From contig SVII01000004.1 of NCBI GenBank assembly GCA_015069605.1, positions 1 to 64,000 on the forward strand: 64,000 bases of DNA. Direction: 5' to 3'. The notes under the pieces were generated by a model that was given only the letters and a program-made list of their open reading frames with translations, was not told the DNA's origin and did no database searches. A program made the position numbers and the translations under genes. Within the stretch, counting starts at the first letter, position 1; each line of letters starts with the position of its first letter. Below, piece by piece: positions 1 to 64,000 of this stretch. This DNA comes from Clostridiales bacterium. Its GTDB lineage: Bacteria > Bacillota > Clostridia > Christensenellales > Borkfalkiaceae.

Positions 1-356
1 GTCTTTAAATCGCGAACTTCGTCGTCTTGAACGCTACAAATGCTTGTATGCGCAATACGCGTCGAACGCAATAAATTTTCCGCTTTTAAAAGCTCGCCAC
101 AAGTAAGGGAAGAACCTTTTTTCGCGCGTTGTAATTCGTCGTCAAAAGGCGAGAAATATTCCACTTTGGATATTCCGTAAGAAAACAGCAGTTTTGACCC
201 CTCTTCCGTTTGCTTTAAACGCTTGCGTGCTTCTTGTAAAACGGACGTGGGCTGCGTATTTTTTAAACGCTCTTTCGTCCCTTCCAACACCGCGTATTCC
301 GATACAAGGGCTAAAATTTTATTTAATTCGGTTTTTTCAATAGCTCTTTGATTCAT
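1..356 (-). CDS. mutS2: Endonuclease MutS2, N-terminal fragment (runs off window start)
   Basis: Reverse-strand reading from ATG at 356 gives MNQRAIEKTELNKILALVSEYAVLEGTKERLKNTQPTSVLQEARKRLKQTEEGSKLLFSYGI..., typical of the MutS2 N-terminus; open to the window edge. Confidence 0.75.
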   Translation of the reverse strand, partial: MNQRAIEKTELNKILALVSEYAVLEGTKERLKNTQPTSVLQEARKRLKQTEEGSKLLFSYGISKVEYFSPFDDELQRAKKGSSLTCGELLKAENLLRSTRIAHTSICSVQDDEVRDLK

Positions 357-374
357 ATATTCCTTAGTTGTTCC

Positions 375-2585
375 TTACAGCACTCCGCGTTTGAAATGTC
401 CCGAAGTATATTTTGCGTAAATCTCTTTTTGTTGTTCTTCGTTGTCTTTTGTTTTCACTGCCTTCGGTTTGTTTTGCGTGACCGTCAAATCTAAAAGCTG
501 TCCTGCGTTTTTTAAACCAACCCCGATAAGCGAAGCGCAATTATACACCTCAAACCGACACTCTCCTGCGCCTGCAACGTATCTACTTACAGGGAATTCA
601 CGTCCGCTTTCGTCCGTCAACACATATACGGATTTTTTATCGCAATTTCCGCAAGTTTTTCCAAACGGACAATAGCAAAGATCCATAAGTTTAATATCTC
701 CCGACGAAAGCATAAAGGCTTGTTCACCAAGCAAGTCTTTCAATTCTATTGTATTTGCTTCTTTGGAAATCGCGTAATACGTTGCGCCGCTTTGTTGTAA
801 AAATTCATTGACGGAAATTGCATTAATGAAATTTAAGCCCGCTCCGCCAAAAATTTTTAAATCGTTTGCTTTTGCAAATTCAATTCCAGCATAATTTTCC
901 ACGTAAACGCCATCAATTTTTGTTTCTTTACATTTTTTGACTAAGCTATCTTCATCTGCCTGTGTACAAAACGCAGGATAATATACGTATTTTTCAAAAT
1001 CTCCCTTTTTGAAAGAATCGGGAAGCGGCTCGGTATAATTTTTCGGTTTATATATCGCCACGTCGCATACAATCCCCGTAAAATCGTCGGAAATTACAGC
1101 CGTTTTCCTGTTTTCTCTCTCGATTGAAGAAATATTTATCGGTTGATATTCGTATAAAATATGCCCGTTTTTTGTGTTTTTTTCTAACAGTTTCTCGTAA
1201 AAATTACGACGAAATTCGTTTAATTTGGATTTAGGAATAAAAATATTGCCTTGGATATCGATTGCATTAAATACAATCTCCACGGGTAAACCATCGGTTT
1301 TGGAAAAACAATTTTTCAATTCTTCCTCGGCCAAGGGACGATTTGACGCTGATTGCAACAACTCAGCCGAAGTGTATTCTACGTCGCCGCATTTTGCAAA
1401 GGCATAATCGTTTTCATGAAATTGCAAAGAAATAGAAAGAACGTTTTTCTTTTGCGCTTGCAACACTCTTTCATTAACCGCAGTATCCGTTGTGACAAAC
1501 ACGCTGTCGCCGTTTTTTAAACGAACTTTTGATGATAAAACGAAATGTTTTCCCTCTTGCTTAGAAAACCACGCACCGCCGACTTCGTGACCATCGCGTA
1601 AGATTTTAAACGAGTCACCTTGGCGAGGTTTCCATTGACTTTCCACTAAAAATTTCCCGTTTATAACCTTGATAACGCCTACCTTTTCTCCTAAATGACC
1701 TTGGATTGCCGGCGATAAAAACCGCTTGTCTTGTCCAAATGCTAATCCGCGCGTATAGTTCCCACGGTTATACGTACGCTTCAAATCGGATAATGCTGCT
1801 TGCTCGCCCGATTTCTTATCCAACAATATGCGATAATATCGAACGGCCGCCGCTACGTATTCCGCGCGACGCATTCTGCCTTCGATTTTAAAAGAAACCA
1901 CACCTGCTTGCATGAGTTTTTCAACGTCTTCTCCCACACATAAATCGGAGAGTGATAATGCGTACGTCTTTTCCTCAAAACCTTTACGATTATACGAATA
2001 TTGTTTGCGGCAGGGCTGCTTACATCTACCGCGATTGCCGCTGTTCCCGCCCGCAAACGAAGAAAAATAACATTGTCCCGAAAAACAAGTGCAAAGCGCG
2101 CCTTGTACAAACACTTCCGTTTCGATGATTTTAGCAATTTTTTCTATTTCTGCAAGCGGCGTTTCTCGAGCCAAAATCACTCTAGAAAAACCGCACTCTT
2201 TGGCAAATTTTGCGCCGTTTACGTTACAAACGCCTGCTTGCGTACTCAAATGCAACACGATTTCAGGATATTGGCGATGCAAAACTTTTCCAAGCAATAC
2301 GTCTTGTAAAATGATTGCATCTGCGCCAAGGCTCCAAACAAACAGCATGGTTTTTATGAAATCTTCCACTTCGCTATCCTTGACGATGGTATTCATCGCA
2401 ACGTACACCTTTACGTCGTTTAGATGAGCATTTTGGATAACGGTGCGCAAAGCCTCCCCGTCAAAATTGTCTGCGCTTTGACGGGCGGAAAAGGAGCTAT
2501 ACCCCAAATATATGGCGTTTGCGCCGTTGTTGATTGCCGCAGCGGCACATTCTGCGTTGCCTGCGGGCGCTAAGATTTCCAACAT
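375..2585 (-). CDS. U32 family peptidase / RlhA-YegQ-like protein
   Basis: 736 aa; starts MLEILAPAGNAECAAAAINNGANAIYLG, with the U32 signature region EGRMRRAEYVAAAVRYYR and Cys-rich GNRGRCKQPCR. Confidence 0.85.
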   Translation of the reverse strand: MLEILAPAGNAECAAAAINNGANAIYLGYSSFSARQSADNFDGEALRTVIQNAHLNDVKVYVAMNTIVKDSEVEDFIKTMLFVWSLGADAIILQDVLLGKVLHRQYPEIVLHLSTQAGVCNVNGAKFAKECGFSRVILARETPLAEIEKIAKIIETEVFVQGALCTCFSGQCYFSSFAGGNSGNRGRCKQPCRKQYSYNRKGFEEKTYALSLSDLCVGEDVEKLMQAGVVSFKIEGRMRRAEYVAAAVRYYRILLDKKSGEQAALSDLKRTYNRGNYTRGLAFGQDKRFLSPAIQGHLGEKVGVIKVINGKFLVESQWKPRQGDSFKILRDGHEVGGAWFSKQEGKHFVLSSKVRLKNGDSVFVTTDTAVNERVLQAQKKNVLSISLQFHENDYAFAKCGDVEYTSAELLQSASNRPLAEEELKNCFSKTDGLPVEIVFNAIDIQGNIFIPKSKLNEFRRNFYEKLLEKNTKNGHILYEYQPINISSIERENRKTAVISDDFTGIVCDVAIYKPKNYTEPLPDSFKKGDFEKYVYYPAFCTQADEDSLVKKCKETKIDGVYVENYAGIEFAKANDLKIFGGAGLNFINAISVNEFLQQSGATYYAISKEANTIELKDLLGEQAFMLSSGDIKLMDLCYCPFGKTCGNCDKKSVYVLTDESGREFPVSRYVAGAGECRFEVYNCASLIGVGLKNAGQLLDLTVTQNKPKAVKTKDNEEQQKEIYAKYTSGHFKRGVL

Positions 2586-2607
2586 ATAAACCTGCTTTCG
2601 TTTAATT

Positions 2608-3534
2608 TTATCTTCCGATACTTCTCGTAATCAATTCTTCCGAAGCATCATATCCCATGCTCTTTAATCGGAAATTTCTTGCCGCCACTTCAATCAAAAT
2701 GGCAAGATTTCTACCGGGACTGACGGGAATGGTAAGTTTGGGCAATTCAATCCCAAAATAGGACGTCTTAGAAACTTCGTCCCCGATTCGATCGTATTCT
2801 TTGCCTTGTTGCCACGTTTCAAACTGAATGACAAGCTGAATTTGCTTTTCGTCCAAAACCGCACCTGAACCGTACATACTCTTTACGTTGATGATTCCGA
2901 TACCACGAAGTTCCATAAAATATCGAATAATATCGGGCGCTGTGCCGTAAAGTTGGTTGGCGATTTCTTTGATAATCACGTTATCATCAGCAATCAAACG
3001 GTGACCGCGCTTGATAAGCTCCATTGCCGTTTCACTCTTTCCTACGCCGCTTTTCCCCGTGAGCAAAATCCCCACGCCGAATACTTCCATTAAAACACCA
3101 TGTTCACTCATAGACGGTGCAAGTAAACGATTGAGATATATAAACAAGTCGCTCATAAGGTCGGTCGTTACTTTGGGACTGCGAAATACCGGACAAGCAT
3201 ATTCTTTCGCCGTATCCACGATCTCTGGTAACACGGGCAAATCACGGCTCAAAATGATGCAGGGAAGTTCCCCGCCATGAATGAATAATTGTGAAATTTT
3301 CTCCTTTCTTTCTTCGGAAGAAAAAATACGTAAATATTCATATTCTGAAAGTCCAAATAGAATAATTCTTCGAGAATCGAAATAATTGAAAAATCCGCCT
3401 GCGAGTTGTAAACCAGGACGTTCGACGCTCATACTTGCAAGCGTTACAACCCCTCTGCCCGAATAGACGATTTCCAAATTAAGATCGGATGCAAATTTAT
3501 CCAACATAACGCTTTGCGTAACGTGTCCGCTCAT
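2608..3534 (-). CDS. hprK: HPr kinase/phosphorylase
   Basis: Walker A GKSGVGKSETAMELIKRGH and ELRGIGIINVKSMYG motif. MSGHVTQ at 3534 preferred as start because the longer ORF overlaps the upstream gene. Confidence 0.9.
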   Translation of the reverse strand: MSGHVTQSVMLDKFASDLNLEIVYSGRGVVTLASMSVERPGLQLAGGFFNYFDSRRIILFGLSEYEYLRIFSSEERKEKISQLFIHGGELPCIILSRDLPVLPEIVDTAKEYACPVFRSPKVTTDLMSDLFIYLNRLLAPSMSEHGVLMEVFGVGILLTGKSGVGKSETAMELIKRGHRLIADDNVIIKEIANQLYGTAPDIIRYFMELRGIGIINVKSMYGSGAVLDEKQIQLVIQFETWQQGKEYDRIGDEVSKTSYFGIELPKLTIPVSPGRNLAILIEVAARNFRLKSMGYDASEELITRSIGR

Positions 3535-3535
3535 G

Positions 3536-4363
3536 TTATTCCTCCGTGTAGCCGTATTGTTCAATAATATGCCCAATGGCATTTTCCTCGTTGGAATACG
3601 CAAATTCCAACGCTTCTTTCTTTAATTCAGGTGCAGCGTTTTTTACCGCTATTCCAAGCCCCGCTTTTTGAATCATCGGTAAATCGTTGAGTTGATCTCC
3701 AACCCCTACGGTTTTTTCCAAGGGAATATTGTATTGTTTTGCCAAAAATTCCACAGCCGTTCCCTTGCTGTAATTGCTGTTGATAACCTCCACCAAAACT
3801 GCGTCGCTTTTGGTGACCGTACAATCGTTAAACCCAGCGTCTTGCAATGCTTTAAAAATAGCCGCATTGTCTTCGGGATGCACCATAGCCAACACTTTAT
3901 ACGCACAAAATTCTCTTTCTTTAACAAACTGCGAAATCGGTTTATCTAAAACAAGTTTTGCCTTGGATCTAACGGCATTTTCGTAATATTTTAACGCCGC
4001 GTCGTCCATGTTACTGTAATAATCCCACAACCCATAAATATGAATATGCAAACCGAGTTCTTCCATTTTTTTGCAAATTTCATAAGTCGTTTCCGAGGGA
4101 ATCGTCGCTTGCAAAATCACTTCTTCCGTTTCCGCATTCATGATAATCGAGCCTTGACAGCAGGAAACAAAACCTTTTAAACCAAGCTCTTGCACTCTGG
4201 GCAAGATACCGCTAGGCATTCTACCCGTCGAAACAACGAAAATACCGCCGTCGTTAACGTATTGCGAGATCTGGTTTTTAGTTTCCCTATCAATCGTACC
4301 ATCCGCTTTTACAAGCGTTCCGTCAAAATCTGAAACGATCATAGGATAGTTTATCTTTCGCAT
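3536..4363 (-). CDS. Cof-type HAD-IIB hydrolase
   Basis: SDFDGTLVKADG N-terminus and GVGDQLNDLPMIQKAGLGIAVKNA C-terminal motif. Confidence 0.85.
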   Translation of the reverse strand: MRKINYPMIVSDFDGTLVKADGTIDRETKNQISQYVNDGGIFVVSTGRMPSGILPRVQELGLKGFVSCCQGSIIMNAETEEVILQATIPSETTYEICKKMEELGLHIHIYGLWDYYSNMDDAALKYYENAVRSKAKLVLDKPISQFVKEREFCAYKVLAMVHPEDNAAIFKALQDAGFNDCTVTKSDAVLVEVINSNYSKGTAVEFLAKQYNIPLEKTVGVGDQLNDLPMIQKAGLGIAVKNAAPELKKEALEFAYSNEENAIGHIIEQYGYTEE

Positions 4364-4364
4364 T

Positions 4365-5513
4365 TTATAACTGCTCCTTAAAATAGGTGTAAATTTTCCT
4401 TGCTAATTCTTCCCCAATACCGTCCACTTCGGCAAGCTGCGCTTCATTTGCGTTCATAATTTTGTCAATCGTGCCGAATTTTTCCATCAACGCCATTCGT
4501 TTTTTCTTGCCGATACCGTCGATTTCTTGTAACACGGACGCAAGATTTCGCTTGGAATGTAGACTACGGAAATACGTGATTGCAAAGCGGTGCGCTTCGT
4601 CACGAATACGTTGCAACATTTTCAGCGCGTAATCTTTATGGTCGATGCGGATACTTTCCTCCGAAAAGAGCGTAAAGACTTCTTCTTCCCTTTCCGCAAG
4701 AGAAATGAGTTCAATATCCTGCACACCCATTTCATCAAATACTTCTTTAATGGCGGATAGCTGCCCTTTCCCCCCGTCAATAATCATCAAATCAGGTTTT
4801 GGAAATCTCGTCTCTTCTTTCGTGCCGAGCTTCGCCAAACGGCGACGCATCATTTCTTGATGGGACGCGTAATCGTTTGCTCCTTCCACCGTTTTGATTT
4901 TGAAGCGGCGGTAGCTTGTTTTATCCGCTTCGCCGTCTATAAAGACAACCATAGAGCCGACTTTATCCACACCGCTAATGTTGGAAATATCGTAACATTC
5001 CATACGTTTTGGATACTTTTTTAAACCCAAAATATCTTTCAAACGCTGGCAAGCGTTTTTGGTCATATCGTTTTTATGTTTAATTTTGTCGATAGATTTG
5101 GATAAATAATCCGCGGCATTGTTTTGCGCCATTTCCAAGAGTTTTCTTTTTACTCCTTGTTTCGCCAAAACAATTTCCACTCTTTTTCCGTATTTTTCCG
5201 CAAAATATTTTTCCAACAGTTCCTTTTCGCAATATTCTTCCGTGATAATTTCATCAGGCAATTCGTGCGCGGTGTAAAATTGCAAAATAAACGCCGTCAA
5301 TGCGTCCGTTTCCGCAAAAGAACTGTCCTCTAAAGCAAAATTACTGCTACCTTGCATAATACCGCTTCTCGTCACCAAAACATTGACAGCGGAATAAATA
5401 TAATTGGTTTTTAACGCAATAATGTCTGCATTTAAGGAACGGTTCAACGAAGTAATTCGCTTTAATTTGAGTTTGGATAGCATATGCAGCTTTTCCCGAT
5501 AGTCCATTGCCAA
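4365..5513 (-). CDS. uvrC: Excinuclease ABC subunit C, C-terminal part (UvrC RNase H-like and HhH domains), separated from its N-terminus by a frameshift
   Basis: MECYDISNISGVDKVGSMVVFIDG, PDLMIIDGGKGQLSA and HhH DGIGKKKRMALMEKFG; continues UvrC exactly after the preceding ORF. Confidence 0.85.
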   Translation of the reverse strand: MAMDYREKLHMLSKLKLKRITSLNRSLNADIIALKTNYIYSAVNVLVTRSGIMQGSSNFALEDSSFAETDALTAFILQFYTAHELPDEIITEEYCEKELLEKYFAEKYGKRVEIVLAKQGVKRKLLEMAQNNAADYLSKSIDKIKHKNDMTKNACQRLKDILGLKKYPKRMECYDISNISGVDKVGSMVVFIDGEADKTSYRRFKIKTVEGANDYASHQEMMRRRLAKLGTKEETRFPKPDLMIIDGGKGQLSAIKEVFDEMGVQDIELISLAEREEEVFTLFSEESIRIDHKDYALKMLQRIRDEAHRFAITYFRSLHSKRNLASVLQEIDGIGKKKRMALMEKFGTIDKIMNANEAQLAEVDGIGEELARKIYTYFKEQL

Positions 5514-6172
5514 CTCAAATTCTTCATTTTCAGAAAGCGGAGCATTTTTTCGCGTAAAATTTCTTCCGTTTCTTCGTAATTTCCGTCTAAAAATGAAAGT
5601 ACCTCTTTTACACGTTTCGCGTACTCCTCACGCGTGCACGCGTGCGCGCACGGGGCAAGACACCTGCCCAAATGATGCGCAAGACAAGGTTTTTTAGGCT
5701 TTTCACCGATTACAGTCGTACAAGTGCGCACGTTATACACCGAACCGATAATATCTAAAATATCACCGCAACGAACTCCGCCCATAAACGGGCCAAAATA
5801 TTTGCCGTCTTTTTTGATTTTTCTTGTGATGGATACGCGAGGAAATTCCTCTTTTGTGTGCACTTTGATATACGGGTACGTTTTATCGTCTTTTAAAAGA
5901 ATATTATACTTTGGCTTGTATTTTTTAATCAAGTTATTTTCAAGCGCTAAAGCGTCAATTTCCGATTGCGTAATAATATAGTAAAAATCATTGATATGTT
6001 CCACCATTGCCGCAACCTTTTCAGGTTTTGCGGATGCGTGAAAATATTGCCGCACTCTGTTTTTCAGAACGCGAGCCTTTCCAACGTATATCACTACCCC
6101 GTCCTTATCCAACATCACGTAGACGCCGGGCGTATCAGGGAGCAAATTTAATTTTTCTTTTAAATTACTCAT
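5462..6172 (-). CDS. uvrC: Excinuclease ABC subunit C, N-terminal part (GIY-YIG domain), ends in a frameshift
   Basis: LPDTPGVYVMLDKDGVVIYVGKARVLKNRVRQYF and KYKPKYNILLKDDKTYPYIKV; reading switches frame near 5534. Confidence 0.88.
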   Translation of the reverse strand: MSNLKEKLNLLPDTPGVYVMLDKDGVVIYVGKARVLKNRVRQYFHASAKPEKVAAMVEHINDFYYIITQSEIDALALENNLIKKYKPKYNILLKDDKTYPYIKVHTKEEFPRVSITRKIKKDGKYFGPFMGGVRCGDILDIIGSVYNVRTCTTVIGEKPKKPCLAHHLGRCLAPCAHACTREEYAKRVKEVLSFLDGNYEETEEILREKMLRFLKMKNLSWQWTIGKSCICYPNSN

Positions 6173-6284
6173 AGTATGCTATGCGAAGAAAAACTTTCTC
6201 TTAAAAATCCGCATTTTTCTCCTTATAACATTATTATATACCAAAACACAAAAATTTGCAAGGAAATAAAGGGAAATAATTCGT

Positions 6285-6629
6285 TTAACAGCCTAAAAAC
6301 TCGATCCCTTTTAAGATTACGTCGTTGATAGAATCATTCGTCAAGCTGTAAAACACAATTTTACCTTGTCGACAGCATTTTACAATTCCTGCACTCTTTA
6401 AAAAACGCAACTGATGAGATACCGTCGTTTGATTGATATCCAAAATCCTTGATAAATCAGTGACGCACAATTCACTGATAGCAAGCGCCGATAAAATTCG
6501 CACACGAGTATAGTCCGCAAACACAGAAAAAAAGCACACAACGCCTTCGAGAATCTCCCCTTGCGGTACGTAATCCTCGATGAGACTTTGCGTGCGTTTA
6601 TCCAACAATAACATTTGCGACATATTCAT
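6285..6629 (-). CDS. ArsR-family metal-responsive repressor
   Basis: 114 aa winged helix; ELCVTDLSRILDINQTTVSHQLRFLKSAGIVKCCRQGKIVFYSL; located immediately downstream of copA. Confidence 0.85.
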   Translation of the reverse strand: MNMSQMLLLDKRTQSLIEDYVPQGEILEGVVCFFSVFADYTRVRILSALAISELCVTDLSRILDINQTTVSHQLRFLKSAGIVKCCRQGKIVFYSLTNDSINDVILKGIEFLGC

Positions 6630-6734
6630 ACCTCCTAATATGTTTAATTGAGAATATGATACTAATAATTCGCAAGCGTTTTTTGTCTTATTTCGTCGTA
6701 TTAAGTTTTATTTTGTCATAATTGAAGATATTTA

Positions 6735-6944
6735 TTAAGAAATCTTTTTCACTTCGTAGCCCGCTTCCGTGATTGCAGCCGTCAAAACGCTATCCTCAAC
6801 GTTTTCAGACAATTCCACTACAGCAATTTTCTTTTTCAAATTTACCTCCACAAAAGAAACGCCGTTTACGCCCTGCAACGCTTTCGTTACGTGCGCTACG
6901 CAATGTTGACACATCATACCCTCGATTTTTAAAGTCTTTTTCAT
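6735..6944 (-). CDS. copZ: Candidate internally initiated CopZ-like copper chaperone (69 aa), in frame within copA
   Basis: AAGGAG at 6951-6956 lies 6 nt upstream of an in-frame ATG (6944). The product MKKTLKIEGMMCQHC...EVKKIS has exact free-CopZ length and domain boundaries. Confidence 0.5.
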   Translation of the reverse strand: MKKTLKIEGMMCQHCVAHVTKALQGVNGVSFVEVNLKKKIAVVELSENVEDSVLTAAITEAGYEVKKIS

Positions 6945-9158
6945 TTCATTCTCCTTCATTTCTTCGTTCTTATTTTCTCTCCCAAATCTCGTCAATCGTA
7001 ACGCATTCGTCACCACGAACAACGAGCTTAAACTCATACACGCCGCGCCAATCATGGGATTTAGCGTGAGCCCCGCAAAAGCAAATACCCCTGCCGCGAC
7101 GGGTATCGCCACGCAATTATAGAAAAATGCCCAAAATAGATTTTGATGGATATTTCTAACTGTTGCTTTACTCAAATCAATCATCTTGGAAACCAAACGC
7201 AAATCTCCACGAGAAAGCACAATATCTGCGCTCTCAATCGCGATATCTGTTCCATTCCCCATAGCAACGCCTACGTCCGCCGCTTTTAAAGCAGGACTAT
7301 CGTTGATACCGTCCCCGACCATAGCAACAAAACCGCCTACGGAACGAACGCGCTCCACTGCTTGCGCTTTATCCTCAGGCAACGCCTCCGCAAAATAATC
7401 GTCAATACCGACTTCTTTTGCGATTGCTTGCGCTACGTTTTCATTGTCGCCCGTGAGCATACCGAGGCGAATTTTTCTGTTTTTTAATTCTGAAATCGCA
7501 AAAAGACTTTCTTTTTTTAACGTATCAGCAATCGCAAAAAACGCTAAAATTTCCTTATCATTCGCCAAAAATACAACCGTTTTTCCCTGCAAAGAATAGC
7601 GTTTTTCAATTTCAAACGTCTTTTTGTCTTCTATTTTATTTAATAGACGACGATTGCCAAGATAATAGCTTCTATCTTGGAATTTTGCTTTCGCGCCTTT
7701 GCCTATTTCATAGGAATATTCTTCGACCAAATAATTGTTTTGTTCTATTTTCTCCAAAACAAAGTCGCGTACACATTCGGCAATCGGATGGTTGGAATGA
7801 CTTTCGATTGCTTGCGCAATCTTTAAAATATCTTCCTCTTCACCATTTAAAAGTTCAAAATCCGTCACAGTCGGTTTGCCAATCGTAAGCGTAGCCGTTT
7901 TATCTAATAAAACACAGTTAATATCTTTGGCTTTTTGCAAGGCTTCCGCATCTTTATATAAAATGCCAAGCGACATACCTTTCCCCGTTGCCGCCATCAC
8001 CGCTACGGGGGTCGCCAAACCCAACGAACAAGGACAAGAAATGACAAGAACGCTGATTGCGTAATTTGCCGCTTTGGGTAAATCTTTCGTTACTGCTAAC
8101 CAAATAACAAAGGTGAACAAAGCGATAAGCGTCACAGTTGGCACGAAAATGCCTGCAATTTTGTCGGCAATTTTTTGCAAAGGTGCTTTGCTTGCGCCTG
8201 CGTCTTTGACCATTTTGACAATTCTTGAAAGGGTTGTTTCCGCGCCTACTTTTTCCGCAAGAATTTTAATAAAACCACTTTTTACGATATCCGCGCCCGT
8301 CACCACGTCGCCTTCACCTGCCTCAATCGGCATACTCTCGCCCGTAATAGCCGCTCTATCCAAAAATGCGTGACCTTCGATAATTTTCCCGTCCACAGGA
8401 ACGTATTCACCTTGTTTTACAATCAAAACGTCGCCTACTGCAATTTCAGAAAATGCGATTGTGGACTGCTGACCGTTGCGCTCAACCGTTACGGTATTGG
8501 GCATTAACTTGATTAATTTTTCAATTTCGTCGCCCGTTTTTCGTTTAGATTTTTCTTCCAGCCATTTTCCAAGCGTTACCAATGTTAAAATCATTGCCGC
8601 GGACTCATAGAACATATGCGCGTGTTCAAGCTTTCCACAATAGAGTAAAATTGTAAATACAAAGCTGTACACAAAGGACACACCCGAACCCATCGCCACC
8701 AACGTATCCATGTTCGGTACACGTTTGAAAAGTGCTTTTGTTCCGCTTGTAAAAAATTTAAAGTCTATAATAATAACAGCCAACGCAAAAATCATTTGCA
8801 ACGTTGTACCGATGAGCTCATTCGGTTGCGGTAAACCGATCATTCCGCCCATAGAAAAATACATCAATGGCAATAAAAACAATAATGACGCAAAAAATCT
8901 TTTCTTTAAACGATCGGGTTGCGGCTTACGTTCTTTTAAAACGTTTTCGTCGTATTTATCCGCGCCGTAACCAAGTTCCACCACCGTTTGTATAATTTTT
9001 TCACGAGAAAGCGTTTGCGCATTGTATTCCACCGTCATACATTCACCCATCAGCGAAACACTTACTTTTTCTACCCCGTCTAAACGGCTGACTGCCCGCT
9101 CTATCCCTGCGGAACACGCCGCGCAAGTCATACCCGTAACGGAAAATTTCTCTTTCAT
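6735..9158 (-). CDS. copA: Copper-translocating P-type ATPase CopA with in-frame C-terminal CopZ-like HMA domain
   Basis: N-terminal HMA MTCAACS, TGES, SCPCSLGLATP, TGDN and GDGINDSPAL; second HMA EGMMCQHCVAHVTKAL at the C-terminus. Phosphorylation motif reads DKTAT rather than DKTGT. Confidence 0.92.
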   Translation of the reverse strand: MKEKFSVTGMTCAACSAGIERAVSRLDGVEKVSVSLMGECMTVEYNAQTLSREKIIQTVVELGYGADKYDENVLKERKPQPDRLKKRFFASLLFLLPLMYFSMGGMIGLPQPNELIGTTLQMIFALAVIIIDFKFFTSGTKALFKRVPNMDTLVAMGSGVSFVYSFVFTILLYCGKLEHAHMFYESAAMILTLVTLGKWLEEKSKRKTGDEIEKLIKLMPNTVTVERNGQQSTIAFSEIAVGDVLIVKQGEYVPVDGKIIEGHAFLDRAAITGESMPIEAGEGDVVTGADIVKSGFIKILAEKVGAETTLSRIVKMVKDAGASKAPLQKIADKIAGIFVPTVTLIALFTFVIWLAVTKDLPKAANYAISVLVISCPCSLGLATPVAVMAATGKGMSLGILYKDAEALQKAKDINCVLLDKTATLTIGKPTVTDFELLNGEEEDILKIAQAIESHSNHPIAECVRDFVLEKIEQNNYLVEEYSYEIGKGAKAKFQDRSYYLGNRRLLNKIEDKKTFEIEKRYSLQGKTVVFLANDKEILAFFAIADTLKKESLFAISELKNRKIRLGMLTGDNENVAQAIAKEVGIDDYFAEALPEDKAQAVERVRSVGGFVAMVGDGINDSPALKAADVGVAMGNGTDIAIESADIVLSRGDLRLVSKMIDLSKATVRNIHQNLFWAFFYNCVAIPVAAGVFAFAGLTLNPMIGAACMSLSSLFVVTNALRLTRFGRENKNEEMKENEMKKTLKIEGMMCQHCVAHVTKALQGVNGVSFVEVNLKKKIAVVELSENVEDSVLTAAITEAGYEVKKIS

Positions 9159-9170
9159 CTACATCTTCTC

Positions 9171-9210
9171 CTATACCTAATAGTATAGCAATTTCCTCTT
9201 ATTTTGTCAA
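9171..9210 (-). promoter_or_regulatory. copA promoter with dyad over -10
   Basis: On the minus strand, TTGACA (9205-9210) - 17 bp - TATACT (9182-9187), overlapped by dyad CTATAC-N6-GTATAG (9171-9188). Confidence 0.65.
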
Positions 9211-9316
9211 GTGAAATTAAAGTTTAACTGTGGTTAATTTTTCATCTATTCATTATAACGCAAAAAGACGGGTGCTAAAATACACCCGCCTGATGTTTCA
9301 CATAGACGCTTTTTGC

Positions 9317-9508
9317 TTAGTTTTGAGCTTCTTCTTTCTGCGCTACTACTTCAACACCTTTATAGTAACCGCAGTTCTTGCAAACTTTATGAGCTTCCTT
9401 CAATTCGTGACATTGAGGGCATTCAGCAAGCGTTGCCGCCGTTGCTTTGTAGTTTGCGAATCTCTTGTTCGTTCTGCTCTTCGATTGTTTACTCTTAGGT
9501 ACTGCCAT
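9317..9508 (-). CDS. rpmF: 50S ribosomal protein L32
   Basis: MAVPKSKQSKSRTNKRFANYK...CPQCHELKEAHKVCKNCGYYKG. Confidence 0.95.
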   Translation of the reverse strand: MAVPKSKQSKSRTNKRFANYKATAATLAECPQCHELKEAHKVCKNCGYYKGVEVVAQKEEAQN

Positions 9509-9554
9509 ATTAACACCTCACGTTTTTATTCTTTTCTGTTTTATTGTTTTTCTC

Positions 9555-9962
9555 TTATTCCGAAAACTGAATCTCTTCGCAATCCTCACCGCAAGAGAGC
9601 GTAAACGGCATACTTGCCATAATCGCATCCTCAACAGCTTTCGTTAAATCGATCACTCCGTTAGTATATCCGTAATCCTCGTAATCTTTACGGGGCTCGA
9701 AATACGCTTCTAATTCACCTTCCACGTCCGCAGAGGCGTCCTTTAAACATCTAGAACATTGACCTTCCAAACGATAAACAACTTTTCCGCGAATATCCAT
9801 AGAATCGTCTTCATACAAATCGTACTCAAACGAAATCTTTACGGGAGCGGCAAATTTCACAAACGGAATTTCTATTAAGTGTTCAGGCGCGGAATATTCA
9901 AATTCCATACTTCCCGAATACTTCTTTTGCGCATTAAGTTTTCTTATATCGATAATCATCAT
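9555..9962 (-). CDS. DUF177 / YceD-family protein
   Basis: CSRCLKDASADVEGELEAYF core, directly upstream of rpmF as in most bacteria. Confidence 0.85.
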   Translation of the reverse strand: MMIIDIRKLNAQKKYSGSMEFEYSAPEHLIEIPFVKFAAPVKISFEYDLYEDDSMDIRGKVVYRLEGQCSRCLKDASADVEGELEAYFEPRKDYEDYGYTNGVIDLTKAVEDAIMASMPFTLSCGEDCEEIQFSE

Positions 9963-10034
9963 AAAACGACTAAATAAGTATAGTATATTTAAATAACTTT
10001 GTCAACTTTTTTTTCGTACAATTTTGGGAAAATT

Positions 10035-11228
10035 TTATAATAATTCTACGGTTTCTCTTGCAATTACAAGTTCTTCATTGGTAGGAATAATCAAAATTTT
10101 CACCTTAGAACCTGCCCCCGTGATATCACGAATCTCACCATTGTTCTTTTCAAGGTTCTTATTCTTATCAATTTCCAAACCAAGATATTGCATATTGTCG
10201 CAGATTGCTTCGCGTACGCAAGGAGTATTTTCGCCAACACCTGCCGTAAATACAATACAATCTACACCATTCATTGCCGCCGCGTAAGAACCAACGTATT
10301 TTTTGCAAGAATACGAGAACATATCCAATGCTAACTGCGCGCGATGATTGCCTTGTCCTGCTGCTGCCGTCAAATCACGGAAGTCGCTGGAAACGCCCGA
10401 AATCCCTGCCATACCGCATTTTTTATTTAAATACGTAAGCGCCTGAGATACGTCCATTCCCTCTTTCTTCGCAAGATATTCCGCCGCAGCGTAATCAATA
10501 TCACCGCTACGCGTACCCATAGGTACACCTGCAAGCGGCGTAAAGCCCATCGACGTATCAACGCATTTGCCGCCGTTTACCGCCGTGATGGAAGAACCGT
10601 TGCCGAGGTGACAAGTAATAATCTTCAAATCTTCAGGCTTTTTGCCAAGATATTTCGCCGCTTCTTGAGAAACAAACTTGTGGCTCGTACCGTGGAAACC
10701 ATAACGACGAATCTTATATCTTTCATAATGCGTATAATCAATCGCGTACATATACGCGTATTCAGGCATCGTGAAATGGAAGCTCGTATCAAACACAAGC
10801 GCCATCGGAGTTTTAGGCATCGCCGCAAGACAAGCCTTTACGCCAACGATTGCCGCAGGATTGTGCAAAGGCGCAAGGTCCTGAATTTCTTCCATCTTTT
10901 GCATAACTTCGTCGGTGACAATCGTGGGCTTTTTAAATACTTCGCCCGAAGCAACCGCACGATGACCTACCGCATCAATTTCTTCCATCGATGCGATAAC
11001 CCCCGACTCCTTATCCGTCAACGCCTTCAAAACCAAGGATACCGCTACGTTATGATCGGGCATCGCTTGTTCAATTACGTATTCCTGACCGTTTGCTTTA
11101 TGCGTAAGTTTCGACCCGTCGATACCGATACGTTCGCAGTTACCTTTTGCAATAACGCTTTCCGTTTCCATATCAATAAGCTGATACTTCAAAGACGAAC
11201 TGCCCGAATTAATAACCAATACTTTCAT
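10035..11228 (-). CDS. ackA: Acetate kinase
   Basis: MKVLVINSGSSSLKYQLID, VFDTSFHFTMPEYAYMY, GFHGTSHKFVS. Confidence 0.96.
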   Translation of the reverse strand: MKVLVINSGSSSLKYQLIDMETESVIAKGNCERIGIDGSKLTHKANGQEYVIEQAMPDHNVAVSLVLKALTDKESGVIASMEEIDAVGHRAVASGEVFKKPTIVTDEVMQKMEEIQDLAPLHNPAAIVGVKACLAAMPKTPMALVFDTSFHFTMPEYAYMYAIDYTHYERYKIRRYGFHGTSHKFVSQEAAKYLGKKPEDLKIITCHLGNGSSITAVNGGKCVDTSMGFTPLAGVPMGTRSGDIDYAAAEYLAKKEGMDVSQALTYLNKKCGMAGISGVSSDFRDLTAAAGQGNHRAQLALDMFSYSCKKYVGSYAAAMNGVDCIVFTAGVGENTPCVREAICDNMQYLGLEIDKNKNLEKNNGEIRDITGAGSKVKILIIPTNEELVIARETVELL

Positions 11229-11252
11229 TTTACACCTCGTAATCCGCTTTGA

Positions 11253-12251
11253 TTAAAGCTGCGTTTGCAATGCCGTGATTGCAACAGCCGCAACGATATC
11301 GTCAGAATTACAACCTCTGGACAAGTCGTTCATAGGCTTTGCAAAACCTTGGCAAATAGGCCCAACCGCCATAAAGCCGCCAAGACGTTCCGCAATTTTA
11401 TAACCGATATTCGCCGCCTGCAAATCAGGGAAAATAAATACGTTTGCTTTGCCTGCGACATCCGAATCGGGAGCTTTCAACGCCGCTACGGAAGGAACAA
11501 TTGCCGCGTCAAACTGCAATTCGCCGTCCAACTTCAAATCGGGAGCTTTTTCCTTTGCAATTCTCGTAGCTTCCGCTACGTTCGTTACGTTGTCGTGTTT
11601 TGCGCTACCTTTCGTGGAGAAAGAAAGCATTGCTACTTTGGGATCGATGCCTGCAATCGCTTTTGCGGAGTTTGCCGTTGCAATCGCGCAATCCGCCAAG
11701 CCTTCGCTGGTGTAGGTAGGATTTAAACCACAATCGGCGAAAATAACGATTCCGTCGGGGCAATATTGATTACCTTGAGGGGGGCAAATCATGAGGTTAA
11801 AACTGGAAACGGAAGATACTCCCTTCGCGGTTTTAATAATCTGCAAGCCAGGGCGAAGCGTGTTTGCCGTTGAATGACAAGCGCCGGAAACCAAACCGTC
11901 AACGTCGCCCATTTTTAACATCATAGCGCCAAAATACGTGCCATCCGCCAACAATTTAGCCGCCTGATCGGGCGTCATACCTTTGGATGCGCGAAGTTCG
12001 CAAAGTTTTGCATTATATTCAGGCAATTTTTCCGAAGTCAAGGGATTGACGATTTCTACGCCCGTCAAATCAATTTCGGGATTTGCCGCTTTGATTTCAG
12101 CTTCGTCGCCAAGCAAAACGATTTTCGCTACCCCTTCTTTGGTAGCGTCAGCCGCTGCTTTTACAACTCTTTTGTCTTCCCCTTCGCAAAGAACAATCGT
12201 TTTTTGCAAGGCTTTTGCTTTAATTTTAATTTCCTCGAGAATATTTTTCAT
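11253..12251 (-). CDS. pta: Phosphate acetyltransferase
   Basis: KTIVLCEGEDKRVVKAA, VSGACHSTANTLRPGLQIIKT, MLSFSTKGSAKH. Confidence 0.95.
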   Translation of the reverse strand: MKNILEEIKIKAKALQKTIVLCEGEDKRVVKAAADATKEGVAKIVLLGDEAEIKAANPEIDLTGVEIVNPLTSEKLPEYNAKLCELRASKGMTPDQAAKLLADGTYFGAMMLKMGDVDGLVSGACHSTANTLRPGLQIIKTAKGVSSVSSFNLMICPPQGNQYCPDGIVIFADCGLNPTYTSEGLADCAIATANSAKAIAGIDPKVAMLSFSTKGSAKHDNVTNVAEATRIAKEKAPDLKLDGELQFDAAIVPSVAALKAPDSDVAGKANVFIFPDLQAANIGYKIAERLGGFMAVGPICQGFAKPMNDLSRGCNSDDIVAAVAITALQTQL

Positions 12252-12387
12252 AGTTTTCTCCTTGAAACACTTTATTTATTTTTCTTTTTTGAGTATAATA
12301 GTGGTGAGAAATCTCATTTCTTTAAAACCCATTATTTTTATTATAGCACACATTTTTTTTATTGTAAAGGAAATAAAAAGAAATAAA

Positions 12388-13530
12388 ATGAAAATTTGCG
12401 CAATAATTTGTGAATACAATCCCTTTCATAACGGACATTCCTATCAAATCTCGGAAGCAAAACGCCTTTCGGGTTGTGATGCCGTCCTTTGTATCATGAG
12501 CGGCAATTTCGTACAACGCGGCGAAGCGGCAATTATGGATAAATACACTCGCGCAAAACACGCAGTTTTATCGGGCGCGGATGCCGTTGTGGAATTACCT
12601 TCCGCTTTTGCGACTTCCAACGCGGAATTGTTTGCAAAAGGCGCAGTACATATTCTATCCTCTACCCCCGAAGTGACTACCTTATGTTTCGGAGCAGAAA
12701 CCGCGGATAAACAAGCGTTTTTACAAGCCGCAACGTTATTAAACGACGAACCGCAAGAAGTATCCGCGGAAATCAAACGTCTTACGGCGATGGGCGTAAG
12801 TTTTGCAAAGGCACGCGCGCAGGCTTGGCAAGGATTGTTAGACACAGTTTTATTATCCTCTCCTAATAATATTTTAGGGTTGGAATATACAAGAGCGTTG
12901 CTTGCCAAATCGTCCAATATCGAAATTTTACCCATTCAACGAAAAGGCAACGGATATTTAGACACAACTTTGACGGAAAATTTTTCCTCGGCTAGCGCTA
13001 TTAGAGCGGCAATAACCGCACAGCAATCCGTTGACGGAAATCTCCCCGATTTTGTGCAAGCCGATTTACCTAATGCCTTAGAAAATAGGTTGGACACATT
13101 AGAAAAATATGCAATTCTCGCCAATACATCCGAACAAATCGCAAAAACGTGCGATTGCACGGAAGGCTTGGAAAACGCTTTTAAAAAAGCCGCTTTAAAA
13201 GCAGAAACTTTAGAAACATCCCTTACGAATGCGAGATATACTTCCGCGCGAATACGCAGAATTGCCCTGCAAAACCTATTAAAAATCCAAGAAACTTCTA
13301 TACGTGCATACTTATCTAACCCTTTGTATTTGCGAGTTTTAGCCATAAAACAAACGCGAAACGACGTATTGTCCTCTTTAAGCAAATCCTCTTTTCCGTT
13401 GATTGTTCGTGCTCACGATGAAAATGCGCTAAACGAAACAGCGAAAAAATGTTACGAAACGGATATTTTTGCGGATAACGTACACGGATTGTTGTATAAA
13501 AATGCTCCCAATAAAAATATTTTCTTATAA
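12388..13530 (+). CDS. tmcAL: tRNA(Met) cytidine acetate ligase (nucleotidyltransferase family)
   Basis: MKICAIICEYNPFHNGHSYQISEAKRLSGCDAVLCIMSGNFVQRGE. Internal ATG at 12388 preferred over the longer ORF start at 11983. Confidence 0.9.
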   Translation: MKICAIICEYNPFHNGHSYQISEAKRLSGCDAVLCIMSGNFVQRGEAAIMDKYTRAKHAVLSGADAVVELPSAFATSNAELFAKGAVHILSSTPEVTTLCFGAETADKQAFLQAATLLNDEPQEVSAEIKRLTAMGVSFAKARAQAWQGLLDTVLLSSPNNILGLEYTRALLAKSSNIEILPIQRKGNGYLDTTLTENFSSASAIRAAITAQQSVDGNLPDFVQADLPNALENRLDTLEKYAILANTSEQIAKTCDCTEGLENAFKKAALKAETLETSLTNARYTSARIRRIALQNLLKIQETSIRAYLSNPLYLRVLAIKQTRNDVLSSLSKSSFPLIVRAHDENALNETAKKCYETDIFADNVHGLLYKNAPNKNIFL

Positions 13531-13535
13531 CGTGA

Positions 13536-13571
13536 AAATCCCGATCTTGAAACTTGTCAAGGTCGGGATTT
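13536..13571. terminator. Intrinsic terminator-like hairpin downstream of tmcAL
   Basis: AAATCCCGATCTTG-N8-CAAGGTCGGGATTT, 14-bp arms with one wobble. Confidence 0.7.
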
Positions 13572-13611
13572 CCGTTGGACATAATTATGGAATGAACAAA
13601 TTTATACAAAA

Positions 13612-13863
13612 TTACTTTTCCCAAATAATCGGGGTGACGCCGTCTTCCGCATAATGCCAATAATTATCGTCATACGCCGTTCCCTCTTCATTTAAAGGCG
13701 GTTCATTTTCACTGTAATAATAGATAGGAAAGAACACCTGCGAATTACTTCCGTCTAAACCTATTGCACCACAGGAAAACGTAGTATCCGTAAACGCGCC
13801 TGCTTCTTTCAGTGCTTCCCATTCCGCCCTTGTACCTTTATAAAAAACGTCACTGACAACCAT
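13612..13863 (-). pseudogene. C-terminal remnant of a BspA-like leucine-rich-repeat surface protein
   Basis: FYKGTRAEWEAL...IYYYSENEPPLNEEGTAYDDNYWHYAEDGVTPIIWEK matches the usual C-terminal tail of these proteins; no repeat region or signal peptide upstream. Confidence 0.55.
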
Positions 13864-13959
13864 TTCAATTAAACATATAACAATAGGGTAGTCGTCGCAC
13901 GCAAATTTGAACTGCCTTTTTATAAAATCGGTGATACTGCACGAACTTACTACACATAA

Positions 13960-13988
13960 AAAATCCCTGCCTTTGTGACAGAGATTTT
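13960..13988 (-). terminator. Intrinsic terminator downstream of uxaA
   Basis: Minus strand AAAATCTCTG-N9-CAGGGATTTT followed by a T run. Confidence 0.65.
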
Positions 13989-14020
13989 ATTATTATAGAT
14001 AATGGAAATACAACCGCTAT

Positions 14021-15430
14021 TTACAAAGTTACGCCCGTTTTATAGAATGCAATTTCACGCACGTCTTCGCTTCTACAAATATATTCGCCATTGATTGTCT
14101 TTCGTATCAATTCAAACAGTCCGTCTTCGTCCATGGAATAGGCATTGAAATCGATCCAGTTGGATTTATGGGAAGAAATGTTGTTGTTTGTACCGATTTT
14201 CATTGTCGGAACAAACGTACTAAACGGCGTACCTCTGCCCGTTGTAAACAACACGATTTGACAGCCGCTTGCAGCGAGTGCCGTTGCCGCAATTAAGTCG
14301 TTCCCAGGTGCGTTCAACGCGGACACGCCCTGCTCTTTTACTAACTCGCCATACGCAAGCACGTCCACTATTTCAGTAGAACCTGCCTTTTCGATGCAGC
14401 CTAAGGACTTTTCTTCTAACGTCGTAATCCCACCCTTTTTATTGCCAGGGCTGGGATTTTCATACACGGGAAAACCTTGTTTTGTATAATATGCTTTGAA
14501 ATCCTCAATCATCTTTTTATACTTCTCAAAGATTTCTTGGTTTTTGCATTTATTCATTAATAGTTGTTCCGCACCGAACATTTCGGGGACTTCGGTTAAA
14601 ATTGCGCTGCCGTTTAAAGCAACTACTTTATCCGTAATCTTGCCTACGAGCGGATTTGCCGTCAAGCCCGAATACCCATCCGAGCCGCCACATTTTAAGC
14701 CTATGCAAAGTTCGGAAAAATCAACTTCTTCTCTTTTTAAATCTTTCGCTTTTGCAATGAATTTTTTGAGGATTTCCATACCGTAGGCGTGCTCGTCCTC
14801 GACGTCTTGGCAGTTGAAATATTCAATATTATTACGTTTACAAGGCGCAAGCGTTTCTTTTATGCCGTCCATACCATTGTTTTCACAACCTAAGCCTACG
14901 AATAAAACGAAACTTGCGTTGGGATTAAGAGCAATCGAGCAAAGCAGATTTTTGATATTTTCGTTGTCCTCGCCAAGCTGTGAACAGCCAAATTGATGCG
15001 TTAACGCATACACGCCGTCGATACTGCCCGTCACATAAGGTTTGATTTCGTTTGCTAAACGAATACAAACATTATTTACACAACCAACCGTCGGGATAAT
15101 ATAGATTTCGTTACGGATACCTGCTCTGCCTTTTTCGCGTTTATAACCTAAAAAAGTCGCTTGGCTTTTTTCAGGTTTTATAGCATGAAACTCGTAGGTA
15201 TATGCTACGTTTTCGTCCAAATGGGATTTTACGTTATGTGTATGCACCCATTCGCCTGCTTTAATATCCTGCGTGCTTCTTCCGATAATTTCGCCGTATT
15301 TGATAACGTATTCGCCCTTTTTTATATCGCAAAGAGCATATTTATGCCCCGCAGGAATTTGTTCGTTGCCATCCAAGCAAACGCCTACGTTGTCTTTTTC
15401 GTTAATGATTACGCTTTTCATATTAAACAA
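14021..15430 (-). CDS. uxaA: Altronate dehydratase
   Basis: IPAGHKYALCDIKKGEYVIKYGEIIGRSTQDIKAGEWVHTHN, GFGCSQLGED-like region, GLKCGGSDGYSGLTANPLVG. Confidence 0.92.
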   Translation of the reverse strand: MFNMKSVIINEKDNVGVCLDGNEQIPAGHKYALCDIKKGEYVIKYGEIIGRSTQDIKAGEWVHTHNVKSHLDENVAYTYEFHAIKPEKSQATFLGYKREKGRAGIRNEIYIIPTVGCVNNVCIRLANEIKPYVTGSIDGVYALTHQFGCSQLGEDNENIKNLLCSIALNPNASFVLFVGLGCENNGMDGIKETLAPCKRNNIEYFNCQDVEDEHAYGMEILKKFIAKAKDLKREEVDFSELCIGLKCGGSDGYSGLTANPLVGKITDKVVALNGSAILTEVPEMFGAEQLLMNKCKNQEIFEKYKKMIEDFKAYYTKQGFPVYENPSPGNKKGGITTLEEKSLGCIEKAGSTEIVDVLAYGELVKEQGVSALNAPGNDLIAATALAASGCQIVLFTTGRGTPFSTFVPTMKIGTNNNISSHKSNWIDFNAYSMDEDGLFELIRKTINGEYICRSEDVREIAFYKTGVTL

Positions 15431-16797
15431 ATCCCTTCTTTGATTTTTGCAACGTTTATTTCTACTTCTTTTGCAAAACCTGCGTATGCAGTCAAATCTT
15501 CACCCCATATGTTTTCGTCCGACATAAACGCTTTGACGGAATTGCCGTTTGCAAAGTATTCCAAGTACGGCAAATCGTCTTTAAGCTCAATTTCCCTATT
15601 CGGTACTTTTACAATATATTTATCGCCTTGCTTGTTTATTGAGGAATACAACGCCATAAGATACGAAAAACCGATCGTCAAATTGGGGGCTATTTTGCCG
15701 TGTTCTGTGTAATAGTCCTTAAAGCTAGGTAAAACTCTTGCTTTCCATTTGGAAATAGAATTCAAAGAAATGCTGACAAGCTGGTGGTTCAAGAACGGGT
15801 TCATAAAGCGATCTTTTACGCTGTTTGCAAACACCGTCGTTGCGGCAATATCGCTGGAAACATAAGGAATAATTTCCTCTTTCAAAGTATTTTCAACGAA
15901 CGCAGAAAGTTTCTCATCCGTCATCGCGTCGTAAACTGTCACCGCCCCCAGCATAAGCCCTGCTGGAACGAGGTTGGTATGGCTACCGTTCAATACGCGC
16001 ACTTTTCTCTTTTTATAATACCCGATGTCGTTCGTAAGCACTACTTCGATATTGTGTACGCCCTCTTGAATATAATCAGTGATATTCCCCTTCTTTTCTA
16101 CCGCCCAAAGCCCGAATGGTTCGCCAATGGACACTAATTCGTCCTTTTCACCAATCAACTCTTCTAAATGCTCTTTCGTTTCTTCATCACGGGGATATCC
16201 CGATACGATGCGGTCAACAAGCGTATTACAGTAGAAATTTTGTCCGTCGTTCCACACCTTGAATGCTTCAGGCAAAGCCCAAAGTTCGATATATTTATCC
16301 ACGCATTTTTTGAGTTCATCCGCATTGTTGTCAATAAGTTCTACGGGCAACAAATATAACCCGTTCAAGCCTGCTTTGAAACGTTCATAAAGGAACTTTG
16401 TTAATTTCGCTGGATAGGTAATCCCATCAAAACCGTCCATTTTGTCGTTCGCGTTATAGCAAATCCCTGCTTCCGTTGTGTTGGATACAATAATTTTCAA
16501 GTCCTTGTCTTTCGCAAGCGAGATATATTTATCATAATCAATAAACGGATCAATAACGTTTTCAAGGCTATCTACCTTATATACGTTTTCTACCGACTTG
16601 CCGTTTTCCATACCTCGAAGTACAATATGGTATTTATTTTCTTGCCTTTCAAAGCGTTCAAGCGTTCCAAATGTGATGGGTTTTACAATATTTACCGCAT
16701 ATTCTCCCTTTTCAGCTTTATTCAAAGTGTCGAAATACACGTCCACAAACGTACGCAAAAAGTTTCCTTCACCGTATTGCAATACTTTAATCATCAA
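15418..16797 (-). CDS. uxaB: Tagaturonate reductase (mannitol dehydrogenase family)
   Basis: VLQYGEGNFLRTFVDVYFDTLN, VSNTTEAGI, VLNGSHTNLVPAGLMLG; adjacent to uxaA. Confidence 0.9.
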   Translation of the reverse strand: MMIKVLQYGEGNFLRTFVDVYFDTLNKAEKGEYAVNIVKPITFGTLERFERQENKYHIVLRGMENGKSVENVYKVDSLENVIDPFIDYDKYISLAKDKDLKIIVSNTTEAGICYNANDKMDGFDGITYPAKLTKFLYERFKAGLNGLYLLPVELIDNNADELKKCVDKYIELWALPEAFKVWNDGQNFYCNTLVDRIVSGYPRDEETKEHLEELIGEKDELVSIGEPFGLWAVEKKGNITDYIQEGVHNIEVVLTNDIGYYKKRKVRVLNGSHTNLVPAGLMLGAVTVYDAMTDEKLSAFVENTLKEEIIPYVSSDIAATTVFANSVKDRFMNPFLNHQLVSISLNSISKWKARVLPSFKDYYTEHGKIAPNLTIGFSYLMALYSSINKQGDKYIVKVPNREIELKDDLPYLEYFANGNSVKAFMSDENIWGEDLTAYAGFAKEVEINVAKIKEGICLI

Positions 16798-16926
16798 ATA
16801 AACTTCCTTTCTACTCTTTTCTTTTGGTTTTTCACCTTAATAAAATAATAGCATAATTACGCTTGACTTTCAATATAAAAAATGATAAGATTTAATCAAA
16901 TTACATATATATTATAAGGAGAACGT

Positions 16927-17721
16927 ATGCCGTTTATTGAAATTGATAAATCCATTCGAGAGAAAGACTGGTCTATGCGCGAATTTCACTCGCACGATCA
17001 TTATGAAATCTATTTTTTAAACAAGGGCAGTCGATTCTTTTTTCTTTCAAATGCTCTATATAAAATAAACGGCCCCGCTGTTGTCGTTATACCTCCGCAT
17101 ACAGTACATAAAACGGAAGGCGGATCTTTTGAAAGATATAATATCAACGTTTCCTCTGCCTATCTTGATCCTTTTCAAAAGGAGATCCTCGAACAAAAAT
17201 CTTTGCAAATTTTAAAAATAACGGCGCAAGAAGCGAAAGCTCTTTCCGCATTGCTGGATCATGCCTATACCATCGATAAAGCGACAAAAAAGGGAGAATA
17301 TCAGCTACGCGTCTTATTTTCTTATGGGATATTTCTTTTGGATCAATCCTCCGCCTCCCATCAAACTCCGCAAGCACAATCGGAAATGGATATTCCGCCT
17401 CTTATTCTAAAAGTGCTTGATTATCTTAATGCGCATTACAGCGAAAATATCACACTAGACGGGTTAGCTGAAAAATTTTTCGTTTCAAAACCAACCCTTA
17501 TCTATAATTTCAAAAAATACACCAAACGTTCTCCTATCGATTTTTTGCTTACCGTACGCATAACGAAAGCCAAACAGTTGCTCGTGTCCACCAAACAGAG
17601 TGTTGAAATCATTGCTGATACGTGCGGTTTTTCTTCTGCAAATTATTTTGGGCTCATTTTTAAAAAAAAGGAAGGCATTTCCCCGTTGACCTATCGAAAA
17701 AATCAATTGGCAAAAATGTAA
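16927..17721 (+). CDS. AraC-family transcriptional regulator with cupin sensor domain
   Basis: N-terminal FHSHDHYEIYFLNKG cupin; C-terminal HTH ITLDGLAEKFFVSKPTLIYNFKKYTKRSPIDFLL...GFSSANYFGLIFKKKEGISPLTYRK; divergent from uxaB. Confidence 0.88.
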   Translation: MPFIEIDKSIREKDWSMREFHSHDHYEIYFLNKGSRFFFLSNALYKINGPAVVVIPPHTVHKTEGGSFERYNINVSSAYLDPFQKEILEQKSLQILKITAQEAKALSALLDHAYTIDKATKKGEYQLRVLFSYGIFLLDQSSASHQTPQAQSEMDIPPLILKVLDYLNAHYSENITLDGLAEKFFVSKPTLIYNFKKYTKRSPIDFLLTVRITKAKQLLVSTKQSVEIIADTCGFSSANYFGLIFKKKEGISPLTYRKNQLAKM

Positions 17722-17750
17722 TCAACTGCATATCTAAACTTTTCTAAAAA

Positions 17751-17787
17751 AAATCCTTTTCTGCGAATTTGTAGAAAAGGATTTTTT
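17751..17787 (+). terminator. Intrinsic terminator of AraC-family gene
   Basis: AAATCCTTTTCT-N10-AGAAAAGGATTT then T run. Confidence 0.8.
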
Positions 17788-17894
17788 AGTAGTTATATTT
17801 TATTAATTTTTTTATTGTACATCTTAAAAGATAAAATCTTCTCTTACATCACCACAATAGATTTCTTCCGTTGCGTTATTAAGCGTCAATTTTA

Positions 17895-20393
17895 TTAAAA
17901 CTTAATGGTAATAATTTTCTTTTCCGCAAGCGTCAATTCGGTCACTTTTTCCCCACAAAGCGTTTCGCGCATATCCGTCAACTGTACTTCGCGATCAAAT
18001 TTCACTTTTCTTGCCTCATTGTACGGATTAAAAATACGAAGTACCGTTTCTCCTGCATCCGACTGTTTTAAGCAAGACGCCACGACATCGCCTTTTACCG
18101 AAACCACGCTACTACGTGCAGCCTCGCCCTTGCCATTCCCTGCAAATGCATACAATCTAGGGCGATTGAATGCATACGCACTTGCTACCGCTTCCGCTCT
18201 ATTTTCCGACGTATAGAACTCCACTGCGTACTCTGCCGTTACCGTTCGCAAACACTGTGAATCGTAGGTGTAGAAATCAAACCAGTCCCCTAAAATCCCT
18301 ACGCCGCGCACCAACGTGAGCTGTGTGTGTCCCGTTGTCATATCTACTTCATACTCGTGATTGCCGCGTACCGCCAAAATTGAACCTACGCCCTCATCAG
18401 ATAAACGTTCAACAAACTCAAACGTTCTTTGTGGATGATAAGGCGCAACCCATTTATCCCAAGGTTTATTGACACGATTGGTAATATCAAAATGCCCCGC
18501 TGAATTGTGCGTAGGATATGCGTGATCCCAAGTAAAATCCGCACGAATTCTATGATCTTTACAGGTGTTTTCAAAACGAACGGATACCTGTACGTCCTTC
18601 TTTGACGCCAAAAGGCTAACCTGGCTTTCAATCTCCACGTATTCCCCATTTTGCTGCAAAAGATGGTTTATTACACGGAATGTTACCTTGTCGCTTTCTG
18701 CGCTTTGAATAGAAATATCCCCTTCGTCTTGGAGTGTATCGTGTTGTTCTCCTTTAGGGAAAAACTCATATTCGTTGCCCTCGTCACCAATTTCCACGAA
18801 AGCGTTTTGCCCCTCTAAAACTTTGCCCGATGCTTTATCGGTTATGTTGAAAGTACCGTTTTTATTAAAGGAAACTCGCACGTATTCATTTTCCATAGAG
18901 TTTTCATCAAACGAAACCTTAGTGATTTCTGTTTTCTTACTTGACTTCACTGTTAAAACAGTACAGCAAGCTGGCGCAAACTCTCCATATATACGATAAG
19001 AAAATCTACGTACCTTATAAATTTGTCTAAATTTATCCTCCGGTAATTCGTAAATGGTTTGTTCACCAAAATCCGTTACAACCACCGAATATTCCTTGCC
19101 GTCTTTGTCAATCAAGATGGGATTTTGCGGGATTTCCTCTCCCTCTTTATAATCAACGATACATTCTACGTAATCACTAACTGTTTGTGGATAACAGTTG
19201 ACAACTACCACAGATTTTTCTGTTCCTGCAATCTTTGCGACCAAGCGTCTCCCCATTTGATCAATATAGCTTTGTGCCGTATCCAGCGTTTCCGCAAAAC
19301 GCATTTCCATCTTCGTATGCACTTCATCTACACTGCAACCGCAAATACTGTCGTGAGGATAGTTTTCCAACAGCCCCTTCCAAAGATAATGCAACATTTC
19401 GCCGTCATAACGCAATCCGTAGCCGTCAACAATCGCCGCCATAGGTTCGGCAACCGATTCCAACAAATAATTCGCGCGATAATTTTGCTGTTTTAAATAA
19501 ATTCTTGCACTCGCAGTTTCTCGCAAGGTACGAACGCCTTTGCTGTTTTCTTGACAAATCTCACCATTCCATATAGGAAAGTTGTCTTTATACGGACGCA
19601 AAACTGCCATATAATCTTCTGCAGTGGTGTGCTGTATATCGTACCCAAGTTCTTTCGCCGCAGCAAGCACGTTTGACAAATTAGCCTGTACAGGTTGATG
19701 ATCACAACCATTCAAAAGTAAAATGGCGTCTGTATTTGCGCAAGGCGCCATCGCATATAGCAAACCGCCTAAACGCTCGTCAAGAGCATCTTTATCCTCA
19801 GGTAATTCCATACCATTGGAATACCAAAAAGTAAATTGCGAGGCAAATACTTCGCTTCCATCGGGAGAAATCCATCTAAATTCCGACATACCTTCGTCTG
19901 TCTTGCCGAGATGTTCATCTTCATAGCCGTTTGGCACAGTGCCTCTACCTACAAGCGCACAATCCATGCCAAAGCTATTCAAAATTTGCGGCATTTGACC
20001 GACATTCCCAAAGGTATCGGGGAAATATCCCACCATCGTCGCATCACCATATTTTGCCGTTTCTTTCAAGCCTACCAAAACATTTCTTACATTAGATTCG
20101 CCGCTAATCAAATACTCATCTTGCAAAACGTAGAAAGGTCCAACTTTTATTCGTCCATCTGCTATCAACTTTTTTACGCGATTTTCCATAGAGGGACGCA
20201 CTTTTAAATAATCCTCTAAAACAATAATTTGACCATCCAAGTGAAAAGATTTAAATTCCGGATCCGTTTCCAGAACTTCAATCAATTTATCCATAAACTG
20301 AACGAGATTAAAATTGTGTTTTGCATGGCTTAAATACCATTCTCTATCCCAATGACTGTGAGAAACAACATATAACTTTTTATCTTTTCTCAT
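17895..20393 (-). CDS. Glycoside hydrolase family 38 alpha-mannosidase
   Basis: MRKDKKLYVVSHSHWDREWYLSHAKHNFNLVQFMDKLI; FHLDGQIIVLEDYLKVRP; PDTFGNVGQMPQIL. Confidence 0.93.
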   Translation of the reverse strand: MRKDKKLYVVSHSHWDREWYLSHAKHNFNLVQFMDKLIEVLETDPEFKSFHLDGQIIVLEDYLKVRPSMENRVKKLIADGRIKVGPFYVLQDEYLISGESNVRNVLVGLKETAKYGDATMVGYFPDTFGNVGQMPQILNSFGMDCALVGRGTVPNGYEDEHLGKTDEGMSEFRWISPDGSEVFASQFTFWYSNGMELPEDKDALDERLGGLLYAMAPCANTDAILLLNGCDHQPVQANLSNVLAAAKELGYDIQHTTAEDYMAVLRPYKDNFPIWNGEICQENSKGVRTLRETASARIYLKQQNYRANYLLESVAEPMAAIVDGYGLRYDGEMLHYLWKGLLENYPHDSICGCSVDEVHTKMEMRFAETLDTAQSYIDQMGRRLVAKIAGTEKSVVVVNCYPQTVSDYVECIVDYKEGEEIPQNPILIDKDGKEYSVVVTDFGEQTIYELPEDKFRQIYKVRRFSYRIYGEFAPACCTVLTVKSSKKTEITKVSFDENSMENEYVRVSFNKNGTFNITDKASGKVLEGQNAFVEIGDEGNEYEFFPKGEQHDTLQDEGDISIQSAESDKVTFRVINHLLQQNGEYVEIESQVSLLASKKDVQVSVRFENTCKDHRIRADFTWDHAYPTHNSAGHFDITNRVNKPWDKWVAPYHPQRTFEFVERLSDEGVGSILAVRGNHEYEVDMTTGHTQLTLVRGVGILGDWFDFYTYDSQCLRTVTAEYAVEFYTSENRAEAVASAYAFNRPRLYAFAGNGKGEAARSSVVSVKGDVVASCLKQSDAGETVLRIFNPYNEARKVKFDREVQLTDMRETLCGEKVTELTLAEKKIITIKF

Positions 20394-20720
20394 TATTTAT
20401 TTTCTCCTTACAAAGAAACTTTTCGAATATCAATGACACTTGAAAAGAATTCCTTATTATAATAACTATCTTTATTATACTTTATTTACCATACTTTGTC
20501 AATAATAAAATTTGTTTTTATTAATGCATTTTTTGCTTGCATTTCTTTCTTTTTTACAAACGGCTGATTAAAAACACAATACAGTATCTATTGGTATATA
20601 TTTGATTATACAATAAATTTACGTTCGTCGTTTAATATGTCTTAATAGGCGATCTTTGCAAATCATAAATTCGCAAAAAAATGCTATTTAACCATAAAAT
20701 CGCAAACCTTTACCAAAAAA

Positions 20721-20757
20721 AATAAAGGCTTTGTGTCTTTTTCACAAAACCTTTATT
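20721..20757 (-). terminator. Terminator downstream of tRNA-Ser
   Basis: Minus strand AATAAAGGTTTTGTG-N7-CACAAAGCCTTTATT followed by T run. Confidence 0.75.
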
Positions 20758-20759
20758 TT

Positions 20760-20849
20760 TGGCGCAGAGAAAGGGATTTGAACCCTTGTATACATTCCTG
20801 CATAACACGATTTCGAATCGTGCGCGTTCAACCGCTCCGCCATCTCTGC
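20760..20849 (-). tRNA. tRNA-Ser (anticodon CGA)
   Basis: Acceptor GCAGAGA/TCTCTGC, anticodon arm CACGA-TTCGAAA-TCGTG, long variable arm, T arm AAGGGTTCAAATCCCTT, encoded CCA end. Confidence 0.93.
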
Positions 20850-20918
20850 AATAGCTTTTATATTATATATCATTCTTCATAAAAAAGCAACTATTTTTAT
20901 CCTCTTTTATATAAAAAA

Positions 20919-20946
20919 CAGAGCAATTTCTAAAGAAACTGCTCTG
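20919..20946 (-). terminator. Terminator at the end of the fumarate/Hdr operon
   Basis: Minus strand CAGAGCAGTTTC-N4-GAAATTGCTCTG then TTTTTT. Confidence 0.8.
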
Positions 20947-20957
20947 CTTGTCTTTTA

Positions 20958-22187
20958 CTATATCGGCAACAATACCATCAAGTTACACGATACTACAATC
21001 AATACCAACGCAAACGGATACGTTGCAGCATATGCGGAAGATACGTCGTCCGTGCCTGCCACTGCAATCAACGAACCCAATGCGGGAGTGCTTGTCATAC
21101 CACCCGTAATCGAACCGAGATTGTTAAAAATCGACAATTTAAATACGTATTTACCAAGCACAAAGCCCAAAACCATAGGAACAGTTGCCATGATAATACC
21201 ATATACGATATAAATCCAGTCGAATGCGGATACGAATTTCACACCGCCAGGAACGCCTGCGCCGACAAGGAAGAGCACCAAGCCGAGTTCGCGGAAGAAA
21301 TTCAACGTTTGTTTGGAAATTTTCATATCGATTTTGCCGAAGTGTCCAAAGTGACCTACAATCAAACCTGCAATCAACGTACCGCCAGAAGAACCAAAAC
21401 TGAAATAGTTTCCGCCTCCAATAGGGATTTTTACACAGCCAATCAAAAGCCCCAAAACGATTGTTACGAAGAACGGGAAGAAAGCGAATTCATCGATTTT
21501 AAAACGTTTTTTACCATCGTCAGGAATTACTACGGTGTTTGCCGCGACGAAAGATTCTCTTTCCTTTGCGATATCCACTTTCAAAATTTTTGGCATAACT
21601 TGAACGAACAATACAACGCCCAAAACACCGTACAAATAACCGATACCATAACCAGCCGTAACGTCGCCCGCAAGTTCACCTGCAGATTCTTTCGCTGCGC
21701 CGAACGCAGGAGTTGACGTAAGCGAGCCAGATAAAAGTCCCGTACCCATAGCAATATTCATATTGGGATCGAGCCAAGAAATGATAACGGTGATCGTTAC
21801 CCCCGTAAGAACAATCGCCGCGCCCATAACAACGTATGCAATCATACTCTTATTAAACGAGCGGAAAAATTTAGGGCCTGCAATCAAACCAACCGCCGTT
21901 ACGAATAACACTGTACCGATGTTGGAAATTAAACTGAACGTGGAGTTGACAGATGCGTTCCAAAACGTAATCGTTTTGTTTCCGATCTCCACTGCAGTTT
22001 CCCCTTTCTCATCGCCGCAAAGATAGAAAATAACACCTGCGACGATTGCTGTTAAAAGCACACCCGCCGTACCCAGCGATATACCTTTCACATTGATACC
22101 ACCAAGCAAAAAGCCTAATACGATAACCACGAATACAATAAATAAGGTTGTCAATAAGGCGCTCAGGGTAATACCTAAATACTCCAT
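20958..22187 (-). CDS. AspT/YidE/YbjL-type antiporter (aspartate-alanine exchanger family), putative dicarboxylate exchanger
   Basis: Duplicated membrane halves, each with G-S-x-T-S-T-P-A (GLLSGSLTSTPAFGAAKE and GSITGGMTSTPALGSLIA). MEYLGITL preferred as start (GGAGG 5 nt upstream). Confidence 0.8.
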   Translation of the reverse strand: MEYLGITLSALLTTLFIVFVVIVLGFLLGGINVKGISLGTAGVLLTAIVAGVIFYLCGDEKGETAVEIGNKTITFWNASVNSTFSLISNIGTVLFVTAVGLIAGPKFFRSFNKSMIAYVVMGAAIVLTGVTITVIISWLDPNMNIAMGTGLLSGSLTSTPAFGAAKESAGELAGDVTAGYGIGYLYGVLGVVLFVQVMPKILKVDIAKERESFVAANTVVIPDDGKKRFKIDEFAFFPFFVTIVLGLLIGCVKIPIGGGNYFSFGSSGGTLIAGLIVGHFGHFGKIDMKISKQTLNFFRELGLVLFLVGAGVPGGVKFVSAFDWIYIVYGIIMATVPMVLGFVLGKYVFKLSIFNNLGSITGGMTSTPALGSLIAVAGTDDVSSAYAATYPFALVLIVVSCNLMVLLPI

Positions 22188-22257
22188 TATATCCTCCATA
22201 TTTTGCGAACAAAAACGCACAAAGCGTACTCCGTGCGTTTTGTTCTTTCTTTTTTAT

Positions 22258-23862
22258 TTAGTTAGCTTTTCTTCTATAATCGGGAAGCAGTTTGGGCGAG
22301 CAGACATCCGAAGAAATACCTGCTTCTTCAAGCTCTTTCTCAAATTCGTCCACGTGCGAAAGGGTGAGTTCTTTGAGTTCAACACTCTTCCACTTTTCGC
22401 CTGCTTGCTGACCTGCGTTTCTACCGAATACGATAATATCCAACAAGGAGTTACCCATCAAACGGTTCGTACCGTGGATACCGCCTACCGCTTCGCCTGC
22501 TACGTACAAGTTTTCAATGCACGTCATACCGTTTGCGCCGATATCGATACCACCGTTCTGGTAATGAAGTGTGGGATAAATCAAGATGGGTTCTTTACGA
22601 ATATCAATGCCGTATTTACCGAACATACGAAGCATTGCGGGGATACGTTTTTCAATCGTACCTTCGCCGTTCAAGATGTCGATCAGCGGCGTATCCAACC
22701 AAACGCCTTCACCGTCCGTCGTCTTGATACCGTTGCCGCGCGCTTTGCATTCACGAATAATCGAGGATGCCGTTACGTCACGCGTTTCAAGGGAATATAC
22801 AAACGCTTCGCCGTCTTTATTGACAAGCTGCGCACCGAGCGAACGTACTTTTTCGGTTACAAGCGCGCCGTAGATTTGCGTAGGTTCCGCAGCGCCCGTA
22901 GGGTGATACTGCAAAGTTTCAGGATAGAGAAGTTTTGCACCTGCTCTGTACGCCAAAACCAAACCATCTGCCGTTGCGCCGTAGTGGTTGGACGTCGGGA
23001 AACCTTGATAATGCAATCTGCCTGCACCACCCGTTGCGATAACGACGGTCTTTGCTCTTGCAATCATAATTTCCTTCGTTTCCATATTCAACAACACCGC
23101 ACCAGCAACTTTACCGTCGGTGTCTTTGATCAATTCAATCGCCGCTGTGAAATCAACAACCGTGATGCCACGATTGAACACTTCATCTCGAAGCGTACGC
23201 ATGATTTCCGAACCAGAATAGTCGCGACAAGCGTGCATACGCTTTCTAGACGTACCACCGCCGTGCGTCGTTACCATCGTACCGTCGGGTTCTTTATCGA
23301 ACATAACGCCGAGCTTGTTCAGCCATAAAATTGCTTCGGGAGCTTCGTTTACAAGCTTATACAAAAGTTCGGGCTTGTTTTTGAAATGTCCGCCGCCGAG
23401 CGCGTCAAGATAATGGGTTGCAGGGCTATCATTGGGCTTATCCGCCGCCTGAATACCGCCTTCTGCCATTGCCGTGTTTGCATCGCCCAAACGGAGTTTG
23501 GTTGCGATCATAACGTTTGCGCCGCGTTCGTGCGCTTCGATTGCAGCCGAAGAACCTGCGCCGCCACCGCCGATGACAAGCACGTCTACGTCATAATCGA
23601 TCTTGCTGAGGTCAATTTCCATATCTTTGATACGGGAATGACCCTGCAACAAATCTGCGAGTTCGTGCAACACCTTACCGCCTTTATTTTTACCAACTTT
23701 CAGCTCTTTATACGCAGTGGTGATATAGTCGGGGTGAAATTCCGCTAAAACAGCGTCTTTTTGTTCCGCCGTCATTCTTTCGTGTAATTTCTCAATACGG
23801 GAAGCGCGGCTTTCTTCTACTTTCTTCATCGATTCAAGTTGTTCTTGAGTATACTGATACAT
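22258..23862 (-). CDS. FAD-binding fumarate reductase/succinate dehydrogenase flavoprotein subunit (TfrA/FrdA-like)
   Basis: DVDVLVIGGGGAGSSAAIEA FAD fold; GGHFKNKPELLYKLVNEAPEAILWL; YHPTGA; GIHGTNRLMGNSLLDIIVFGRNAG. Confidence 0.88.
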   Translation of the reverse strand: MYQYTQEQLESMKKVEESRASRIEKLHERMTAEQKDAVLAEFHPDYITTAYKELKVGKNKGGKVLHELADLLQGHSRIKDMEIDLSKIDYDVDVLVIGGGGAGSSAAIEAHERGANVMIATKLRLGDANTAMAEGGIQAADKPNDSPATHYLDALGGGHFKNKPELLYKLVNEAPEAILWLNKLGVMFDKEPDGTMVTTHGGGTSRKRMHACRDYSGSEIMRTLRDEVFNRGITVVDFTAAIELIKDTDGKVAGAVLLNMETKEIMIARAKTVVIATGGAGRLHYQGFPTSNHYGATADGLVLAYRAGAKLLYPETLQYHPTGAAEPTQIYGALVTEKVRSLGAQLVNKDGEAFVYSLETRDVTASSIIRECKARGNGIKTTDGEGVWLDTPLIDILNGEGTIEKRIPAMLRMFGKYGIDIRKEPILIYPTLHYQNGGIDIGANGMTCIENLYVAGEAVGGIHGTNRLMGNSLLDIIVFGRNAGQQAGEKWKSVELKELTLSHVDEFEKELEEAGISSDVCSPKLLPDYRRKAN

Positions 23863-23872
23863 ACGCTTCTCC

Positions 23873-24547
23873 TTATTTCTCAATTTCTCTGTGGTTATAC
23901 AGATTCTTTTGTTCTTCCAAGGGCGTGTTCATAATCGTTTCCAACGCCGCTTTGCAATCCCCTGCGTCAATTTCCGCTACGCGATTGATAAGATGCTGAC
24001 TTTCGGGAGCAATATATTTACCCGTCAATCTACGCGTCAAAAGCGCCACCTGGGGATGGGAAATCCCTGCGGGGCAACGGGAAGAACATACGCCGCACAT
24101 AACGCAGTCGAAGCTTTCTTCCGCCGCTTTTTCGTATTCGCCGCGTTGCGCATAAGCGATATACTGCATAACGTTCAATTCCTGCGTACAGCTCTTCGTA
24201 CACGCATTACAGCCGATACACGAATAAATTTCGGGATACAACTGCATCATAATTTGTTGCGTGGGTTTGATTTGATTGATGTCATACACTTGTTTTACAA
24301 GCGGGAAGAAAGGCAACGTTGCAACGTACATACCTTCTTCTACCTGCTGCTGACAAGCAAGACAGCTCTTAAGTTCTTGCTGTCCTTTGATACGATAGAT
24401 CGTGGAGCAAGCGCCACAAAAACCGTTTCTGCAGCCGCAACCACGTACAAGTTGATATCCAGCGTATTCCATCGCCTTCATAATCGTTAAACTTTCCGGC
24501 ACCTGATAACGTTTACCGAAAAGATATACATTTACCATTTTTTCCAT
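23873..24547 (-). CDS. Fumarate reductase iron-sulfur subunit (TfrB-like, without C-terminal CCG domain)
   Basis: 2Fe-2S motif CGCRNGFCGACS...C and two 4Fe-4S motifs CIGCNACTKSCTQ and CVMCGVCSSRCPAG. Confidence 0.82.
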   Translation of the reverse strand: MEKMVNVYLFGKRYQVPESLTIMKAMEYAGYQLVRGCGCRNGFCGACSTIYRIKGQQELKSCLACQQQVEEGMYVATLPFFPLVKQVYDINQIKPTQQIMMQLYPEIYSCIGCNACTKSCTQELNVMQYIAYAQRGEYEKAAEESFDCVMCGVCSSRCPAGISHPQVALLTRRLTGKYIAPESQHLINRVAEIDAGDCKAALETIMNTPLEEQKNLYNHREIEK

Positions 24548-24559
24548 GTCTTTCTCTCC

Positions 24560-25387
24560 TTAGTATTCATCAGGCAATTCGTCAAGTTCGGTCATACAAA
24601 ATACAGGGCCGTCTTTACATACGAATTTGTCGCCAACGTTACATCTACCGCATTTACCGACGCCGCATTTCATACGAAGTTCCAACGTCGTATAGATACG
24701 AGATTTGTCAAAACCGAGTTCCAAAAGCCCTGCAAGCGTGAATTTAATCATTACGGGAGGGCCGCAAAGCACTGCCGTCATGTTGGGATCAAGCCCTAAT
24801 TCTTTCACATATGCAGGTACGAAACCGACGTTACCTGTCCAGCCTTCCTGAGGACGGTCAATGGTAAGATATACGTCCATATTCGGTTCGTTTACCCATT
24901 CGTTTTGAATTTCGTCAATATCTACGAGGTCGTCTTTACTTCTCGCGCCGTAAACGATAACCACTTTGCCGTAATTTTCACGGTAATGACGAACGTAGTT
25001 GATAACACTACGCAAAGGCGCAAGACCGATACCGCCTGCGATAAAGAGCAAATCTTTACCTTTAAATTCTCCTTCTACGGGGAAATTCTTACCGTAAGGC
25101 CCACGAACGGTGATCTGTTGCCCAGGTTCCATTGCGTGAATAACTTCGGTTACGCAACCGCATTTTTTGATGGAAAATTCCATATATTCTTCGTTTGTAG
25201 GCGAAGAAGTGATGGAGAACATACATTCGCCAACACCAGGAACGGATACCATCGCGCATTGTCCGGGCATATGACTAAACAATTTCTTACCGTCCGTACC
25301 AACTACGCGGAACGTTTTTACGTCGGGCGTATCTTTACGTACGTCCGTGATTACGCCAACTTTAGGAATGAGAGTTTCTTCAATCAT
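24560..25387 (-). CDS. FAD/NAD(P)H-binding oxidoreductase (FlxA / AsrB-like)
   Basis: Ferredoxin-reductase fold with GGIGLAPLRSVINYV and C-terminal CGVGKCGRCNVGDKFVCKDGPVF 2Fe-2S motif. Confidence 0.8.
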   Translation of the reverse strand: MIEETLIPKVGVITDVRKDTPDVKTFRVVGTDGKKLFSHMPGQCAMVSVPGVGECMFSITSSPTNEEYMEFSIKKCGCVTEVIHAMEPGQQITVRGPYGKNFPVEGEFKGKDLLFIAGGIGLAPLRSVINYVRHYRENYGKVVIVYGARSKDDLVDIDEIQNEWVNEPNMDVYLTIDRPQEGWTGNVGFVPAYVKELGLDPNMTAVLCGPPVMIKFTLAGLLELGFDKSRIYTTLELRMKCGVGKCGRCNVGDKFVCKDGPVFCMTELDELPDEY

Positions 25388-26420
25388 TTGCTTTACCTCC
25401 CAACGTTTTGATTACTTTTACGATATTCAAGCTCTGAGGACATTTGTTTACGCAACGTCCGCAACCTACGCAGGAATACAAACCGTCATTCTGCGAAGGA
25501 TAATACACGAGTTTGTGCATAAATCTTTGACGGAATCTCTGCATTTGCGTCGTACGGCTGTTGCCGTGCGCCATCAACGTGAAATCGGAATACATACAGG
25601 AATCCCAACAACGATAACGAAGTACACCTTCATTCGTCTTGAAATCACGAATGTCGAAACATTGACAGGTGGGACATACAAACGTACACGTACCGCAACC
25701 AAGACATGCTTCACTCATTTCTTCCCATTCGGGAGCGTCGAACAATTCGTTGAGGTTTTCCGGCTTAAATCTGCTCAAATCAAGGTTAGAGAACGGCAAT
25801 TTATCAATAATAATCTTGGTTGTTTCTTGTTGCGCAGCAACTTCCGTTTCACCGCCTTCGCTAAACAACTCTTTTACCTGCGCCGTAAGCGTTTCACCCT
25901 TTTCGGTGTTTGCTTGCCAGTACAAGTTTTCACCGTCCATCCACGTCGTTACGTCGCCCATAGGTGCCGTTGCGTCGATACCGAACGCTTTACAGAAGCA
26001 ACTTTCTTCGGGTCTCGAACAAGCCAACGTGACGATGGTTGCAGCCGCTCTTCTATTCTGGTAATAGGTGTCCACTGGTTCAGCAAGGAATACCTTATCC
26101 AAAACCTCGATTGCCTTGTAATCACACGCTTTTACGCCGAAAATAACAAACAATTTGCCTTCTTCAACATAATCTTTACGCATATCCACGACTTCGATGT
26201 TCTTGCCTTCCGTTTTGAACTTCATCATGTTTTCCGTTTGAGGAAAGAATGCGTTTTTCGGGGATTTAACCGTTTTTAACGTTTCCAAAGAAACTTCTTT
26301 GCCTTCGCCCCAAACCGCATAGTTTACTTCCCCTGCCTTTTTGATGGGAAGGAAAAGCCCTTGCGTTTCAGCGATTTTTGCATAAAGTTCATTCAATCTA
26401 TCTTTTGCAATTTTTAACAT
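25380..26420 (-). CDS. 4Fe-4S dicluster protein (FlxB / AsrA-like)
   Basis: CLGCGTCTFVCPTCQCFDI and CVGCGRCVNKCPQSLNIV with AsrA-like N-terminal region (FGVKACDYKAIEVLDKVFL). Confidence 0.75.
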   Translation of the reverse strand: MLKIAKDRLNELYAKIAETQGLFLPIKKAGEVNYAVWGEGKEVSLETLKTVKSPKNAFFPQTENMMKFKTEGKNIEVVDMRKDYVEEGKLFVIFGVKACDYKAIEVLDKVFLAEPVDTYYQNRRAAATIVTLACSRPEESCFCKAFGIDATAPMGDVTTWMDGENLYWQANTEKGETLTAQVKELFSEGGETEVAAQQETTKIIIDKLPFSNLDLSRFKPENLNELFDAPEWEEMSEACLGCGTCTFVCPTCQCFDIRDFKTNEGVLRYRCWDSCMYSDFTLMAHGNSRTTQMQRFRQRFMHKLVYYPSQNDGLYSCVGCGRCVNKCPQSLNIVKVIKTLGGKAND

Positions 26421-27397
26421 TATTTTGCCTCCCCGTTAAATACGTCGTTCGGCTCGGTGTCGCCTTCGGTGTAGGACGTCAAAGGCGTCTTACCTTCCGA
26501 TTCCTCCCCTGCCTGATATTCACCGTAGAATCCGTCGATATCCTTGATGAACTTTCTATTGAGAAGGTGCAAAGGAATGTTTTGAGGACATACACGCGAA
26601 CATTCGCCACAGTCCGTACAACGACCTGCTACGTGGAATGCGCGGATGATATGGAACAACTGTTCTTCAAACTGATCATCGTTCGCTTTCGCCGCGATAC
26701 CCGACGCAGGGTTATCGAATACACATTTCAAGCACGAACAAGCGGGACATACGTTGCGGCAAGCGTTACAACGGATACATTTGGAAAGCTGTTCTCTCCA
26801 AAACGCAAATCTTTCGTCTTCCGTCATCGCTTCCAAAGCGGCAACTTCTGCGAAACGATCACCGTCTCTTACAGGACGTTCGCTGTCACCGATTTCTTCG
26901 TCTTTTACCTGATGCGTCTTGTTGCATACGGAGCATTTACCAAGCAATACTTCGTCTTTTGCTACCGTATATTCGCCGTAGAGGGAAGAAACTTTGATAT
27001 TTTCGCCGTCTTCTTCCACTTCCGTCACCGCGTCAATGCCTTTTGCTTTGATCTTTTGAATATCCAACTTGCCTTGGCATTCGATCGCGATCACGTAAAT
27101 ATTTTCTCTCTTAATTCTGTATTCTTTTACAAGCTGGTTAAAGCTGTAAGAATCGCAGGGTTTCAAGAAAATAGCCGTTTTGCCTTCCTTTTTGCTCATC
27201 TTAATAAGGTATTTGGAAAGGTTTGCGCCGCAGAAACCGTTATATACGAAAGAATCAAGTTCTTCCACCGTTTCAAAGGACGCGGGTTGAGGGTCAAAAT
27301 AAAATTCACCTTTTTTCCAACCGATTACGCGCGCAACTTCACCATTTGCGAGCAATTCTTTCGCGCGTTCTACCATTTTTAATGCAACGTCTTTCAT
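26420..27397 (-). CDS. 4Fe-4S iron-sulfur protein (FlxC-like)
   Basis: CIRCNACRNVCPACSCLKC and CTDCGECSRVCPQNIPLHLL. Confidence 0.72.
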   Translation of the reverse strand: MKDVALKMVERAKELLANGEVARVIGWKKGEFYFDPQPASFETVEELDSFVYNGFCGANLSKYLIKMSKKEGKTAIFLKPCDSYSFNQLVKEYRIKRENIYVIAIECQGKLDIQKIKAKGIDAVTEVEEDGENIKVSSLYGEYTVAKDEVLLGKCSVCNKTHQVKDEEIGDSERPVRDGDRFAEVAALEAMTEDERFAFWREQLSKCIRCNACRNVCPACSCLKCVFDNPASGIAAKANDDQFEEQLFHIIRAFHVAGRCTDCGECSRVCPQNIPLHLLNRKFIKDIDGFYGEYQAGEESEGKTPLTSYTEGDTEPNDVFNGEAK

Positions 27398-27398
27398 A

Positions 27399-27854
27399 TT
27401 ATTCGCCCTCCTTTACTCTAAGGTCGGTAAGGCGTTTGTTTTCGCCAAGCTCCGTCACTTGTTTTACAAAATCGTTCATAACCGCCGAGAAACGCGCACC
27501 TTCTGCTGCGGAAACCCATTCCAAACGGGTACGTTCCTTTTCAATCCCCATATAATTGAGGAAACTGTACAAAAGCGCCATTCTTCTTCTCGTATAGTAG
27601 TTACCCGTTACATAATGGCAATCCCCGGGATGACAACCGCAAAGGATAACACCATCCGCGCCCTGCTGGAATGCTTTCAAAATGAACATAGGGTTCACAC
27701 GACAGGAACAAGGTACACGAATAATCTTTACGTTTGCAGGATAATTCAAACGGCTGGAACCTGCAAGGTCCGCGCCGGCATACGAACACCAGTTACAGCA
27801 AAACGCTACGATATTCGGGGTAAATTCTTTCTTTTCAGTCGTTACTTCTTGCAT
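27399..27854 (-). CDS. Hydrogenase iron-sulfur / MvhD-FlxD-like subunit
   Basis: IVAFCCNWCSYAGADLAGSSRLNYPANVKIIRVPCSCRV...GADGVILCGCHPGDCHY. Confidence 0.88.
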   Translation of the reverse strand: MQEVTTEKKEFTPNIVAFCCNWCSYAGADLAGSSRLNYPANVKIIRVPCSCRVNPMFILKAFQQGADGVILCGCHPGDCHYVTGNYYTRRRMALLYSFLNYMGIEKERTRLEWVSAAEGARFSAVMNDFVKQVTELGENKRLTDLRVKEGE

Positions 27855-29833
27855 ATTGCTTCCACCTCCGACATAAGCTGTTTGGAACTAAAGCCCTTGA
27901 GATCCATTGCGCCCGAAGGACAAGTTACCGTACAAGCGCCGCAACCCTGACAAACTGCGGGGTTCACCGACGCAACGCGACGGACTTCGATCTTTCTACC
28001 GGGCAGAGGGAATTCCTTATCCACGTACGTAATCGCACCGTATGCGCAAACGTTCGCACATTGGCTACAACCGTTACACATACTTTCGTTAGGCGTTGCT
28101 ACGCAAGGGTTGGTCTTCAATTTGTCTTTTACAAGCAAACCGATAACCTTTGCCGCTGCCGCAGATGCCTGCGAAACCGTTTCGGGAATATCTTTCGGGC
28201 CTTGACATACGCCTGCAAGATATACGCCTGCCGTGGGGCTTTCCACGGGACGAAGTTTTGCGTGCGATTCCGTCAAGAAGTTGTTGGTGTCGATACTTGC
28301 CGTCAACAACGTCGCTACCTTTCTAACGGAAGGTTCGGGTTCGATTGCCGCAGCCAAAACAACGAGATCAGATTCGATGGTGATCTGTTCGTTGTCGATA
28401 AGGTTGGAACCTTGTACCATCAACTTACCGTTTTCGTTATATACTTTGCCGACCATACCTTTGATATAATCTACGCCGTATTGTTCTACCGCACGACGAT
28501 AGAATTCGTCATAGTTTTTACCAGGCGTACGTACGTCAATATAGAATACGTGCACTTCGGTGTCGGGATATTTTTCACGGATCAACATAGCGTGCTTCGC
28601 CGTGTACATACAGCAGATCTTGGAACAATAAGGTTTGCCGCAACCGCTGGTATCACGCGAACCTACGCATTGAATAAAGGTGACTACCTTCGGATGTTCG
28701 CCGTCGGAGGGACGAAGCAAAACACCGCTTGTGGGGCCTGCCGCATTCATCAAACGTTCAAGCTCCAACGACGTAATAACGTCTTTATTTTCGCTGTATC
28801 CGTATTCGTTAAAATTGTTCAAATCAATGGGTTTAAAGCCCGTAGCTACGACGATTGCGCCGTACTGACGTTCGATAAACGTATCTTTTTGTTCGTAATC
28901 AATAGCGCCTGCGCCGCATACCTTTTGACAAATACCGCATTTACCCGTCTTAAATTTGATACATTGTTCTGCATCAATAACGGCTACGTTTGGAATTGCC
29001 TGCGCGAAAGGAATGTGGATTGCGGGACGGGTGTTGAGGTTCATATTGAACGTGTTCAAACCTTTCTTGGAAGGACATTTTTCCATACAAAGTTTACAAC
29101 CCGTACACTTCGTTTCGTCTACGTATCTCGCTTTGCGGCGAATCGTTACGTTGAAGTTCCCAACGAAACCTTTGACGTCTTCCACTTCGGAATAGGACAA
29201 AATGTCAATCTTTTCGTTTTGCGCGCAATCTACCATCTTCGGCGTCAAAATACAAGCCGAACAGTCGAGCGTGGGGAACGTTTTATCAATCTGCGCCATT
29301 CTACCGCCGATCGTTGCGTTCTTTTCTACAATATCTACTTCAAAACCTGCGTCTGCGATATCCAAAGCTGCTTGAATACCTGCAATACCGCCGCCGATTA
29401 CCAAAGCGCGCTTTACAACGGGGCTTTCGCCTGCCATCAAAGGCGCGTTGAGTTTTACTTTCGCAATAGCCGTACGAACGAGAATGATCGCTTTTTCCGT
29501 CGCCTCGTCCATATCTTTGTGAATCCACGAGCAATGTTCACGAATGTTTGCTATTTCCACCATATAGGGGTTCAAACCAGCCGCTTCTGCCGCTTTGCGG
29601 AAAGTAGCTTCGTGCATTCTGGGCGAACAAGCGCCTACGACGATGCCCGTAAGATTATGTTCTTTGATTGCCTGCTTGATGAGCTGTTGACCGTTTTCGG
29701 AGCACATATACTGATAGTTCGCAGAATAAACGACACCAGGTTCGCTTTTGATGACTTCTGCAACTTTCTCTACGTCTACCGTTGCCGCGATGTTACTGCC
29801 GCACCAACAAATAAAAACACCTATTCTTTGCAT
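27842..29833 (-). CDS. hdrA: Heterodisulfide reductase subunit A-like protein
   Basis: IGVFICWCGSNIA, GGGIAGIQAALDIADAGFEVDIVEKNATIGGRMAQIDKTFPTLDCSACILTPKM, multiple CxxCxxCxxxC motifs. Confidence 0.92.
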   Translation of the reverse strand: MQRIGVFICWCGSNIAATVDVEKVAEVIKSEPGVVYSANYQYMCSENGQQLIKQAIKEHNLTGIVVGACSPRMHEATFRKAAEAAGLNPYMVEIANIREHCSWIHKDMDEATEKAIILVRTAIAKVKLNAPLMAGESPVVKRALVIGGGIAGIQAALDIADAGFEVDIVEKNATIGGRMAQIDKTFPTLDCSACILTPKMVDCAQNEKIDILSYSEVEDVKGFVGNFNVTIRRKARYVDETKCTGCKLCMEKCPSKKGLNTFNMNLNTRPAIHIPFAQAIPNVAVIDAEQCIKFKTGKCGICQKVCGAGAIDYEQKDTFIERQYGAIVVATGFKPIDLNNFNEYGYSENKDVITSLELERLMNAAGPTSGVLLRPSDGEHPKVVTFIQCVGSRDTSGCGKPYCSKICCMYTAKHAMLIREKYPDTEVHVFYIDVRTPGKNYDEFYRRAVEQYGVDYIKGMVGKVYNENGKLMVQGSNLIDNEQITIESDLVVLAAAIEPEPSVRKVATLLTASIDTNNFLTESHAKLRPVESPTAGVYLAGVCQGPKDIPETVSQASAAAAKVIGLLVKDKLKTNPCVATPNESMCNGCSQCANVCAYGAITYVDKEFPLPGRKIEVRRVASVNPAVCQGCGACTVTCPSGAMDLKGFSSKQLMSEVEAICKK

Positions 29834-29886
29834 GATATTTACTCTCTTTCTTTAGAATTTCGATTTTTTCTGCCCGATCGTCGGGA

Positions 29887-30273
29887 TTATTTGTTATATT
29901 TTCTGTACGCGCTGACCAAAAGCTGTTGAGGAATAAGTTCGTCAACAATCGGCGGAATTTCCTCTGCTTTGATCCCGTTTTTCCCCTGCATACGTACTAC
30001 CGTATCGCGAACGGCTTCGACCACAGCCGCAGGCGCTACGCCACGGGGACAACGTTCTACGCAGGCCATACAGGAAAGGCAACTCCAAATCGCTTTGCAT
30101 TCCAACAATTCTTCGATTTTGCCTTTGCCTAACATAGATACAAATTGATGCGGTTTGATATCCATGTCGTTAAACGCAGGACAACGTCCCGAACATTTAC
30201 CGCATTTCATACACTTTCTTACGTCCGTGCCACTCAATCGATTGAGGTTTTCAATACGTTCTTCTTTCGTCAT
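29887..30273 (-). CDS. hdrC: Heterodisulfide reductase subunit C-like protein
   Basis: CMKCGKCSGRCPAF and CLSCMACVERCPRG; start MTKEERI chosen (4-nt overlap with hdrB). Confidence 0.85.
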   Translation of the reverse strand: MTKEERIENLNRLSGTDVRKCMKCGKCSGRCPAFNDMDIKPHQFVSMLGKGKIEELLECKAIWSCLSCMACVERCPRGVAPAAVVEAVRDTVVRMQGKNGIKAEEIPPIVDELIPQQLLVSAYRKYNK

Positions 30274-31049
30274 TCTTTTACCCCCAACGCTTCCGCAAGA
30301 AGCTCTGTGAAGTATTTGACGGGCAGGATACCGCCACCGTTTACCTGCAAATTGTAAAGGCAAAGCGGACAAGCCGTAATCACTTCTTCCGCACCCTTTT
30401 CTTTCGCGCTTGCAAGCACTTTCGCACTCTTTTTCTTCGGCAATTCGCTGTTTTTAAGCGCTACGTACGCGCCGCAACATTCATTACGGAACGGATACGA
30501 AATGGGCGTACCGCCGATCGCGCGAATGAAATCTTCAATAATTGTGGGATTTTCGGGATTATCGAATGCCATTACGCCGCTGGGACGAAGTAGCAAACAC
30601 CCGTAATATGCGCCGATCTTTCTATTGATGGGATTGACAACTGCTTTTTTGATGTTGTCAAAACCCACTACGTTTTTCAACATTTCCAAATAATGAAGAA
30701 CTTCCGTTTCCCCTTTATAAGGTTCGTCAAGTTTGAGATAATTGTTTGCTCTAAAACAAATATCTTCGTTGGTTTTCATATCTTCGTTGGTACGTTTGAT
30801 CACGTTGTGACAAGCGGAACAAAGGGTCAACAGTTTTCCGCCGTTATGCTTTGCATAATCGAGGGCGCGTACCGCCGAGAGCTTGGTTGCGATTTCGTCC
30901 GTTCCCATGGGATATACAGCGCCGCAACATTGCCAATTTTCAATTTCTTCCATCTCTACTCCCAGAGCTTTCGCGCAAAGACGGGCGGTATCGTCCAATT
31001 CTTTGGCTTTCGTTCTGAGCGTACAGCCAGGGTAATAACTGATTTTCAT
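30270..31049 (-). CDS. hdrB: Heterodisulfide reductase subunit B-like protein
   Basis: Two complete CCG domains (YYPGC...CCGAVYP...CSACH and YYGC...CCGAYVAL...CPLC). Confidence 0.9.
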   Translation of the reverse strand: MKISYYPGCTLRTKAKELDDTARLCAKALGVEMEEIENWQCCGAVYPMGTDEIATKLSAVRALDYAKHNGGKLLTLCSACHNVIKRTNEDMKTNEDICFRANNYLKLDEPYKGETEVLHYLEMLKNVVGFDNIKKAVVNPINRKIGAYYGCLLLRPSGVMAFDNPENPTIIEDFIRAIGGTPISYPFRNECCGAYVALKNSELPKKKSAKVLASAKEKGAEEVITACPLCLYNLQVNGGGILPVKYFTELLAEALGVKE

Positions 31050-31085
31050 TTTTCTATACGCTACCTTTGTACTGTTTTCGTTTGC

Positions 31086-32477
31086 TTATTTTTGAGGATA
31101 AGCCATTTCCTCAGGACGGAATACTTCGTCGAATTTTTCCGCGGTGAGGAAGCCGAGTGCTACGCACGCTTCTTTGAGCGAAATGTTTTCCTTATACGCT
31201 TTCTTCGCTGTCTTCGCTGCATTTTCGTATCCGATATAGGGATTGAGCGCCGTTACCAACATCAAAGAATTGTAAAGGTTGTGTTTCATTTTTTCTTTGT
31301 TCGCTTTGATACCTGTTACGCAGTTGCTTTCAAACGATTTGATACCGTCTGCAAGCAATCTTACCGATTGCAAGAAATTGTAAATGATGACGGGCATAAA
31401 TACGTTGAGTTCAAAATTGCCCTGCGACGCACCGAAACCAACGGCTACGTCGTTTGCCATAACTTGTACGGCAACCATCGTCATGGATTCGCATTGCGTA
31501 GGATTTACTTTACCAGGCATAATCGAAGAACCAGGTTCGTTTTCGGGAATGAAGATTTCTCCAAGACCGTCACGAGGGCCGCTCGCAAGCCAACGCACAT
31601 CGTTTGCAATCTTCATTAAGTTGCAAGCAAGTGCTTTCAATGCACCGTGCGCGAATACGAGTTCATCTTTTGCCGTCAAAGCATGATATTTATTTTCTGC
31701 GGTGACAAACGTCTTGCCCGTCAACGCGGATACCTGCGCCGCTACTTCTTCCGCAAAACCTTTCGGAGCGTTTAAGCCCGTACCAACTGCCGTGCCGCCA
31801 AGTGCCAATTCTTTCAAGCCAGGTAAAGCAAGCGTGAGCTGCGCTTTGGTCTTTTCTACCATATTTCTCCAACCGCTGATTTCCTGCGAGAATGCGATGG
31901 GAACTGCGTCTTGCAAATGCGTTCTGCCACTCTTGACAATCCCCTCGTTTTCTGCTTCCAAACGTTTCAACGTTGCAATCAACGTATCCATTGCGGGGAA
32001 CAATTTATCTTCAATCGCGATAACCGCTGCAATATGCATTGCCGTAGGGAAAGTATCGTTGGAGCTTTGACTCTTGTTGATGTCGTCGTTGGGATGAAGC
32101 AATTTCTTGCCTGCAATTTCGTTGCCGCGGTTTGCAATAACTTCGTTGGCATTCATGTTCGATTGCGTACCGCTACCCGTCTGCCAAACGACAAGCGGGA
32201 AGTGAGAGTTGAGCGAACCAGAAATCACTTCGTCACAAGCCGCCGCGATTGCGTCTTTCTTTTCTTCGGGCAATTTGCCGAGTTTACAGTTTGCAAGTGC
32301 CGCTGCCTTTTTCAAAATACCGAATGCGTGCGTGATTTCACGGGGCATTACTTCGTCGCCAATCGGGAAGTTTTGATAACTTCTCTGCGTTTGCGCCGCC
32401 CAGTATCTATCTGCGGGGACTTGCATTTCCCCCATAGTATCTTTCTCAATACGATATTCCATTGTAGTTTCTCCCAT
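31086..32477 (-). CDS. fumC: Class II fumarate hydratase
   Basis: [48 protein letters not shown]. Confidence 0.95.
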
Positions 32478-32480
32478 TCC

Positions 32481-33431
32481 TTAAATTTCGATCTGCGCGA
32501 TAACGCCTTTCAAGACTTCCGCACTATTTCTCATTTTTTCAAGTTCTTCATCGGAAAGTTTCGGCGTCAACGTCGTAACAAGACCTTCGCTGCTAATTGC
32601 GCAAAGGGTGGAAAGCGCTACGTCAGAAATACCATATTCCCCTTCCAAAACCGTCGAAACGGGCAAAATCGTGTAAGCACCGGAATAGATGCTGTTGACG
32701 ATTTGCGTTACGCAAGCCGCGATGCCGTAGAACGTTGCGCCTTTGCCTGCAATGATTTGACCGCCCGATTTCTTTACGTACACTTCCACTTCTTCTTTCG
32801 TGTAAGGCGTTACTTTTAAAACGTCCTTATTTGTAAGCGTTTGTTCATATTCCGCCAAGGGAATACCCGAAATATCCGCCGTGGACCATGCAACAAACGA
32901 AGAATCGCCATGTTCACCCAAAACGTACGCGTGTACTTGTTTCTGATTTACAGAATAGAGTTCCGACAAACGCGTTCTTAAACGAATGCTATCCAGCGTC
33001 GTACCCGTACCGATAACACGATTTTTGGGAACGCCCGTAATCTTGCAGAATACGTACGTAAGTACGTCTACGGGGTTTGCTACGAACACATACAACGAAT
33101 CGGGTGCGTATTTTACGATTTGAGGAGCGATACTCTTCAAAATGTTTACGTTTGTCTGCGTAAGGTCGATACGCGATTGACCGGGCTTTCTGCCAACACC
33201 CGACGTCACGATAACGATATCTGAACCCACCGCGTCTTCATACGTACCACAATAAATTTTTACGGGATGAAGATAGGGCGTAGCTTGTCTGATATCTAAC
33301 GCCTCCCCTTCCGCTTTCGCTACGTTTACGTCAATCAATACGATTTCCGAAACCGAACCCGTAGCAGCCAACGTATAAGCAACCGTTGCACCTACCGAAC
33401 CTGCGCCGATAATAGTAACTTTGTTTGTCAT
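32481..33431 (-). CDS. LDH-fold L-2-hydroxyacid dehydrogenase, predicted malate dehydrogenase by specificity residue
   Basis: VTIIGAGSVGATVAYTLA, NPVDVLTY, GEHGDSS; specificity loop GVGRKPGQSRIDL has Arg at the LDH Gln102 position. Start at ATG 33431 with GGAG upstream. Confidence 0.85.
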   Translation of the reverse strand: MTNKVTIIGAGSVGATVAYTLAATGSVSEIVLIDVNVAKAEGEALDIRQATPYLHPVKIYCGTYEDAVGSDIVIVTSGVGRKPGQSRIDLTQTNVNILKSIAPQIVKYAPDSLYVFVANPVDVLTYVFCKITGVPKNRVIGTGTTLDSIRLRTRLSELYSVNQKQVHAYVLGEHGDSSFVAWSTADISGIPLAEYEQTLTNKDVLKVTPYTKEEVEVYVKKSGGQIIAGKGATFYGIAACVTQIVNSIYSGAYTILPVSTVLEGEYGISDVALSTLCAISSEGLVTTLTPKLSDEELEKMRNSAEVLKGVIAQIEI

Positions 33432-33528
33432 AATGTTTATTCTCCGTTTGTGAATTTTTCCTCTTGATCGTCTGCTTGCAAAAAACAGTCGGTTAAATGG
33501 AGCGCAATCCCCCATTCATACGCTTTTT

Positions 33529-33560
33529 ATTATATCATAAATCTTTGTCAATCACAAATG
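33529..33560 (-). promoter_or_regulatory. Candidate promoter of the fumarate/Hdr operon
   Basis: Minus strand TTGTGA - 17 bp - TGATATAAT (extended -10; -10 hexamer at 33529-33534). Confidence 0.55.
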
Positions 33561-33642
33561 CTTGAACGCCTTATAACACAATTTCAAATCGCTAAATCGA
33601 TAAATTTTTATCTTTTTATGGTTTTTATGCTAAACAAAAGAA

Positions 33643-33664
33643 AAACCCCGCTTTCGCGAGGTTT
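33643..33664 (-). terminator. Terminator downstream of DUF308 gene
   Basis: Minus strand AAACCTCG-CGAAAG-CGGGGTTT followed by T-rich tract. Confidence 0.7.
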
Positions 33665-33680
33665 CATGTCTTATATTTAT

Positions 33681-34160
33681 TTAGTCTTGCGAGAGTGCGT
33701 TTACCAACAATAACACGCCTTCTATCGCGGTCAAAATACCGCTAATGATAAAAATTACATTGATCATACGGCTTTGATTAAATAGCAACAAGAATCCTAT
33801 GATAATTGCTACACAAGGCGCGGCGTATTCGCAAATGGTGTAAAACAAATTGACACCGCGAACACAGCTTCGAATTTTATCGTATAAAAGCAATATACCG
33901 CAAACCAGCAAAACCGCCGCAATTACGTAGAGCACCGCCGATACCACCAACCAACCACACACGATAATCAAAACACCCGACACTATTTTTATAACGCTGG
34001 GGGGCACTCGTTTATAAAAAAGATCTACTACTCCAAGCGCAATCAAGCAAACACCCGCCACCGTAAGAACGATACTGATAAACCTCGCGCGTAAAACAAT
34101 CAATAATACACCCAAAGCCATCGTCAATAATGCCGAAACGATCATTTCGGATCTTTTCAC
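33681..34160 (-). CDS. DUF308 (HdeD-like) membrane protein
   Basis: 159 aa, successive hydrophobic helices with LIALGVVDLFYK, typical of DUF308. Confidence 0.7.
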   Translation of the reverse strand: MKRSEMIVSALLTMALGVLLIVLRARFISIVLTVAGVCLIALGVVDLFYKRVPPSVIKIVSGVLIIVCGWLVVSAVLYVIAAVLLVCGILLLYDKIRSCVRGVNLFYTICEYAAPCVAIIIGFLLLFNQSRMINVIFIISGILTAIEGVLLLVNALSQD

Positions 34161-34404
34161 GAAAATTCTCCTTTTTTACTTATTCACCTTTTTTCTGCGT
34201 TGCAATACGGCAAGACGGATACAGCGCGCGTTTTGCAACGTATCGTTGCAAAAAACGCCGCAAACGTTTTCTTTTGTATCTATCCCTTTCGCCGTGTCTT
34301 CGACTTTTTGCCTTTTCGCATCTACGGTTTTCCCCGCAGCCCTGCGAGTAGGATATTTGGCAATATTGTATTATATGCAATCCCCGTAAATTTAGTACCT
34401 ATAT

Positions 34405-35328
34405 TTACAATTTCGTCACGTGTAAATTTGCAAAAACTTCGTTGTATTTTTCTTTCGTGAACGAAACTTGCCCCACCGTCATTACAGTTGCTGTTCCCGC
34501 TGCTACGCCCGATTTTAAAATCTCTGGCAAAGACGCGCCTTGTTCTAATTGAATTGCCGCCGCCGCAACCATTCCGTCGCCTGCTCCAACCGTGGAATTG
34601 ACGGCTACGTTTAAACTTTTACAATAATACGCTTCCTTACCGTCCGTGATCACCGCGCCTTCTTTCCCAAGCGAAAGTAGCACTCTTTTTGCTCCACGGT
34701 CAATGAGTTCTCGACATGCGGACAACATCTCTTCTTTATCGGTGATCCGCCTACCTAACATATTTTCAAGCTCGTCTAAATTGGGTTTTACGAGATCAAC
34801 ACCTTCTTGAATAGCCGAAAGCATTCGTTCGTCGGACGCATCCACGATTTTTAAAGAATTTGGCGCGACTGCGCGTACGAGTTTGCCGTAAAACTCTGCG
34901 CTCACGCCACGAGGAAGACTTCCTGAAAGCACCGTCACGTTACTCTTGGCGGACAGCATCCGCACCATTTGCAACACTTCTTCCGTCTTATCTTTCCCGA
35001 CCTCCTCACCCACGTCGTTGACTTCCGTCAGCATGGAACGGCTATCGATAAATTTGTAATTTTCTCTCACTCTGCCTTTATTCCATACAAACGTAAACGG
35101 TACGCCCTCCCTATCCAAAGCGTTTTCAAACATATACCCGTTTTCGTTATACATTAAGCCCGTAAGATGTGAATCCATCCCCAGCCTTTTCACACCGATT
35201 GCAACGTTGATCGCTTTACCGCCAAGCGACAAGGTTTTACTTTTGACAACGTTGGTTTTGCCCACGTTAAAAGAGTCCAGCTCAATCGTTACGTCTGTGC
35301 AAGGACTCATACAAACGGTTAAAATCAT
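34405..35328 (-). CDS. 1-phosphofructokinase family (PfkB) hexose kinase
   Basis: MILTVCMSPCTDVTIELDSFNVGKTN; GGKAINVAIGVKRLG; VNSTVGAGDGMVAAA. Confidence 0.87.
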   Translation of the reverse strand: MILTVCMSPCTDVTIELDSFNVGKTNVVKSKTLSLGGKAINVAIGVKRLGMDSHLTGLMYNENGYMFENALDREGVPFTFVWNKGRVRENYKFIDSRSMLTEVNDVGEEVGKDKTEEVLQMVRMLSAKSNVTVLSGSLPRGVSAEFYGKLVRAVAPNSLKIVDASDERMLSAIQEGVDLVKPNLDELENMLGRRITDKEEMLSACRELIDRGAKRVLLSLGKEGAVITDGKEAYYCKSLNVAVNSTVGAGDGMVAAAAIQLEQGASLPEILKSGVAAGTATVMTVGQVSFTKEKYNEVFANLHVTKL

Positions 35329-35455
35329 AAATTCGTTTTTCCCCCGAATATTTTCTTCCCTATCTATTATAATACATACCCGTTTTTTTCAATACCTAAA
35401 CACGATATTTATGGAAATGAAAAAACTGCCTAAATCAATAGACAGTCTTTGTTTG

Positions 35456-36418
35456 TTACATAGAAATCATTTGCAACGTTTCATAGAGTTCGTAATTGAA
35501 CGTCTTTTTCATAGAAACAGCCTCGATAATATCCATATCAATAATCTTATTATCACGGATACCCACTACACGATTGCCGATACCGTCATTGAGAAGACGC
35601 ACCGCTTTGTTACCAAACTGCGCCGCCAACATTCTATCCGACATAGAAGGCGAACCGCCGCGTTGTACATGACCGATACAAGTGGGACGTACGGAATATT
35701 CCGTAACCGCTTGTAAACGCTTCGCAAATTCATCTGCGCCCATAACCCCTTCTGCTATAACGATAATGTTGGAATGTTTACCACTTGCGCGAGAACGATT
35801 GATACGAGAAACAATTTCGTCCATATTGAAGGCAATTTCAGGCACGACAATGATTTCCGCTCCCGATGCGATACCGCTGTACAAAGCGATGTCCCCACAA
35901 TGTCTGCCCATTACCTCTACAACGGACACTCGTTCATGCGAAGTCATGGTATCACGAAGTTTGTTGATAATATCCAAGCAAGTATTTACTGCCGTATCAA
36001 AACCAAGCGTATAATCGGTATATTCCAAGTCATTGTCAATCGTGCCAGGAATACCGATGGTAGGAATACCGTATTCTTCGCTGAGCACTTTTGCACCGCG
36101 GAACGAACCGTCTCCACCGATAACGACCAAGCCTTCAATGCCGTTTTTCTCGATGGTTTCCACTGCTTTTTTCTGACCTTCTTTCGTCATCATTTCCAGG
36201 CATCTTGCCGTACGAAGACGCGTACCGCCGCATTGTACGATATTGGAAACACTACGCATTTCCATCGGAACAACGTTGTTGTCAATCAGTCCCATGTAGC
36301 CGCGCTCAATGCCGTACACTTCCATACCAAAATATATTCCCGAACGGACTACCGCACGAATCGCTGCGTTCATACCAGGCGCATCGCCGCCGCTCGTCAA
36401 TAAACCTATACGTTTCAT
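35456..36418 (-). CDS. pfkA: ATP-dependent 6-phosphofructokinase
   Basis: MKRIGLLTSGGDAPGMNAAIRAVVR; IGIPGTIDNDLEYTDYTLGFDTA; GHVQRGGSPSMSDR. Confidence 0.96.
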   Translation of the reverse strand: MKRIGLLTSGGDAPGMNAAIRAVVRSGIYFGMEVYGIERGYMGLIDNNVVPMEMRSVSNIVQCGGTRLRTARCLEMMTKEGQKKAVETIEKNGIEGLVVIGGDGSFRGAKVLSEEYGIPTIGIPGTIDNDLEYTDYTLGFDTAVNTCLDIINKLRDTMTSHERVSVVEVMGRHCGDIALYSGIASGAEIIVVPEIAFNMDEIVSRINRSRASGKHSNIIVIAEGVMGADEFAKRLQAVTEYSVRPTCIGHVQRGGSPSMSDRMLAAQFGNKAVRLLNDGIGNRVVGIRDNKIIDMDIIEAVSMKKTFNYELYETLQMISM

Positions 36419-36550
36419 ATACTCTACCTCTATTATTCCTCAGTTGTAATCTATGTTATCTTAATAATTTTTTATTAAAAATTATTAGTTAGCTATATTA
36501 TAGCAAATCTTCCAAAAAAAACAATTATTTTTTTCGGCTTTTTTCATTTT

Positions 36551-39500
36551 TTATATCAATTTTATGCAGGAATCAGGCAAAAAGCTGGCGAGTTCTGCCA
36601 TCAATGCTTTGCCAATAGAAACTTTTTGCGAACAGAGCATCTTTTTACCGTCTTTTACAAACCAAACTACCGTTTCGCCCGAATAGAACGTCAACGTTTC
36701 CAAAAGTTCCTCGATATCCTCTTCCTCCAACGCAGAAACGTTTAACCACAGCGTTTTAGGATTGTCTTTCCCCTGCGGTTTGGTTGTCATAATCGGACGT
36801 TGTGACTTTTGTTCATATGCCGCTCCACCCATATATGCGGAATGTTGATATTCCGCCTGCATGGGCGTTTCGTTGGGTTCATCCAAAGAAAATTCCGACA
36901 TTTTATCCACGATAATCACAGGAAGTTTTTCTTCTTCAATACTGATTTTCCCCGAAAGGGAAACGACTTTATCCGCCACGAGGAAATCACGAATTCTTTC
37001 ATAAACCTTGGGGAAACAAACACACTCCACTGTACCGTAGAGATCTTCCACCGACACAAACGCCATAAACGAACCCGTGCGCGTTTTCAGCTTCTTAAAC
37101 GTGGAAATCATACCGCCCATCGTCACTTGCTGACCGTCGGCAATCTCCGTGTACGTCTTTTCGCCCGTTTCCTCGTTTTCGGTAAATTCATTCAACATAG
37201 AACAGTTGAACGTTCTATCCTTGAAATAGGGTAAAAACTTTTCAAAAGGATGTCCGCTGACGTACACACCTAGTACGGATTTTTCCTTGGAAAGTTTCTC
37301 CATCTTTTCGTATTCGGGAATATTCGGAAATTTCACATCTACTGCGATTTCTTCCAAACCGCCCAACATTCCAAACAAAGAAAGCTGATTGCCCCCTTTT
37401 TGCTTATCGCGCGCGGATACTTGGCTTAACACTTCTTCGTACACCGCCGCCACTTGCGCTCTGGCATAACCAAAACAATCGAACGCGCCTGCATAGATTA
37501 AACTTTCCACAATACGCTTGTTGACGTATTTAGCGCAACGCATAGCAAAATCGGCAAAATCTTTGAAAAGCCCGTTTTCGTTACGTTCTTTGATAACCGC
37601 CGCGATAGCGTCTTGGCCAACGCCGCGCAACGCGCCCAAACCAATACGGATTCCGTCCCCTTCCACCCAGAAAATATCCTTGGATTTGTTGATGTCGGGA
37701 GGCAGAACTTCGATATTCTTCTCCTTCATATACATGATATATTTGGAGACTTCTTCAATTTTATCAATTCGGTCATTTAAGATACCCGCTAAAAATTCGC
37801 GAGGGTAGAAATGTTTCAAATACGCCGTACGGTACGCAACAACCGCATACGCTGCCGCGTGAGATTTATTGAAAGCGTAGGACGCGAAACTCTCCATATC
37901 CCCGAAAATCTTTTCCGCAACCTCAGGGGGAATCCCCTTGGACGCGCAACCAGTGATACCGCTGGCAGGATCGCCGTAAATGAATTTATCCTTTTGCTCC
38001 ATCAGCTCTTTTTTCTTCTTTTTTGCCATGGCGCGACGCACGAGGTCGGCTTGACCGAGCGAATATCCTGCAAGCTGTTGGAATATTTGCATAACCTGTT
38101 CTTGATACACGATTACACCGTAGGAGTTTTTCAAAATCGGCTCTAAGAACGGCGTATCATACACAATTTTTTCGGGGTTATGCTTGTTTTCAATATATTT
38201 GGGAATAAAGTCCATAGGACCGGGACGGTAGAGCGAAATCCCTGCAATCAAATCTTCTAAACAGCTTGGTTGCAGTTCTTTCATAAACTTTTTCATACCG
38301 CCTTGTTCGAGCTGGAACACCGCGTCCGTATCCCCGGACGAGATTAACTGGTAGGCTTCGGGAACGTCCAAACCGAGTTTGTCAAAATCGACGTCAATCC
38401 CCTTTCCTTCTTTGATATATTCCAACGTATTTTGGATATCCGTCAGCGTTGTCAATGCCAAAAAGTCCATTTTCAACATACCGACGGCTTCCACTTCTTT
38501 CATGTCGAACTGCGTAACAATGTCGTCGCCATTTCTCGCCAAAGGAACGTTGTCTGAAAGCACTTTATTACAGATAACGACGCCTGCTGCGTGTTCCGAC
38601 GTATTCTTGGGCATACCTTCCAATTTTAAGCCCATATCAATTACGCGGTGCAGTTCTTCGTTCGTTTCGTACACTTCGATAAATTCCGAATTCTTTTTCT
38701 GTTTTTGCTCGTTGAGTTTTTTAAGAATTTCCGTTCGTTTATCTTCGGACAACGTAGGGTCTTCCAACTGTTTTTCTATCTTTGGTATCTTTAACCCAAG
38801 CAGTTCCCCGATTGTCGATTTCCCGTCCATGAGTTTCGCCACTTTATCCGTTTCCGAATAAGGTACACCCATAACACGACCTACGTCTTTGATAACGGCG
38901 CGCGAAGCCAATGTCCCGAACGTAACGATTTGCGCTACGTTTTCAGGATGGTATTTTTCACGCACGTATTCGATGGTTTCATATCTACGTTTGGTGCAAA
39001 AGTCCACGTCGAAGTCGGGCATGGAAACACGATCAGGGTTCAAGAAACGTTCAAAAATCAAATCGTAACGCAAAGGATCTACGTCCGTAATACCGATGGC
39101 GTATGCTACGATACTGCCTACACCCGAACCACGTCCAGGCCCTACGGGTATCCCATGCACACGTGACCAATTGATATAATCCCATACGATTAAGAAATAA
39201 TCGGCAAAACCCATTTTAATGATAATACCGAGTTCGTATTCCGCTCTTTCTTTGATTTCCTGCGTGATTTCCGCGTATCTGCGAGGCAAGCCCTCCCACG
39301 TCAAACGAGTGAGATAATCAGGAGAAGTCGAACCGTCCTCCGCTTTGTACAAAGGAATCAATGAAGTGTCACGAATCGGATCGCCCTTCGGCGTTAAATC
39401 AAACACGGGCTCTTCGATCTTGTCCGCAATCACACGCGTGTTGGTGATCGCTTCGGGAATATAATGGAAAAGCTCCATCATTTCATCTCCCGATTTCATG

Positions 39501-40219
39501 TAAAATTCGTGGGTGTCAAATTTCATACGCTTGGGATCGGCGAGCGTTTTCTTCGTTTGAATACAAAGCAAAACGTCGTGTGCTTCCCAGTCTTCTTTTT
39601 CGATATAATGCACGTCGTTGGTTGCAACCACCTGGATATCTAACTCTCTTGCGATACGGATCAAATCGGGCAACACTTGTTTTTGTTCGGCAATTCCGTG
39701 GTCTTGTAATTCGATATAGAAATCCTCGCCGTACACCTCTTTCATGTCCGCCGCCCATTTCTTCGCAGCATCATAATCGCCCTGCAACAAAAGCTGTGGA
39801 ATTCTACCTGCCAAGCAAGCGGAAAGACATATTACCCCTTCGTGATACTGTTTCAAAAGGTCGTAACTGATACGAGGTTTTCCGCCAAAATAGCCATCGA
39901 TATAGGAAAGCGAGTCCAGCTTTACGATATTTTTATACCCCGTTTTATTTTTCGCAAGCAAAACGACGTGTTCGTTTTTCACTTGGTGTTTGTCCAAGTG
40001 ATTGTCCACGGCGTATAATTCGCAACCGATGATATATTTAATACCTTTTTTTACGCATTCTTCCGCAAAATACAGCGATGCGTACATATTCCCATGGTCG
40101 GTAATCGCGCAAGTGTCAATGTTGTTTTTGGCAAGGTAATCTACCAAATCGTCCACCTTCGCCGCACCGTCCAAAAGGCTGTATTCCGTATGCAAATGCA
40201 AATGTACAAAATCTGTCAT
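36551..40219 (-). CDS. dnaE: DNA polymerase III subunit alpha
   Basis: PHP N-terminus HLHTEYSLLDGA, GPGRGSGVGSIVAYAIGITDVDPLRYDLIFERFLNPDRVSMPDFDVDF. Confidence 0.96.
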   Translation of the reverse strand: MTDFVHLHLHTEYSLLDGAAKVDDLVDYLAKNNIDTCAITDHGNMYASLYFAEECVKKGIKYIIGCELYAVDNHLDKHQVKNEHVVLLAKNKTGYKNIVKLDSLSYIDGYFGGKPRISYDLLKQYHEGVICLSACLAGRIPQLLLQGDYDAAKKWAADMKEVYGEDFYIELQDHGIAEQKQVLPDLIRIARELDIQVVATNDVHYIEKEDWEAHDVLLCIQTKKTLADPKRMKFDTHEFYMKSGDEMMELFHYIPEAITNTRVIADKIEEPVFDLTPKGDPIRDTSLIPLYKAEDGSTSPDYLTRLTWEGLPRRYAEITQEIKERAEYELGIIIKMGFADYFLIVWDYINWSRVHGIPVGPGRGSGVGSIVAYAIGITDVDPLRYDLIFERFLNPDRVSMPDFDVDFCTKRRYETIEYVREKYHPENVAQIVTFGTLASRAVIKDVGRVMGVPYSETDKVAKLMDGKSTIGELLGLKIPKIEKQLEDPTLSEDKRTEILKKLNEQKQKKNSEFIEVYETNEELHRVIDMGLKLEGMPKNTSEHAAGVVICNKVLSDNVPLARNGDDIVTQFDMKEVEAVGMLKMDFLALTTLTDIQNTLEYIKEGKGIDVDFDKLGLDVPEAYQLISSGDTDAVFQLEQGGMKKFMKELQPSCLEDLIAGISLYRPGPMDFIPKYIENKHNPEKIVYDTPFLEPILKNSYGVIVYQEQVMQIFQQLAGYSLGQADLVRRAMAKKKKKELMEQKDKFIYGDPASGITGCASKGIPPEVAEKIFGDMESFASYAFNKSHAAAYAVVAYRTAYLKHFYPREFLAGILNDRIDKIEEVSKYIMYMKEKNIEVLPPDINKSKDIFWVEGDGIRIGLGALRGVGQDAIAAVIKERNENGLFKDFADFAMRCAKYVNKRIVESLIYAGAFDCFGYARAQVAAVYEEVLSQVSARDKQKGGNQLSLFGMLGGLEEIAVDVKFPNIPEYEKMEKLSKEKSVLGVYVSGHPFEKFLPYFKDRTFNCSMLNEFTENEETGEKTYTEIADGQQVTMGGMISTFKKLKTRTGSFMAFVSVEDLYGTVECVCFPKVYERIRDFLVADKVVSLSGKISIEEEKLPVIIVDKMSEFSLDEPNETPMQAEYQHSAYMGGAAYEQKSQRPIMTTKPQGKDNPKTLWLNVSALEEEDIEELLETLTFYSGETVVWFVKDGKKMLCSQKVSIGKALMAELASFLPDSCIKLI

Positions 40220-40246
40220 AATTCTTCCGTTTTTCTCTCTATTTTC

Positions 40247-41194
40247 TCAATCGTTTAATTCTTTCGCCGTTTCCATCAGTTTCCGCATACGGTGATTTAA
40301 ACAACTCTTACTAACCCCCAAATAATCCGCAAGTTCTTGCAAGGACATAGAGGGATTTTTTAAACGCTCTCTCGCCAACGTTTTTAAATCGTCGCTCAAT
40401 TCTTTCCAGTTTTCATGTTCGGCTAATTTTCGTATTGCCATCACTTGATTAACCGAAGCGATCGCCGCTTTATCCGCGTTCCCCGAAATACAGTTTCTCG
40501 CACGATTTTTTCGGTTGGCTTCGTCGCGTTTTTCCACGAATGCGGAAAATTTCTTCAAACAACTTTCCGCGCCGATTACCGCCAAAAAATCGGAAATCAA
40601 TTCCTTACTTTTGATATATACTACGTACGTTTCTTTTCTTTCTACCAGTTTAGCAATCAATTCAAAATCCGTTAAAATATCACAAAAATCCATTGCAACT
40701 TCACGTTCGGGAAATACGATTTCCAAATGATATCCTGTTTTCCCCTCTTCGCTTGGTAACGTACAACTTCCCCCGCCCAAAAATGCGCCGCGTAGATACG
40801 CAATTTTTTTCTCGTCATCACTGACAAGTTTTGAAGATATACCCTCTTTGAACCCGCCCGTGCGTTTTAATAAGCCCAACTCTTTGAGCACTGTTTCCGA
40901 ATTAGCGGCAGGGCATTGCAACAGCAGTTTATCTCGACCGCTCATTCTATCCATCGTCGCGCTGGAAATATACAGCTCAAACCCAAACGTTTCCAAAAAG
41001 AGATTGATGAAAAATTCCGTTACGTTTTCCGTTTCACTGACGAGAAAAAAGGTGGGGACGCCGTCTTTAAACCCCATCGTACCGCAAGTGCGCACAAAAG
41101 CGGAAAGACCTGCTTTTTTTTCAGCAAGCCCACCTCTTTTCGCGCCAATTCCGCGGCTGATGATTTCCTTTTTAATGTCCGAAGTGAAATTCAT
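40247..41194 (-). CDS. whiA: DNA-binding protein WhiA
   Basis: AYLRGAFLGGGSC, C-terminal HTH LQELADYLGVSKSCLNHRMRKL. Confidence 0.92.
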   Translation of the reverse strand: MNFTSDIKKEIISRGIGAKRGGLAEKKAGLSAFVRTCGTMGFKDGVPTFFLVSETENVTEFFINLFLETFGFELYISSATMDRMSGRDKLLLQCPAANSETVLKELGLLKRTGGFKEGISSKLVSDDEKKIAYLRGAFLGGGSCTLPSEEGKTGYHLEIVFPEREVAMDFCDILTDFELIAKLVERKETYVVYIKSKELISDFLAVIGAESCLKKFSAFVEKRDEANRKNRARNCISGNADKAAIASVNQVMAIRKLAEHENWKELSDDLKTLARERLKNPSMSLQELADYLGVSKSCLNHRMRKLMETAKELND

Positions 41195-41206
41195 ATCTTC
41201 CCCTTT

Positions 41207-41983
41207 TTACATATGTTTTTTAAATTCAGTGAAACGGAAGTTGGGATATCTTCCGTCGATATTATCAATTCTATCCATCGGAAAATTCAAACGTTGGAGC
41301 TGTTCTTCCACCAGTTTTGTATCCCCCACTCGTTTTGCGGCGTGCGCGTCGGAATTGATGATAAAACGTGCCTCTGTCTTTTGCAAAATATCGTTGAGTT
41401 CTTCATCCGTCAAATGACGTTTCTTTGAATTCAATTCAATATACGTGCCGTAATCCGCCGCACATTTTGCCACTTCCAAAGTATTCGCTGGACAAATATA
41501 ATTAAGATGCGTTACTGCGTCAATAGGATTTTTCTTAATCGCGTTGATATACGCTTTGGTATTCCTTTCTATACGTTTTTGCGAGGGCTTGATTTTAAAT
41601 CTGTCCGCAAAAAAATTGACGTAACTGTACGTACAGCAATCTTTCAATGTTTCATACCAAATATACACGTGATTTCCGCAAAGATAGACGTCGAAATTTT
41701 CATAATCCTTTTCCGTCAAGTCTGCCGTGCCCGAAAGACTGCGAATATTCGATTCTATCCCTACCAAAACGTCCACGCCATATTTTTCCGCCGCCGCTTT
41801 ACATTCCGCTGCATATTTTGCCACTTCCCTGCGGCGTACCCCGTAAACGACGTGCGAAAAACCGTGGTCGGTAATCGCTATTTGCTTTAACCCGATCTCT
41901 TTAGCTTTCGCAGTGTTTTCGTCTATCGTGTTTTTACCGTGTGAATACGGCGTATGCGTATGATAGTCCCCTGTTAAAATCAC
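41207..41983 (-). CDS. PHP-domain phosphoesterase
   Basis: MILTGDYHTHTPYSHGK...IAITDHGFSH...INSDAHAAKRVGD. Confidence 0.85.
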   Translation of the reverse strand: MILTGDYHTHTPYSHGKNTIDENTAKAKEIGLKQIAITDHGFSHVVYGVRRREVAKYAAECKAAAEKYGVDVLVGIESNIRSLSGTADLTEKDYENFDVYLCGNHVYIWYETLKDCCTYSYVNFFADRFKIKPSQKRIERNTKAYINAIKKNPIDAVTHLNYICPANTLEVAKCAADYGTYIELNSKKRHLTDEELNDILQKTEARFIINSDAHAAKRVGDTKLVEEQLQRLNFPMDRIDNIDGRYPNFRFTEFKKHM

Positions 41984-41996
41984 TTTTCCTCTCCTC

Positions 41997-42887
41997 TTAC
42001 GTCAAATAACGTATTTCTTCCTGCAACAAAACGTTGCACTTTTTTTCCACTTCCGTTTTTATCAAGCGAATCAGCGTTTTTATATCTTCTGACGTTGCGC
42101 CGTTCTCATTGATAATAAAATTTGCATGCGTGTCCGAAATTTTCGCTCCGCCGATACGTTTCCCTTTTAGCCCCGCCTGTTCAATCAAGCCGCCTGCAAA
42201 TAAGCCTTTGGGGTTTTTAAAAACACAGCCCATACTTTTGCCTTTGGGCAAATGTTGCCGTCTTTTTAAGTATTCCTTTTCCGTTTCGATAATATTCCTC
42301 TTATCGCCGTCCTCAAGTCGCAATGTCGCGCCTAAGATCACGTCGCCATTGTTCATAAACACACTCGTTTTATAACCGTATTTGCATTCTTCTATGGGCA
42401 AAACAACCGTTTTTCCGTCACGTAAAATAAACACGCTTTCCACGATTTCCGCTATATATCTGCCATTGACGCCTGCGTTCATGTATAACGCGCCGCCGAG
42501 TGTGCAAGGAATGCCCGTTAGAAATTCCACGCCGCTTTTGCCTGCGTTACGACAGGCGCGGATAAGATTTCCGCTTTTGACGCCAGCCTCGACAAACACC
42601 CTTTTTCCGATTTGTATTCCTATCAGTTTTTTAGTAGAAACAACCGCTTTGTTCACATTCTCGTCCGCAGGCAAAACGTTGGTTAGATTGCCAAGCACAT
42701 AAAAATTGAACTTATCGCATTGCAATCTTTGCAACAGTTTTTTCATTTCCTCTTGCGTTCGGGGATAAAAAGCGATTTCAGCGTTTCCACCACAACCGAT
42801 GGAACTGTTTTTTGTAAAATCAAAGGGTTTTTCCGTTGTAAAAGCTGCGTAATCGGAAAATAAATCGCACTCCGACATATCGTTCAC
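41997..42887 (-). CDS. murB: UDP-N-acetylenolpyruvoylglucosamine reductase
   Basis: NSSIGCGGNAEIAFYP, LTGIPCTLGGALYMNAGVNG, SMGCVFKNPKGLFAGGLIEQAGLKG. Confidence 0.93.
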   Translation of the reverse strand: MNDMSECDLFSDYAAFTTEKPFDFTKNSSIGCGGNAEIAFYPRTQEEMKKLLQRLQCDKFNFYVLGNLTNVLPADENVNKAVVSTKKLIGIQIGKRVFVEAGVKSGNLIRACRNAGKSGVEFLTGIPCTLGGALYMNAGVNGRYIAEIVESVFILRDGKTVVLPIEECKYGYKTSVFMNNGDVILGATLRLEDGDKRNIIETEKEYLKRRQHLPKGKSMGCVFKNPKGLFAGGLIEQAGLKGKRIGGAKISDTHANFIINENGATSEDIKTLIRLIKTEVEKKCNVLLQEEIRYLT

Positions 42888-43066
42888 CTCTATTGTATCA
42901 TATTTTTTCCATTTTTGAAAGTGTTTCGTTCACCTTTAGAAAAAAATCCCGAAAAGTATTTTTCACCAGTATATCGTATGACCTTTTAGCGGTGGGTATG
43001 ACACAAAAAAAGAGCCCGAACAATCGTCCAAGCCCTTTTTATAAGAGGAAATAACCTATAAACGAA

Positions 43067-44212
43067 TTATGCCTTGTAAATAATCTCGCCGTCGCGTACA
43101 GTAAGAATAACGTCGTACTTGTCGTTGATTACCGTGAAATCAGCGCGTTTACCTACTTTGATACTACCCGTTTCTTTGTCGATCTTCAACATTCTTGCAG
43201 GGTTGATCGTTGCGTAATCTACTGCCTGCGTGAAAGGCACGCCCACTTTTGTGACCATATTTTCCACCGCGCGGTTCATACGCAATACGCTACCTGCCAG
43301 CGTACCGTCCGCAAGACGAGCTTCGCCGCCCTTAACAAACACTTTTTGTCCGCCAAGTTCGCTTTCACCGTCAGGTAAACCTTTCGCACGCATAGCGTCT
43401 GTAATCAAAGATACTTTATCAACGGGTTTATTCTTCACCAAAAGACGCATTGCGGGCACGGATACGTGAATGGTATCTGCGATCAATTCACAGTTCAAAT
43501 CATCCAACAACATTGCGCTGCCCACCGTGCCAATCTCGCGGTGATGCAACGCCGTTTGTGCATTATACGTATGCGTTACGTTGCTTGCGCCCACTTCGAT
43601 CGCTTTTTCAATATCTGCAAATTTTGCGCCCGTATGACCAATCGAGGATACAATCCCCTTTTCGGTTAAATGTTTGATAAATGCTTCTGCGTTGGGAACT
43701 TCGGGAGCAAGCGTCACAATTTTAATCGCGCCGCCACTCGTTGCATTGTAGCCGTCAAACGCCGCAATATCTGGTTCTTTAACGTACTCCAAAGGTTGCG
43801 CGCCTTTATGTGCCGCCGCGATAAACGGGCCTTCTAAATGAATACCTGCCACACGCGCACCCTCTTTGTGTGACGCTGCACGGTATTCTTTCACCGCTTT
43901 CATTGCTTTGGTAATATTTTCGGGGCTTTGTGTCATCGTCGTAACAAGGAATGTCGTCGTACCTTCGGACGCGATCGTTTTTGCAATGACGGAAATATCT
44001 TCCACCGTACCGTCCATACCGTCGCTGCCGCCTGCGCCGTGGATATGCTGATCGATAAAACCAGGCAATACGATTGCGTTTTCAGGCAACGCGATTGTTT
44101 CTGCGTATCTACTTACCTTGCCGATCTTTTCAATCGTTTCACTAAATCCAATCGAACATTTTTTCAAGCCTTTTCCATCGATATATGCCGTTACGTTTTG
44201 AAATGCTTTCAT
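43067..44212 (-). CDS. nagA: N-acetylglucosamine-6-phosphate deacetylase
   Basis: LPGFIDQHIHGAGGSD, GIHLEGPFIAAAHKGAQ, LITDAMRAKGLPDGE. Confidence 0.93.
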   Translation of the reverse strand: MKAFQNVTAYIDGKGLKKCSIGFSETIEKIGKVSRYAETIALPENAIVLPGFIDQHIHGAGGSDGMDGTVEDISVIAKTIASEGTTTFLVTTMTQSPENITKAMKAVKEYRAASHKEGARVAGIHLEGPFIAAAHKGAQPLEYVKEPDIAAFDGYNATSGGAIKIVTLAPEVPNAEAFIKHLTEKGIVSSIGHTGAKFADIEKAIEVGASNVTHTYNAQTALHHREIGTVGSAMLLDDLNCELIADTIHVSVPAMRLLVKNKPVDKVSLITDAMRAKGLPDGESELGGQKVFVKGGEARLADGTLAGSVLRMNRAVENMVTKVGVPFTQAVDYATINPARMLKIDKETGSIKVGKRADFTVINDKYDVILTVRDGEIIYKA

Positions 44213-44255
44213 TGTATATACTCTCCTTGCGGTTACACCGCACTAAGTAAAAATC

Positions 44256-45632
44256 TTATTTGCACGCAGGCAAGGACGCCGCTGCGATACTTTGACCAAC
44301 ACGACGGTTGTTTTCATCGGGCAAACCAATGTCAATCGTAGCAAATTCGGGATATTCTTCCGCCAAAACTTGCTTGCAGGTTGCAAGAATAACGTCGCCG
44401 CCTTTGCCCCCCATTACACGGCCGAGCAACAACATGTGCTTGATATCGTAGAATTTTGCGTAGAAAGGAATGGTGTGCGCAAGATATACACCGATATCTT
44501 CATAAATTTGTTGAGCCAAACCATCGCCATTTTCCATCATCGCTTGCACCACTTTCAATTTTTGTGCGGGCGTCAAGCCTTCTTCAAATTTATATCCGCC
44601 GTATTCAGCAAGTTTGATAACCGCGTCTTGCGAGAAATATTTGCAACCAACGCCGAAATCGCCACTCCATTCGTCCTGCATTGCGCCTTCGTTGAAATCT
44701 ACGGGTGCGAAAGCAAGTTCGGAAAGCCAGCCATTGATGCCGCCCGACTGATTGATATAACCAACCGCTTCGCTCGTACCCATAGCAATACCAAGTACGC
44801 CATTGTCTTCCAAATCGATTGCGCCAGCCAAAGCCGTTACGTCACCGTCGTTTGCTACTTCCAAAGGAATTTCCTTGCCGTATTCTTTGCTCATTTCCTT
44901 CGCTACGTTGATGTACATATTCTTTACGTAATCGCCGTGCTTAGACTTGTCCACTTTGATAAACAAGGATGCTACCATAATCTTGTTGTCGATATAAACG
45001 CCTGCCGAAGAAACACCAATCGCGTCAACCGTAGGCATCTTGGATGCAGCCGTTTTCATAGCCGTCAAAATTTCATTGTAATGATAGGTGGGATCTTCCG
45101 TTACTTTCGGATTCCAAACAACTTCTTCGCTGTAAACAACTTCGCCGTTGATAACCGCCGAAACCTTTCTATCCGATCCGCCTGCGTCGAAACCGATGCG
45201 GCAGCCGTTCAAATGTCCGCCTACTTGGATAGATACGTTCTTTTGTTCTACTTTACCATCTTCTAACCATTCCACTTCAAAAGGTTTTTCATAAACGCCG
45301 CTCATGAAATCTACGTCGAACGCGCGAATGCCTTCCATCGTGTATGCTTGTTTCAAGTATTCGTAAATAGATTTGCTGCCAGCGATAGAAAGTTTGAAAC
45401 CGCCAACAACCCAAAGAATCGTCTTCGCAATACGTTCTGCCACGCGGAAGTTCAACGCGTCGTTTACTCCATCCGCTAAAGCATTGTATTTATATACGTA
45501 GTTGTAGCCGCCGCTGCGTTCTGCTACGATCGTTACTTCTACGGGGTTACCGCTCTTTTTTACTTCCGCATCAAAGTCGTTGAGCGCTTTAATCATAGGA
45601 TAAAAATTCTTATCTAATACAGGCAATCTCAT
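44256..45632 (-). CDS. ROK-family protein (sugar kinase/regulator-like)
   Basis: ASNxx-like VANDGDVTALAGAI and MGTSEAVGYINQSGGINGWLSELAFAPVD. Start MRLPVLDKNF preferred because upstream codons overlap the predicted -10. Confidence 0.75.
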   Translation of the reverse strand: MRLPVLDKNFYPMIKALNDFDAEVKKSGNPVEVTIVAERSGGYNYVYKYNALADGVNDALNFRVAERIAKTILWVVGGFKLSIAGSKSIYEYLKQAYTMEGIRAFDVDFMSGVYEKPFEVEWLEDGKVEQKNVSIQVGGHLNGCRIGFDAGGSDRKVSAVINGEVVYSEEVVWNPKVTEDPTYHYNEILTAMKTAASKMPTVDAIGVSSAGVYIDNKIMVASLFIKVDKSKHGDYVKNMYINVAKEMSKEYGKEIPLEVANDGDVTALAGAIDLEDNGVLGIAMGTSEAVGYINQSGGINGWLSELAFAPVDFNEGAMQDEWSGDFGVGCKYFSQDAVIKLAEYGGYKFEEGLTPAQKLKVVQAMMENGDGLAQQIYEDIGVYLAHTIPFYAKFYDIKHMLLLGRVMGGKGGDVILATCKQVLAEEYPEFATIDIGLPDENNRRVGQSIAAASLPACK

Positions 45633-45672
45633 AATTGTCAATATCTCCTCATTATTTATTTTTACATACTTC

Positions 45673-45736
45673 ATTATACTATTTTCCTCGCAAATTGCAA
45701 GTGAAATTCTTTCACGCTTTTGTGGAATTCTTTCGC
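45673..45736 (-). promoter_or_regulatory. ROK gene promoter with two tandem dyad operators
   Basis: Minus strand TTGCAA (45695-45700) - 16 bp - TATAAT (45673-45678), preceded by GTGAAAGAATTTCAC (45701-45715) and GCGAAAGAATTCCAC (45722-45736), 21 bp apart. Confidence 0.6.
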
Positions 45737-45760
45737 GGAAAAATACAAGGAATTTTATGT

Positions 45761-45791
45761 AAAAAAATAATCCCCTGCGTTCTCACAGGGG
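45761..45791 (-). terminator. Intrinsic terminator of the candidate large ncRNA
   Basis: Minus strand CCCCTG-N8-CAGGGG followed by ATTATTTTTTT. Confidence 0.8.
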
Positions 45792-46437
45792 AAATTATCT
45801 TCGTATTTAGTTGTGAGCGTATTTCGTTCTTTTCATCTGTTTGTGCGCACATACGTCGCGAGCCGACTTATCTTAAGCCGCAAATATTCAGATTACTCTT
45901 TTTATTGAACGCCCTCGTTTTCACAGTTCATTGGTTTTTACCTCACTTTTCTTTCTCTAACCTGAAGGTTTTTTGCCGACCGCCGTCGGCACTTTACGTG
46001 TACGTCGGACCGTCTCCTTTCCTTTCGGTTTTACTTCTTGAAGCCACACTAATCATGCTCGTGCACCTCCTTACATATTCCCCTGCCTCACGGCAGCTTC
46101 TTCCGTCCACGTTTTCGATTTCGTCAAACCGTCCCGCTTCCGTGTCGCATCAATCCGTATCCTGCTCTTCCAGCTTGTCAAGTACCTACCGGGATTTCGT
46201 CAATTCCCCATTTGCCTCGCTCGCGGACCGCTTATTGATCACCTTGTATCAGGCTTTTGCCTCTTCGTGGGAAGGAATCATCGCTTTTCGTACCCTCCTT
46301 TTCTTTTTTGTTCGTTCGACGTATCCCTACGCCACTTTGTCAGCCCTCACCGACTTACTTTTATCTGTCCATCGGTCTATTTTTCCTTTTTTGTTGAAAA
46401 TTTTAAACACTTTTTGTTTCGTTCTTTCTTTTTTGTA
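45765..46437 (-). ncRNA. Candidate large structured non-coding RNA (about 670 nt), class not identified
   Basis: Strong extended -10 promoter at one end and intrinsic terminator at the other; no plausible long ORF; several compact hairpins (GCCGAC-GGCG-GTCGGC, CTGCC-GTGA-GGCAG, GGCGTA-GGGA-TACGTC, CC-GAAA-GG, AACCT-TC-AGGTT). Confidence 0.65.
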
Positions 46438-46442
46438 CCTTT

Positions 46443-46470
46443 ATTATAGCAAATATTTTTCATTTGTCAA
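46443..46470 (-). promoter_or_regulatory. Strong sigma-A-type promoter driving the candidate ncRNA
   Basis: Minus strand TTGACA - 16 bp - TATAAT with extended -10 TGC. Confidence 0.8.
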
Positions 46471-46615
46471 GTGGTTTTTGAAAAAATTTTCGCGAATATT
46501 TTCGATAGGTCGATCGAAAAAACGAATAACGATTGTAGTCATAATTTAAAAGGGCGACTTATGCCGCCCTTTGTATAGGATATTGAGTTTGTATTTACTG
46601 ATTTCTTTTTTACTC

Positions 46616-46644
46616 TTGACAAATATATTTTTTCGTTGTATAAT
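46616..46644 (+). promoter_or_regulatory. Consensus promoter of mgsA
   Basis: TTGACA (46616-46621) - 17 bp - TATAAT (46639-46644). Confidence 0.85.
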
Positions 46645-46674
46645 AAAAGAGTAAATACATATAAGGAAGTTATT

Positions 46675-47061
46675 ATGAAAAAGAAACAAAAGACGATTGC
46701 GCTGATTGCGCACGATAACAAAAAAGCGGATATTGTTAATTGGGCATTGAAAAACAAAACTACTTTAGAGCAATACGATCTTTGCGGCACGGGTACAACG
46801 GCAAAATTAATTTCAGAAGCCACCGATCTTCCCGTAAAAAGATATTTATCCGGGCCTCTTGGCGGCGATCAACAAATCGGCGCAAAAGTAGCGGAAAAGA
46901 AAATCGATCTCGTGATCTTTTTCTGGGATCCCCTTTCTTCGCAACCCCACGATCCTGACGTAAAGGCTCTTCTTCGTATCGCCGTTGTGTACGATATTCC
47001 CATCGCGACCAACCGCGCGACCGCTGATTACGTTATCCATTCCAGATGCCTTGAAAATTAA
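46675..47061 (+). CDS. mgsA: Methylglyoxal synthase
   Basis: [72 protein letters not shown]. Confidence 0.94.
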
Positions 47062-47075
47062 ATTCTATAAAAAAG

Positions 47076-47105
47076 ACCGAGCAAGTTGATTGTAGCTTGC
47101 TCGGT
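47076..47105. terminator. Bidirectional intrinsic terminator between mgsA and phosphoglucomutase
   Basis: ACCGAGCAAG-N10-CTTGCTCGGT flanked by A-rich and T-rich tracts. Confidence 0.85.
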
Positions 47106-47121
47106 TTATTTTTATCTATTT

Positions 47122-48840
47122 TTATTGTTTTGCTTTTTCCAAAAGTTCAGCAACCGCCGCCTGCAATTCGGTCAGTTTTTCATTTGCCGCGCTTTCGTCT
47201 TTTGCTTTCAACGAATAATAGATTTTAAGTTTTGGTTCTGTTCCCGAAGGACGTACGCAAACGAACGAACCGCCCTCCAATTCATAATATACGCAATTAC
47301 ATTTCGGCACGTCGATTTCTCCCACGTTGCCGTTTGCATCCGTGCGTTTTGCGGCGCTGTAATCGCGAATTGCTTGCACTTTGATTCCTGCAAATTCGTC
47401 CACTTTCAAGGTCTTTAACCCGTCAACTACCGCGTTCATTTCCTTCATCGCATTCAAGCCGGAATACTGAATGGACACGTTTTTATCCAATACGTAGCCG
47501 TATTTTGCGTAGATTTCCTGCAATCTGCCATATACCGATTTCCCGATATACGTATAATAACAAACCATTTCCGCACAAAGCATGGACGCTACCACAGCGT
47601 CTTTATCGCGCGCGTGCGTGCCACGCAAATATCCGCAGGATTCTTCAAAGCCGAACACGTACGTGTGTTTATTATCCTTTTCCCATTGTTTAATCTTTTC
47701 GCCGATAAATTTAAAGCCAACGGGCGTTTCGTACAACGTTACGCCGTAATCGTCACAAAGCGCCTTCGCCATCCCCGTCGTCACGAAAGATTTCACCACC
47801 GCCGCATTGACAGGCATTTCGCCCGATTCAGATAAGCGAGTAAGAATATAATCCAACAACAAAATACCAACTTGGTTGCCCGAAAGAGCGACAAATTCGC
47901 CCTGTTCGTCTTTAATTGCCACGCCAAGACGGTCGGAGTCAGGATCCGTTCCAAACACCACGTCCGCATTAATTTCGTTCGCAAGCGCAATACCCATCGA
48001 CAGCGTTTCTTTGTATTCGGGGTTAGGCACTTTTACCGTGGAAAATTCGGTGTCTTTCGTCGTTTGCGCTTCCACGATCGTCGTATTGATACCGAGTTTT
48101 TTCAAAATCGTCGTAACGGGTACGAAACCGCTGCCGTGAACGGGCGTGTACACAAGCTTCAAATCCGCGCCGCATTTTTCTACCGCTTCTTTGGAAAGGG
48201 TGAGTTTGGAAAGCTCCGCAATATAATCTTCATCCAATTTTGCAGGTACGGGCAAAATTAAGGGGCTTTCTTCAAGCGCCGAAACGGAAAGATAATCTTC
48301 GATTTTATTGATATACGAAACAACTTTTTCGGTGTCTTCAGGGGACATTTGTGCGCCGTCTGCTCCATATACTTTGTAACCATTGTATTCCTTGGGATTA
48401 TGGCTTGCCGTAATCATAACGCCTGCAATCGTACCCAAATAACGCACCGCGTACGAAAGCATCGGTACGGGATGTACGTCGTCGAACAAATACGCTTTGA
48501 TACCATTCTTAGCCAACACTCCTGCGGAAACTTTTGCAAATTCCTGCGATTTACGGCGAGTATCGTACGAGATGACTACGCCTTTTGCTTGTTCTTCCGC
48601 GCTGAGCGTTTTGATCCATTCCGCCAAGCCCTGCGTTGCGCGCATAACGGTGTAAATATTCATCATATTCATACCGTAGCCAATCACGCCGCGCATGCCT
48701 GCCGTACCAAATTCCAATTCGCCGCCAAAGCGGTATTCTTGCTCTTTCTCGTTCGTTGCAATACTTTCGAGTTCTTTCTTCCCCTCTTCGCAAAGGCGCG
48801 AATCGTTCAACCAAGTTTGATAATTTTTACGATAATTCAT
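47122..48840 (-). CDS. Candidate internally initiated free phosphoglucomutase
   Basis: GGAGG (48846-48850) 5 nt upstream of in-frame ATG (48840), exactly at the usual N-terminus of this family. Confidence 0.5.
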   Translation of the reverse strand: MNYRKNYQTWLNDSRLCEEGKKELESIATNEKEQEYRFGGELEFGTAGMRGVIGYGMNMMNIYTVMRATQGLAEWIKTLSAEEQAKGVVISYDTRRKSQEFAKVSAGVLAKNGIKAYLFDDVHPVPMLSYAVRYLGTIAGVMITASHNPKEYNGYKVYGADGAQMSPEDTEKVVSYINKIEDYLSVSALEESPLILPVPAKLDEDYIAELSKLTLSKEAVEKCGADLKLVYTPVHGSGFVPVTTILKKLGINTTIVEAQTTKDTEFSTVKVPNPEYKETLSMGIALANEINADVVFGTDPDSDRLGVAIKDEQGEFVALSGNQVGILLLDYILTRLSESGEMPVNAAVVKSFVTTGMAKALCDDYGVTLYETPVGFKFIGEKIKQWEKDNKHTYVFGFEESCGYLRGTHARDKDAVVASMLCAEMVCYYTYIGKSVYGRLQEIYAKYGYVLDKNVSIQYSGLNAMKEMNAVVDGLKTLKVDEFAGIKVQAIRDYSAAKRTDANGNVGEIDVPKCNCVYYELEGGSFVCVRPSGTEPKLKIYYSLKAKDESAANEKLTELQAAVAELLEKAKQ

Positions 48841-49854
48841 TTCAGCCTCCAACTGATTGATTTCTTGTTCTTTTTCTATTGCCGTTACGCCGTCCGCCGT
48901 TTCGTCGATATAATCAAAGAAATGTTCGCGATCGCCGAAATCGGGATTGGTGGCAATACGTTCGTACGTGATGAAATATTTTTTACCCTTGATCGTATAA
49001 TAATTGACGAACTGTTCGCAAATAAACAACATATACGACGTGGGAACGGTAATCAAAAGCGAGCTGCCAAACGTACAAGCCGCCGCCGCTACGTTGATGA
49101 CAATCACAATGTACACCGTAATGAGATACGTTGCAAAAATTTTGGCTCTTTGTTTCTTTTCGCGATTATCCGCATAACGGAACGCTTCGTGCAATTTTTT
49201 ATTATCCGCTACCATTGCAGGCATCCAACGCCCCGTAAACGTAAGTTTCGTCGTTTGACAAAGCGCGCCTACGGTGCTTGCAAAAAACAAACCGATTAGT
49301 ATGGGCATTGTCGCGATACACAGCAAACAAAGCACCAACGTTGCGACGTCCAACAAAAAAACCACGGGAACATATACAAGCGAATATCGCGTTGCTTTGC
49401 CGAGATTTGCGATAAACGATGTAAAGAAAGGCGTTTGCGAATACGTCGTCATTTTGTCGTTGAGGATACTGCCTACTGCAAAATGGCTGAGCGTATTGAC
49501 AAAACGTTGCAACAAATAAACGATAACGCAACCCAATACCATCAAAAGTAATTTCGTTGTCATGGACGCAATATACGTCAACATATCGTGAAGCGCACCG
49601 CTTGCGCCAAAAATTTTATCTCTAACCTCCAACAATGCTTCCGTGTTCATAGAAAGAAACGCGCGAGCAAATTCCTGTAAATGTGCAACTAAGCGTTGAA
49701 ACTGTACACTTTGCCCTATGTCAATGAGTTCGGGGAGAATAAAGGCTACGCAAAGCGCCGTCGCCACCACCGTTACTACGACTTTATATATCAATAAGCG
49801 ATAAACGTTTTTAAAGTTTTCCGACAAAAGACGTAAACTGTTACGAAAACGCAT
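47122..49854 (-). CDS. Fused ORF: polytopic membrane domain (about 338 aa) plus phosphoglucomutase/phosphomannomutase (about 572 aa)
   Basis: N-terminal half has multiple hydrophobic helices. C-terminal half begins MNYRKNYQTWLND and carries GTAGMRGVIGYGMNMMN, TASHNPKEYNGYKVYG, GTDPDSDRLGVA, RPSGTEPKLKIY. Confidence 0.88.
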   Translation of the reverse strand: MRFRNSLRLLSENFKNVYRLLIYKVVVTVVATALCVAFILPELIDIGQSVQFQRLVAHLQEFARAFLSMNTEALLEVRDKIFGASGALHDMLTYIASMTTKLLLMVLGCVIVYLLQRFVNTLSHFAVGSILNDKMTTYSQTPFFTSFIANLGKATRYSLVYVPVVFLLDVATLVLCLLCIATMPILIGLFFASTVGALCQTTKLTFTGRWMPAMVADNKKLHEAFRYADNREKKQRAKIFATYLITVYIVIVINVAAAACTFGSSLLITVPTSYMLFICEQFVNYYTIKGKKYFITYERIATNPDFGDREHFFDYIDETADGVTAIEKEQEINQLEAEMNYRKNYQTWLNDSRLCEEGKKELESIATNEKEQEYRFGGELEFGTAGMRGVIGYGMNMMNIYTVMRATQGLAEWIKTLSAEEQAKGVVISYDTRRKSQEFAKVSAGVLAKNGIKAYLFDDVHPVPMLSYAVRYLGTIAGVMITASHNPKEYNGYKVYGADGAQMSPEDTEKVVSYINKIEDYLSVSALEESPLILPVPAKLDEDYIAELSKLTLSKEAVEKCGADLKLVYTPVHGSGFVPVTTILKKLGINTTIVEAQTTKDTEFSTVKVPNPEYKETLSMGIALANEINADVVFGTDPDSDRLGVAIKDEQGEFVALSGNQVGILLLDYILTRLSESGEMPVNAAVVKSFVTTGMAKALCDDYGVTLYETPVGFKFIGEKIKQWEKDNKHTYVFGFEESCGYLRGTHARDKDAVVASMLCAEMVCYYTYIGKSVYGRLQEIYAKYGYVLDKNVSIQYSGLNAMKEMNAVVDGLKTLKVDEFAGIKVQAIRDYSAAKRTDANGNVGEIDVPKCNCVYYELEGGSFVCVRPSGTEPKLKIYYSLKAKDESAANEKLTELQAAVAELLEKAKQ

Positions 49855-49874
49855 AAATCAAACCTCTCTTTTTA

Positions 49875-50693
49875 TCAATAGTATCTTACATCCTTACGTT
49901 CGATGCCGTCGCGCTCAAAATATGCAATTTCCATACGCACACAGTACACCATTAAAAGCACCGCGTACAGCACCGCTGTCAACACGACGAAGACTGCTGA
50001 CGAAGGCATAAACGTTGCGCAAACGGAAATTAACGCTTCCGTTGCGAACAAGAATATAATCTGTCCAATTAAAATTTTCCATTTAATCGGATCGACCAGC
50101 TGATAGGAATAATGCAACGCTTCAATGGGTTTAAAACCCGTGATCTGCATACACGGCAACCAAAGATAGATTGTGGTTAAGATATAGATTAATACCACGT
50201 GCATTCCTACGTACACCAAACCTCCCAATACATAGGCAACGACAACCGCGGTAATCCGCGTGATAAAGAACAAAAGCGCGGACAAGATTAAACACCATAC
50301 TTCATATAAAGCAATCAAAATCACCGTGAAAATTGCCGTGGAAATGATATTGTCGTTGACTTTCGCAAAAATCCCATTGAACGTACGCTTCCCGATACGC
50401 ATATGCTTATCCAAAAGTGCCAACATCATCGCCACACAAAATACAGTGCAAATAATCCCCAAAAGCCCGAATACGATCGATTGCCAAGAAGCGAAATTTA
50501 ACACCGAAATCGCGCGAAACAAATGCTCAAAATGCATTTCCTTGACGTTGCCTTCAAAAAGCGTTTCAAAAACGCATTGAATGGATTCGCTATCCGTAGA
50601 AAACGTCAAGAATAATGCCGGCAAAATCGCAAGCGAAAAAATATATAAGAAGTTTTTTAAAATATATTTACCGGATTGTGCTGTATACTTCAT
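49875..50693 (-). CDS. Multi-pass membrane protein of unknown function
   Basis: About 272 aa with repeated hydrophobic helices, adjacent to the membrane-PGM fusion ORF; start MKYTAQSGKY preferred. Confidence 0.7.
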   Translation of the reverse strand: MKYTAQSGKYILKNFLYIFSLAILPALFLTFSTDSESIQCVFETLFEGNVKEMHFEHLFRAISVLNFASWQSIVFGLLGIICTVFCVAMMLALLDKHMRIGKRTFNGIFAKVNDNIISTAIFTVILIALYEVWCLILSALLFFITRITAVVVAYVLGGLVYVGMHVVLIYILTTIYLWLPCMQITGFKPIEALHYSYQLVDPIKWKILIGQIIFLFATEALISVCATFMPSSAVFVVLTAVLYAVLLMVYCVRMEIAYFERDGIERKDVRYY

Positions 50694-50758
50694 ACTATAC
50701 TCCTCTGTTTGTATTATAACACAAAAAAAATAAGCTGTAAAGTGTTTTCCAAAAAAAA

Positions 50759-50796
50759 GAAGTCCGTTCGGCGGATTTTTCCCACCGACAGACCTC
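50759..50796 (-). terminator. Terminator downstream of SDR gene
   Basis: Long GC-containing hairpin (gaagtccgttcggcgg / ccaccgacagacctc) followed by T run on the minus strand. Confidence 0.65.
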
Positions 50797-50816
50797 GTCA
50801 CATCTCTATCCTTTCT

Positions 50817-51623
50817 TTAAAACGCGTCTTTGGTAATCTTGCTCCAACGCTTTGCGATAAAGCGCAACCGCCACGACGTAGGCATCCAGCACGTTCCGAA
50901 ACGCATCATTTTATTCCAAAACCCAACAATCACTTTGCCCTTGTTTTTGCGAACAGCTTTTATAGACGCTTCCGCTACGTCTTCTGGCGTTTTGGCGGCT
51001 AATTTCCCCCAAAGCCCCTGCCCTTTGATTTGTTCTTTAACGTCATCGCGCGTGGGCATTGCGCCAGGCAAAATCGCCGTCACCGAAACATTCTTACCTC
51101 GCATTTCTTCGCGCAACGCCACCGAAAAGGAAGTGAGCGCACCTTTCGTTGCGCTGTAAATAGCAAAATACGGCATCGGGTAAATCCCCGAAACACTAGA
51201 AACGTTAATGATTTCTAATTGTTCCGCTTTGTTTGCGATGGCGAAACGGCAAAGCGAAACAGCCGCCTCAAAATTCACGCGACATTGAAAAGCAATCTTC
51301 TCCTCCGTATATTCCGTAAGGCCCTTTTGAATGTCCGCGCCCGCTACGTTGACAAGCATAGAAAGTTTAATTCCTTCAGCCTCGATTTTTGACGTCATTT
51401 GCGCACGGTTTCTTTCCTCCGTTAAATCCGCCTCAAAAATTAACGTCTGTACCGATGGGAACATACTGGCGAGTTCCCCCTTTAACGCCAACAGTTTTTT
51501 CTCGCTTCTACCTGTCAAAAGCAGTGTATAGCCACGTTTGGCAAGCGCATATACAAACGCTTTTCCTAATCCTCCGCAGGCGCCCGTAATTAAGGCATAT
51601 TTTTTCGTCTTTTGTTCTTTCAT
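50817..51623 (-). CDS. SDR-family NAD(P)-dependent oxidoreductase
   Basis: ALITGACGGLGKAFVYALAKRG, NVAGAD, YSATKGALTSFSVALREE. Confidence 0.9.
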   Translation of the reverse strand: MKEQKTKKYALITGACGGLGKAFVYALAKRGYTLLLTGRSEKKLLALKGELASMFPSVQTLIFEADLTEERNRAQMTSKIEAEGIKLSMLVNVAGADIQKGLTEYTEEKIAFQCRVNFEAAVSLCRFAIANKAEQLEIINVSSVSGIYPMPYFAIYSATKGALTSFSVALREEMRGKNVSVTAILPGAMPTRDDVKEQIKGQGLWGKLAAKTPEDVAEASIKAVRKNKGKVIVGFWNKMMRFGTCWMPTSWRLRFIAKRWSKITKDAF

Positions 51624-51624
51624 A

Positions 51625-52506
51625 TTAACTCCATAACGTATCTAAGTCAAACCCAAAGGCCTGCACCACTTCCACGTGCTCGGAAAGTGCCATATCTTGC
51701 GGTTTGACAATGCCTTTGCCGTTGCTATCTAAATCATACCCAAATTTTTTATACGCATACCAAACAAGATGCGCGCATTGCGAAAACTTAATTTCCTTTT
51801 CATTAAACTTCTTAGACAAAATTCCCACGGTGAAACGATAGGGCAAGCCTTGCATATTGTTCACCGCAAAATCCACGATTTGCGCTTTCGTTTCCTCATC
51901 CACTTTTGGACGTAACACTAAAAAGTTGGCAAGATCGCAAAAACTTTCCGCATAGAATAATTGACTTTTTGAACCCGGTCCAACCGATTCGATAATCGTG
52001 CCGTTAGCTCCGTCCACAACCATTGCTGCATGGCCATACCGCCACCAGGATACGTGCGTCGTTGAAGAAACGATAATATCCCCATCTCGCAAGGGCGCAA
52101 GCGTCGTAAATCCGTCAATCTCATCAATATAAGTAAACGGATTGAAACGACGGCAAGTGATGTTGTATTCCCTAAACAAATTCGCCTGTATTTCTAACGC
52201 TTTATTGTAATCTTTTTTTGTCCGCACGTCGTCAATGGCAAGTTTGGTCATGCCCGTTTGATAATATAACGTTTCATATTCCTTATCCGTCAGTTCGTCT
52301 TTAATAAGCAACGGCATAATATCCACCTTTTCATAATCGGGCGACCAAAATTCCCACGTACTTTTTACATACCAAACACCGATTTGCAACACGCCCAAAA
52401 CGCAACCAACAAATATCAAAACGGCAAGACAAATCGCAAGCCAACGACGGCGTAGTTTCCCTTTCGGCGTTTTCACGTTTTCTTCATTCCCTACGTTTTC
52501 TTCCAT
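51625..52506 (-). CDS. Membrane-anchored permuted papain-like/NlpC-P60-type (YiiX/YaeF-like) hydrolase
   Basis: Single N-terminal TM; GDIIVSSTTHVSWWRYGHAAMVVDG and KFSQCAHLVWYAYKKFG suggest the permuted His/Cys catalytic arrangement. Confidence 0.6.
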   Translation of the reverse strand: MEENVGNEENVKTPKGKLRRRWLAICLAVLIFVGCVLGVLQIGVWYVKSTWEFWSPDYEKVDIMPLLIKDELTDKEYETLYYQTGMTKLAIDDVRTKKDYNKALEIQANLFREYNITCRRFNPFTYIDEIDGFTTLAPLRDGDIIVSSTTHVSWWRYGHAAMVVDGANGTIIESVGPGSKSQLFYAESFCDLANFLVLRPKVDEETKAQIVDFAVNNMQGLPYRFTVGILSKKFNEKEIKFSQCAHLVWYAYKKFGYDLDSNGKGIVKPQDMALSEHVEVVQAFGFDLDTLWS

Positions 52507-52516
52507 ATACGCTCCG

Positions 52517-53197
52517 TTATTTATTTTCGCCGTAATCGCGCGCGCCAAAAATCGTCGAGCCCAAGCGCACTACGTTGCTGCCTTCTTCCACACAAAGTTT
52601 ATAATCCCCACTCATGCCCATAGAAAGATATTCTATCTCTGTCGATTGTGTTTTTGCCCATTCGTACAAACGACGCATTTTTTGCACCAAAGTACGCAAC
52701 GTCGGTTCGTCTTGTATATCGGGCAACATTGCCATAAACCCTTTGATTTTTAAACCTTCCGTTTTTGAAAGTCTTTCAAAAACTGCCTTGGCATCCTCGT
52801 AAGCATACCCGCCTTTTGTTTCCTCGTTCCCGATATTAATCTGCAGTAAAACGTTGGAAACAATCCCTTTTTTGATAGATTGTTTGGCGATTTCCTCCGC
52901 TAAATCATCACGATCACAGGAATGGTATAATTCCACTTTCCCAATCAAATATTTGACTTTATTTGTCTGTAAATGCCCGATAAAATGTCGAGAACAAGGC
53001 AATAGAAAATCGTTTTTATCGCGAAATTCCTGCGGTTTATTTTCCGCGACGGCATCTACTCCTGCCGCAATCGCTTCGTTGATGTGTTCCACCGTTTGTG
53101 TTTTCGTTGCCGCCACCAACAAAACTTTCTCTTGAAAGGAATTTCTTTGGGAAAGCTCTGTCTTGATTTCTTGTACCCGTTGCGTGATTGTTAGCAT
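52517..53197 (-). CDS. YggS-family pyridoxal-phosphate-homeostasis protein
   Basis: LLVAATKTQTVEHINEAIAAGVDAVAENKPQEFRDK; HFIGHLQTNKVKYL; SMGMSGDYKLCVEEGSNVVRLGSTIFG. Confidence 0.92.
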   Translation of the reverse strand: MLTITQRVQEIKTELSQRNSFQEKVLLVAATKTQTVEHINEAIAAGVDAVAENKPQEFRDKNDFLLPCSRHFIGHLQTNKVKYLIGKVELYHSCDRDDLAEEIAKQSIKKGIVSNVLLQINIGNEETKGGYAYEDAKAVFERLSKTEGLKIKGFMAMLPDIQDEPTLRTLVQKMRRLYEWAKTQSTEIEYLSMGMSGDYKLCVEEGSNVVRLGSTIFGARDYGENK

Positions 53198-53377
53198 AAT
53201 TTTTCTCCTTATTCTTTATTTAGTATAATCGATTGACCTTGTTTTGTCAATCTACGCGAAGAAAAAGTAAAAAAAATTTCAAAATTTTCAAAATTTTTTA
53301 CATTTACCACTTGATTTTTCTTGATTTATGACTTATAATCTATATAGAAAATTTTGATAGGGGTATCGGTTTTTTAA

Positions 53378-54235
53378 ATGAATACAGAAGAATTAAAGAC
53401 ATTTATTTATTTATCGAAAGTTAAAAACTTTACACTATGCGCAGAACAGCTGTTTATCGCACAATCTACGGTTACTAATCGTATCAGTGAACTGGAAAAA
53501 GAAATTGGTAGAAAACTGTTCAACCGTGGTTCGAAAGCGGTTGCTTTGACGGAAGCAGGCGAGATTTTCTTGCGTTATGCAGAACGCATCTTGGAGTTAC
53601 AGGACACGTCCATCGAAGAAATGAACGCTCTGTCTAGCCACAGTAGAAAATTTAGCATCGGCGCAATTAATGCTACGTACGAAGTGTACGTAAAACCTTT
53701 GGTGGACGAGTGCTTGAAAAATAACCATATCACTTCCATCAAAGTTACCTTGGGGCATTCTTTGGACCTAATCCAGCAGTTGCAGGATAATATGTTGGAT
53801 ATGGTATTCTCCGCAATCCCCTTAAAACGCAACGGTTATGCTTGCGACATTTATGACACCGACCGCGTGGCGCTTGTCGGTAAAAAAGGTTGTAACGAAT
53901 TCCCCGACGGGATTACAAAAGAACAGTTTGCGAAGCTCCCCTACCTTATGTGTGACTTTACGTTAAGCGACGCGGGCATGTTTATTCGTTCCCTCTTCCC
54001 TAAAAATCGTATTTTCCGTTTAGAAGTGGATAATTCCTCTAAACTCATTCCTTATTTGGAAAACGGAATCGGGTATTCTTTCCTGCCTTATAAATTAGTG
54101 AAGGATAAATTAGACAACGGTACGTTGGAAGAAATCTCCTTGAAAGATTTCAGTGCTCCTAGCGTAAATACGTACTTGATTTACAGACAAAATTACGACG
54201 TAAAACGTTTCTTGGAAAATAAATTTGACGATTAA
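53378..54235 (+). CDS. LysR-family transcriptional regulator
   Basis: MNTEELKTFIYLSKVKNFTLCAEQLFIAQSTVTNRISELEKEIGRKLFNRGSKAVALTEAG. Confidence 0.92.
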   Translation: MNTEELKTFIYLSKVKNFTLCAEQLFIAQSTVTNRISELEKEIGRKLFNRGSKAVALTEAGEIFLRYAERILELQDTSIEEMNALSSHSRKFSIGAINATYEVYVKPLVDECLKNNHITSIKVTLGHSLDLIQQLQDNMLDMVFSAIPLKRNGYACDIYDTDRVALVGKKGCNEFPDGITKEQFAKLPYLMCDFTLSDAGMFIRSLFPKNRIFRLEVDNSSKLIPYLENGIGYSFLPYKLVKDKLDNGTLEEISLKDFSAPSVNTYLIYRQNYDVKRFLENKFDD

Positions 54236-54247
54236 TTTGTATATATT

Positions 54248-54276
54248 ACGGACGCGACTTTGATAGACGCGTCCGT
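54248..54276 (+). terminator. Terminator of LysR gene
   Basis: ACGGACGCG-N11-CGCGTCCGT then TTTCTTTTT. Confidence 0.82.
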
Positions 54277-54300
54277 TTCTTTTTGTCTTTTCTACAAAAG

Positions 54301-54326
54301 AGAGCCTTAACTTTCGCCAAGGCTCT
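54301..54326. terminator. Terminator between LysR gene and Ig-repeat lipoprotein
   Basis: AGAGCCTT-N10-AAGGCTCT with T-rich flanks on both sides. Confidence 0.75.
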
Positions 54327-54340
54327 TTTTTTATTAGACG

Positions 54341-57300
54341 TTACATATTAAAATATCCAACCAAAATACCAATACCACCCATGTTGATTGCAAGGTGATC
54401 GTATTTATTGCTCGTAAATTCACCAAACAGTTGTTGCGTTGCCACGTTTGCCATATCATTTTGAAGATATGCCAAACCTCCACCGCTAAACGTTACAAGC
54501 CCATCAGAATTAGCTGCAAGCGCACAGATATTATCGCCGACGCTAAACGTGATAGGAGCTTTAGATCCCGCTTGCACAAGCGCGCCCATATACATTAACA
54601 TTTGCGTTCGAATCGCGCTCGTTTCCAATCTGTCGAGTTTCGACGTACTATATTCGATATAGTTCTGCGTATATATGTCCGTTGCACCTGCTATACCGTC
54701 CGTATTCAACGAAACCGCGACCATATTTACTTTGCCGTCGCTTGCACGTTTAAACGTCTTTTGGAAATAGTTGCGTAATAATGCGTCCGTTAGCATTAAC
54801 GCCTTTACCTCACTCGAAGCGCCAACGGTTGCAAACCATTGTTCACCGCCCGTTACCCAGCTTTCCATCTCACAATTTTCATGGATATATACGTAAGGAA
54901 TCATAAGTTCGTTCGTATCTTCGTCCGTGTCCTCGTTCATGATGATCAACGGACCGCCCGCACGTTTCATATGGCAATTATCCAACGTATTGATCGTATC
55001 CGAATGGATATACATTGCGTTTTGGAATCCGTCGTATGCTTTCGCTCTCGTGTAATTCACTACTGTATCGTCACGCGAGAAGAAGGAAATAAAGCAAGTA
55101 TGCGCACGTACGTTGTCAACGTTTGCTTTCACGTCTTTCACTTTCAAGAAAATCAAGCCGCCGCCATATACGGGGTTGTCCGCACAAGTAACGTTAGAGG
55201 TCGTCGAATCGTCGGTAAGGAGCTGATAAATCGCCGAGTTGCCCTTAACCGCCAAGCTGTCGAATGAAAACGATTCGTCTGCGTCTTCTTTCGTAGCATC
55301 CACACCGCGCACTTCGAGAATGGAAACGTTAGAGAAATCCTCCTCGTAGTAGGTATCCGCGTCCGTAGCAAGCGTAACACCATTTGGCTCAAACGATGCA
55401 ACCAAAGGCAAACCCGACGCGTCGAGATTGAAGAAGTTGCCGTGAATTTCAAACGTTTCGCCTTCGTTCATCCAATATTCAAAAATCCCCCATTCGCCGT
55501 CGTAGGTATTCCAGATATAACTTCTAGAAAGAGGCCCACCCATGCTTGCGGGAACTTCTTCGGGTGCACATACTACCGTCTGTCCTTCTGCGTTGGTGTA
55601 TTTGTATTTTACGTTGTACGTATCAGGCAACGTATAATAGAAACTTTCGGGAATAGAGTCCTTCGTAATCATCGTATCCTGATGCAATACGATTGCGTTG
55701 GGACGAACGTCCGTTAAACCGAGAGCTGCTTTAATCTTATTCCAATCTGTTCTTGTGCTTTGTTCCAAAACGCAAAGCTGTTTAGAGTCGGTAATATTGA
55801 AGCCGTCTGTGATTTTAATTTCACATTCTACGGGCTGCATATCAATCGAAGCTTCGTAATCGAAAACTTCGGGATCAGGCATAACGGAAATCTTGAAGTT
55901 GTAACCGATTGCCCTACCATCTTCCGCGAATTTATATTCGTTCTTGTGGCTGTATTCCGTTACGTAGTTGACTTCGTTATAAGAATAACGATAAATATTT
56001 TTATCCGTAGCGTCCTGCGTTTTTGTCATTTCCACGTATTCGCTATCAATCTTAATATAGATTGTGGATTGCGCTTTAAATGAAGCAAGCGTACCACCTT
56101 GCCATTCATCCGTTTCCTCATCATAATAAAGAAGCTGGTCGAGAATAGGCAAGAATTTAAACGCGTTGTCGTCACCTACAAGATAATCTTGCACGTCGTT
56201 TTTAAAGAACGTACCTTCAAAGTTTGCGCTGTTCACGTCGTTCGTCGTGTTGGCAACCGAGGTATTATACTGTACCATCGCAGTGGGCAGTTGATAACCA
56301 TCTACCGTGGGCATTGCTTCCGCTACCGTAACGGTAAATTCTCCCGATACCTTTTGACGGCCATTATCATATTCCACCATTACCTTTCTTACACCAGATT
56401 TTGTACTGATGTCGTTAAGATTGTTCGTAACGTCCGTCCACACGTCTTCAAATACGTAGAATTTAACGCTGTAAAGGAAATGCGTACCGTCTTCTTGCAA
56501 AAGTTTGATAATCTGGGGTTCACCGTACGCGTATGTTCCCGTTGCAACAATACCCGTAAAATTCACGATTGAACTAAACGCAAGTTTTTCAGGCGCACCG
56601 CTAATCGTCAAACTCTTCAATACGTTGCGCACCGTGAGTTTGATTTGTGCCGTTTTGCCTTCATACGTGACGTTGACGTCCTTTTCACCAAGCCCTTGCA
56701 CTGCGTTTGCATAATCTATCGTCGCAGATGCGGTTACGTCTTTCGTTGCGCCCGATTTATAGTTTGCAGTTACCACCAAACCGTCAAAGGTAAGGTTTGT
56801 TGCGAATACGTCGCATTCAAACGCCGTCGCGCCGCCTACTGTGATACTTTGCAATACGTCTTTTACCGTTACCGTAAACGTTGCATAAGCCAAACCATAC
56901 ACTACTTTTACCGTCTTTTCACCAAGCGTTTTCGTCAATGTGTTGAGGTCGGTAATTTCCGTTTCGCCTTCATAGAATTTCACAGCGGATACGTCTACGG
57001 TTTGTTCTTCACCATAGGTAGGCGTAGCTGTGATTTTTAAGTTTTTAACGCTGACCGTATCACCAAAATCGTATTCGGTTGTTACAGAAGTCGTATCCAA
57101 AACAATCGCTGTCGCGGGGTTATTTACTTGAATGATAAATTCTCCCGTTTGCCCTTTATAACTGATCGTCAAAACAACGTTGCTTTCACCCATTTGAGAA
57201 ACTTTTGTAATCGTATTGTAGTCGGTAACTTCTTTCGTTCCGAGATATACTTTAACTTCGTTTTCCGCAAAATCGGCGAATGCGATCGTGCCATTCAAAT

Positions 57301-58651
57301 CTTCAAAACCTTCTTTATACGTTGCCGTAATCGCAAGCCCGTCCATAGAAACGCTTTCCCCTGCGGTGTACACCGTTTTCGTGGGCGCGGTTACTTCGAG
57401 ATTTTCAATATCCGATTCGCCGGCTACCATAACGGTAAACGTAGCACTCTTGCCGCCATACGTAACGGTAATCACTTTACTGCCTGCAAACGCCGTAAGG
57501 CCTGCCCAATCTTCTTGTGTAAACGTTTCATTGTTAAAGCTGCACACCACGCCTTCGCTTGCAAGCGTCAACGCTTTTTGTACGGTCGTATCCGTTTCAT
57601 CCGCATACGTTACGTTGATCACGATATTCGAGAAATCCGCAAACGAAACCTCCGCCCCTGCGTTAAATTCCAACGATACGCTTTCCGTATTCAACGAGAT
57701 TGCAGCAACATAGTTGCTGACAACAACGTCAAACGTAGCGGAAAATCCTTCGTATTTTACGGTAACCGTTTTTGTCCCAACCGTTTCCGTCAATACGCTA
57801 AAATCCGTAAGAGCCGTTTCACCTACGTAATATTGTACGTTTTCAAGCATTACTTCCTGTGTCGAACCATCTTTATGGCTTGCTGACACTTTTAATTTAC
57901 TGAAATCTACCGTTTCGCCAACTTCATAATTCGTTTCCAACTTTGTCGTGTCAACTGAGATGGCAACGATTGGATTGGTAACCGTAATCGTCAAGAAGTT
58001 GGTAGATCTTACCGTTTTATAGGCAACACGAACAATTTTCGTGCCTGCCGTTTCCGTCAATTTGGAAAGGTTGCCCGTGATATCTTCTTCACCCATATAA
58101 ATTTTTACGTCTTCCGAATCCAAAGGTACGTTAACGGGATCGCCTTTATCGTACGTTGCCGTAATCGTAAGACCGTTCAAACTGATCTCGTCACCCACTT
58201 CGTATTCCAAAGCAACCGATCCGTATGCAAGCGTTACACTTTGCAATTTTGCTGTTTCGTCTACGTTACCGCCGCCGTTTGCATACACGGTGATCTCAAA
58301 TCTTTCGGTGTAATCAGACGAATATTTGATTAAAATGACCTTTTTACCTGCTGTTTCCGTTAATTTAGAGAGGTTGTTTGTGATTTCTTCTTGTTGTGTA
58401 TCGCTTGTCCAAAGATAAATTTTTACTTTGTCCAAAGGAATTTCTTCACGGGAATCATCCGTAAACGCCGCGTACATTTTCAATCCGCTGAAATCTACCT
58501 CTTCACCTACGTAATATTCCAAATCAATCGTCGTACCATCTACGATAAAATCGTTCATCTTGTACGAACCGCAAGCGGCGGAGAACAGGGATACACCCAT
58601 CGTCGCAAGCAAGGAAGCTACTGACAAAATTACTTTGTTTTGTTTCTTCAT
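54341..58651 (-). CDS. Very large lipoprotein with multiple tandem bacterial Ig-like (Big_3-type) domains
   Basis: Lipoprotein signal KKQNKVILSVASLLATMGVSLFSAACGS; roughly eight diverged units of the form VxYxxGExVxxxxLxITATYxxG...LTETxGxKxVxVxYxGxxATFxVxV. Start taken at MKKQNKV. Confidence 0.8.
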   Translation of the reverse strand: MKKQNKVILSVASLLATMGVSLFSAACGSYKMNDFIVDGTTIDLEYYVGEEVDFSGLKMYAAFTDDSREEIPLDKVKIYLWTSDTQQEEITNNLSKLTETAGKKVILIKYSSDYTERFEITVYANGGGNVDETAKLQSVTLAYGSVALEYEVGDEISLNGLTITATYDKGDPVNVPLDSEDVKIYMGEEDITGNLSKLTETAGTKIVRVAYKTVRSTNFLTITVTNPIVAISVDTTKLETNYEVGETVDFSKLKVSASHKDGSTQEVMLENVQYYVGETALTDFSVLTETVGTKTVTVKYEGFSATFDVVVSNYVAAISLNTESVSLEFNAGAEVSFADFSNIVINVTYADETDTTVQKALTLASEGVVCSFNNETFTQEDWAGLTAFAGSKVITVTYGGKSATFTVMVAGESDIENLEVTAPTKTVYTAGESVSMDGLAITATYKEGFEDLNGTIAFADFAENEVKVYLGTKEVTDYNTITKVSQMGESNVVLTISYKGQTGEFIIQVNNPATAIVLDTTSVTTEYDFGDTVSVKNLKITATPTYGEEQTVDVSAVKFYEGETEITDLNTLTKTLGEKTVKVVYGLAYATFTVTVKDVLQSITVGGATAFECDVFATNLTFDGLVVTANYKSGATKDVTASATIDYANAVQGLGEKDVNVTYEGKTAQIKLTVRNVLKSLTISGAPEKLAFSSIVNFTGIVATGTYAYGEPQIIKLLQEDGTHFLYSVKFYVFEDVWTDVTNNLNDISTKSGVRKVMVEYDNGRQKVSGEFTVTVAEAMPTVDGYQLPTAMVQYNTSVANTTNDVNSANFEGTFFKNDVQDYLVGDDNAFKFLPILDQLLYYDEETDEWQGGTLASFKAQSTIYIKIDSEYVEMTKTQDATDKNIYRYSYNEVNYVTEYSHKNEYKFAEDGRAIGYNFKISVMPDPEVFDYEASIDMQPVECEIKITDGFNITDSKQLCVLEQSTRTDWNKIKAALGLTDVRPNAIVLHQDTMITKDSIPESFYYTLPDTYNVKYKYTNAEGQTVVCAPEEVPASMGGPLSRSYIWNTYDGEWGIFEYWMNEGETFEIHGNFFNLDASGLPLVASFEPNGVTLATDADTYYEEDFSNVSILEVRGVDATKEDADESFSFDSLAVKGNSAIYQLLTDDSTTSNVTCADNPVYGGGLIFLKVKDVKANVDNVRAHTCFISFFSRDDTVVNYTRAKAYDGFQNAMYIHSDTINTLDNCHMKRAGGPLIIMNEDTDEDTNELMIPYVYIHENCEMESWVTGGEQWFATVGASSEVKALMLTDALLRNYFQKTFKRASDGKVNMVAVSLNTDGIAGATDIYTQNYIEYSTSKLDRLETSAIRTQMLMYMGALVQAGSKAPITFSVGDNICALAANSDGLVTFSGGGLAYLQNDMANVATQQLFGEFTSNKYDHLAINMGGIGILVGYFNM

Positions 58652-58738
58652 TTTTTTCTCCTCTTTATGCAATAAGTTTATAACGACAAACAGTCTTACA
58701 ACCGAAACCGTTTGATTTTTGTCATTTGTACCAGCGAA

Positions 58739-59206
58739 TTATCTTGCCGATACTTTTACTTTAGTTTTGACAGGCGAACCATCTTTTGCGGATAACTGAA
58801 TGGTTACTGTCGCACGTTTTAAAAAGACTATTTCTTCCGTTTCTTCAATAAAGATAACGTTTTTCGGGTCAAATTCGTACGCGACCTCTTTTTCTGACGC
58901 ATCAAAGGGTTCTACGAGATATTCCACTTTGATCTTGTTAGGGTTGGAAGCGATGCTTTCTTCATCTTCGGTGTACGTGCCTGCTATGAATACGAAAGCG
59001 TACCAAAGTTCCCCTGCGTCATTGTTCACCTTCCCAGCCGTCGCACTTTGACCTTCGGAACGGTTCGTTAACGTAATGCCCTGCACCGTGATATTGCTCA
59101 CATACACTTTACCTTGCAACTGCACGACCTGTAATCCGAAAAACTGTACCACAACGATGGAGGCTAAATACACGAGAAATATGGCAATTATTACTGTTTT
59201 CTTCAT
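58739..59206 (-). CDS. Exported/membrane-anchored hypothetical protein
   Basis: 155 aa, N-terminal hydrophobic anchor, packed between the ABC permease and the Ig-repeat lipoprotein. Confidence 0.6.
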   Translation of the reverse strand: MKKTVIIAIFLVYLASIVVVQFFGLQVVQLQGKVYVSNITVQGITLTNRSEGQSATAGKVNNDAGELWYAFVFIAGTYTEDEESIASNPNKIKVEYLVEPFDASEKEVAYEFDPKNVIFIEETEEIVFLKRATVTIQLSAKDGSPVKTKVKVSAR

Positions 59207-59208
59207 GC

Positions 59209-60903
59209 TTATTTCTCCTTGTAATATACCTTAATTTTTAAGAAATAGGTGTATATTTTCACCGCCGCGATCACGATTGCAACTGCCGCAATTTTATACC
59301 ATACGACCGACACGTCCTCAAACGAAAGCAATAACATTCCGCCTGAAATTAAAAACGAAAGCGCAAATGCGAGCACGGACGATTTGTTTTCGTTTGGATT
59401 GTTAGACTGTTCGGAGAACGTCGCGTATTGCGTATACTGCGGATTCATAATATCCATTTCACCGCTCCAGAACAAATGCGCTACGTATAATGCATACACC
59501 GTCACCGCAAATAAGATAAGTTCGATGGTTCCTACTGCCCCAAATGCGCCGTAGGTGAATGTCGTTAACACGATCCCCACAAACCCCATAACCAAATTTA
59601 CCGTCAGTTTTGCAAACAGCAACGAACCGTACGTCGAAGGTTGAACTTTATTTAAATACGCCGAAAAACCGTCTTTACTGTACGCGCTGGAAATGCGGAT
59701 ATTTGCGGAAAGCATGAACAACAATACAATCAATAAATTGAAGCAAACGGTCATTTGCAACCCAATAAATTTCGTGCTCATCGCCTCGTACAAACTGTTA
59801 AGCAGGGCGATTGCCAACGGCATCACGACAAGCAACTGCGTTACAAGCGTCGTAACCGTACCGTCACGCAAAGCTACCATCCATTCCTTTTTTACCGCCG
59901 AGAAGAAAGGCCCTGCTTTCTTGTTGGGACGAGCTTTGGCTTTCATGTTCTTCGTGTATTCAAATGGCGTGGACGCCATTTTATAGAACAAGGGTTGGGA
60001 CAAAGTAAAACACAATACCGTCAACAATGCAATCAAGACAATCAATCCTGCCGCTACGGGTAGCGTCGTACCTGTAAATTGATGATGTCCCGCCAAATCG
60101 GTCTTACCGATTAATAATGTCGTCAACCACGTCAAGGGCAATACGGCTTTTTCAAAACTTTCCAAAAATCCTTTGATTTCCCAAAACGTAGAGCTGCTCC
60201 ACGTTTCCAAAAAGTTGATATTTTCGGGAATGAGCGAAATCAAATAATACGCAAATAAAATCAAACCTGCAAAGGTTATAGTAATCAACGTGTATTGCAC
60301 TATGGGAACTTTTCGCAACGTTTGATAGATATATAACGCAGGCATGGACAATAACGCCGCAAGCAATACCGGAACGGCTGCGATAAAAATAAACCATACG
60401 ATTACCCACGGATAGAAATACGCGGCGTAGCCTTGTGCGATACCATACGCGCAAAAGAACGGAATCAAGAAAAAGAAGTTCTTCTTTAATTCATATACGT
60501 AATACACCAAAAGTTTGGACAAAAATACGATTGCAGGCGTCGCCGGGAAGGTGAGCAGTACCAAATTATCCCTCGATAAATACAACGATTTCACCAACCC
60601 TGCTGTTGTGAATACCGTGGATAATCCCAACATAACGGTAAATACCAACACCAAAACGTTGCTAGGGATCGCGCCTGACATATCAAATACTTTGAGCATT
60701 TGCGCCGCCCAAAACAATAGAAAACAAATCGCTGTAATCGCTGCAAATTCAAGGACGAAAAAGATTACTCTAAAAAGTGTTTGACGAAAACTGCGTAAAT
60801 ACGCGACGTCCATCTTCTCCTTCAACTGCATGATTGTAAGCGTCCACAGCGACGATAACGAACGTTTGAACGAACGCTCGGTTTTTATCGTTTGTTCTTT
60901 CAT
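59209..60903 (-). CDS. ABC-2-type exporter permease-like membrane protein
   Basis: 564 aa, many TM helices; start overlaps the stop of the upstream ABC ATPase ORF by 4 nt. Confidence 0.72.
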   Translation of the reverse strand: MKEQTIKTERSFKRSLSSLWTLTIMQLKEKMDVAYLRSFRQTLFRVIFFVLEFAAITAICFLLFWAAQMLKVFDMSGAIPSNVLVLVFTVMLGLSTVFTTAGLVKSLYLSRDNLVLLTFPATPAIVFLSKLLVYYVYELKKNFFFLIPFFCAYGIAQGYAAYFYPWVIVWFIFIAAVPVLLAALLSMPALYIYQTLRKVPIVQYTLITITFAGLILFAYYLISLIPENINFLETWSSSTFWEIKGFLESFEKAVLPLTWLTTLLIGKTDLAGHHQFTGTTLPVAAGLIVLIALLTVLCFTLSQPLFYKMASTPFEYTKNMKAKARPNKKAGPFFSAVKKEWMVALRDGTVTTLVTQLLVVMPLAIALLNSLYEAMSTKFIGLQMTVCFNLLIVLLFMLSANIRISSAYSKDGFSAYLNKVQPSTYGSLLFAKLTVNLVMGFVGIVLTTFTYGAFGAVGTIELILFAVTVYALYVAHLFWSGEMDIMNPQYTQYATFSEQSNNPNENKSSVLAFALSFLISGGMLLLSFEDVSVVWYKIAAVAIVIAAVKIYTYFLKIKVYYKEK

Positions 60904-63254
60904 TTCGTAGCCTCTTCTGCCGTTGCCGTTTTTTCTACGGGTACGGACGTTACAGGAGTATTTTCAATCATGTCCATATAATAGCTTTCAAGTTGAATCC
61001 CTTGTTCTTCCAACTCTTTCACGCTTCTTTCCACGAGAATATTGCCTTTTTTGATAATGGCAATACGGTCGCAAATTCTTTCCACGACGTCGATAATATG
61101 GCTGGAGAAGAATACGATATTTCCCTCTTGCGCGTGTTTTTTCATCGCCTCTTTTACTTGGAAAATACTTTCGGGGTCAAGACCGGTCAAGGGCTCGTCC
61201 AAAATCCAAAGTTTTGGATTGTGCACAAGCGCAGACATAATCGTGATCTTTTGTTTCATACCGTGACTGTACGTCTTGATCGGGTTTTCAAACGAACCTT
61301 GCAAGCGGAATCTTTCCACGTATTCGTTGATACGCGCCGTTCTATCCTCTTCGCTGACATTATACAAGTCCGCGATATAGTTGACGTATTCACGCCCAGT
61401 CAAGTTTTCATACAAAGCGTAATGATCGGGAACAAACCCTATTTGCAATTTCGCGCCAACCGATTGCTTCTCTACGTCATAGCCACAAATTTCAATCGCG
61501 CCCGACGTAATAGATTGAATACCTACGATACTCTTGATAATCGTACTTTTCCCTGCGCCGTTCGGGCCAAGGAAACCGAATATCTGCCCACCCTCGATTT
61601 CGAGGTTGGCTTTATGCACCGCGTACACGTCGCTGGTCGCGTATTTTTTGGAGAAATCTTTGAGAATGAGTTTGTTCGTTCCTTCCATATTCATCGGCTC
61701 CGATATGTTTCTTCCTGCAAGGCTGACTTCCAGCGCGAGTTGATCGGCCTTGATCGCTTTGCATCTGTGGTAAATGTCTACGTAGAGATCCGCCGCCTGA
61801 AATCCAAGTTCGTATAAGAACCACATACCGAAAGACATGGCTACGTACACAAGGAAATACAAGCTTTGGTACAGCGGATACAGCACCATTTCAATCCCTT
61901 CTTTGGGATGGAGCGTAACGGTGATGTTTCTTAAATCCAACGCCCATTGACCGAGTTTATCGGCAATGAAATCGCTGTTGATAAAGAAGAAGTCAACGCC
62001 GCTGTCGTAGTTGGTCAACCATGCGTTCATAAATAAGACGATTGCGTAATATACGACGAAGGCGAGCAACGAATAGAGAAATTGCTTTATCTTCGGACGT
62101 TCGTACAAGCCTACGCCAATAATGACTACTGGCATAAAGAACGCACAATAATGATTGATCCAAAATTTGATGCTACCGCCCGTAAGGATATAAGCGTCGT
62201 CACCAAGGTTCGGCATTGCCATTGCGAAAAATGCGCCTAACACGTTGATGAACAACGTGAAATAGAATACTTTGTTCAACTTGAAAATCAAGCACAGCGG
62301 GATAATAAACATTGCCGTATTGCAAAGGTGCATGGGCCATGCCGTCATATCCGTAAACGTCGAGAAATCGTAACCGTAACTGAACGTCACCATCGTCGCA
62401 AGGCTGATATACAACAACGCGTAACGTTTATGGTAATAATCGAATTTCGACAGAGCCAAAATCATGATGGCGGGTACGATAAACGAACCGTACAACACAA
62501 GTCTATGTTCAAAATTGAAATCGTCGAATTTGATATGCGTAGGCCCTACGTCAAATAAGACTTGCAACGCGTATGCAGGTATTGACGCCGCGTACATTCC
62601 CAACAAAATAAGTAAGTATTTCCCCATTGTTTTGGGGTGGATTTCCGTCTTTGCGTTTTTAATCCAAGTTACCACGCAGATTGCCAAAGACAAACCCACT
62701 TCTATCGCGAAAAATACACCTTGCAGCGTTACGCCCTTTTTCACGTCGATACCGCTCATTGCAATAATTTGCGTATTGATTGTCGCTAAGTTTATCAAAA
62801 AGACAACGCTTACAAAAAATTTCACAATCGGCGTTAAGCTGCGAACTTTGTCCTTATAGAAGGGATAGGTAACGAGTAGCGTGTAGGAAGCAAACGTTGA
62901 CCATATGGCAAACAGCGAAAATACGGTGTAGGGAATAATCTCAGGCGCACCTTTACCATATATGCTGTCAAAAGGCGAATTTAAGTTCAAGCCTTTCGTC
63001 CCCCGCAGGTAAATTTCCCCGCTGAGATACCGCAACGCAAAGACTAATGCCAAAGCCAAAGCAAACCCTTTCAATATCCATGATTTTTTCGCTTCGTCCG
63101 CCTTGATCAGTTTGTTTAACACGAAATAAATCGCGCTAAAACCCACCGCTGACAAAGCCGCTAAAATATAATAAGTAGCCATCTCTTTCTTCCTATGTTT
63201 TTTGCCCTCAACATCTTGTCTTTCTCGACAATTTGTCTTTGGGTACAATGACAA
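60900..63254 (-). CDS. Fused ORF: YwaF-like polytopic membrane domain plus ABC transporter ATPase
   Basis: N-terminal about 520 aa multi-TM with DMTAWPMHLCNTAMFIIPLCLIF. C-terminal ABC ATPase with GPNGAGKSTIIKSI, YSHGMKQKITIMSAL, LWILDEPLTGLDP, SSHI. Confidence 0.85.
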   Translation of the reverse strand: MSLYPKTNCRERQDVEGKKHRKKEMATYYILAALSAVGFSAIYFVLNKLIKADEAKKSWILKGFALALALVFALRYLSGEIYLRGTKGLNLNSPFDSIYGKGAPEIIPYTVFSLFAIWSTFASYTLLVTYPFYKDKVRSLTPIVKFFVSVVFLINLATINTQIIAMSGIDVKKGVTLQGVFFAIEVGLSLAICVVTWIKNAKTEIHPKTMGKYLLILLGMYAASIPAYALQVLFDVGPTHIKFDDFNFEHRLVLYGSFIVPAIMILALSKFDYYHKRYALLYISLATMVTFSYGYDFSTFTDMTAWPMHLCNTAMFIIPLCLIFKLNKVFYFTLFINVLGAFFAMAMPNLGDDAYILTGGSIKFWINHYCAFFMPVVIIGVGLYERPKIKQFLYSLLAFVVYYAIVLFMNAWLTNYDSGVDFFFINSDFIADKLGQWALDLRNITVTLHPKEGIEMVLYPLYQSLYFLVYVAMSFGMWFLYELGFQAADLYVDIYHRCKAIKADQLALEVSLAGRNISEPMNMEGTNKLILKDFSKKYATSDVYAVHKANLEIEGGQIFGFLGPNGAGKSTIIKSIVGIQSITSGAIEICGYDVEKQSVGAKLQIGFVPDHYALYENLTGREYVNYIADLYNVSEEDRTARINEYVERFRLQGSFENPIKTYSHGMKQKITIMSALVHNPKLWILDEPLTGLDPESIFQVKEAMKKHAQEGNIVFFSSHIIDVVERICDRIAIIKKGNILVERSVKELEEQGIQLESYYMDMIENTPVTSVPVEKTATAEEATK

Positions 63255-63273
63255 ATTCTATTCTATCCTATTT

Positions 63274-63302
63274 ATTGTACAACAAAACGATTTTATTGTC
63301 AA
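63274..63302 (-). promoter_or_regulatory. Promoter of the YwaF-ABC operon
   Basis: Minus strand TTGACA (63297-63302) - 17 bp - TACAAT (63274-63279). Confidence 0.7.
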
Positions 63303-63367
63303 GCGTTTGAATAAAATTCGCTTTTTAACTTATGCTTTTGTAGATAATATGTACTTCCTTATATATT

Positions 63368-63413
63368 AAACGATTTTAACAATCGTTTTACTCACATTTT
63401 TTGAAAAAATGTG
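63368..63413. repeat. Two adjacent perfect inverted repeats
   Basis: AAACGATT-TTAAC-AATCGTTT (63368-63388) and CACATTTTTT-G-AAAAAATGTG (63393-63413). Confidence 0.8.
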
Positions 63414-63432
63414 AAAATTTTTTATAAAAAAT

Positions 63433-63459
63433 CTTCCGCCGAGTGATTCTCGACGGAAG
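63433..63459 (-). terminator. Terminator of the GNAT-like gene
   Basis: Minus strand CTTCCGTCGAG-N5-CTCGGCGGAAG followed by ATTTTTTATAAAAAA. Confidence 0.8.
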
Positions 63460-63469
63460 CATCTTCTTT

Positions 63470-64000
63470 TTATTCGATTGTATTGAGGTACTTAATATAG
63501 GATCTTCTCCTCTTATGTTGGATAAAATCAAAGTGTTTCCAATTTGTTTGAATATTTGCATTCGTTTCTAAATTAAGATTGGTTTCTAAATACTCCACGC
63601 CTTTGGTAGACAACATATTTTGTAAGACTGTCATAATATATGCGCTCAAACCCGATTTACGATATTTTGGCATAATCCCTACCAACCCCAAATCGATACT
63701 GTCAGGATTTTTAACCGCTTTCAGCAAACGAATAAGACAGCCAAGCGTCAATTTGCCACCCGTTTTTTGCACTGCTTTGCCTATCCCAGGCAAGCAGAAT
63801 CCAAATGCCGCCACTTCATCATTTTCGTCGCACACAACCATGATGTACCGCTTGTTGATAATCAGCATAAATTGATCGACCATCTGTTTGATCATTTCAG
63901 GTGTAAACGGTACAGTACCATAGAGATCTTTATAACATTCGTCAATACACTGGAAGATGCCGTTTGCATAACGTTTGATAATTTGTCGTTTGTTTAAACC
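63470..64000 (-). CDS. GNAT-like N-acetyltransferase family protein, C-terminal part (runs off window end)
   Basis: Frame stays open to 64000 (GLNKRQIIKRYANGIFQCIDECYKDLYGTVPFTPEMIKQM...); GLVGIMPKYRKSGLSAYIMTVLQNML resembles a GNAT acetyl-CoA-binding segment. Confidence 0.6.
   Translation of the reverse strand, partial: GLNKRQIIKRYANGIFQCIDECYKDLYGTVPFTPEMIKQMVDQFMLIINKRYIMVVCDENDEVAAFGFCLPGIGKAVQKTGGKLTLGCLIRLLKAVKNPDSIDLGLVGIMPKYRKSGLSAYIMTVLQNMLSTKGVEYLETNLNLETNANIQTNWKHFDFIQHKRRRSYIKYLNTIE

Follow-up and report, generated by a model that had tools for sequence, protein, structure and literature searches.

It has long been asked how bacteria adjust rRNA synthesis to the demand for translation; the known routes run through ppGpp, initiating NTPs and Nus factors. 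One element of this control is boxA, the core of which in E. coli is CUCUUUA. Single RNAs that are both structured regulator and mRNA are exemplified by SgrS and RNAIII, with a single ORF each. To our knowledge, start-stop minigenes, micro-ORFs in fixed order and an rRNA-leader element are not combined in any known free-standing transcript.

In E. coli, NusB-S10 binds boxA, which is located at −147 to −133 relative to 16S; another set precedes 23S (PMC10250234). The action of Nus factors on boxA is not confined to rRNA: the boxA of the E. coli suhB leader links Nus factors with translation, acting in cis on the downstream gene (PMC5725501). Two-codon minigenes, such as lambda bar, axe-txe mg2 and that of the ler leader, consist of an ATG, one or two codons and a stop behind a Shine-Dalgarno site; minigenes are a known cause of peptidyl-tRNA drop-off and can have toxic effects (PMC8708949). 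Among large RNAs, ROOL and GOLLD are encoded by phages (PMC12286853).

The RNA studied here is encoded at 45765-46437 on the minus strand of the window, by which we mean the whole 64,000-nt stretch of clostridial DNA that was analysed. It belongs to a family of stand-alone bacterial RNAs that is previously undescribed, and the literature searched, open papers only, held no such RNA. Like SgrS and RNAIII, it would be regulator and mRNA in one molecule, but with 3-5 ORFs in fixed order.

The transcription unit and its relatives

The locus forms an isolated transcription unit, with about 675 nt between promoter and terminator. The promoter (46443..46470, −) matches the consensus at 12/12 positions. 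It consists of TTGACA (46470-46465), a 16-nt spacer and TATAAT (46448-46443), with the TG of an extended −10 element, and is nearly invariant in the genus alignment. At the other end lies an intrinsic terminator (45761..45792, −), the stem of which is formed by TCCCCTGTGAGAACGCAGGGGA and TTATTTTTTT at 45792-45771 and is followed by a T run. This stem carries compensated changes in the homologues. In a swap test, its native pairing score was 20.4 versus 12.9 with swapped partners, and 0/20,000 permutations reached the native value.

The minimum free energy of the window RNA is −172.8 kcal/mol, compared with −148.7 ± 6.9 kcal/mol for dinucleotide shuffles (z = −3.5), and 0/20 shuffles were as low. 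The transcript strand has no ORF of more than 20 codons with a ribosome-binding site between promoter and terminator. The preliminary description had read the locus as an orphan unit with its own promoter and terminator, structured, noncoding and without a convincing ORF. The first part was borne out, as both promoter and terminator are kept in homologues; the folding energy and the strong covariation described below agree with the second. The last part is true by length only: the window RNA has four conserved micro-ORFs, of 3, 10, 20 and 9 codons.

The genomes compared are uncultured metagenome-assembled genomes. A DNA search gave matches in 53/57 genomes of the genus, some to the promoter region only, and the full element was recovered in 48/57. 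It is carried by uncultured Clostridia living in the gut of roe deer, sheep, goat and water deer. Homologues range from about 420 to 900 nt, and the tail and the terminator are present in all recovered members of the genus.

Beyond the genus, covariance model R2 found members in 21/41 genomes, covering 11/18 genera of the family. The family loci that were inspected, with E-values up to about 0.02, carry promoter, Shine-Dalgarno sites, short ORFs, tail and terminator. Model R3, less clean than R2 because weak second matches to the 5' domain were part of its alignment, added further members, among which L146 and L139 are probable ones from other families of the order. On this sequence evidence, the RNA family probably extends to two more families of the order. 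Five other order-level matches (L144, L147, L148, L150 and L151) were set aside, since they resemble chance or coding matches.

A chain of micro-ORFs

Each RNA contains a chain of micro-ORFs of 2-20 codons with Shine-Dalgarno sites. The chain opens, after the 5' hairpin, with a start-stop minigene, which in the window reads ATG GAC AGA TAA (MDR*; 46361..46372, −). It consists of CCRATG, one or two sense codons and a stop; only L016 lacks the CCRATG. In 47/47 homologues with CCRATG the stop falls at codon 3 or 4, compared with 3 and 0 of 47 in the other two frames and a mean of 4.5 (maximum 15) in shuffles. The stops are TAA (28), TAG (14) and TGA (5), and the peptides vary (MHK*, MNK*, MH*, MN*, MQ*, MG*, etc.). 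With a median Shine-Dalgarno duplex of −6.6 kcal/mol, the minigene has every part of a two-codon minigene, namely ATG, one or two sense codons, stop and Shine-Dalgarno site. Known leader minigenes act on a downstream gene, whereas this one stands at the head of a free-standing structured RNA and is found again in other genera.

The last ORF in the chain, ORF D (MNCENEGVQ*; 45902-45931, −; Shine-Dalgarno GAGGT within 45938-45946), is 9-14 codons long. It has a CCRATG start and an open frame with a stop at codon 10-15 in 48/48 homologues, compared with a shuffle mean of 9.5 and a maximum of 21. Between minigene and ORF D, short homologues carry a single ORF, the RYFNKK-type ORF C with 14-19 codons. 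In long homologues, ORF C is preceded by ORF A (MIPSHxEAxA*), an optional structured module and then ORF B (..DTPTY*). In the window, ORF A (MIPSHEEAKA*) lies at 46249-46281 (−) with its Shine-Dalgarno site at 46292-46300, and ORF B (MISVASRSKTERKGDGPTYT*) at 45994-46056 (−) with the Shine-Dalgarno site TAAGGAGGT at 46065-46073. ORF C, which nearly all relatives keep, is lost in the window, where 45934-45993 has no Shine-Dalgarno site or ATG.

The optional module (AGCGAGGCAAATGGGGAATTGACGAAATCCCGGTAGG; 46185..46221, −) is present in some homologues and absent in short ones. Its sequence GCAAATGGGnAATTGACGAAnTTCCGGTAGGCnCTCG was seen in L004, L022, L023, L076 and the window, and L022 also has a duplicated hairpin P3. 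The RNA thus seems, judging from these comparisons, to evolve by module gain and loss.

In many other genera a minigene (2-4 codons) is again followed by a short basic ORF C and then by ORF D, in many of them together with promoter and tail; in some genera, the minigene was not recognised. Three loci from other genera (L098, L099 and L102) have CCAATC or CCGATT in place of CCRATG at the start of ORF D, where ATC and ATT are possible near-cognate starts, and an extra micro-ORF with CCAATG just upstream.

We then asked what the substitutions say about the peptides. ORF B has a synonymous excess in its own frame only (14/28 versus 7.4 expected, p = 0.007). The core of ORF C likewise has an in-frame excess (p = 0.0025) that is absent in other frames, and the start of ORF C has none. 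ORF A shows no synonymous excess, so peptide-level constraint is not supported for it. ORF D shows none either. For the minigene and ORF D, selection appears to act on translation itself rather than on the peptide. By this evolutionary evidence, the window RNA appears to be translated.

The in-frame excess in ORFs B and C, the strong Shine-Dalgarno sites and the recurrence of short basic ORF C peptides in other genera would also suit a polycistronic mRNA for micropeptides. Its active products would be the peptides of ORF B (..DTPTY) and of the short, basic ORF C (..RYFNKK), and the stems would be no more than untranslated scaffolding. We consider this unlikely. The minigene yields only 2-3 residues, ORFs A and D show no peptide constraint, short homologues do without ORF B and the window has lost ORF C; moreover, the rRNA-like tail and stem S4, described below, are left unexplained. 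Secreted pheromones or toxins were set aside as well, as the peptides are short, hydrophilic or basic, with no signal or membrane stretch by eye.

The 3-5 ribosome-binding sites per RNA have median duplex energies of −6.6 to −12.3 kcal/mol versus −3.9 kcal/mol at random positions, ORFs A-C having been picked in part for their Shine-Dalgarno sites. Together with the invariance of the minigene and the known link of minigenes to peptidyl-tRNA drop-off and possible toxicity (PMC8708949), these sites raise the idea of a ribosome or 30S decoy. The Shine-Dalgarno and minigene array would hold initiating ribosomes or drain initiator or peptidyl-tRNA, and the tail would only stabilise or process the RNA. 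To this, too, we assign a low probability, as it leaves the invariant rRNA-leader element, and its tie to ORF D through S4, unexplained.

Stem S4, the tail and the rRNA leaders

The 5' part of the RNA has three hairpins. P1 (46396..46428, −), similar to hairpins found in other genera, has weaker swap-test support (6/20,000 permutations reached native pairing) than the terminator, P2 (46339..46354, −; 0/20,000) and P3 (46318..46333, −; 0/20,000). P3 has a conserved (A/C)GGGA loop and two-sided changes.

The 3' domain was built from hand-anchored stems, an eight-sequence seed and a covariance model. It contains an inner three-stem domain, S1-S3 (45835..45893, −; S1 pairs 45889-45893 with 45835-45839), and stem S4, in which GGGCGT (45909..45914, −) within ORF D pairs with ACGCTC (45815..45820, −). 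S4 thereby ties codons 6-9 of ORF D to the sequence immediately preceding the tail. This stem occurs in 48/48 homologues with varied sequence: GGGCGT/ACGCTC, AGGAATGC/GCATTCTT, AAGGATCG/CGATCCTT, AGGAAAT/ATTTCCT and others. In the swap test, S4 scored 18.1 with native partners versus 12.3 with between-species partners, and 0/20,000 permutations reached the native mean. In the model-based alignment of the 3' domain, two-sided changes are seen in 21/23 pairs, pairing holds in 90.9% of cells, and covariation scores 0.567 compared with 0.180 for shuffled and at most 0.081 for slid partners; this alignment was fitted to the structure, whereas the swap test was not. RNAalifold returned no structure for the 3' domain when given a plain MAFFT alignment, in which the variable linkers throw this domain out of register.

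The last unpaired stretch before the terminator is the tail, ACAACTAAATA (45804..45814, −). All 63 members compared share its pattern AMAAYTnAATA, with a single exception at one final base; the 64-kb window has two occurrences of the pattern, one of them being the RNA tail.

The 16S rRNA was located in 23 genomes of the family, and the leaders compared come from other genera of the family, the RNA's own genus being without an available rRNA operon. AMAAYTnAATA occurs exactly in 16/23 of these leaders and with at most one mismatch in 23/23, at −151 to −197 from 16S (for example, AGCTTAAAAATTGAATAGAAGGAAA). Shuffles of the same leader stretch gave at most 2 exact occurrences and at most 4 with one mismatch or fewer. 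Of the internal transcribed spacers before 23S, 7/8 have GATTG-ACAACTGCATAG or a close variant, which differs from the motif by one mismatch. The tail sequence is therefore the element that the family carries both in its 16S leaders and before 23S, and five genomes (G466, G474, G439, G448 and G312) have both the RNA and an rRNA leader. A pattern search of the metagenome-assembled genomes for the classical TCTTTGAAAACTGAATA returned mostly chance sites without rRNA. In one leader (L128, from G466), GAAGGAAATGAATTAA directly follows the boxA-like element and reads as a Shine-Dalgarno-like site with a two-codon minigene, MN*; this may be chance, and other leaders differ.

We call the tail boxA-like because the same element stands in the family's 16S leaders and pre-23S spacers, where the E. 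coli boxA lies. The likeness, which is one of sequence and placement, extends to an E. coli-like position in the leader (PMC10250234). The difference is that here the element forms the 3' end of a separate RNA, before a terminator, with its 5' half in a covarying stem with an ORF. This 5' half is set by S4 pairing, unlike the CUCUUUA core of E. coli, and only the 3' half is invariant. The suhB boxA likewise lies outside rRNA (PMC5725501), but acts on a downstream gene, whereas the window RNA has no conserved downstream gene.

The anatomy of the RNA is well supported, and from it we infer a mechanism, which we put forward tentatively as the reading we currently prefer. A stand-alone RNA would act in trans: translation of ORF D would expose the boxA-like element, which would then compete with rRNA operons for Nus factors. 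S4 would cover the position of the element's 5' half, using the 3' codons of ORF D, and a ribosome translating ORF D would open S4. Once exposed, the element might bind NusB-S10, or another leader-binding factor, away from the rRNA operons. The more spare initiating ribosomes there are, the more of the element would be exposed and the more rRNA antitermination would be damped, so that the net effect would be feedback from ribosome supply to rRNA synthesis. The minigenes upstream of ORF D could hold ribosomes on the RNA or recycle them onto it.

We are more hesitant about going further, to a new class of translated regulatory RNA in which minigenes and micro-ORFs sense initiating ribosomes and uncover a decoy boxA, with feedback on rRNA synthesis; this is possible but doubtful. 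Against a pure translation sensor stands the peptide-level constraint on ORFs B and C, which a sensor does not need. If true, however, an RNA linking ribosome-loaded minigenes physically to a copy of the rRNA antitermination element would sense translation demand directly. Whatever the mechanism, the conservation of 2-3-codon ORFs across genera implies that strong selection can act on ORFs far below annotation thresholds, and that neither gene finders nor RNA family libraries pick up such RNAs.

Genomic context and known RNA families

In 40/43 loci the nearest upstream gene shares the strand of the RNA; it is most often mreB (26/43), preceded by maf and ppx/gppA. Counted over the whole upstream flank, mreB is found in 32/48 loci, usually as the immediate neighbour and again preceded by maf and ppx/gppA. 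An assignment of the upstream neighbours as ruvAB was rejected, as Pfam gives MreB/Mbl, Maf and Ppx/GppA. The copy in the window is placed elsewhere, between a divergent methylglyoxal-synthase-like gene and a downstream ROK-like gene, with a phosphoglucomutase gene also nearby.

Only 22/42 loci have their first downstream gene on the strand of the RNA, and these first genes belong to 33 different clusters. Across these 42 loci there was no conserved same-strand downstream gene, and the mixture of strands and clusters indicates that there is no cis target and that the RNA most likely acts in trans. A boxA-like element just before a terminator, preceded by short ORFs as in attenuators, does bring to mind a cis-acting leader, that is, an attenuator or antiterminator for the next gene. 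We regard such a leader as improbable, given the unrelated downstream genes on either strand and the promoter-like site that the next gene has of its own in the window and in L002.

The preliminary description had likened the RNA in size and isolation to ROOL, OLE and GOLLD, without assigning it to any of them, and had proposed an Rfam search (ROOL, OLE, GOLLD, RNase P, tmRNA) and a covariation check. Covariation proved strong in the homologues, no known family was matched, and the likeness was not supported. In the window interval, cmscan found no family at its gathering score, and the hits at E ≤ 10 were two chance matches far below the cut-off. The 64-kb window gave tRNA only, and 20 homologue loci gave no match. 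The preliminary description had found no landmarks of RNase P RNA or tmRNA. RNase P RNA (RF00010) is excluded by a separate gene in relatives that also carry the window-type RNA, and tmRNA by negative ARAGORN and cmscan results at the locus.

The RNA shares with ROOL, GOLLD and OLE its large size, structure and own transcription unit. It differs in the lack of any sequence or structure match, in not being found in phages, and in a core of apparently translated micro-ORFs with an rRNA-leader-like tail. Phage or prophage location, often near tRNA islands, is typical of ROOL and GOLLD; the locus does not show it, and the window's only tRNA is 25 kb off. A divergent ROOL, GOLLD, OLE or other known large RNA, as size, isolation and hairpin density might suggest, is thus a negligible prospect in view of the silence of Rfam on the window and the 20 homologue loci, the silence of the ROOL model in 41 genomes (weak evidence alone, its control being silent too) and the lack of any viral contig with the conserved motif, whereas ROOL and GOLLD are phage-encoded (PMC12286853).

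Two features of the flanking DNA were noted in passing. In L022 and L023, repeats of about 100 nt, GCGGCG(T/C)GATACTTCGTCGCGCT..GTTACGTACGCGCCCTCAGG, lie in the intergenic region after the RNA terminator. The phosphoglucomutase gene of the window (47122-49854, −) encodes a 910-aa protein in which about 350 hydrophobic residues precede the phosphoglucomutase (residues 381-883), making it an unusual fusion with a membrane domain.
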